From Pseudanabaena biceps PCC 7429 (GTDB taxonomy: Bacteria; Cyanobacteriota; Cyanobacteriia; Pseudanabaenales; Pseudanabaenaceae), in the NCBI RefSeq assembly GCF_000332215.1, contig NZ_ALWB01000025.1, positions 1-34,474 on the forward strand: a stretch of 34,474 nt of DNA, given 5' to 3'. The notes beneath the pieces were generated by a model. That model was not told where the DNA came from and searched no databases. It saw only the letters and a program-made list of their open reading frames with translations. Both the position numbers and the translations under genes were made by a program. The stretch's first letter is position 1, and every line of letters begins with the position of its first letter. Shown piece by piece: positions 1 through 34,474 of the stretch.

Positions 1-27
1 AATGGGCGGTGCAAAGCACCGCCCATT
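1..27. repeat. Perfect GC-rich hairpin downstream of the YbjN gene
   Basis: A 12-bp perfect stem (1-12 with 16-27) closes on an AAA triloop. It lies about 40 bases past the stop codon of the minus-strand YbjN gene. Its stem core, GGCGGTGC, is related to the hairpins at 678-710, 22352-22380 and 31290-31318. It could act as a terminator, but no clear T-run follows. Confidence 0.7.
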
Positions 28-65
28 CCTATAATTATAAGTTTTATTGCTTATTTTATTTAGGA

Positions 66-530
66 TTAAGCCCCAAAATTTTCTTTTAATACTTCGTCAT
101 TGTCGTCAGCGATCGCCGCTACGATTGTAATAATCCTTGAGATCTCAGCCGCTGAAAGATCTTCAACAGAACGCGAGCACAATACTAAAACTTGATCGTT
201 TTGAATTGCATACCGAGACTCAAAGGTATCAGCAGCATTTTTTTCCAGTAACCAGCGCGTCATTTTCGCTTCATCTTTAAATGGTGCGCTCAACACTGTC
301 GAAAATACTGTGAATGTGTCAGTAGGTTCGATTCCAGTAATATTGACAACTACTTCTACAGTACCGTATTTGAATTTCCACGTATCCTCGGTCTGATTTT
401 CGAGCGCCGTATTGTCGGCATCCATACTGGCAATTACAGTTTGGATGGTTTGCACAATGTGATTAACTGGGGGTGCAAAACTAGATTCTGCTTCTACAGG
501 AGTTACTGGCGATTCTGTTGTGAAGGTCAT
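66..530 (-). CDS. YbjN domain-containing protein
   Basis: This 154-aa soluble protein resembles the YbjN family, which has a fold like type III secretion chaperones and occurs in many cyanobacteria without a defined biochemical role. The start is set at the ATG at 530, giving MTFTTESP, because the 16 residues upstream of it (first possible start 578) look like untranslated leader. After a low-complexity N-terminus of about 25 residues, the body alternates amphipathic helices and strands. The conserved-looking part reads TRWLLEKNAADTFESRYAI and then DQVLVLCSRSVEDLS. There is no signal peptide or membrane segment. It stands alone on the minus strand. The family call rests on sequence pattern; the function is unknown. 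Confidence 0.72.
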   Translation of the reverse strand: MTFTTESPVTPVEAESSFAPPVNHIVQTIQTVIASMDADNTALENQTEDTWKFKYGTVEVVVNITGIEPTDTFTVFSTVLSAPFKDEAKMTRWLLEKNAADTFESRYAIQNDQVLVLCSRSVEDLSAAEISRIITIVAAIADDNDEVLKENFGA

Positions 531-677
531 AGTTAAATATCTAGTTACTATCTGCCAATAGTGTATAGCAAACGTCAATCTTTTTGATAAAACACTCTAT
601 AGGTATTTTGGATCGGTGGCAGTCCTAAATCATTCACGAGAAAAATTTGTAAGTTTTTAACAAGTTTCTAAATAGGT

Positions 678-710
678 GATGAGTGGCGGCGCTCCGCGCC
701 GCCACTCATC
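678..710. repeat. Perfect 15-bp hairpin, GATGAGTGGCGG core
   Basis: The stem 678-692 pairs perfectly with 696-710 around a TCC triloop, just past the stop codon of the DUF2808 gene. The same stem sequence, GATGAGTGGCGGCGC, recurs at 13998-14038, and weaker at 22352-22380 and 9924-9956. It is therefore a dispersed repeat, and it may also work as a terminator for the minus-strand gene. Confidence 0.75.
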
Positions 711-737
711 TTTGGGGTTTTGCTATCAGAAAACATT

Positions 738-1373
738 CTAAAAACGAAGACTATAAAAACTCAACCGACCATATCCCAGAAATTGCGAGTTAGGGCGATC
801 GCCTTGAGGAAATGCTGTTACCCCAAACAGATAAGTACCATCAGTACGAGGGTTGCTAATTGGTCGTAGTCCCACGATCAATTTACGGTTTAGGTCACCG
901 CTAGCAGGAATGGGAGGGTTAAAGGTAATTGTAATTTTACTGCGATCTTCACTGCGATCTCCACTGGGTACAATCTCAGTTTTACTGGCGATCGCCACTC
1001 GCTCGCCCGATGGGGACTGCACATAGGCAAACGTATCATCTTCAAAAAAATCAATCGAGTCAAAGCCTTCTTTCTGGGCAATTTCCAACTTTTGTAAGGG
1101 TTCACCCATATTTTGCGGTAAGGCGATCGCAAAATAATAGGTAGCGTTGCGGGCGTAAATCCGATTAACCGTAGTTTCCGCCTCGATTAGTATGGGCAAA
1201 TTAATAAAATAGGTTTTGCCATCACGGAGTTGCACCGCTTCGGCGGCAGATGTTGTCACATTTCCGAAATTAAAGCCCCAATCCTTACTTCCACAAGCTA
1301 GCAAGGCTAAAATTGATGAGAATAAACCCAAGGCGATCGCATTTGTAGCTTTTTTATGTATCTTTTTCTTCAT
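738..1373 (-). CDS. DUF2808 domain-containing lipoprotein
   Basis: The protein starts with a basic segment MKKKIHKK and a hydrophobic stretch ending in the lipobox LLAC, so it is predicted to be exported and lipid-anchored through that cysteine. The start at 1373 is preferred to the longer one at 1397 because it gives a normal signal peptide. The mature part of about 180 residues matches the cyanobacterial DUF2808 family. This shows best in the C-terminal end, where a proline-glycine rich strand region (VTAFPQGDRPNSQFLGYGRL) closes the domain. The family is known from periplasmic or surface proteins of cyanobacteria and has no known activity. It is divergent from guaA; the roughly 116 bases between them must hold both promoters. 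Confidence 0.8.
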   Translation of the reverse strand: MKKKIHKKATNAIALGLFSSILALLACGSKDWGFNFGNVTTSAAEAVQLRDGKTYFINLPILIEAETTVNRIYARNATYYFAIALPQNMGEPLQKLEIAQKEGFDSIDFFEDDTFAYVQSPSGERVAIASKTEIVPSGDRSEDRSKITITFNPPIPASGDLNRKLIVGLRPISNPRTDGTYLFGVTAFPQGDRPNSQFLGYGRLSFYSLRF

Positions 1374-1489
1374 AAAGACGTACCGTTTTGCTAGCATTGT
1401 AAGAATAGCTACTTTTTTCGCGGCGATTGGCTTACCGAAAGCCTTACGATCTCATTAAATGCTATCTCATTAAGATAGAGGTATCTACT

Positions 1490-3163
1490 GTGGTTTCATC
1501 CCCTCCAACATCATCGAATGCCGTACTAAATCTTGAAGGTGTTCTTTCATCTAGTATAAATTCAATCAGCACCGAGCCCGATCTTACCACAGACAATATA
1601 AATAGCCGTTCAATGATTGCAATTCTTGATTTTGGGTCTCAGTACTCGGAACTCATTGCCCGACGTATCCGCGAGACACAGGTTTATTCTGAAGTTTTAA
1701 CGTACCACATATCCGCACAGGATCTACTGAAGCTTAATCCTAAAGGGATCATTCTATCTGGTGGACCAAACTCCGTTTATGACGAAGGCGCACCGCAGTG
1801 TGATCCTGAAATTTTCAATCTGGATATTCCCATTTTAGGCGTTTGCTATGGAATGCAACTAATGGCAAAGCAACTCGGCGGCACAGTTGAGCGTGCTGAG
1901 CGAGGGGAATATGGCAAAGCCGAATTGCTAATTGACGATCCCACTGATTTACTTACCAATGTCGATACGGGCATTACAATGTGGATGAGTCATGGCGACT
2001 CTGTAATTAATTTACCCCAAGGATTTGAAGTGTTAGCCCATACAGCGAACACTCCCTGCGCGGCGATCGCCGATCATGAAAGAAATCTCTATGGAGTCCA
2101 GTTCCATCCTGAAGTCGTCCATTCCGCTGGTGGTATGGCGATGATTCGCAACTTTGTCTATCACATCTGTAAATGCGAACCAAGTTGGACTACCGATGCT
2201 TTTATCGAAAATTCAATCCGCGAAATTCGCGCTCAAGTTGGTGACAAACGAGTATTACTGGCTCTTTCTGGCGGCGTAGATTCTTCAACTCTCGCTTTTT
2301 TATTGCATAGAGCGATTGGTGACAAACTCACCTGTATGTTTATTGATCAGGGCTTTATGCGTAAGCTTGAACCAGAACGTCTTGTGAAACTCTTTGAAGA
2401 ACAATTCCACATTCATGTGGAATATGTTAACGCTCGCGATCGCTTTTTGAAGAAACTCGAAGGCGTAACCGACCCCGAACAGAAGCGGAAGCTAATCGGC
2501 GGCGAATTTATTAGTGTTTTTGAAGAAGAATCTCAACGTTTGGGCCCTTTTGATTTCCTTGCCCAAGGAACGCTTTATCCAGATGTAATTGAGTCAGCGG
2601 ATACCAATGCCGATCCCGTCACAGGCAAACGGGTTGCCGTCAAGATCAAGAGCCATCATAATGTCGGAGGCTTACCTGACAATCTTCGCTTTACCCTCGT
2701 AGAACCACTTCGCAAGCTCTTTAAAGATGAAGTGCGCAAAGTTGGCACTGCGCTCGGACTGCCCGAAGAAATCGTCAAGCGTCAACCCTTTCCAGGTCCT
2801 GGATTGGCAATTCGGATTATTGGTGATATTACTAGCGATCGCTTAAACACTCTCCGTGATGCCGATCTAATTGTCCGTCAAGAGATCAATCGTGCTGGTC
2901 AATACAATAATCTCTGGCAAGCCTTTGCGGTTCTACTGCCCACCGTTCGCAGTGTCGGCGTGATGGGGGATAAACGCACCTACTCCCATCCCATCGTATT
3001 GCGTCTTGTCACTAGTGAAGATGGCATGACCGCGGATTGGGCAAGAGTTCCCTACGATCTATTGGAAACAATTTCCAATCGGATCGTTAATGAGGTGGAA
3101 GGTGTCAATCGTGTAGTCCTAGATATTACGTCTAAGCCCCCTGGCACGATCGAATGGGAATAG
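1490..3163 (+). CDS. guaA: GMP synthase (glutamine-hydrolysing)
   Basis: GuaA converts XMP, ATP and glutamine to GMP, the last step of guanine nucleotide synthesis. The N-terminal class I glutamine amidotransferase domain begins at [20 protein letters not shown]. It has the nucleophile cysteine in GVCYGMQL and the His/Glu pair in QFHPEV. The ATP pyrophosphatase domain carries the P-loop [10 protein letters not shown], and the C-terminal dimerisation domain ends KPPGTIEWE, as in the family. The GTG at 1490 is chosen as the start because AGAGG lies 8 bases upstream and it gives 557 aa; cyanobacterial GuaA often has a short variable N-terminal extension. An ATG at 1427 or the ATG just before the GAT domain (1613) are alternatives. 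All key residues are intact. Confidence 0.96.
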
Positions 3164-3187
3164 CTCTACAAGTTAAATAACCTAGAA

Positions 3188-3220
3188 GAGCATACCGCCC
3201 GCTGCGCGGGCGGTATGCTC
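3188..3220. repeat. Perfect hairpin, GAGCATACCGCCCGC core (family A remnant)
   Basis: A 15-bp perfect stem with a TGC loop lies 25 bases after the guaA stop codon, preceded by CCTAGAA and followed by GGTTTT. The same core and arms occur in the 105-bp elements at 4654, 11914, 24296 and 28625, so this is an end-truncated copy. It may terminate guaA transcription. Confidence 0.75.
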
Positions 3221-3230
3221 CATGGTTTTG

Positions 3231-3307
3231 AGTGTGACAACACTTTTGTGAATTAGTGTAAGGGGTTTCAAGTTAAGAAATGGCTACGCCATTTCTTAAC
3301 TTGGTAT
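3231..3307 (+). repeat. Family B element, left end missing
   Basis: The sequence from AGTGTGACAACACTTTTGTG through a perfect 16-bp hairpin (3269-3303, loop TAC) to the terminal TTGGTAT matches the 103-bp family B repeats at 17459, 22137 and 25217. It lacks their first part (ATACCAATTCACGAA). It directly abuts the truncated family A copy on its left, so the two probably recombined or one inserted into the other. Confidence 0.7.
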
Positions 3308-3356
3308 GACTTGAGAACAGCTAGGCGCAATGTGATTTACGCCACAGGCAAAAGAC

Positions 3357-3392
3357 AAAGAGAGATACAGCCAGTTGGCTGTATCTCTCTTT
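3357..3392. terminator. Hairpin with T-rich 3' flank between guaA and the DUF3095 gene
   Basis: A 16-bp perfect stem (AAAGAGAGATACAGCC with its complement) closes on AGTT and is followed by TTATCTTTTATT. It lies about 65 bases before the DUF3095 start. It could be a rho-independent terminator or another dispersed palindrome. Its loop does not follow the triloop pattern of the other hairpins here. Confidence 0.5.
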
Positions 3393-3456
3393 ATCTTTTA
3401 TTGATAGAATCCTGTCATTGATGATCGCGTTTAGATTTGCATTTAGATCTACAGAT

Positions 3457-4656
3457 ATGAATACTCAAGAATTCTCACCTGTAAATACGACTTCTGAGAA
3501 CTTTTATGCCGATCTACCCGTTCTTCAAAATTTTGCCGATATTACCTACAGTGCAAACTTTTCCGACATTCCCAATGACTGGGCCGTAATTATCACCGAT
3601 GTCACGGAATCAACTAAAGCGATCGCTGAAGGTAAGTATAAAGATGTCAATCTCTTAGGAGCCTGCTCCATAATTGTCATTCTGAATATAGTCGGGGATT
3701 TAGAGATTCCCTTTGTATTTGGTGGCGATGGCGCTTCAATTCTGATTCCAAACAAGTTTATTAATGAAGCAGAACAATCCTTGCTAGCGGTGCAAAAATT
3801 AGCCAGCGATGAATTTAAGCTTAGCTTACGTGTAGGTATTGTCCCTCTCACTGCCATTACCTCAAACTACGACATTAAAATTGCCAAACTCCGAATTTCA
3901 GAAAACTATAACCAAGCAATTCTCAGAGGCGGCGGCATCAGCTATGCCACGCGCTTAGTGAAGGATGCCGCTACTACGGATTTATACAGCCCTAAAGCGA
4001 TTAATGCCTATGCGATCGCGGATTTCTCTGGCTTAGAATGCCGTTGGCAGGATATCCCCACCCGCCATGACGAGATTCTAAGTCTGATCGTCATGGCGAC
4101 CGCACCCAGTCAAAGTCAAATCGATCTGCTCTATCGCGAAATTATTAACCAGATCGATCGCATTTACGGACAGGGAGCGGAATGCCATCCCGCCATCTCC
4201 ACCAATTTAGCCCTTGGCTTTGAGGACAAAAATTTATTGTCAGAGACTAGGGTTTTCACCGCCACCCAAAGTTGGCTAGCGAAATGGTTTTATCTATGGA
4301 AAATCCGCCTAATTAACCTATTAGGGACGATTCTGATGAATTCTAGGATCAGGGTTAGAGGATTTAATTGGGGAGACTACAAGAAGATTGTTTCCGAATC
4401 AACGGACTTCAAAAAGTTTGATGATGTGTTACGAATGGTCATTTCTGGCAGAATCAAACAACGTCAAACACTCATGAATTACCTAGACAAAAAGTTTCGC
4501 GAAGGTCGTTTAGTCTACGGATTTCATGTTTCCGATCGGGCTTTAATGACTTGTTTGGTGTTTGAACGGGATGGTCGTCAAGTGCATTTTATTGATGGAG
4601 CCGATGGTGGCTATGCCTTAGCTGCAAAAAAGATGAAAGAACTAATGAAAAGTTAA
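3457..4656 (+). CDS. DUF3095 domain-containing protein
   Basis: This soluble protein of about 399 aa belongs to DUF3095, a family of unknown function. Diagnostic stretches are the N-terminal FYADLPVLQNFADIT, then WAVIITDVTESTKAIAEGKY with KDVN, and PFVFGGDGASILIP. The order Asp-x-x-x-Ser-Thr, then Gly-Gly-Asp-Gly recalls the metal and substrate regions of class III nucleotide cyclases. That link is my inference, not a known activity. The start is set at the ATG at 3457, close to where the conserved domain begins; an ATG at 3421 (or TTG at 3418) would add 12-13 residues. The stop TAA is the first triplet of a repeat element that begins at 4654. Confidence 0.82.
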   Translation: MNTQEFSPVNTTSENFYADLPVLQNFADITYSANFSDIPNDWAVIITDVTESTKAIAEGKYKDVNLLGACSIIVILNIVGDLEIPFVFGGDGASILIPNKFINEAEQSLLAVQKLASDEFKLSLRVGIVPLTAITSNYDIKIAKLRISENYNQAILRGGGISYATRLVKDAATTDLYSPKAINAYAIADFSGLECRWQDIPTRHDEILSLIVMATAPSQSQIDLLYREIINQIDRIYGQGAECHPAISTNLALGFEDKNLLSETRVFTATQSWLAKWFYLWKIRLINLLGTILMNSRIRVRGFNWGDYKKIVSESTDFKKFDDVLRMVISGRIKQRQTLMNYLDKKFREGRLVYGFHVSDRALMTCLVFERDGRQVHFIDGADGGYALAAKKMKELMKS

Positions 4657-4758
4657 GTAGCTAGGCATAAGTAAACTTAAAACCTAGAAGAGCATACCGC
4701 ATGCGCAGCGTGCAGTATGCTCTCTGGTTTTGGTTTTTAATTATGCCGAACTACTTAG
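4654..4758. repeat. Family A MITE-like element, 105 bp
   Basis: The element runs from TAAGTAGCTAGGCATAA to its imperfect inverted counterpart ending ACTACTTA. It has a central hairpin at 4690-4722 (15-bp stem with two G-U type pairs, loop GCA). Its first triplet is the stop codon of the DUF3095 gene. Its left end carries stops in all three frames (TAA, TAG and TAG at offsets 0, 4 and 8). Confidence 0.8.
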
Positions 4759-4898
4759 CTCAAGAGACAATAGGCTGCGAATCACCACCTATTGTCCCTT
4801 GGAGTTTATATGCTCGGTCATATACCCAAAGGCATCTTTAAAGCGATCGCATTGCAAGGTAGGCTAGTAATATTGTCTATAGCAAAAGGAAACCTCCC

Positions 4899-6044
4899 GT
4901 GCTTTTATCAAAAGGCTTTGAAGTAGAAATATACACCTCTACACCAACGGGGGATGTGGTGGGCTTTTCCGATCGCATTGTGGCAAATCTCAATGGGTTT
5001 GTCCGCGAACCCGATAGCCGTAACGTCGAATATATTACGCCACCCTTTCATAAATACGAGCCATTATTAATGGCTCTAGTAGAACCCCGTCAAAAATTAC
5101 GCAGTTATTTGCGATCGCTTGGGGACTATACCCTAATGCCTGGAAGTACTTTGGCTTTAGGCGGGGTGGATCGCTTCTATCGTTCCGATCCTCAAAATCC
5201 TTACCATACCTATATCGAGGAAACCTATGGTACGAATGTAGTCACCGCAAGTATTCATATTAATGTTGGCATTGCCGATCTAGAGTTATTAATTGCCGCT
5301 TGCCGACTCATTCGCCTCGAAGCTCCCCTATACCTTGCCCTTAGTGCCGCATCTCCCTTTCTCAACGGTAAGGCAACAGGATTTCATTCGTCCCGTTGGC
5401 AAATGTTTCCGAAAACGCCGAAATTAGTCCCCTTATTCCGAAGTCACCGCCACTTTGTGGAATGGACAGAACAGCAATTAGAATTGGGTACAATGCAGAA
5501 TGTCCGCCACCTCTGGTCGTCAGTACGTCCTAATGGCGATAATCGCCCTTACAATCTTAACCGTTTAGAATTAAGAATTTCCGATCTAGTTATCGATCCC
5601 GTCGCATTACTGTCTATCTCGGCTCTTTTGGAAATGCGCCTCAATCAGTTTCTGGAAGCTGGCATTGGTTCGTCACTCGATCCCCTTGCGCCCAATGCGA
5701 CCAAGTTCACACCCGATGAACTCGCAGATATAGCCGATCGAAATGAAGTTGCCGCAGCAACTAGCAGCCTTGATGCAGTTTTGACTCATTGGCAAACAGG
5801 TGAACAAATTACGGCAAGAGAATGGATTTCTAACCAATATGAAGAACTGCGATCGCGTGCTAAAGATAACGGTGTATGGTGCTTCTTATCACCATTGAAA
5901 AAGATTCTCGAACAGGGTAATGAAGCTCAACGTTGGTTAGCTGCTTATCACAATGGGCTTAGTCCTCGCCAAATCATGACCGATGCGATCGCCTCTGCTG
6001 AAAAAATGGATAAGGAACTAGCAGAGGCTTTGTTGTTGTCCTAG
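4899..6044 (+). CDS. gshA: Glutamate-cysteine ligase, cyanobacterial type
   Basis: The enzyme joins glutamate and cysteine to gamma-glutamylcysteine, the first step of glutathione synthesis, in the cytoplasm. The 381-aa length and the opening MLLSKGFEVEIYTSTPTGD match the cyanobacterial GshA type. This type belongs to the GCS2-like group and differs from the proteobacterial enzyme. Further family features are FVREPDSRNVEYITPP near residue 35 and the middle region ETYGTNVVTASIHINVG. The start is a GTG at 4899 with AAGGA 8 bases upstream, which fixes it well. No partner gshB is in the window. The gene ends in a hairpin (6045-6075) shared with the convergent DUF29 gene. Confidence 0.92.
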   Translation: MLLSKGFEVEIYTSTPTGDVVGFSDRIVANLNGFVREPDSRNVEYITPPFHKYEPLLMALVEPRQKLRSYLRSLGDYTLMPGSTLALGGVDRFYRSDPQNPYHTYIEETYGTNVVTASIHINVGIADLELLIAACRLIRLEAPLYLALSAASPFLNGKATGFHSSRWQMFPKTPKLVPLFRSHRHFVEWTEQQLELGTMQNVRHLWSSVRPNGDNRPYNLNRLELRISDLVIDPVALLSISALLEMRLNQFLEAGIGSSLDPLAPNATKFTPDELADIADRNEVAAATSSLDAVLTHWQTGEQITAREWISNQYEELRSRAKDNGVWCFLSPLKKILEQGNEAQRWLAAYHNGLSPRQIMTDAIASAEKMDKELAEALLLS

Positions 6045-6075
6045 AGAATAGAGAGTGCTTTGCGCTCTCTATTCT
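6045..6075. terminator. Hairpin between convergent gshA and DUF29 gene
   Basis: A 14-bp stem with one G-U type pair (AGAATAGAGAGTGC with its partner) and a TTT loop lies immediately after the gshA stop. It overlaps the last codon and stop of the DUF29 gene on the other strand. Its position between two converging genes suggests a bidirectional terminator, but there is no strong T-tract. Confidence 0.55.
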
Positions 6076-6518
6076 GTTTCCCAAAATCTCTCGCTCAGCA
6101 TTATCGGCAAATCACTTGAAAATTTCCATTGATCGGGAAATTCAACTTCTCGATATTCTTCACACACAGTTTTGAGAGCAATTTCCCACGCATCAGCAAA
6201 GCTGTCATCCCAACGAGTTTTGAGGCTTGGGACCTGTTTGAGCAAAACCTGAAGTTCATTACGCTGGTTACGAATTGTGCGTTCCCAGCCATTGTAGTTG
6301 TAGGGAATATTGACATACAAACGCTTTAGTAGATGTTCCAGCAATGTGATTAAACGACTAATTAATTCTTTTTTCTGCGAAATCCCCAAAGACTCTACCT
6401 CTCCAATCAAATTCTCCAAATCTAAATTTTCAAAATCATGCGCTCTGAGTTTGGCAACTGTTTCTTCCACCCAGAGCAAAATATCTTGTTCGTACAGTGA
6501 ATTTACAACTTGTGTCAT
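6069..6518 (-). CDS. DUF29 family protein
   Basis: A 149-aa DUF29 protein, a helical family strongly expanded in cyanobacteria and of unknown function. It shows the usual order: an N-terminal YEQDILLWVEETVAKLRA, then LDLENLIGEVESLG, then RLITLLEHLLKRLYV, a WERTIRNQRNEL segment, and VPSLKTRW. The start ATG at 6518 has GGAG nine bases upstream. That ribosome site lies in the last codons of the Uma2 gene, whose stop is only 5 bases away, so the two genes are probably translationally coupled. A second DUF29 paralogue lies at 32786-33226. Confidence 0.85.
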   Translation of the reverse strand: MTQVVNSLYEQDILLWVEETVAKLRAHDFENLDLENLIGEVESLGISQKKELISRLITLLEHLLKRLYVNIPYNYNGWERTIRNQRNELQVLLKQVPSLKTRWDDSFADAWEIALKTVCEEYREVEFPDQWKFSSDLPIMLSERFWETE

Positions 6519-6523
6519 TGCTT

Positions 6524-7102
6524 TTACTCCAAAGATGCTGATTCAAAGTTAATGCGGTTATATAGAACTGATGTGGCGATCGCTACTTCAAAGGATGCTA
6601 GGGAAATAGTTGTATTGTTCTCATAGGCAGTGAATATCCAGCGATCGCCTTCTTTATAAAAATGTTCGACATACTGGCGATCTTGAGAAATTAGCAAATA
6701 TTCCTTGAAAGAGGAAATAGTTCTATAGGATGCAAATTTGCCGATTCGATCATAGCTTGCTGTGGATGGCGATAGAATTTCGGCAATCAAAATCGGATTG
6801 ACTAATGTATCTTTTCGTCCTTCTTGATATTCCAATGGCTCAGCTATAACCATCACATCAGGATATGTAGCTATTTTGTGAACGGGAATCCAAAGACGCT
6901 GATCGGTAATAAATACTCCATAGGGTTTGTCTTGCATTGCTTGATGTAAAGCAGCAAAAAAATTACCAATAATACGGTTATGGGTTGGCGTACCACCAGT
7001 CATCGGGTTGATTTCTCCATCAATGTATTCGTTTCTTGTCTCCGAAAGAATTTCGCGATCGAAATATTCGGCAAGGGAATATTTTTTTGTGAGAGTTAGC
7101 AT
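6524..7102 (-). CDS. Uma2 family endonuclease-like protein (DUF820)
   Basis: A 192-aa protein of the Uma2/DUF820 family, which has a PD-(D/E)XK restriction-nuclease fold and is expanded in cyanobacteria. Motifs visible in order are the family opening YSLAEYFDREILSETRNEYIDGEI, a THNRI helix, the acidic YPDVMVI, and ILIAEILSPSTASYD followed by the lysine in RIGKFASYR. These fit the Asp and Glu-x-x...Lys positions of the nuclease core. The start at 7102 (MLTLTKKYS) is preferred over the first possible one at 7153, which would run through the small hairpin at 7136. It is followed by the DUF29 gene with 5 bases between them. Whether the protein cuts DNA is unknown for most members. Confidence 0.85.
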   Translation of the reverse strand: MLTLTKKYSLAEYFDREILSETRNEYIDGEINPMTGGTPTHNRIIGNFFAALHQAMQDKPYGVFITDQRLWIPVHKIATYPDVMVIAEPLEYQEGRKDTLVNPILIAEILSPSTASYDRIGKFASYRTISSFKEYLLISQDRQYVEHFYKEGDRWIFTAYENNTTISLASFEVAIATSVLYNRINFESASLE

Positions 7103-7164
7103 AATTACCTGCTTAATTTGAGAGTATTGCATAGGGGCGCGAAGCGTCCCCACGAAATGGAGTT

Positions 7165-8964
7165 TTAGGGAGATAAAACTAAAGCTTTGGGAATGGCACT
7201 GATTAACTTTTGGGTATAAGGCTGTTGGGGATTGGTGTAGATCGCTTCGGCAGTGTCTAGCTCGACGATTTCGCCTTTGTTCATCACCATAATGCGATCG
7301 CTCATAAATTTAACTACTCCGAGATCGTGGGATATAAAAATGTAGGTCAAGCCAAATTCCGCTTGCAGTTCTTTAAATAGATTGAGAACTTGAGCCTGCA
7401 CAGACACATCCAAGGCTGAAACAGGCTCGTCGGCAATAATTAATTTAGGATTGAGAGCCAAGGCTCTGGCAATACAAATCCGCTGACGTTGACCACCAGA
7501 AAACTCGTGGGGATAGCGACGCATAGCGCTTTTAGAAAGCCCCACCCGCTCTAATAGATAGGCGACTCTTTCCTTTCTCGCATCAACATGCCGATAGCGC
7601 TCAAAGCGATCTTGATGACTGTGAACGATTAATGGTTCAGCGATGGCATCACCCACACTCATCCTTGGATTGAGTGAACCAAAGGGATCTTGAAACACTA
7701 CTTGCAGATCACCGCGCAATCTTTGTAAGGCTCCTCCCCGTAATCGCGAGATTTCTCTTCCTTCAAACTTAACAGAACCCATCAGCCCATTAGCTAAACC
7801 GAGAATTGCTCTACCCGTAGTAGTTTTACCGCAACCCGACTCCCCAACCAGCCCAAGGGTTTCACCACGGTAGACATCAAAACTAATATTATTGACCGCC
7901 ACTAGATAGCGTTTTTTTAGCCCTAAAATATTGCGAATGGGGAACTCAATCCTAAGGTTGCGGACGGAGAGGATCGGCTCATGCTTCTGCAATTCCAATA
8001 GATGGGCGGCAATTTCTTCAGGGGGTACGACTTCCAAGTAACGAGCGGTAAGTTCTTTCTCCACCATCTGTCCGTTCTGCATTTCCATAAAGTCACTAAC
8101 GGTTGGCAGCAGGCGCAATTGGCGGTCGGGCTGAGGACGGCAAGCAATTAAACCCTTGGTATAGGGATGTTGGGGATTTTGGAAGATCGCCGCCGTTGAT
8201 CCCATTTCCACAACTTCCCCTTGGTTCATGACGATCGCCCGATCCGCGATCGCCCCCAAAAGCCCTAAATCATGGGTAATAAAGATCATCGACATCTGGC
8301 GCGATCGCTGAATCTCTCTGAGCAGATCCAGAATTGTAGCCTGTACCGTTACATCTAATGCGGTGGTGGGTTCATCAGCAATAATTAACTGCGGATTACA
8401 GGAAATCGCCATGGCAATCATCACTCGCTGCAATTGTCCACCCGAAAGCTCATGGGGGTAGCGTTCAATTAATTGTTCGGGATTGGGTAATTGCACCTCC
8501 TGAAAAAGCTGAATCGTGCGGGTCTTTGCTTCCGCTGCGGAGACTTTTTGATGCAGTTGAATTGCTTCGATCACCTGATAGCCGCAGGTGAATAAAGGAT
8601 TGAGCGATGTCATCGGTTCCTGAAATACCATCGATATGCGATCGCCTCGATATTGCAGCATTTTCTGGGGCGATACTTTGACCAGATCGACGGGTGATTC
8701 ACCGCTAGGTCGAAATAGTACTTCTCCGTGAATTTTGCCCGACTCTCCTAACAACCCCATAATCGCTAAAGCCGTCGCCGATTTGCCAGAGCCTGACTCA
8801 CCGACGATGCCAAGGGTTTGACCTTGAGCTAGATCGAAAGAAATATTCTTGACAGCCTTGACCAGCCCCTCATCGCCACGAAAGGTAACTTGTAAGTCAC
8901 GCACTGAGAGCAATAAATCTTCATTCTGGACTGAATCTTGGACTAAAGCGGGAGATTGTGACAT
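7165..8964 (-). CDS. Dipeptide/oligopeptide-type ABC transporter, fused double ATP-binding protein
   Basis: The 599-aa protein is a fusion of two ABC ATPases of the DppD/DppF (OppD/OppF) type, as in GsiA and YejF. It energises uptake of peptides, glutathione or related solutes. The first domain has Walker A GESGSGKSAT, signature LSGGQLQR, Walker B LIIADEPTTALD and switch THDLG. The second has GESGCGKTTT, FSGGQRQR, LIIADEPVSALD and SHDLG. Each is followed by the oligopeptide ABC C-terminal motif (HPYTKGLIACRP and QPYTQKLISAIP). All nucleotide-binding motifs are intact. No permease or binding protein gene is adjacent, so the substrate cannot be read from context. The ATG at 8964 lies about 20 residues before the first domain. 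Confidence 0.93.
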   Translation of the reverse strand: MSQSPALVQDSVQNEDLLLSVRDLQVTFRGDEGLVKAVKNISFDLAQGQTLGIVGESGSGKSATALAIMGLLGESGKIHGEVLFRPSGESPVDLVKVSPQKMLQYRGDRISMVFQEPMTSLNPLFTCGYQVIEAIQLHQKVSAAEAKTRTIQLFQEVQLPNPEQLIERYPHELSGGQLQRVMIAMAISCNPQLIIADEPTTALDVTVQATILDLLREIQRSRQMSMIFITHDLGLLGAIADRAIVMNQGEVVEMGSTAAIFQNPQHPYTKGLIACRPQPDRQLRLLPTVSDFMEMQNGQMVEKELTARYLEVVPPEEIAAHLLELQKHEPILSVRNLRIEFPIRNILGLKKRYLVAVNNISFDVYRGETLGLVGESGCGKTTTGRAILGLANGLMGSVKFEGREISRLRGGALQRLRGDLQVVFQDPFGSLNPRMSVGDAIAEPLIVHSHQDRFERYRHVDARKERVAYLLERVGLSKSAMRRYPHEFSGGQRQRICIARALALNPKLIIADEPVSALDVSVQAQVLNLFKELQAEFGLTYIFISHDLGVVKFMSDRIMVMNKGEIVELDTAEAIYTNPQQPYTQKLISAIPKALVLSP

Positions 8965-9021
8965 AGATTATGAGTTGGGATTATAAGCTAGATTATGAGC
9001 TGGCAGAATTACTCATTATTA

Positions 9022-9124
9022 TAAGTAAGTGGGCTTAATTAAATATAAAACCTAAAACCTGCGGCGCGTGCGCCGCGTACGCCGCAGGTTTTAGCTCTGG
9101 ATTTTAACTATGCTGAGGTACTTA
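9022..9124. repeat. Family A element, subtype with CCTGCGGCG core
   Basis: The element runs from TAAGTAAGTGGGCTTAATTA to a terminal TATGCTGAGGTACTTA. Its hairpin outer stem, CTAAAACCTGCGGCG (9052-9066), pairs with 9080-9094. The copy at 17135-17238 shares nearly every base of both arms. The outer ends belong to family A, but the core stem differs from the GAGC(A/G)TACCGCC cores elsewhere. It lies between the ABC ATPase and the gamma-carbonic anhydrase gene. Confidence 0.75.
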
Positions 9125-9212
9125 TGAAAGCATTTCGCAAAAGGCGAAAAGGTTATTTTTGCCAAGCTTTAGCCTGTAAGCCCAGTCACCACATCCTCTA
9201 AATCACAGATAT

Positions 9213-9743
9213 ATGCATCTCCCCTATGCGCAGCTACCCACACCCGATCGCGATCGCGCCGCCTTTATTGCCAGTGATGCGGTGGTAATCGGCGATGTGC
9301 ATCTCGGCGATCGCGTGAATATTTGGTACAAGGTGGTGATTAGAGCCGATGTCAATCGCATGGATATTGGCTACTGTACGAATATTCAGGATGGGGCGAT
9401 CTTGCATGGCGATCCCGACCAGCCCTTAGTAATTGGTGAATATGTGACGATCGGACATCGGGCGGTGATCCACTGTGCGGAAATTGGGCGCGGATGCTTG
9501 ATCGGGATGGGGGCAATTCTGTTGGAAGGTGTAAAAATTGGGGCAGGAAGTATTGTCGGTGCGGGGGCGGTGGTGACTAAGGATGTGCCTGCGGGGGTGG
9601 TGGTGGCAGGTGTGCCCGCGAAGGTGATGCGCGAGCTTTCAGAAGCAGAACAACAAAATGCGATCGCCCATGCCGAAAATTATTATCAGTTATCGCTGTT
9701 GCATCTATCACTGTTGCATCAATGTTCGCCAATAAACCTATAG
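9213..9743 (+). CDS. Gamma-carbonic anhydrase family protein
   Basis: A 176-aa left-handed beta-helix protein of the gamma-carbonic anhydrase/YrdA/PaaY group. Hexapeptide-repeat turns run from about residue 22 to 135 ([15 protein letters not shown], then [16 protein letters not shown]). The three zinc-ligand histidines are in place: H65 in ILHGD, and H82 and H87 in GHRAVIH. A C-terminal helix containing YYQLSLLH follows. It lacks the RbcS-like repeats of CcmM, so it is not a carboxysome scaffold. Activity as carbonic anhydrase is possible but not certain in this group. The last residues contain a small internal duplication (LSLLH twice), and the stop TAG lies in the start of a palindromic repeat region. 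Confidence 0.88.
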
Positions 9744-10126
9744 CTGCCATCAACTACCCCAAAAGAGGGTTGCCGCGCGGAGCGCGGCAACCCTCTTTTG
9801 GAGTTTATATCCAAGTTACAACAATTATCGATCAAACGAACCACAAGAAAATTTTGAAAGCGTTGCTTCGCAACGCTTTCAAAATTTTCTTTAGTTTGGG
9901 TTTGAGCGCGAAGCGCTGTAAGAAATGAGTTGCGGCGCTTCACACTGCCACTCATCTTGTGAGCTTAAAGAATGGAGACAATTTTTGAAAGCGAAGCATC
10001 TTAAAACAGGCTTTGAGAAAGGGTTTGCTACGCAAACCCTTTCTCAAAGCCCAAAAGTAAAATCCTTGCGTCGCAAGGATTTTACTTTTGGGCTTTTAAA
10101 ATTTGCCAGCTTAATCCGAACTGACG
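9744..10126. repeat. Gene-free region with four long perfect hairpins
   Basis: This convergent intergenic region holds four perfect stem-loops: 9759-9801 (20-bp stem, loop GGA), 9846-9890 (21 bp, loop TTC), 10009-10051 (20 bp, loop TAC) and 10049-10093 (21 bp, loop GTC). The last two share three bases. A weaker one, with a GAGTTGCGGCGC half, lies at 9924-9956. All four perfect stems have different sequences but the same GC-NNN-GC apex. The last is followed by TTTTAAAA and may serve as terminator. Open reading frames across this region are shadows of the palindromes. Confidence 0.8.
9822..9922 (-). repeat. Family D repeat, first copy (about 101 bp)
   Basis: Read on the minus strand, it runs from CTTACAGCGCTTCGCGCTCA through the hairpin at 9846-9890 to GATCGATAATTG. 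The same order of bases, with few differences, recurs on the plus strand at 31315-31416. This defines a dispersed repeat of about 100 bp. Confidence 0.7.
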
Positions 10127-11665
10127 TTAATTAAGGATTAAATTCACTAAAGTTCGCACTGCAAAACCCGTGCCGCCAGCATTGTTATAACCCGAATCGC
10201 GCTCAGTCCAGACTGGACCTGCCACATCAAGATGCGCCCATGCCTTAGTTGTTTCCACAAATTGCTTCAGGAACAAAGCCCCCGTAATTGCTCCGCCCGC
10301 CCGCGAACCAGTGTTTTTAAAATCAGCCACGACCGATTTTAATTGATCGAAATAGGGAGCTTCGAGGGGCATCCGCCATAATTTCTCGCCAGCATCCCGA
10401 GCAGCTTTAGCGATCGCCTCTGCCCAGCTATCATCAATCGACCACATTCCCCCAATATCTTCGCCCAGTGCCACCACACAAGCCCCTGTTAGCGTAGCAA
10501 GATCAACGATCGCATCGACCCCAAGGCGATCGGCATAGACGAGAGCATCGGCTAGCGTTAAGCGTCCTTCGGCATCGGTATTATTCACTTCAATGGTTTT
10601 ACCATTAGAGGCCGTGAGGATATCGCCTGGACGCATGGCACTGCCATTGACCATATTTTCGCAGGACGCGACGATAAAATGCACCTCGATGTTTGTGGGC
10701 TGGAGATGGGCGATCGCTTTCGCTGCACCGAGGGCTGCTGCCGAGCCACCCATATCGGTTTTCATCAGTTCGATACTGCTGCCCACACCAGTTTTAATAT
10801 TTAAACCACCCGAATCAAAGGTCAATCCCTTCCCGACGATCGCTAATTTGCGCTTGGGCTCGCCATGACGGTAAGTGAGGTGGATGAACTTGGGAGGAAT
10901 ATCAGAAGCTCTAGCTACGCCAAGAAAGGCTCCCATCCCTAAGGCTTCACAGTCAGCCTGTTCCAAAATTTTGACAGTGAAAAAATCTGACTCCTTCGCG
11001 ATCGCAATGGCAGTATCAGCCAAGGTAATCGGAGTCACAATATTTGCAGGAGCCGATACTAATTCCCGCGCCAAAATTACCCCATCAACAATTTGCTGCG
11101 CCTTCGCGATCGCAGGGCTTGCCATATCGGGATCGGTTTCTAAAATTTCCACCTGCTCCAGAAAACTGGGATTGGTATTTTTAGACTTAAATCGCTTGTC
11201 TTGATGGGCCGCTAGTAATACGCCCTCAGCGATCGCTTGAGCCGTCACCGTAACGTCTTGATTGTAATTCGGGAAGGATAATGCGAGCTTTTTCACCTTC
11301 TCCTTATTTGCCCATTTCACAGCTATTGCCGCCGATTTACGCCAAACATCAGCATTAGCTTGAGCGGGATCGCCCATACCAATCAAAATCACCTTGCGAA
11401 TAGCATAGTCAATCCCCACACGACCGCTAACCGAAACCCCACTCTCCCCTAGAAATTCAGATTCGGCGATCAAATCCGTTAAAGTGCAACCCAGAACCTG
11501 AATATCTAATTTTTTTAATACTTCAGATAGTTCAAGCGCTTTTTTTACAGAATTTTCTGACTGCTCGTGCGGATCATGACTGGCTTTGGGGCTTGAAAAA
11601 ACTGCGATCGCAAGAGCATCTCCATGCCACGCCTGCGGAACAGTTAATAAAGGAAGGATATTCAT
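10127..11665 (-). CDS. pepA: Leucyl aminopeptidase (M17 family)
   Basis: The 512-aa enzyme removes N-terminal residues, preferably leucine, from peptides in the cytoplasm, using two metal ions. The N-terminal macro-like domain covers about residues 1-170. The catalytic domain has the full M17 set: K279 and D284 in [14 protein letters not shown] with K291, D304 in [11 protein letters not shown], and D364, E366 and R368 in [17 protein letters not shown]. Length and end fit the family. The gene is single, read towards the gamma-carbonic anhydrase gene, and separated from it by a cluster of hairpins. No strong ribosome site precedes the ATG, but no other start fits. Confidence 0.96.
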
Positions 11666-11913
11666 TTTTTAGATTTAGGTATAGTCGGTAAATTTTATCG
11701 GATTACATTTAGCTATTAAAGCTCAGAAATTAAGCGCAATGGGAATTACTATTAAATATAGCTATAACCATAGCTATCCCAGTGTATCAAGACATAAAAC
11801 CGAAAAGAGAGGCGCGGTACAAAGCGCTGCATCTCTCTTTTCGGTTTTAATTTTATCCGCCCATAACTGGCAATATAACTGACAACAGTAATGCAAGGGA
11901 AATTTGGTGTAAG
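11666..11913. repeat. AT-rich spacer with a palindrome at 11796-11848
   Basis: Upstream of pepA lies an AT-rich stretch holding the short repeats ATAGCTATAACC and ATAGCTATCCC. A 16-bp perfect stem (AAAACCGAAAAGAGAG, 11796-11811, with 11833-11848) encloses an imperfect inner arm. The ATAGCTAT ends recall the family C element at 27781. A 60-codon frame across it is a shadow and not a gene. Confidence 0.55.
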
Positions 11914-12017
11914 TAAGTAGCTAGGCAGAATCAAAAACCAAAATCGAAGAGCATACCGCCCGCTGCGCGGGCGGTATGCTCTTCTGGGTTTTAAGTTTAC
12001 TTATGCCGAACTACTTA
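11914..12017. repeat. Family A MITE-like element, 104 bp
   Basis: It starts TAAGTAGCTAGGCAGAA, contains a perfect 18-bp hairpin (11946-11984, loop TGC) and ends TTATGCCGAACTACTTA. The TAG stop of the minus-strand REC-PP2C gene (12020-12022) lies 2 bases from its right end. The left end has stops in all three frames. Confidence 0.8.
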
Positions 12018-12019
12018 GC

Positions 12020-13156
12020 CTAAAGAAAATCAATTGTTAACAAGGAAACATCGTCATCAAAATTAGCTTGGGGAGTAGTAACACGAATCTGCTGTAGTAC
12101 TTGGTCAGCATTAACTTCCTCCCCCTTCGAGAATTTACTAATCAGAAAGTCAAAAAATTTAATCGTCCCCCATTTTTTACCATTATCTTGATGAACCTCG
12201 AAAATTCCATCACTAAAGATATAGAGCTTACTATCTAGAGGTATGGATATTTCCGAACTCATATAATGAATGGCGGGAAAAAAGCCTAAAGGCATATCTA
12301 AGCTAGGAAGTTTTTGGATCTGGGGACTCTGGGGATCGCCTGAGAGTAAAATTCCATGGGGATGCCCTGCATTAGCATAGGTTAACTTACGTTGCGATCG
12401 ATTAAAAACGCCATACCACATTGTGAAATATCGCCCATTATGCTGACTCATCTGAAAGGCGCGATTAAGTTCCGTCAAAATCGTACTTGGTTTATAAAAG
12501 GCATCTTTGCCAAAAGATTGCGATCGCAAAAGATTTAAGATCGAAATCGACAGCAAAGCCGCTCCAATCCCATGCCCTGAGGTATCGAGCAAATAGATAG
12601 CAAGATGATCGGAATCTAGCCAGTAAAAATCGTAACAATCGCCTCCCAACTGACTAGAAGGGATAAATTCGGCGAAGATGTTTACGGAACCTTCCAGAGC
12701 TTTTGGTAAAAGGGACTTGATGTAATCGCTTGCCTCTGCTATCTCCGCCTCTAACAATTGCTTTTGCTGCTGCAAATCTTGATTGAGCTGATAAATACGT
12801 AAACCCGCCCTAACGCTAGCAAGTAATTCAGTTTTGTCGATGGGTTTAGAGAGAAAGTCATCAGCACCATTATCCAGGGCCCGAACTTTATCCTCCACAG
12901 CTCCTTTAGAAGTCAATAAGATAAAAAATGTTGAAGATAGCTTTGGTTCCAGCCTAATCTGACGGCATACTTCTAAACCATCTATTTCTGGCATCATCCA
13001 ATCACAAACGATAAGGGCAGGTTGATGCTGTTGGGCTAGTAATATTCCTTCTTGACCATTTTTACCTACAATCACCTTATACCCATATCCTTGCAGAGTA
13101 TTCTTAAGAATCATCTGCATGACCAAATCGTCGTCAATTACTAGAATTTGCAGCAT
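12020..13156 (-). CDS. Response regulator with PP2C/SpoIIE-type phosphatase domain (RsbU-like)
   Basis: A receiver domain drives a serine phosphatase. In the REC domain the acidic pair sits in VIDDD, the phospho-acceptor Asp in IVCDWMMPEIDG, the Thr/Ser in LLTSK and the Lys in FLSKPID. A coiled linker (about residues 120-150, QDLQQQKQLLEAEIAEA) leads to the SpoIIE/PP2C domain. There the metal-binding aspartates are in GGDCYDFYWLD, LLDTSGHGIGAALLS and the C-terminal DDDVSLLTIDFL. Such proteins dephosphorylate anti-anti-sigma STAS proteins in partner switching. The start at 13156 (MLQILVIDDD) fits the family; a GTG at 13174 is possible. It is divergent from an anti-sigma-like ATPase gene, a likely functional partner. 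The STAS protein is not in the window. Confidence 0.9.
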   Translation of the reverse strand: MLQILVIDDDLVMQMILKNTLQGYGYKVIVGKNGQEGILLAQQHQPALIVCDWMMPEIDGLEVCRQIRLEPKLSSTFFILLTSKGAVEDKVRALDNGADDFLSKPIDKTELLASVRAGLRIYQLNQDLQQQKQLLEAEIAEASDYIKSLLPKALEGSVNIFAEFIPSSQLGGDCYDFYWLDSDHLAIYLLDTSGHGIGAALLSISILNLLRSQSFGKDAFYKPSTILTELNRAFQMSQHNGRYFTMWYGVFNRSQRKLTYANAGHPHGILLSGDPQSPQIQKLPSLDMPLGFFPAIHYMSSEISIPLDSKLYIFSDGIFEVHQDNGKKWGTIKFFDFLISKFSKGEEVNADQVLQQIRVTTPQANFDDDVSLLTIDFL

Positions 13157-13551
13157 TCTGTTTGCTTGAATCACGATATGTAGTTAGATTTATAGTAGTT
13201 CTAAATTGTTGGTAAGTGACAAATCCACCCAAAATCACTAGATTTTGTATTATAAAAAACTAATTATTATCACACTTTATCGAATTAGTATAAATTAGAA
13301 TAGTAATTAAACAATAAGACTGTTTCATAGATTATTCCATTTAAACCCAATTTCTGTAGTTTTAAATATGCAATAATGCATCATCTACTAAGCTGCTAAG
13401 CATACATAACCTTCAAATCTAGAATTGTACTCCCCCCAACCCAAGGGCAGTACAAACTATATTTTTGATTTTCAACGATGCTGAACTACTTAAAAATTGC
13501 TAAATATTTAAGAATACATTCAACCTCAAAGTATATATGGGCAAAATGTAA
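13157..13551. other. AT-rich divergent promoter region with a decayed family A copy
   Basis: The region between the REC-PP2C gene and the anti-sigma gene is AT-rich and carries no gene. At 13388-13492 it contains a diverged family A element. This starts TAAGCTGCTAAGCATA and ends GATGCTGAACTACTTA, and its core TTGTACT...AGTACAA is partly palindromic around a C-rich centre. I see no clear promoter boxes, though both genes must be transcribed from here. Confidence 0.5.
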
Positions 13552-13974
13552 GTGTCTCAACCGATCTCATTGCAAGTCACTACTAATCTGAATGAACTCG
13601 TTCAAGTTTTGAATTGGTTCGACAATATCGATCATGGTTCTGTTCCAAATATTGATTGGTTAATGTGTAAAACTGCGCTTGCAGAAATATTTACTAATGC
13701 CGTACGCCATGCCCATAAGAATCTACCACCCGAGACTCCGATTACTTTAGAGGCAAGTTTGACAGAAGAGACTATCGAAATTAAGGTTTTTGATTATGGG
13801 GAAGTTTTTGACCTTGCCACAAAACTCGAAAAAATGGTAGAAGCCGATATTAATGCCACAGGCGGTCGAGGATTACATCTTATTAATCAGGTGGTTGATA
13901 GTTTTACCTGTCATCAAACCGCAGATGGGCGTAATTATATACAGATCAGAAAAAAATATCTATCCACAAGATAA
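13552..13974 (+). CDS. Anti-sigma regulatory factor, RsbW-type ATPase
   Basis: A 140-aa single-domain GHKL/HATPase_c_2 protein. The N-box is ALAEIFTNAVRHAH (about residue 44-57), the G1 box FDYGE and the G2 box ATGGRGLHLINQVVD. Proteins of this size and type bind sigma factors or STAS domains and phosphorylate STAS serines. The divergent neighbour is the matching RsbU-like phosphatase, which supports a partner-switching role. The start is GTG at 13552 without a good ribosome site; no upstream ATG is in frame. The stop TAA (13972-13974) coincides with a TAAATAGCTAGG sequence that looks like a family A repeat end. Confidence 0.88.
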   Translation: MSQPISLQVTTNLNELVQVLNWFDNIDHGSVPNIDWLMCKTALAEIFTNAVRHAHKNLPPETPITLEASLTEETIEIKVFDYGEVFDLATKLEKMVEADINATGGRGLHLINQVVDSFTCHQTADGRNYIQIRKKYLSTR

Positions 13975-13997
13975 ATAGCTAGGACAAATCAAAACCC

Positions 13998-14038
13998 CAA
14001 AGATGAGTGGCGGCGCAAAGCGCCGCCACTCATCTTTG
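13998..14038. terminator. 19-bp perfect hairpin between convergent genes, followed by TTTTT
   Basis: CAAAGATGAGTGGCGGCGC (13998-14016) pairs perfectly with 14020-14038 around an AAA loop. TTTTTCTAT follows on the plus strand, so it should terminate the anti-sigma gene. On the other side it lies just past the stop of the hybrid kinase (14044). The stem is the same repeat as at 678-710. Confidence 0.75.
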
Positions 14039-14043
14039 TTTTT

Positions 14044-16596
14044 CTATATTTTTCTTATATACGTAACTGCCGCCCTAATCCTTTCTAAAAGCAGCCCAGT
14101 ATCCTTGGCAAGATGACCAGTTTTTCCAGCTTCTTCCAAAGTTTTAGCCAGCTTCGCTACCCCAAGAATACCCAAAGCGACACTGGTTCCTTTAATAAAA
14201 TGTGCCTCGTATTCAATCCCAATGTAATTGACCTGCGAAATTGCGATCGCTAATGCATCTAGATGCTCAGGTAACGAATCAATATAGGCTTGCAAAAGCT
14301 CTTGGCGAAAAAGAGGGTTACCGTTACATACTTCATCGAGATATTGCCAATCTACCTTGAGATCGGCTTCCAAATCAGCTTTTAAGTCATTGTCCAGATC
14401 ACTTTTTACATCGATTGTGACAGAATTTCGATCAGGATGATTAACAAGATGATTAACAACTGGCTCTTCCAGATGACAACTTTCACGCATCTGATACCAA
14501 TAGGCTAGTTTTTTGGCTAAATCTTGCTTGCGAACGGGCTTACTCAGAAAATCATCCATACCCGCAGCTATACAGCGATCGCGATCGGCTTTCATCGCAT
14601 TAGCCGTGAGAGCAATGATCGCTACACCCGCCCCAGCCAAATTTTGACTTGCCTCACGCTCACGAATTCGACGACTAGTGACATAACCATCCATAACAGG
14701 CATTTGACAGTCCATGAGAATGATACTGTAGGAAATTTTATCGAGGATATCCAGAGCTTCTTGACCGTTTGCCACCACATCAACTCGATAGCCTAAATTA
14801 TGAAGTTGATTGATGGTTACCTTCTGATTGATCGGACTATCTTCAACCAATAGGATTTTTAGCTGGGATGGTAATTTAACTTCTTCAGCCATAAATTCTG
14901 GAGGTTGATCGATCAGTTTTGCGCTTTTACCTGAAATCGTATTAATAAGGCTATTCAACAAACGAAGCTTACGAACGGGTTTCCGAAGATAATCCGCAAA
15001 GCCAATTTCCAACATCCGACTAGCCGCTCCATTCTGGTCAAGAGAAGTAAGCATAATGAGATGAGTATCCCGCAAGATGGGCGAACTTTTAATCTGTGTA
15101 CCCAATTGCTCTCCATCAAGGTCGGGCATTTGCATATCTAATAAAGCAAACTGATAGGGCTGACCAATCGCGATCGCACGATGGAGAGCATCAATCGCCT
15201 CAGTAGATTGAATCAGGATGTCAACCTGCATTTTCCAAGATTTTAACTGATGGTAAAGAATATTGCAGTTGGTCACGCTATCATCTACAACTAAGACCCT
15301 TAAGTCTTGAAGAGCGCTAACCGCAAGTGGATAACTCCCCTCTTCCGATTGCTTTTGAAATGGAACCGTAAACCAAAAAGTTGAGCCTTTATTCTCTTCA
15401 CTCTCTACATAGATACTTCCGCCCATTAACCGAACTAATTGCTTGCAGATGGCTAATCCTAAGCCTGTGCCTCCATATTGTCTAGTTGTCGAAGCATCAA
15501 CTTGAATAAAAGGCTCAAACAATTTCGACTGCGCCTCTAGGGAAATCCCAATTCCCGTATCGATCACCGAAAAACTCAAGGAAACAGTAGTTAGATCTTC
15601 CTTAGCGATCGCAACTTCGATGGTCACTTCTCCTTGACGCGTAAATTTAATGGCATTGTTCGTCAAATTTAATAAAACTTGGCGTAATCGACCAATATCT
15701 CCTTTCAGGTATTTAGGAACATCAGGATGAATAAATAGAGCCAGATCCAAGCCCTTACTATGGGCAGAACCAGCTAAAATGTCGGCGACCTCTTCAATGC
15801 TTGATTCGAGCTCAAAATCCAACTCCTCTAGCTGCATCTCACGGGCTTCTAACTTTGAGAAATCCAGAATTTCATTGATCAGGTTTAACAAATGCTCGCC
15901 GCTATTGTGGATGGTATTCGCGAAATCTTGCTGCCTTGGATCTAAATCAGTTTCGAGCAACAGTCCTGTCATCCCGATCACCGCATTCATCGGTGTCCGA
16001 ATTTCATGACTCATCGTAGCCAGAAAACTACTTTTAGCCTGATTAGAAGCTTCCGCAATTTGCTTAGCTATTTCTAAAACTTGATTTTGCTCATGTAAAA
16101 GCTCGTTCGCTTCCCTTAACTCCTGAGTTCTTTGATCTACTCTCTGCTCCAATTCTAAGTTTGCTTGCTGAAGTAGAATCTGATTACGTTCTTTTTCCGT
16201 AATATCATCAATCGCGACCACAATACTGATCTCTTTACAATAATCGCTATCAATTTCCACGTAGGTAGCGGTAATTTCGAGAATAGCGACTTTGTCGCCA
16301 TTGTAAACATCATATTTATTAACAACCTTACTCTTTTGAGCGATCGCTAAAGTAACGGGATGACTCTCTGGAGAGAGCATAACCCCATCACAATACAGTG
16401 GTAAAAGAGAGAATATCTCCTTACCAATCACCATAATATGAGGTCGATTAACGAGAAGATCGAAGGATTTGTTACACCACTGAATCCTTCCTTGAGTATC
16501 AGTCCAGACGATCGCATTGTCTACCGCACCTAAAGCAACCTCCATTTTTCCAAGAATTGATCGCAGTTCTTGAATTTGAGATGGGATATGATTCAT
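14044..16596 (-). CDS. Hybrid sensor histidine kinase PAS-HisKA-HATPase-REC-REC-HPt
   Basis: An 850-aa multi-step phosphorelay kinase with no membrane segment. In order: PAS domain (about 15-135), coiled coil (138-185), HisKA with H197 in [13 protein letters not shown], HATPase (about 295-412; N-box [13 protein letters not shown]1 VIDTGIGI, G2 [10 protein letters not shown]). Then come REC1 with D487 in [15 protein letters not shown]2 with D629 in [11 protein letters not shown], an acidic linker of DL repeats, and an HPt domain with H799 in [12 protein letters not shown]. All phospho-relay residues are present. The core is closely similar to the larger kinase at 17611-22056. A small PAS protein gene lies 30 bases upstream in the same direction and is probably co-transcribed. 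The output regulator is not evident. Confidence 0.94.
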
Positions 16597-16626
16597 AGCT
16601 CCATGTACTCAGATACTACTCGCCAA

Positions 16627-16986
16627 TCAAGACTCAAGCGATCGCAAGGTTGCACCAAAAAACCACTTCTCGTCATGTTTCTCAGCCAATATATAATGTT
16701 CCGAAAGAATCTCTCGATTATCTTTAGTAATGACTTGAAGTTCGAGAGGGTGATTGAGAATAGTAGCAACCCCAGTAGCGGTAAAGCGAGAGAACCCCAT
16801 ATGATGGGATTCTCGAAAATAACTAGGCAAAATCACAGAAATTAATTGTCCCACTATTTCCTCCTTTCGCCAACCTGTAAATTCCTCAAAATGTGTATTT
16901 ACATCGGTGATAAGCCCTTGAAAGTCAGCAACAACAGCAGGAAGATCGCTAATAAGAATGGCAGCAATGGATTGGGGACGTTCCAT
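16627..16986 (-). CDS. Single PAS-domain protein
   Basis: A 119-aa protein that is almost entirely one PAS domain, with VVADFQGLITDVNTHFEEFT and GWRKEEIVGQ near the N-terminus and the C-terminal strand EKWFFGATLRSLE. The start at 16986 (MERPQSIAA) has AGGA about 8 bases upstream and is chosen over a longer frame from 17109 whose extra residues do not look like protein. It precedes the hybrid kinase by 30 bases. It may therefore sense or bind a ligand for that kinase or be a detached sensor domain. The bound cofactor cannot be inferred. Confidence 0.82.
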   Translation of the reverse strand: MERPQSIAAILISDLPAVVADFQGLITDVNTHFEEFTGWRKEEIVGQLISVILPSYFRESHHMGFSRFTATGVATILNHPLELQVITKDNREILSEHYILAEKHDEKWFFGATLRSLES

Positions 16987-17134
16987 AAAAAATTCCTGAT
17001 AATTTAGAGGATATAAATTTTTACAAGTAACTATAACAGTCCAAAATAATAGTTTAAAATACTTCAGCAATAGAGATCGTTGATGAATAATACCTACTCC
17101 CATCGTCAATTTTTTGCAATTAAGACCAGCTACC

Positions 17135-17238
17135 TAAGTAAATGGGCTTAATTAAATATAAAACCCTAAAACCTGCGGCGCACGCGCAGCGTACGCCGCA
17201 GGTTTTAGATCTGGATTTTAATTATGCTGAAGTACTTA
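17135..17238. repeat. Family A element, CCTGCGGCG subtype
   Basis: It runs from TAAGTAAATGGGCTTAATTA to TATGCTGAAGTACTTA, with a 20-bp stem (17166-17185 with 17189-17208, one G-U type pair, loop GCA). It is the close twin of the copy at 9022-9124. Confidence 0.78.
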
Positions 17239-17610
17239 TAACAAGTATTACACTTTTATAGCCAACTGGAAATTCTATATTTCGGTCACATAGCTATCGG
17301 CAATTTTATTAGTATACATCTCCCGCAGAGGAGGATGGTGGCGCAAAGCACCACCATCCTCCTCTGCGGGAGAGATGATTTTTGTCCTGAGACAAATGGC
17401 AATATAGCATTCCTAAATGATTTCTGAGAAAAATAGGGGTTTAACTTTATACAAAATTATACCAAAGCTCAAAATGACGTAGCCATTTTGAGCTTTGAAA
17501 ACCCTTAGTGGGTTTGGTTTTTAATTCACAAAAGTGTTGTCACACTTTCGTGAATTGGTATTAAGAAATGGCTACGCCATTTCTTAACTTGGTATTACAG
17601 GGCTATAAAT
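17239..17610. repeat. Gene-free repeat cluster upstream of the PAS gene
   Basis: This stretch contains a 26-bp stem-loop at 17319-17373 (one G-U type pair, loop AAA), followed by ATTTTTGTCCTGAGA as in the arm of the family C element. It also has a complete family B element at 17459-17561 and a second partial family B hairpin at 17561-17595. No coding frame or promoter could be recognised. Confidence 0.65.
17459..17561 (-). repeat. Family B MITE-like element, 103 bp, minus orientation
   Basis: Read on the minus strand, the element starts ATACCAATTCACGAAAGTG and ends in a hairpin (17463-17497) and TTTGGTAT. It is flanked by TAA on both sides in that orientation. It matches the elements at 22137-22239 and 25217-25319 in length and ends. 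The sequence next to it (17561-17595) is the hairpin end of another copy. Confidence 0.8.
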
Positions 17611-20600
17611 TTAAATTAGACCCTCAATCTGCTTAATTCCTTGCAAAATCTTTTCAAATATAGGGATAGCTTGGTCAGGAATTTGTCCTTGATGACTTTG
17701 AGATTCTAAGGAATCTGCAAGTTTAGCAATTCCATTAAAGCCTAAAGCAGTACTTGCCCCCTTAATAAGATGAGACTCGCGCTCAACTTCAAGATATTGA
17801 TGATTGACTATCGCTACTTTGAGTAAATGTAAATGCTCTGACAAAGAACTAACATAGGTTTCCAAGAGCTGCTTCCTAAAATCAGCATTACTATTAGATA
17901 TTTCCTCTAGATAACACCAATCAATCTCTAATTCACTAATATTAACATCGGGAATATTAACATCGGGAATATTAGCATCGGGAATATTAGCATCGATCAC
18001 AATTTCCACGGGACTTACATTTACAGGCAAACTATGAACGGAGTTATAGACACTCGCTAAATCATCATCCTGAGACGTAATAGGAATAACTTGACTCCAA
18101 TAGGAGATCATTGCCGCGAGTTCTTCCTTTCGTAAAGGTTTGCTGAGATAGTCATCCATTCCTGCGGCTAAACAGCGATCGCGATCGTCTTTCATCGCAT
18201 TGGCGGTCAAAGCAATAATAACTATTGGTCTGCGCTCATCTGCCTTAGATTCCAAATCACGAAGTTTTCTCGTTGTGACATATCCATCCAGTATGGGCAT
18301 CTGGCAATCCATCAGAATCATGTCATAGTGAATCTGCTCGACTAGCTCGAGAACTTCCTTGCCATTCCCCACCACATCAGCACTATAGCCCAAATTAAGG
18401 AGTTGGTTAATTGCAACTTTTTGGTTGATCGGGCTATCTTCGGCTACCAAAATTTTTAATTTAGAAGTAACAATGGGATCGAGGCTTTGATTATCATCTT
18501 TGCTGGGAACGATGGCAAGATCTGGAGGAAGCCCTTTAATGGAATTAATGATACTATTCAACAATCTAATCTTTTTGACTGGCTTACGGAGGTAATGGGC
18601 GAAACCAATATCTAGTAACCTTTTAACCTCATCAGTCCGATCAAGAGAACTAAGCATAATTAAATGGGTATTTTTTAGAATCGGTGATTCCTTAATTTGC
18701 TTACCCAAGCTTTCCCCATCGAGATCGGGCATTTGCATATCTAGTATCACAAGCTGATAAGGATCGCCAATATTAACTGCATGGATGAGATGGGACATTG
18801 CATCCATCGGATATTCAGTTATATCAACTCGCATATCCCAAGCACTCAGTTGATACTTGAGAATGCGGCAATTGGTAGAACTATCATCCACCACCAGTAC
18901 TCGCATTCCTTGCAAAGATGGCAAGTCATAGTTATCAGAAGGACAATTGGATTGCTTTTTAAAAAGAAGTTCAAAACTAAAGGTCGAGCCAAAATTTTCT
19001 TGACTCTCCAAATAAATTTTGCCGCCCATCAGCTCCACTATTTGCTTGCAAATGGCAAGTCCTAACCCCGTCCCTCCATAATGGCGGGTTGTCGATGCAT
19101 CCACTTGAGTGAAAGGTTGAAATAGTTTCGACTGTTCCCCCTTAGGAATACCAATGCCTGTATCAATTACGGCAAAACGTAGCGTGGCTTCGCTGTCATT
19201 TTCAGCAATTAGACTAACTTCAATCGTTATTTCTCCATGAATTGTAAATTTAATCGCATTATTGACTAAATTTAGTAAAACCTGACGTAATCTCCCCACA
19301 TCACCCTGTATACATTTGGGAACATCAGTATGGATAAAGGTAACTATCTCTAGTTCCTTACTCTGAGCAAAGGGGGCTAAAATTTCTGCTACCTCTTCAA
19401 TACTAATTTCCAGATCAAAGTCAAGGTTTTCTAGGAGCATTTCCCCAGCTTCCAACTTAGAAAAGTCCAGAATTTCATTGATGAGATTTAACAAGTGATC
19501 ACCACTACAACGAATCGTCTGGGCAAAGTCCCGCTGTTGATCGTTTAAAGTGGTATCCAGCAATAGTCCCGTCATCCCAATCACCGCATTCATGGGCGTA
19601 CGAATCTCATGACTCATCATCGCCAAAAAGGAGCTTTTAGCGATCGCAGCTTGCTCAGCATCGGCGCGTGCGATCTCTAAAGCAATATTCTGCTCTTGCA
19701 ATAGTTTGAGTTGTTTCTTCTCTTGAGCAAGCAATCGGGACTGAGCGATCGCAATCCCAATTTGATCGGCAAGTTGACTTAGCAAACTAATTTCAAAGGA
19801 TTCCCAATGTCTAGGTGACACACAGTGGTGAGCGATCAATAATCCCCATAGTTCCTCATTTTCAATAATCGGCACCACGAGATTAGCTTGTACCTGAAAT
19901 CTTGCCAAGAGTTGCTTATGACATTCGCTCAAATCAGAATCTTCTACGTGATCGATCGCCGATTTCTTTCCCTCTTTATAGGCTTGCCATTCTCCTGCTT
20001 GGAAACAAGTATCTTGTATATCTTGATTGAGCGAAGATATCCATTTAGGATCGACCGATTCCACCTCTACAGTTCCACTCCAATCATTATAAAAGCGATA
20101 GATAATAACACGATCGGTCTTCAGAAAATTGCGAATTTCCTTAACGGCGGTATTCAAAATTTCTGGGAGATCTAGGGATTGACGAATGCGAAGAGCAATA
20201 TCGGAAAGGAGCATCGATCGCCAGTTCTGTTTATGAAGTTCCCTCTCTATTTTGCGTTTCTCCATAAATTGCCCCATTTGCCTACCTATGGCGGCAATAA
20301 AGTTCATCAGTTCCAGATTCGACTGTTGGTACTGACGACTAAACATCGTAATTATGGCTAAAGTTGATTTATGTTCCCCTTGGATCGGGAAACTAAAGGC
20401 ATAGTTTAAACCTAAATTCTTGACAGCTTCGGAATTGCGAAAAGTGGGATATTCATCAATTTTAATCCACTTAGCTGCCCCCTCTGCCCAAACCGAACCG
20501 ATTAATCCCGTCCCATATTCAATGGACATTAATTGATGCGTTTGAATTAATTCTGTCGCATTAATTTCAGGTCTAGCATAGCCCACCATTAATTGTAAAG

Positions 20601-22056
20601 CACGAGGATAGGTAATCGTGCTCCAAAGTTCGCCAACATCCCAAGCCAATTGTTCACATAGGGTTTCTAAGATCCTCGTTGCCGCTTTATTAAAGGTTGA
20701 TGATTCCGCCAGAATTCGCCCAATTTGATTCTGAGCGATCGCTAACTTTTCGGTTTGCCGACGGCGATGGCGATCACGCTCGGCTTGCTTTTGAACGGTA
20801 ATATCCTTGGCAACACCGAGAAATCCTGTTATTTCTCCTTCAGTACTACGAATGGTAGTCATCGATAGCAAAACAGGAAGGCGATCGCCATTCTTTCGCA
20901 CATAAGTCCATTCTTTCTCAAACACTTCGCCCAATTTTGTCTGGGCAGCAAACAAATCAAAGCCCTCAATCGTTTGATTTAACTCAACGGATAATTGCAG
21001 TGATCGCTCACTAATTTCATAGCGATCGTGAAAAGTCATCAAACTTTCGTTAATTATTTCTGAGGCTTTATAACCCAGCATTGCTTCTGCACCAGCGTTA
21101 AAGGATTGAATCACCCCTTGTAAATCCGTGGAAATAATCGCAAAATTAACGCTATCTAAAATTGCCTGTTGAAACGTTGATAGCTTTAGTAATTGCGCTT
21201 CAGCAGCTTTGCGATCGCTAATATCACGGATGATCTTAGAAGCACCCACAATCTGCCCCGAAGAATTCACTAATGGCGAAAGAGTTACCGCAACATTTCG
21301 AGGAGTACCATCCTTACAAAGACGGATAGTTTCAAAATGATCACCTCGTTCACCGTGGTTCAGGAGATTAAGGCTCCGCTCATTCTCATGTATGCGATCG
21401 GGAGGAAAAAGCATGAGAATTGAGCGTCCAAGCGCTTCGGCTTCGGTATAGCCAAATAGTCTGACAGCAGCAGGGTTCCAACTAGTAATATTCCCTTCTA
21501 TGGTCTTAGTGATAATCGCATCATCTGAGCACTCAACTACGGAAGTTAGCAACCTCGATATTTGATTATGGAGCCGCAACTCTAAGAGACTCATGACTAA
21601 ACGGCTGAGAGCTTCCAGTTGTTGGATCTGTTGTGGGGTCAGATCTCGCGGTTGACGATCAAGGACACATAGAGTCCCCAAGGTAAAATTATCACTAGTC
21701 TTTAAGGGGACACCTGCATAAAAACGAATATTCGGATCGCCAACCACCAAAGGATTATCAGCAAACCGATAATCTTGAGTAGCATCGGAAACATGCAAGA
21801 TCGCATTTTCAGCAACCGCATGACCACAAAAGGAAATATCTCTTGGGGTCTCCGTTGCATCAAGCCCCACCCGTGATTTAAACCATTGCCGATCGCGATC
21901 AACAAGAGAGATCAGAGCGATCGGCGTACCACAAATGTCAGCGGCTAGATGGGTCAAGTCGTCATATTCTTGCTCTGGCAAGGTATCAAGAATATGGTAA
22001 CGATCCAGCGCCACTAGGCGATCGCTTTCATTCAATGGTATTTGAGGCTTTAGCAT
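17611..22056 (-). CDS. Large hybrid histidine kinase with GAF, PAS and cyanobacteriochrome-like GAF sensors
   Basis: A soluble 1481-aa phosphorelay kinase. Domain order: GAF1 (about 15-160), PAS1 (170-285), PAS2 (292-424), GAF2 (445-600), GAF3 (620-775), coiled coil, HisKA with H816 in [13 protein letters not shown], HATPase (G1 VIDTGIGI, G2 [10 protein letters not shown]), REC1 with D1106 in [15 protein letters not shown]2 with D1250 in [11 protein letters not shown], and HPt with H1429 in [15 protein letters not shown]3 has the DXCF motif (D682-T-C684-F) and a Cys-His pair (C712-H713) before [11 protein letters not shown], the two cysteine sites of DXCF cyanobacteriochromes, so it may bind a bilin. 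A NIPD[A/V] repeat lies before the HPt. The ATG at 22056 is preferred to the TTG at 22074. Confidence 0.92.
17941..18000 (-). repeat. Four tandem 15-bp repeats inside the kinase gene
   Basis: Units ATTAACATCGGGAAT, the same again, ATTAGCATCGGGAAT and ATTAGCATCGATCAC follow each other without gap. In the protein they give a repeated five-residue unit ([10 protein letters not shown]) between REC2 and HPt. As the unit is a multiple of three, copy-number change would alter only linker length. Confidence 0.85.
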
Positions 22057-22088
22057 GAAATTAAGTTTGCCCAAACGAATATGAATAC

Positions 22089-22138
22089 AAAAAACTAAAT
22101 TAAAAAACTAAATTAAAAAACTAAATTAAAAAACTAAT
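22089..22138. repeat. 13-bp tandem repeat (3.8 copies) upstream of the large kinase
   Basis: The unit AAAAAACTAAATT occurs three times perfectly (22089, 22102 and 22115) and once partially up to 22138. There it runs into the start of a family B element. It lies 33 bases upstream of the kinase ATG at 22056, in its presumed leader or promoter. Confidence 0.85.
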
Positions 22139-22239
22139 ACCAATTCACGAAAGTGTGACAACAATTTTATGAATAACAAAACAAGTCCAGTAAGGGTTTT
22201 CACAGCTCAAAATAGCTACGCCATTTTGAGCTGTGGTAT
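22137..22239 (+). repeat. Family B MITE-like element, 103 bp
   Basis: The element starts ATACCAATTCACGAAAGTG and ends GCTGTGGTAT. Its 3' half is a hairpin (22201-22235, CACAGCTCAAAAT stem, CTACG region at the apex). TAA flanks it on both sides (CTAA before TACC, TAA after GGTA). It lies in the upstream region of the large kinase. Confidence 0.8.
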
Positions 22240-22393
22240 AAAACAACATTCAAGCGATCAAGATCTAAAAATATCGGAAAATATAAGCCGCACTGAAGTA
22301 TATTATCGCTCCAAGTAGTTCAGAGTAGTTCGGCATAGTTAAAAACAAAAATGAGTGGCGGTGCAAAGCGCCGCCACTCAGAGTCTTGGAGTT
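22240..22393. repeat. Spacer with partial family A arm and hairpin 22352-22380
   Basis: The left arm AGTAGTTCGGCATAGTTAAAAA (22326 onwards) belongs to family A. It is followed by a 13-bp stem with one G-U type pair, TGAGTGGCGGTGC, and an AAA loop. The right arm of family A is missing. The hairpin lies just past the stop codon of the MocR gene and may terminate it. Confidence 0.6.
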
Positions 22394-23851
22394 TCAGATA
22401 TTTTGCTTGAGGATATCCCCCAATAGGCAAATACCACGCTCGATATTTTCTAGAGATTGAGAGAAGTTCAAACGCAAAGCTGGATAACCTTGCCCATCGG
22501 GAAAGAAAACTTTGCCACTACCGATTAACACCTTTTGAGTAGCAGCCTGCTGACTAACTAATTGGAGTGGCGTGGAGTTGGGCAATTGCACCCAGATAAA
22601 TAGCCCACCATTTGGCACTGTCCAACGTACAGTGCTAGGGAAATATTGTTCCATTGATTGCAACATCAGATCATGTCTTTGATGGTTGATGGAACGCAAA
22701 TGATTGAGATGGCGGCGATAATGTCCAGAGGCAATATATTCACTAGCGATCGCTTGGGTCACTGTAGAAACATGCAAATCGTGCAGCAGCTTGATTTCTA
22801 CTAATGATTGATAGTGCTTGCCCGAAGACACCATATAACCAACCCGCAAACCAGGCATCAGCGTTTTAGAAAACGTCCCAATGTAAGTTACTAAATCACT
22901 ACTATCTAACACTTTCAGAGGGGGTGGTGCAGGTTGAAAATTCAATCCTTCATAGGCGTTATCCTCTAAAATTGGGCAATTGTACTTCTCAGCTAAAGAG
23001 ATTAATTCCCTCCGATGGGCTTGCGATGTCGTAATCCCCGTAGGGTTATGAAGAGTACTAACGGTATAAATCAACTTAGGTTGATGGCTTCGTAGATATT
23101 GATGGAGCAGTTCAAGATTCATACCATCCTTTTGCATAGGAATACCAATTACTTTAATCCCCATCTTTTCTAGGATGGCGATCGCACCATGATAGGTTGG
23201 ACTCTCAACGATTGCCCAATCTCCCGCCTGCAAATAGTACTGAAAAGCCAAAGATAAAGCCTGTTTGGAACCATTGGTAATAATTAAATTATCCGCAGAA
23301 ACCTCCAAGCCTAATTTCCAAGCCAACATTTGTGCCAACTGCTTGCGCAGCGTAAATTGTCCTTGCGGAGCATCATAACTGAAGAGAACATCGGCAACCT
23401 GAGTCATCGCTCGGCGCGAAATCCGCGCTAGATCCTCTAGTCCCGATGGGCGAGGAAATCCCGAAGTAAAGTCAATCACATCTGGATCCAATTGAGCTTG
23501 AATAGAACTCATGTACTGATCGATAAAAGATTCTCCCCATTTACTGGGAATCACGACTTCCTGTGCAGGCTCAAGAGTCGAGCTACGTTCAGAAAAATTA
23601 ACATTATCTGTCACAAAATTAGTCACAAAGTATCCCGCCCCCTGTTTCGCCTCAACTAAACCATCCGCCTCTAGAACACTATAGGCTTCAATCACTGTCA
23701 ATTTATTTACCTGTACGCTCTCAGCAAGGGCGCGAATCGATGGCAGTTGCTCTCCTGCTTGCAGCGATCCTGACGTAATCAAGTGCTTAATGCGATCGCG
23801 GATTTGCAGGTAAATGGGCTCTTGAGCCGAGCGATTTAAGGGAATTCTCAT
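22394..23851 (-). CDS. MocR/PdxR-type transcriptional regulator (GntR wHTH fused to aminotransferase fold)
   Basis: This 485-aa regulator joins an N-terminal GntR winged helix (PIYLQIRDRIKHLI, then GEQLPSIRALAESVQVNKLT) to a fold-type I PLP aminotransferase-like domain. The PLP lysine is K329 in GTFSKTLMPGLRVGY. Other cofactor-site signatures are TNGSKQALSL, HNPTG and EDNAYEG. Family members sense PLP or amino-acid-like ligands and control nearby genes. The start at 23851 (MRIPLNRSAQEP) is taken instead of a TTG at 23878. Three copies of a CTAG(T/A)ACAGTT sequence lie 58-115 bases upstream, between this gene and the divergent 79-aa gene. Which metabolic genes it controls is not visible. Confidence 0.92.
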   Translation of the reverse strand: MRIPLNRSAQEPIYLQIRDRIKHLITSGSLQAGEQLPSIRALAESVQVNKLTVIEAYSVLEADGLVEAKQGAGYFVTNFVTDNVNFSERSSTLEPAQEVVIPSKWGESFIDQYMSSIQAQLDPDVIDFTSGFPRPSGLEDLARISRRAMTQVADVLFSYDAPQGQFTLRKQLAQMLAWKLGLEVSADNLIITNGSKQALSLAFQYYLQAGDWAIVESPTYHGAIAILEKMGIKVIGIPMQKDGMNLELLHQYLRSHQPKLIYTVSTLHNPTGITTSQAHRRELISLAEKYNCPILEDNAYEGLNFQPAPPPLKVLDSSDLVTYIGTFSKTLMPGLRVGYMVSSGKHYQSLVEIKLLHDLHVSTVTQAIASEYIASGHYRRHLNHLRSINHQRHDLMLQSMEQYFPSTVRWTVPNGGLFIWVQLPNSTPLQLVSQQAATQKVLIGSGKVFFPDGQGYPALRLNFSQSLENIERGICLLGDILKQNI

Positions 23852-23908
23852 GGGGTAAGCATCGCGAAGATGATGCAAGCAGTATATAGCGATCGCCCAT
23901 CAACTTGC

Positions 23909-23966
23909 CTAGTACAGTTTTCGCAAATCTTACTAGAACAGTTTTATTTTTTGGCAACTGTACTAG
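23909..23966. promoter_or_regulatory. Putative MocR operator: two direct and one inverted repeat
   Basis: CTAGTACAGTTTT (23909-23921) and CTAGAACAGTTTT (23933-23945) form direct repeats 24 bases apart. AACTGTACTAG (23956-23966) is the exact inverse of the first 11 bases of site one. GabR/PdxR-type proteins are known to bind paired direct repeats, so these sites probably serve the adjacent regulator. No search for more sites was possible. Confidence 0.72.
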
Positions 23967-24058
23967 TAAAAGTTATCAAATCTGTACCTTCATTTTTTTT
24001 GTATTAAAAGATACAAGTAATAGACATTCACTACCAACGACTACTCTTTCCCAAAATT

Positions 24059-24298
24059 ATGAGAGTCTCTTTTATTCCCGATAATCTATGGAATGCTTTG
24101 AGTAAATCCTTCCAAAATTTATTTGAAACATTTTTTCATTACAGTTTTTGTTACAATGAAGAAGTCCAAGTTTGGCAAAAGTGCGATCGCCACGGCAATA
24201 CCTACTGGTATGTTTACGATCCGAAGACAGGACATTCGGCTCACTTAGGTTCGGAAGAAGAAGTGATGAGTTGGATTGAAAGTCACTATTATTTCTAA
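24059..24298 (+). CDS. Small hypothetical protein, 79 aa
   Basis: A small soluble protein I do not recognise. It has an amphipathic N-terminal half (DNLWNALSKSFQNLFETFF) and a C-terminal half rich in aromatic residues with VWQKCDRHGNTYWYVYDP and EEEVMSWIES. The latter looks like a small beta-hairpin domain as seen in short cyanobacterial conserved proteins. It is divergent from the MocR regulator with the operator-like sites in between, so it is the first candidate for MocR control. The ATG at 24059 has no evident ribosome site. The stop TAA (24296-24298) is the first triplet of a family A repeat. A minus-strand frame of similar length overlaps it but looks less protein-like. Confidence 0.65.
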   Translation: MRVSFIPDNLWNALSKSFQNLFETFFHYSFCYNEEVQVWQKCDRHGNTYWYVYDPKTGHSAHLGSEEEVMSWIESHYYF

Positions 24299-24400
24299 GT
24301 AGTTCAGCATAACTAAAAACCAAAACCAGAAGAGCGTACCGCCCGCTAAGCGGGCGGTACGCTCTTCTAGGTTTTAAGTTTACGTATGCTTAGCTACTTA
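24296..24400. repeat. Family A MITE-like element, 105 bp, complete
   Basis: The left end is TAAGTAGTTCAGCATAACTA and the right end TATGCTTAGCTACTTA. A perfect 19-bp hairpin lies in the centre (24328-24346 with 24350-24368, loop TAA). Both ends supply stop codons to neighbouring genes: TAA for the 79-aa gene, and the TAA at offset 8 of the right end for the exonuclease gene on the minus strand. Confidence 0.85.
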
Positions 24401-25160
24401 ATTTTTCAGCTAAATCCTCAACACCTTTACGTTGGTATAGATTGACCTGTCGATGGCGCGAGAATCTCGATTTGATCGTCGTCGCTGCCACTAAATCCTC
24501 GGCTTCATTTACAGAAATCTGTAAAATCATGGCAATATCTTCGATCGAAAGCCATTGATGCCCAAACAGATTTAAAATTTCATCGTCATCCGCATTAAGA
24601 ATTTGAGAAAATAGTTTCTCTAAAAGCAACCAACAGGCGATCGCATCTGACTCGGCCCGATGAGACTTACCGACATCAAATCCATAATGCTTCACTAACT
24701 TAGGTAGCGATCGCGATGGCAAATGGGGTAGTAATAGTCTGGAGAGCATCACAGTACAAAGCTGAATGGGAGCGCGATAATCAATACCTAATCGATAGTA
24801 TTCCGCCTTCAAAAATGAGTAGTCAAACCCAATATTATGGGCGGTAAGCACGCCAGTTTGTAACATGGGAAGGTATTCAGGCAAAATGCGATCGCTACTA
24901 TCAACATTACTCACCATCTGTTGCGAGATTCCCGTAAACTTAACTATTTGTTCAGGAATCTCTATCTGAGGATTGATGAGGTCGGTCGAGATTTGCTGAA
25001 TGCCATCTTTAAGGGTTGCTTGCAGAACGGAAATCTCAATAATGCGATCGCGATCGCTATTTCCTCCCGTAGTTTCTAAATCAACTACTGTAAATATTTC
25101 TGTACTGAGATGGCGATAGTAAGTGAGGATGTCAGTAGAGCGATTGGCATTAATTTTCAT
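24390..25160 (-). CDS. DnaQ-like 3'-5' exonuclease (DEDDh)
   Basis: A 256-aa exonuclease of the DNA polymerase III epsilon/RNase T superfamily. Exo I is TVVDLETTGG (D27, E29), Exo II is LTAHNIGFDYSFL (D113), and Exo III is SHRAESDAIA (H167, D172), so all DEDDh catalytic residues are present. The C-terminal 70 residues include an LSIEDIAMILQISVNEAEDL helix pair like a small helix-turn-helix. Whether it proofreads for a polymerase or trims other nucleic acids cannot be told. The last three codons and the stop (TTA AGT AGC TAA) come from the end of the family A element, so the original C-terminus was probably different. Confidence 0.88.
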   Translation of the reverse strand: MKINANRSTDILTYYRHLSTEIFTVVDLETTGGNSDRDRIIEISVLQATLKDGIQQISTDLINPQIEIPEQIVKFTGISQQMVSNVDSSDRILPEYLPMLQTGVLTAHNIGFDYSFLKAEYYRLGIDYRAPIQLCTVMLSRLLLPHLPSRSLPKLVKHYGFDVGKSHRAESDAIACWLLLEKLFSQILNADDDEILNLFGHQWLSIEDIAMILQISVNEAEDLVAATTIKSRFSRHRQVNLYQRKGVEDLAEKLSS

Positions 25161-25196
25161 CAGTTTTAATTTAAATTAATTTGAATTATTTGGAAT

Positions 25197-25404
25197 TATG
25201 TAGTTTGGCATAAGTAATACCAATTCACGAAAGTGAGCCAACACTTAAATGAATTAAAAAGCAAACTCCATAAGGTTTTGAGATTCCAAAAATGGCGTTG
25301 CCATTTTTGGAATTGGTATAAAAACCAAAACCAGAGAGCGTATCGCCCACTACGCGGGCGGTACGCTCGTCTAGGTTTTAAGTTTACTTATGCTTAGCTA
25401 CTTA
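25197..25404. repeat. Family A element split by a family B element (nested)
   Basis: A family A left end (TATGTAGTTTGGCATAAG) is interrupted at TAA by a 101-bp family B core plus a repeated TAA. It then continues AAACCAAAACCAGAGAGCG through the hairpin to TATGCTTAGCTACTTA. The 208 bases equal 104 + 101 + 3. Nearly identical 22-base sequences (25181-25202 and 25407-25428, one mismatch) flank the composite. Confidence 0.82.
25217..25319 (+). repeat. Family B MITE-like element, 103 bp, inserted in family A
   Basis: It begins ATACCAATTCACGAAAGTG, ends GGAATTGGTAT, and has a perfect 14-bp hairpin near the right end (ATTCCAAAAATGGC, loop GTT). TAA is present before TACC and after GGTA. The uninterrupted family A sequence at 24306 has one TAA at this point. 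Confidence 0.85.
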
Positions 25405-25642
25405 TTTTGAATTATTTTGAATTATGTAAAAATACAGCTCATGGCTTAGGAGCAATCTAAATCTATGCGTTACCCTCGCTCGCGAAGAATTTAGGATTAC
25501 TATAGCAATCCTAGCGAAGTCAAAGCTGCTCTCACCTCATTTAGGAGCGCTATAGTTACGAAAAAATCAAAACTTCGGGTTACTTTTCTGCATGAAGAGC
25601 GATCGCTTAAAATTGCAGGATGCACTCTGCAAATTGATCCGA
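25405..25642. other. Spacer upstream of tex with small inverted repeat
   Basis: Besides the flanking direct repeat, this holds an inverted repeat TAGGATT (25492-25498) / AATCCTA (25507-25513) around CTATAG. It also contains ATTTAGGAGCGCTATAG, which resembles the first arm and suggests a decayed repeat. No promoter could be assigned with confidence. Confidence 0.4.
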
Positions 25643-27784
25643 ATGCCAAACATCGAACAACTCATAGCTAAAGAACTTTCTCTTCGTCCCGAACAGATCG
25701 CCAATGCCCTAGAACTATTTGCCGAAGGTGCGACAATTCCCTTTGTCGCTCGCTATCGCAAAGAACGCACTGGCGAAATGAACGAGATCCAATTACGGGA
25801 TCTCCAAGATCGTCATGCCTATCTCACCGAACTGCGCGATCGCCAAACCATCATCCTCCAAGCGATCGCCGACCAAGGCAAACTAACCGATGACCTCAAA
25901 GCCAAAATCGAAGCCTGCCTCCAAAAGACCGAGCTAGAAGATCTCTATCTACCCTACCGTCCCAAGCGAAGAACAAGAGCGGCGATCGCTAGAGAAAAGG
26001 GCTTAGAACCCCTTGCTGAAGCAATTAAAAACTTTAATCGCTCCAATATCAACACCTCGATAACACAGGAAGCCGCCAAATATATATCCGAGAAGGTGAA
26101 ATCCGTTGAAGAAGCGCTCAAAGGTGCATCAGATATTCTTGCCGAGGAAGTTGCGGAAAATGCCGAATACCGCGCCTACATTCGCGACCAATTAAGGCAG
26201 TCGGGAATATTTATCTCGCAGATTAAGGGCTCTCACCCCATCGGCACTACCAAGTTTGAGATGTATCGAAACTATCAAGCAAAAGTCAAAACGATCGCTC
26301 CCCACAATTTCCTCGCCATCCTACGCGGCGAGACGGAAGAAATCATCACCCTCACCCTCGATTTTGACGAAGATCGCTTCCTTGCTTATTTAGAGTCCCA
26401 GCAAATTAAAACCAAAAATCCGACTCTACAGCAATTTTATCAAGATATGCTTAAGGATTCCTTTAACCGCTTGATGAAAACATCGGCGATCGCTGCGGTC
26501 ATTGCGGAGAAAAAAGCATGGGCAGATGGAGAATCCATTAAAACCTTTGAAGCCAATTTACGCGATTTACTCCTCGCAGCTCCCGCAGGAATGAAACCCA
26601 CCCTTGCCATTGATCCCGGATTCCGTACTGGTTGCAAAACTGCCGTAATCAGCGAGACAGGCAAGTTCCTCGAATACCAAACGCTTTTTCCCCATCAGTC
26701 TCCCGCTCAAAGGGAACAAGCTGCCCGTATCTTCAGAAACCTCATCGAGAAGTATCAAATTCAGCTAATTGCGATCGGCAATGGAACAGCGGGAAGGGAA
26801 ACTGAAAGCTTCGTTATAGAATCAATGCAAGGCATGAAAAATCCGCCAATCAAAGTAATGGTCAACGAGTCGGGGGCTTCGATCTATTCCGCCAGCACCG
26901 TCGCGATCATCGAATTTCCCGATCTCGATTTAACCGTACGTGGCGCAATTAGTATCGGTAGAAGACTACAGGATCCCCTTGCCGAATTGGTCAAAATCGA
27001 TCCCAAATCCATTGGGGTCGGGCAATATCAGCATGATGTCGATCAGAAGTTACTCAAAAAGAAACTCGATGAAACCGTCGAGAGTTGCGTCAATTTTGTC
27101 GGGGTAGACCTAAATACAGCTTCCAAAGAACTCTTGACCTTTGTCTCAGGACTGAATACCACGGTCGCCAATAACATCATCACCTACCGCAATCAGCATG
27201 GGGCTTTTCGCGATCGCCGTGATTTATTGAAAGTTCCCAAATTAGGCGCAAAAGCTTTTGAACAGGCGGCAGGATTTTTACGTATTCACGATGGCGATCG
27301 TCCCTTAGACAATACTGCCGTCCACCCCGAAAGTTACCCTGTTGTCGAAGCGATCGCGAGCGATCTTAACGTACCGCTATCGGCAATCGCCCAAGCCTCA
27401 GACAAGCTAAAAACGGTCAATCTCAAAAAATACGTCACGGAAGCGATCGGCGAACCAACCCTGCGCGATATCTTGCGGGAATTAGAAAAACCAGGACGAG
27501 ACCCTCGCGCTGAGTTCAAGTCTGTTAACTTCCTCGAAGCCGTACAGAAAATCACCGATCTGCAAATCGGCATGGAACTTGAAGGAATCATCACCAATGT
27601 AGCGAACTTTGGGGCATTTGTTGATATTGGAGTCCATCAAGATGGATTAGTGCATATCTCGCAGTTAGCCAATCACTTCGTCAGCGATCCCAAGCAAATT
27701 GTCAAAGTTGGTCAGGTAGTCAAAGTGCGCGTCTTGGAAGTAAACGAATCTCTAAAACGGATTAGTTTATCAATGAAGTTATAG
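25643..27784 (+). CDS. tex: Tex-family RNA-binding transcription accessory protein
   Basis: A 713-aa cytoplasmic nucleic-acid-binding protein of the Tex/Spt6-core family. In order: N-terminal helical region (EQIANALELFAEGATIPFVA, then RYRKERTGEMNEIQLR), a YqgF/RuvC-like domain starting at LAIDPGFRTGCKTAV, tandem helix-hairpin-helix motifs (LNTASKELLTFVSGL, VPKLGAKAFEQAAGF), and a C-terminal S1 domain (GIITNVANFGAFVDIGV, QDGLVHISQLA). The start at 25643 (MPNIEQLIAKEL) lines up with the family; an ATG at 25592 would add 17 residues. Both lack a clear ribosome site. The TAG stop is in the left end of the family C element. The protein is not essential in most bacteria and affects RNA metabolism and gene expression. 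Confidence 0.94.
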   Translation: MPNIEQLIAKELSLRPEQIANALELFAEGATIPFVARYRKERTGEMNEIQLRDLQDRHAYLTELRDRQTIILQAIADQGKLTDDLKAKIEACLQKTELEDLYLPYRPKRRTRAAIAREKGLEPLAEAIKNFNRSNINTSITQEAAKYISEKVKSVEEALKGASDILAEEVAENAEYRAYIRDQLRQSGIFISQIKGSHPIGTTKFEMYRNYQAKVKTIAPHNFLAILRGETEEIITLTLDFDEDRFLAYLESQQIKTKNPTLQQFYQDMLKDSFNRLMKTSAIAAVIAEKKAWADGESIKTFEANLRDLLLAAPAGMKPTLAIDPGFRTGCKTAVISETGKFLEYQTLFPHQSPAQREQAARIFRNLIEKYQIQLIAIGNGTAGRETESFVIESMQGMKNPPIKVMVNESGASIYSASTVAIIEFPDLDLTVRGAISIGRRLQDPLAELVKIDPKSIGVGQYQHDVDQKLLKKKLDETVESCVNFVGVDLNTASKELLTFVSGLNTTVANNIITYRNQHGAFRDRRDLLKVPKLGAKAFEQAAGFLRIHDGDRPLDNTAVHPESYPVVEAIASDLNVPLSAIAQASDKLKTVNLKKYVTEAIGEPTLRDILRELEKPGRDPRAEFKSVNFLEAVQKITDLQIGMELEGIITNVANFGAFVDIGVHQDGLVHISQLANHFVSDPKQIVKVGQVVKVRVLEVNESLKRISLSMKL

Positions 27785-27908
27785 CTATATTCACTTACAG
27801 CAATGTTCTGTAAGTCAGGAAATCAAACCCAATAGAGAGTTGCGGCGCGAAGCGCCGCAACTCTCTATTGGGTTTGATTTTTGTCCTAACATTACTGAAT
27901 ATAGCTAT
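27781..27908. repeat. Family C element with 13-bp perfect terminal inverted repeats and 28-bp stem
   Basis: The ends ATAGCTATATTCA (27781-27793) and TGAATATAGCTAT (27896-27908) are perfect inverse copies. The centre is a 28-bp perfect stem (27821-27848 with 27852-27879, loop GAA) followed by TTTTTG, so it can also act as the tex terminator. The tex stop codon lies in the left end. Confidence 0.85.
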
Positions 27909-28050
27909 ACATTTAGATTGTATAGATTGTAGAGATTGCTGTAACTAATCTTCAGGCAAAGTACTCTGTCTAATGTTCGCTCGGATGGACAGGAAGATTC
28001 TATGGGAAAAGGAGGTGCGAGGTAAAGCCTTGCACCTCTAAATTATTTCG

Positions 28051-28443
28051 TCAGATGGCGACAATACACTCAATTTCCACCAGCGCATCAAGGGGCAATC
28101 TGGCAACTTGAACGGTGGAGCGGGCTGGGAAGGGCGCGAGAAAATATTTGCCGTAGATCGCATTCACTTTGGGGAAATCCGCCATGTCTGCAAGAAATAC
28201 AGTAGTCTTGATCACGTTAGTTAAATCTGCCCCAGCTTCGGCAAGAACGGCTTGAATATTCTTGATTACCTGTTCGGCTTGCTCTTCGACCGTAGTAGCG
28301 ACAATTTTGCCGATCGCAGGCTCGATCGCAATTTGTCCTGCCATGAAAATTAATTTGCTCGACGCAGGAACGGCGATCGCTTGGTTATAAGGACCGACGG
28401 GAGCGGGGGCTTTATCGGTAAGGATTACTTCTTTTTGACTCAT
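28051..28443 (-). CDS. RidA family enamine/imine deaminase
   Basis: A 130-aa member of the RidA (YjgF/UK114) family. RidA hydrolyses reactive enamine and imine intermediates, such as 2-aminoacrylate released by PLP enzymes, to keto acids and ammonia. The hallmark residues are present: Y19 in PVGPYNQA, G36 in FMAGQIA, R108 in FPARSTVQVARLP and E123 in LVEIECIV. Length fits the small trimeric type. The start ATG at 28443 is preceded by GAAGA. It is a single gene lying convergent to tex, and its own upstream region faces that of pheT. Confidence 0.93.
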   Translation of the reverse strand: MSQKEVILTDKAPAPVGPYNQAIAVPASSKLIFMAGQIAIEPAIGKIVATTVEEQAEQVIKNIQAVLAEAGADLTNVIKTTVFLADMADFPKVNAIYGKYFLAPFPARSTVQVARLPLDALVEIECIVAI

Positions 28444-28873
28444 TCTTCACGATTCTTTTGATTAGTCGATGTTAATTATAGCTAACAAAGCCCAAAGAGA
28501 GAGGCAGCCCAAAGCGCCGCCTCTATATATATTGAAGATTACGAAAATTCTCATTGCAAATCATTTCGATAATGCGGTTAGTAAGTTTGCCGTGCGGATT
28601 TTGCTAAACTACTAAGTAGCTAAGTAAGTAGCTAAGCATAAGTAAACTTAAAACCTAGAAGAGCGTACCGCCCGCTACGCGGGCAGTACGCTCTCTGGTT
28701 TTAGTTTTTAATTATGCTTAACTGCTTAACTAGTTTGGCAAGGTTAAAATCCAAAACCAAAGCATAGGTCGTCTGCTGCGTCAGAAGCCCATACTTCAGG
28801 TTTTTTAGTTTACTCATGCTTAGCTACTTACAATCTGAATATTTCTTAACACTCTTTTTTCCAAAAATTCCCA
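28444..28873. repeat. Gene-free region with two tandem family A elements upstream of pheT
   Basis: After a degenerate hairpin near 28490-28515 there is a doubled left end (TAAGTAG at 28613 and 28625). A 104-bp family A element follows at 28625-28728 (16-bp stem 28660-28694, loop TAC, one mismatch). A second, more diverged one runs from about 28729 to 28830 and ends TCATGCTTAGCTACTTA. The pheT start follows 44 bases later. I see no leader peptide or T-box. Confidence 0.75.
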
Positions 28874-31285
28874 ATGCGTATCTCTTTGAATTGGCTCCGT
28901 GAAATTGTTGACTGCGATCTCTCGCCTCAAGAGCTAGAAGAAAAACTAACGATGGCAGGCTTTGAAGTGGAGTCCATCGAAGACCGCAGGACATGGGCTG
29001 AGGGTGTCATTGTCGGTCATATCCTCACCGCCGAACGTCATCCCAACGCGGACAAGCTGCAAGTCTGTCAAGTTAATATCGGCGCACCCGAACCCTTACA
29101 AATTGTCTGTGGTGCGGCAAATGCCAGACAAGGTTTATTTGTCCCCGTAGCTACTATCGGGACCTATTTACCCACGATTGATCTGAAATTACGACCAACT
29201 AAGTTACGGGGTGAACGTTCTGAAGGGATGATTTGTTCACTTGCTGAGATCGGGCTTGCGAAAGAATCAAGCGGCATCCATGAATTTCCCGATGGCGTTA
29301 CCGTTGGTGCTGATGTGCGCCCCCTCTTGGGATTAGATGATGCCATCCTTGATGTTACTTCCACCGCGAACCGTGCCGATGCCCTCAGTATGGTCGGGAT
29401 TGCCCGTGAAGTAGCGGCTCTGTTGGGTAAGGAAGTCCGCTTACCCCTAGCTACTAAAGATTTTCAAATCCCAACCGCCAATTGGGTAACTGTAGAGGAT
29501 CGGAAATCCTGCCCCGTTTACATCGGCACCTTAATTAAAGGTGTCAAGGTTTCCCCTTCTCCCGAATGGTTGAAGCGACGGATTGAAGCGGCAGGTATGC
29601 GCTCTATCAATAACATTGTCGATATCACTAACTATATTTTATTGGAATGGGGACAGCCACTCCATGCCTTTGATGCCGATACGTTACAGGAAGGCATCAA
29701 TATCGGTGTGCGCTTTGCGAAGTCTGGCGAAAAAATCAAAACCCTTGATGATACCGATCGCACCCTTACCAGTCAAAACTTCTTAATTACATCAAGTGAC
29801 AAACCGATCGCGATCGCGGGTGTCATGGGCGGTGCTGAAACCGAAGTTGGGGAAACAACCACCAATATTGTTTTAGAAGCGGCTCTATTCACGCAGGTTA
29901 CCACAAGACGGTCGGCTCGCGCCCAAGGTTTACGTACTGAGGCTTCGGCGCGTTACGAGCGAGGTGTCAATCAAGCGGCGATCGAAGTCGCCACAGCCAA
30001 GGCAATCCAGATGATCGTCGAACTCGCAGGTGGCGAAGCGATCGAACAAAGCATCGTCGATGCCAGATCTAAGGAAGTTCGCACCATTGACCTCCGTTTA
30101 ACCAAAGTGTGGCAGATCCTCGGTGAAGTCGATCGCGAAGATGAAAGCGCTCTACCTTTACTATCAGAAGCCGAAGTCGAACAAACGCTTAAAGTCCTAT
30201 CCTTTGAGCTAGAAAAGCAGCCGATCGAAGAAGGTAGCTATGCAGTCTGGAAAGTAACCGTTCCCCCCTATCGCTATGCCGACATCGAACGGGAAATCGA
30301 CTTAGTTGAGGAAATTGCGCGGATCTATGGATACGACAAATTTGTGGAAACCCTCCCCGCAAGAACAGAATTTGGATTCCTCTCTGCCGATCAAGAGGGT
30401 GGACGGATGATTCGGTCAGCTTTTAGGGCGGTGGGTTTAACGGAAGTCATGCATATGTCTCTATGTAGTCCCACTGAGTCCCATCAAGTCAAAATTAATA
30501 ATCCTGTGGCGATCGAATATGGAGCACTCCGAGGCGATTTACTCACCAATTTAATCGAATCCTGTGCCTTTAATATCAATCAAGGCAACGGTATTTTAAA
30601 TGGATTTGAAATCGGTCGTGTATTCTGGCTCGATGAAGCTGGCAGCGATGAAACCGATCGCATTGCAGGAATTTTTGGTGGCGATCCTACCGTCGGCGCA
30701 TGGCAGCATGACTCCAAGCCCTTGAATTTCTACGAAGCCAAAGGTTTGCTCGATTCGGTTTTCCACAATCTTTCGGTCGCTGTGGAATATCAGCCCGATC
30801 AAAAGGATGATCGCCTACATCCTGGACGTACTGCTTCATTATGGATTTCGGGCGAACGCCTCGGTACTTTTGGGCAGTTACATCCCCAACTACGCGCCGA
30901 GAAGGAACTTCCCGATGAGGTTTATGCCTTTGAGCTGGATTTCTACACCTTACTAGATGCCATGATGAAAAAGTCTATTCCGACTTTTCAGACTTTCTCT
31001 ACCTATCCCAGTAGCGATCGCGATATTGCCTTCTTTGCCCCGCTTAAGTTCACTGTGGCTGATATTAAGCGATCAATTACCCATATCGGTGGCGAACTTC
31101 TCGATTCCGTTACTCTTTTCGATCAATACATTGGTACTGGCGTGCCTGAAGGGGCACGCAGTCTTGCCTTTCGTCTCGTCTATCGAGCTAGCGATCGCAC
31201 TTTAACCGATGTCGATATCAATCCCGTACATCAAAAGGTACGCGATTTGCTGGAAGAGAAGTTCCAAGCAACCTTAAGAAGCTAA
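28874..31285 (+). CDS. pheT: Phenylalanine-tRNA ligase beta subunit
   Basis: The beta chain of the alpha2-beta2 enzyme that charges tRNA-Phe, 803 aa as usual. The start MRISLNWLREIVD is the family start. The OB-fold tRNA-binding domain follows at about 40-150 (HPNADKLQVCQV, then QIVCGAANAR and RGERSEGMICS). Next come the B3/B4 editing region (RIEAAGMRSINNIVDITNY), the B5 domain (VTVPPYRYADIEREIDLVEE) and a catalytic-like core. The C-terminal FDX-ACB anticodon-binding domain (FSTYPSSDRDIAFF to SLAFRLVYRASDRTLTD) completes it. The pheS gene is not adjacent, as is common in cyanobacteria. Confidence 0.97.
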   Translation: MRISLNWLREIVDCDLSPQELEEKLTMAGFEVESIEDRRTWAEGVIVGHILTAERHPNADKLQVCQVNIGAPEPLQIVCGAANARQGLFVPVATIGTYLPTIDLKLRPTKLRGERSEGMICSLAEIGLAKESSGIHEFPDGVTVGADVRPLLGLDDAILDVTSTANRADALSMVGIAREVAALLGKEVRLPLATKDFQIPTANWVTVEDRKSCPVYIGTLIKGVKVSPSPEWLKRRIEAAGMRSINNIVDITNYILLEWGQPLHAFDADTLQEGINIGVRFAKSGEKIKTLDDTDRTLTSQNFLITSSDKPIAIAGVMGGAETEVGETTTNIVLEAALFTQVTTRRSARAQGLRTEASARYERGVNQAAIEVATAKAIQMIVELAGGEAIEQSIVDARSKEVRTIDLRLTKVWQILGEVDREDESALPLLSEAEVEQTLKVLSFELEKQPIEEGSYAVWKVTVPPYRYADIEREIDLVEEIARIYGYDKFVETLPARTEFGFLSADQEGGRMIRSAFRAVGLTEVMHMSLCSPTESHQVKINNPVAIEYGALRGDLLTNLIESCAFNINQGNGILNGFEIGRVFWLDEAGSDETDRIAGIFGGDPTVGAWQHDSKPLNFYEAKGLLDSVFHNLSVAVEYQPDQKDDRLHPGRTASLWISGERLGTFGQLHPQLRAEKELPDEVYAFELDFYTLLDAMMKKSIPTFQTFSTYPSSDRDIAFFAPLKFTVADIKRSITHIGGELLDSVTLFDQYIGTGVPEGARSLAFRLVYRASDRTLTDVDINPVHQKVRDLLEEKFQATLRS

Positions 31286-31289
31286 AACA

Positions 31290-31318
31290 TAAGTGGCGGT
31301 GCTTTGCACCGCCACTTA
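31290..31318. repeat. Perfect 13-bp hairpin after pheT
   Basis: TAAGTGGCGGTGC and its complement close on TTT, four bases after the pheT stop codon. The GTGGCGGTGC core is shared with the hairpins at 1-27 and 22352-22380. It may terminate pheT, although no T-tract follows. Confidence 0.65.
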
Positions 31319-31416
31319 CAGCGCTTTGCGCTCAAACCCAAACCAAGAAAAACTTTAAAAGCCTTGCAAAGCAACGCTTTCAAAGTTTTTCTTGTGGTTC
31401 GTTTGATCGATAATTG
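31315..31416 (+). repeat. Family D repeat, second copy
   Basis: It runs from CTTACAGCGCTTTGCGCTCA through an imperfect hairpin (AAGAAAAACTTT arm) to GATCGATAATTG, and matches the minus strand of 9822-9922. The stem here has several mismatches, whereas that of the other copy is perfect. Confidence 0.7.
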
Positions 31417-31480
31417 GTATATGTTTGGGGTTAAGCAAACCTTACGTTGCTATAAAAGTGATGATCACCAATGGCACTGC

Positions 31481-32215
31481 CTAGATAAATACCATTGGTT
31501 TATTTTTTAAGGGAGCAAAAGCCTCCGCATCAAAGCGATAAAGACTGGCAGGACGACCCGCCCCCCGTGAAGTTTTAATACCCGTATCACTCAAAAAACC
31601 TAACTTCAGCAGACGGGTGCGGAAATTAGAATAGTCGGAGAAATTCTCGCCGAGAACAGTGGTGTAGAGCTGATAGAGATCGCTGAGAGTAAAGGCTTCA
31701 GGCAAAACATCAAAGGCAACTGGACTATACTCTAGTTTATTGCAGAGGCGGCGATGACCATATTCGAGAATGCGATTGTGATCGAAGGCGAGTTCGGGAA
31801 CTTGATTGACGGGATACCATGCGATGCCACTAACACCATCAGCGATGAGTTCGGCTTGAGAAAAGGGCACAAGCGCAAAATAACTGACGGATAAATAGCG
31901 CACTGCGTAGCTATCGGGCGCTTCGCGAGGATCACGTCCGATATCGCCAAAGGTAAAGAGTTGTTCGAGATAGAGATTTTTGGCGCGAATTTTCTCGGAG
32001 AGAATGCGATAGGCTGATTCTTCGAGGGATTCACCTTGACGCACGAGGGTTCCTGGTAAGCACCAACGATCGCGATAGGGTTCGTGTTGACGCATCACCA
32101 GTAACACCAATAGACGATTCTGCTCGGTATCGACGGAAAAGATCACGTTATCGACACCGACCTTGAAATCTGCTAGGGGTTTTTTAGTTACTGTGGTGCG
32201 GGACTTGTCTGCCAT
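31481..32215 (-). CDS. Nudix-domain protein with C-terminal winged helix (NrtR-like NAD regulator)
   Basis: A 244-aa protein with an N-terminal Nudix fold (about 15-150) and a C-terminal winged helix (about 165-235: EAFTLSDLYQLYTTVLG, then NFRTRLLKLGFL and AGRPASLYRFD). This is the layout of NrtR, a repressor of NAD synthesis genes that senses ADP-ribose. The Nudix box, LPGTLVRQGESLEESAYRIL then SEKIRAK, departs from GX5EX7REUXEEXGU: the E after R is I and one E of the EE pair is K. Hydrolysis is therefore doubtful and a regulatory role more likely. It overlaps the 3' end of nadD by 28 bases, which supports the NAD link. A plain Nudix hydrolase is the alternative. Confidence 0.83.
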   Translation of the reverse strand: MADKSRTTVTKKPLADFKVGVDNVIFSVDTEQNRLLVLLVMRQHEPYRDRWCLPGTLVRQGESLEESAYRILSEKIRAKNLYLEQLFTFGDIGRDPREAPDSYAVRYLSVSYFALVPFSQAELIADGVSGIAWYPVNQVPELAFDHNRILEYGHRRLCNKLEYSPVAFDVLPEAFTLSDLYQLYTTVLGENFSDYSNFRTRLLKLGFLSDTGIKTSRGAGRPASLYRFDAEAFAPLKNKPMVFI

Positions 32216-32784
32216 GCGTAAAGCGACTCTCGTTGGATATATGCTGCGACTGTGGGTATTATGACTGAACTGTTACCATTGTTGCGATAGTCTGACGAAG
32301 AAACGTGAGGTATCGAGGTAGAGTCGGGGGCGATCGCCACTTCAGTGCCCATCTGAACAAGGCGCTCAATATCAATAGCAGCAATGCTTACACCCTGTCG
32401 AGGGACGACTAACAGCTTAACTTGATGTAACAAATCTTGGGCACGATACCATGTGGGCAATTGCCGCACGAGATCGCCACCGATGACGAGGGTAAGGTTT
32501 GCCTCGGGCAAAATTTGTTTGGCTTTCTCGACGGTATTAATTGTACGCGGATCGCTAAGTTCGGGATGCAAGCCAATCGTTTGAGCAGGTGGTTGGATGG
32601 CGGCGATGGTTAGCTCCATCATCGCGAGGCGATCGCGTAGGCTTGCTTGATGGGTTTTGAATGGGTTATCTGACACCCAAACGATTGTGCGATCGTAATG
32701 ATTATCGAGCCATTGTAAAATCTGTTGATGTCCGATACTCGGCGGATCGGCGCTAGTTCCAAAGAGAGCGATGTTCATTTGCAT
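32188..32784 (-). CDS. nadD: Nicotinate-nucleotide adenylyltransferase
   Basis: NadD transfers AMP from ATP to nicotinate mononucleotide, giving deamido-NAD. The 198-aa protein has the nucleotidyltransferase motif GTSADPPSIGH near the N-terminus (a variant of the GxFxPxHxGH pattern), then WVSDNPFKTH, LVIGGDLVRQLPTWYR, and HVSSSDYRNN in the place of the usual ISST-x-(I/V)R. The start at 32784 is one base after the stop of the upstream DUF29 gene and is preferred to the start at 32880, which would lie inside that gene in another frame; a second ATG is at 32778. The 3' end overlaps the NrtR-like gene. This makes a three-gene minus-strand operon DUF29, nadD and nrtR-like. Confidence 0.88.
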   Translation of the reverse strand: MQMNIALFGTSADPPSIGHQQILQWLDNHYDRTIVWVSDNPFKTHQASLRDRLAMMELTIAAIQPPAQTIGLHPELSDPRTINTVEKAKQILPEANLTLVIGGDLVRQLPTWYRAQDLLHQVKLLVVPRQGVSIAAIDIERLVQMGTEVAIAPDSTSIPHVSSSDYRNNGNSSVIIPTVAAYIQRESLYAWQTSPAPQ

Positions 32785-32785
32785 G

Positions 32786-33226
32786 TTAGGCAAGAAATTC
32801 TGGATCGAGGATTTGGGCGATCGTATATGGGCATTCAGTCGGAAATGTCTGTAGAGGCTTCTGTGTTTCCTTTGCCGCATCTCTCCGCGCCCGTCGATAG
32901 TATTTCTCTATCCATTCTGAATCTAGAAGGAATCTTTGCAAACTAGGAGTATCTTCCAAACAGTCTTGAATTTTGTCACGACAATTGGAAAGTGTGTTAT
33001 TCCAACTCGGCGTTCTTTTCTCAGGTTGGTACTGACATTTAAGTAAGTGCATTACCAGTATCTGAAAATAGCTACTAAGTTCTTTTTGTTCGCTACGTCC
33101 CAATGCTTCTAATTCCTCGATCAAATTTTTGACATCCAATTCTGCCCAACGACCTTTTTGCAGGTACTCAGCCTGTTGCTGTGTCCATTTTAAGAAGTCT
33201 TGTTCATAACTTGCTACTTTTTCCAT
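32786..33226 (-). CDS. DUF29 family protein (second copy)
   Basis: A 146-aa helical DUF29 protein of unknown function. Typical segments are YEQDFLKWTQQQAEYLQKG, LDVKNLIEELEALGRSEQ, then ILVMHLLKCQYQPEKRTPSW, and DTPSLQRFL. It is only distantly similar to the DUF29 protein at 6069-6518 and closer to the family standard. Its TAA stop is separated by one base from the nadD ATG, so nadD is probably translated by coupling. Why a DUF29 gene leads an NAD gene pair is unknown; it may be chance. Confidence 0.86.
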   Translation of the reverse strand: MEKVASYEQDFLKWTQQQAEYLQKGRWAELDVKNLIEELEALGRSEQKELSSYFQILVMHLLKCQYQPEKRTPSWNNTLSNCRDKIQDCLEDTPSLQRFLLDSEWIEKYYRRARRDAAKETQKPLQTFPTECPYTIAQILDPEFLA

Positions 33227-33366
33227 AGTCTAGTTTGATGGGTTGCCTATCTGAAAAGCTATATATGCATGTTAAAGCATTTTTTGCGGCGATCGCCTTT
33301 CTCAAGGTTACAAATTAAAGGCGATCGCCAAAATCCTCAAGCCAATCAAAACAGCGATCGCTGTTT
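33227..33366. promoter_or_regulatory. Spacer with HIP1-centred palindromes
   Basis: GGCGATCGCCTTT (33288-33300) and AAAGGCGATCGCC (33317-33329) can form a 13-bp stem. AAACAGCGATCGCTGTTT (33349-33366) is a perfect 18-base palindrome directly after the stop of the truncated gene. Such extended HIP1 palindromes could act as terminators. The upstream promoter of the DUF29-nadD operon must also lie here. Confidence 0.45.
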
Positions 33367-33669
33367 CTACATCCCGTCCCAGATATCCAATAAGTACTTC
33401 AGGCTAGATAAATGATTGGTTGATCGGCATCTTTTGATTAGAGCATCAAGATATGCCCTATCTTCAATGGTTTTTGGTCTTTCTTTTTTATAAAACAAGC
33501 CAAATTCTCGCAGATATTGTTTGAGGTATTTCTCGTGAAATCTCGATTTTGTAATATATTCAGGCGCACAATTCATTAATTCGGGATCGTTGGTGAGAAC
33601 GTCATAGTAAGGCTGAAAAACTGAAAAAAAGTCGGAATTACCTTTGGCTGAGTATTGAGCAGGAATATC
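33367..33669 (-). pseudogene. 3' fragment of an unknown gene interrupted by the IS1-family element
   Basis: The open frame continues from inside the IS end (apparent TTG start at 33681), so the first four residues are IS-encoded. The true remainder starts at about DIPAQYSAKGNSDFFSVF and runs some 100 residues to LKYLLDIWDGM and a TAG stop. I do not recognise the family; it is rich in charged and aromatic residues and has no membrane segment. On the other side of the IS, bases 34446-34474 read LAHAAKADL on the same strand, probably the end of the 5' part of this gene, most of which lies outside the window. Confidence 0.6.
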
Positions 33670-33693
33670 GGCGTTGCACAAATGAAAGATGAA

Positions 33694-34083
33694 TCAAGCA
33701 AAGGTAGTAAATGATTTGTACTTAAGATAGTGAATTAACAAACGAATTGAATACCTCAACATTTCTTCCGATTTTGAATAACATAAAGTTTTTCTGTGTA
33801 ATCTGGCTAAATAATGTCTAAGTCTTGTGTTTTCACCCTCAACTCTTGTCATGTAGGTCTTGCTGATAATTTGATCCTCCGAGTTGATAAACATTTTGTA
33901 GACGCAGTAGCCATCAGTAACCCAGAAATAGCATTGCCAAACTTTAATCAATGCCCACAAGTTTTTAAAGGTTTGGCTACTCCTATCCCCTAATACCCAA
34001 GCCAATATGCCTTGACTAAAATGATTCACCGCAGTCCATAGCCAAATCAAGTTTTTTTGACCCAACAAAGGTCTGGAGTTCAT
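33694..34083 (-). CDS. IS1-family transposase, C-terminal part (InsB-like)
   Basis: This frame carries the catalytic half of an IS1 transposase: IWLWTAVNHFSQGILAWVLG, the second Asp in WVTDGYCVY, the Glu in VEGENTRLR and the C-terminal RKTLCYSKSEEM. Taken with the upstream frame it gives the usual DDE protein of about 229 aa. The in-frame ATG at 34083 is inside the upstream frame and is unlikely to be a true start. Relative to the InsA frame it lies in the +1 register, with the crossing at a run of seven A (34052-34058 on the minus strand). It needs +1 frameshifting, transcript slippage by one A, or it is a broken gene. Confidence 0.8.
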   Translation of the reverse strand: MNSRPLLGQKNLIWLWTAVNHFSQGILAWVLGDRSSQTFKNLWALIKVWQCYFWVTDGYCVYKMFINSEDQIISKTYMTRVEGENTRLRHYLARLHRKTLCYSKSEEMLRYSIRLLIHYLKYKSFTTFA

Positions 34084-34381
34084 CTAGTTCACCCACATCA
34101 GGAATAGTTTCGATGGGGGGATGCTCTGGTAATTGTTGAGCTGCTTGCTTAACCCAGTTGATCACCGAGTTATGACTAACATCGGTACATCTCTCAATTT
34201 GTCTAAATCCCATGCCGTTGCAGTACATTTTTAGGCATATTCTTTTGACATCTTGCGAATATCCAAGCACTGAGTAGTTATCAATGAACTGACGACCGCA
34301 ATCAGCACAAATATGATTTTGTTTGTCTCCTCGTTTCCCATTTTTACGAATATGTGTTGAACCACACTTTGGACATTTCAT
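34016..34381 (-). CDS. IS1-family transposase, N-terminal part (InsA-like)
   Basis: A 121-aa frame with a zinc finger (C3, C6, C25, C28 in MKCPKCGS and HICADCGRQF), a helix-turn-helix region (about 42-80, GFRQIERCTDVSHNSVINWV) and the first catalytic Asp, D100, in GELDELQTFVG. After SKK the frame runs out of register and ends in unrelated residues (LDLAMDCGESF). DNA binding to the IS ends is expected for this part. In IS1 itself a -1 shift at A6C joins the two frames; here the join is different (see the InsB-like entry). Confidence 0.85.
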   Translation of the reverse strand: MKCPKCGSTHIRKNGKRGDKQNHICADCGRQFIDNYSVLGYSQDVKRICLKMYCNGMGFRQIERCTDVSHNSVINWVKQAAQQLPEHPPIETIPDVGELDELQTFVGSKKLDLAMDCGESF

Positions 34382-34474
34382 TGTTTTTCATTGCTAAAAC
34401 TCGTTATCTTTTATTTACTCATTCATCTCTCATTTGTGCAACGCCCAGAGATCTGCTTTTGCCGCATGGGCTAA

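Follow-up and report, generated by a model that had tools for sequence, protein, structure and literature searches.

Why do neighbouring genes in a cyanobacterial genome end inside copies of one and the same short repeat? The question is raised by a 34,474-nt stretch of Pseudanabaena biceps PCC 7429 (hereafter the window, analysed as a whole), in which the gene for a DUF3095 protein, a gene for a 79-aa protein and an exonuclease gene were noted, from the sequence alone, to have their stops inside MITE-like elements termed family A. All three of these stops are indeed located there. The sequence-only reading offered two explanations, namely that selection gives disrupted reading frames a clean end, or that stop regions are a preferred target. 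The evidence set out below points to a different answer. Family A is very probably a non-autonomous MITE of the IS630/Tc1-mariner type, which inserts at TA and in doing so rebuilds TAA and TAG stop codons as TAA.

The MITE reading itself proved right. Family A elements are short (modal length 104 nt), non-coding and multi-copy, with inverted ends flanking a GC-rich hairpin and a terminal inverted repeat of the form TAAGTAG[CT]TA[AG][AG]CA... (Left end TAAGTAGCTAGG; right-end consensus TAAGTAGTTCGG.) The ends had been described as inverse copies with stops in all three frames. They are inverted, but they are not equal, as the right-end consensus lacks the stop at offset 8. A motif search of the window for TAAGTAGCTA found it at every position at which an intact end had been reported (4654, 11914, 24400 (minus), 25404 (minus), 28625 and 28830 (minus)), and additionally at 28613. 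When up to one mismatch was allowed there were 14 matches in the window against 1.6 expected, and at least 14 were reached in 0 of 100 shuffles. Across the source genome (5.47 Mb in 464 contigs), ends with at most two mismatches numbered 867, compared with 4 for a reversed control pattern. A profile search recovered 257 elements in 1.63 Mb and 300 in 2.02 Mb, these element counts covering 37% of the genome (~2.0 Mb sampled). Sites of the GCGATCGC type, suggestive of a cyanobacterium, are also present in the sequence of the window.

Full-length copies in the window lie at 4654..4757 (+; 104 nt; HMM 109 bits, with a 24-genome orthologue comparison), 11914..12017 (-; 100.8 bits), 24296..24400 (-; 105 nt; 102.6 bits and sequence), and 28625..28728 (+; 103.1 bits). 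The copy at 11914..12017 has the start side of a peptidase M17 gene (10127-11665, -) on one flank and on the other the end of a response regulator/SpoIIE gene (12020-13174, -), whose stop is just beyond the element, while two genes both end inside the copy at 24296..24400. A further copy at 25196..25404 (-) is interrupted at about 25212-25319 by a nested repeat from a different family (partial HMM match 25319-25404; sequence; repeat families D11 and D17). This nested sequence is a ~107-nt AATACCAATTC repeat, with further copies at 17457-17563 and 22135-22241. A diverged family A element at 28727..28830 (-; 51.6 bits) abuts the copy at 28625..28728, and the two have one TA in common (28727-28728). 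The latter copy is preceded by a 12-bp tandem end copy at 28613-28624; TAAGTAGCTAAG is doubled at the left end in two independent copies, here at 28613-28634 and in another stretch (L012) near 1488-1516. Diverged relatives are found at 9022..9124 (+; 56.5 bits), 13389..13492 (+; 52.9 bits) and 17135..17238 (+; 64.4 bits). What had been taken for a degenerate family A end at 13972 belongs to another repeat family, as the family HMM has no match there. At 13972-14043 the stop TAA (at 13972) of an anti-sigma-type (HATPase_c_2) gene opens a TAAATAGCTAGGACAAATC... repeat with a GGCGGCGC hairpin. Elsewhere in the window, coding stretches of ~300 nt in neighbouring large genes (15613-15912 and 19216-19515) are 72% identical, which suggests an old gene duplication.

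How a gene can come to end inside such an element without loss to its protein follows from the target and the first base of the element. Family A inserts at TA and duplicates it. With an inserted body that begins AGTAG..., the left duplicated TA plus the first base always reads TAA. Where the target TA opens a TAA or TAG stop, that stop becomes TAA, the protein is kept exactly, and the former third base of the stop (A or G) ends up on the far side of the element. A filled site and its empty counterpart agree with this. At the end of a 688-aa gene elsewhere in the same genome (L163), with the sister genome as the empty site, the empty sequence reads CCACAATTCGAG, TAG, CAATC, and the filled one CCACAATTCGAG, then TA AGTAG...CTACT TA, then G and TAATC. 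The duplicated target is TA, the old TAG has become TAA, and its G is left beyond the element. This is the one clean pair among the sampled stretches of the two closest genomes, as these have most copies in common and their contigs are broken at repeats.

Comparison with orthologues that lack the element supports the same picture. The DUF3095 gene (3418-4656) has its rebuilt stop TAA at 4654..4656 (+), at offset 0 of the element, and position 4758, directly after the element, holds the G left over from the former TAG. The C-terminal residue occupies an identical position in 24 of 24 genomes of the genus, with TAG, TAA or TGA as the stop; only the source genome and its sister carry the element, both with TAA, and most others have TAG. 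The 79-aa gene (24059-24298) has its rebuilt stop at 24296..24298 (+), and in the three orthologues that lack the element the protein stops at this residue as well (...SHYYF), with TAG. This comparison had been put forward as a check on where genes without the element end; for these two genes the reading frame was not disrupted, whereas orthologues of the exonuclease end later. UreC, with an element at its stop, retains the C-terminus ...PMAQRYFLF, as in solved ureases, and 22 of 22 orthologues in the genus align through the last residue. For class III alcohol dehydrogenase, adenine phosphoribosyltransferase and FtsY, which also have elements at their stops, the alignments reach to within a few residues of the ends. 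The next base beyond the element offers a test without circularity. If a stop codon was the target, an A or G must follow, and one did so in all 15 full elements at stops, compared with 13 of 33 downstream controls, i.e. elements just 3′ of genes (p=6e-5). TAG accounted for 10 of these 15 stop targets (p=0.011), an apparent excess most of which is accounted for by the base preference beside TA (expected share 0.48, p=0.20).

That the elements terminate neighbouring genes, as first read, holds for a minority of copies. A gene ends inside 27 of 300 elements (~9% of copies in 2.02 Mb, with gene calls from our own codon-usage gene finder), in most cases at the first TAA: 21 of the 27 stops lie at offset 0, one at offset 4, four at offset 8 and one at offset 14. 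None of the profile-found elements lies inside a gene as called by this finder. Insertions within genes are presumably purged by selection, so that copies build up in intergenic positions, at stop codons and, in rare cases, a few codons short of a gene end. In this last case the AT-rich end supplies the stop in whichever frame comes next (offset 4, 8 or 14). The RNase_T-type exonuclease (gene 24390-25160) is one of the few genes really changed by an element. Its stop TAA at 24390..24392 (-) sits at offset 8 of the end at 24400, and its variable C-terminal tail is shortened by about 1-4 residues, its orthologues ending one to four residues later or having a longer variable tail. Around the exonuclease orthologues (L064, L065, L066 and L072), other hairpin repeats start exactly at the stop codon in several relatives, for example TAG followed by a AAAGTGGCGGCGC hairpin, or TAAAATTGATGG...CCATCAATTTTA. 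Insertion at stop codons may extend to further repeat families of the genus.

The enzyme that could move family A was sought among the transposases of the genus. Elements of the Tc1/mariner/IS630 group insert at TA with duplication of the TA (PMC2170065), and a domain search for DDE_3 transposases across the genus led to IS630-type elements with ends TAAGTAG[CT]TA. L202 (1075 bp) has TAAGTAGTTAGACAAAATTAATTACA at both ends and one ORF of 348 aa, and L196 (1183 bp), with an ORF of 362 aa, is bounded by the ends TAAGTAGCTATGC and TAAGTAGCTAAGC, each ORF encoding a DDE_3 transposase; a single end of this type lies beside a transposase at L197, L206, L213, L217 and L221. L196 and L202 share with family A the terminal bases TAAGTAG[CT]TA, followed in most ends by A/G, A/G and CA. 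They differ from it in being longer than 1 kb, in encoding a transposase of ~350 aa, in their internal sequence and in being absent from the source genome; past its ends, the inner sequence of family A does not resemble the IS630 elements. Judged by sequence, the ends of family A match those of complete IS630-type elements of the same genus, with TA as the duplicated target. In L196 and L202 the transposase frame stops within the right terminal repeat (...YVINFV or ...YVINFA, then TAA/TAG), and so end sequence and C-terminus are constrained together. The matching transposase occurs in four genomes (G006, G011, G017 and G019), in multiple copies in G017 and G019, with 0 matches of this clade in the source genome (G000) and its nearest sister (G004), and none of the three DDE_3 loci in the source genome has a matching pair of ends. 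The mobilising element has therefore been lost from the source genome or is unassembled there. An autonomous partner often accompanies an IS630-derived MITE in its genome, but need not do so. An IS630 element of the source genome (L127, at C30) was rejected as a partner, as on inspection it has ends of its own (TACAGCC...) and the adjoining family A end lies outside it. Family A would have been moved by an IS630-type transposase acting in trans, and an element of the L196/L202 kind is the likely source.

With transposase ends of this kind in hand, other accounts of the ends and the hairpin can be weighed. Were the three-frame stops the product of selection for closing disrupted reading frames cleanly, which we regard as very improbable, they should be a constant feature of the ends. 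Among 110 full copies hardly any end lacks the TAA at offset 0, but left ends have a stop at offset 4 in 88% of cases and at offset 8 in 69%, and right ends in 71% and 17%, so that the offset-8 stop is missing from 31% and 83%, respectively. Stops in all three frames within 11 nt are a feature of 60% of left ends but of 12% of right ends. Every frame is stopped within 17 nt in most ends (80% left, 66% right) and six gene ends do use the stop at offset 4, 8 or 14, as such selection would have it, but the non-stop G at position 4 is as conserved as the stop triplets (100% and 92%), one of the two outcomes that the sequence-only reading had named as refuting its idea. Moreover, the left end of L196 lacks the third stop, and with no element found inside a gene there is nothing to disrupt; in the typical case the insertion point is the TA of the former stop, and the protein stays unchanged. 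The end pattern fits a conserved transposase end and argues against selection for three stops, and the stop triplets would be a by-product of an end conserved for transposase binding rather than a device evolved to close frames. A still more remote idea, that family A is a REP-like palindrome moved by a RAYT (Y1) transposase, could appeal to the GTAG at positions 4-7 of the end and to the strong palindrome. Palindromes of that kind are single, however, and the paired inverted ends identical to those of IS630 elements, the TA duplication and the length of ~104 nt speak against it. It is also unlikely, if less so than either of these, that elements are kept at gene ends because the hairpin serves as a transcription terminator or mRNA stabiliser. 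The RNA folds of four sequences are strong (-50 to -64 kcal/mol, z -9 to -12) and U-rich runs follow the hairpin on both strands, but a long hairpin already follows from the inverted-repeat structure, and full copies show no enrichment between convergent genes (5, with 13 expected), while divergent pairs have somewhat more of them than expected (46 against 33).

Whether stop codons are also preferred as targets is a separate matter. A first test for enrichment at stop TAs, in 0.83 Mb, was not significant. The TA of a stop codon was occupied in 21 of 1303 cases, compared with 55 of 8114 TAs in the next 100 nt (odds ratio about 2.4, p=0.001), and a held-out sample of 0.39 Mb gave an odds ratio of 3.0 (p=0.054). 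A stop in use shields the TAA of that end from decay and thereby inflates the count, and the count was therefore repeated with decayed ends extrapolated. The excess was then 1.44 over all copies (p=0.13), 1.79 for nearly complete copies (p=0.044) and 2.8 for the best-preserved copies (p=0.009). Stop-codon TAs may be occupied 1.4-2.9 times more than nearby TAs, a borderline excess that plain insertion at TA would not predict. The proposed target preference for stop regions thus receives weak support from this excess; the target is simply TA, and the local sequence context around TA does not favour stops (weight ratio 0.77-0.86). An attraction of the transposase or its complex to stop codons, or to the 3′ ends of genes, seems improbable, a little more so than a role for the hairpin. 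The raw counts and the best-preserved copies are in its favour, but the correction for decayed ends lowers the excess over all copies, the local context predicts none, and an insertion that is less harmful at the stop than further downstream would equally give one. Somewhat less doubtful, though still tentative, is the broader idea that stop codons are a genuinely preferred site of landing or retention, by about two- to threefold over neighbouring TAs, in that the rebuilt TAA hides the insertion from the protein and adds a 3′ hairpin. If this were true, TAG stops throughout the genome would steadily give way, through mobile DNA, to TAA stops with structured 3′ ends.

As a TA-inserting MITE of the IS630 type, family A can be set beside elements known from other bacteria. 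In the available parts of PMC2229807 and PMC3049150, the pneumococcal repeat unit RUP is 107 bp long, with IS630-Spn1 proposed as its mobiliser, and family A works like RUP, a likeness in properties alone. RUP differs in host and in end sequence and is over-represented between convergent genes (PMC3049150), which family A is not. RUP also shares its genome with its IS630 element, while the assembly with family A contains no such partner. ISY100 of Synechocystis inserts almost exclusively at TA, with TA duplication, in vitro (PMC2170065). It resembles family A in being cyanobacterial, of the IS630/Tc1-mariner type and targeted to TA, and differs as an autonomous element of 947 bp, family A being non-autonomous. 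Nezha, described as an active cyanobacterial MITE (Zhou 2008, cited in the accessible part of PMC10969869), is similar to family A by that description alone. Rebuilding of stop codons goes unmentioned in the available portions of the RUP papers (PMC2229807, PMC3049150) and of the MITE review (PMC10969869). No account of it for IS630 elements was found in the open literature, the coverage of which was partial, and this is no proof that it is undescribed.

The rule that emerges is simple and checkable, in that a TA-specific element whose body has A (or G) as its first base restores whichever TAA or TAG stop it hits. It follows that part of the apparent link between MITEs and the 3′ ends of genes can arise without any stop-codon function in the element. 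Gene ends rebuilt by such elements do not warrant annotation as truncations. A very abundant MITE family of the genus is now tied, through its ends, to a candidate clade of transposases, which would make its movement testable.
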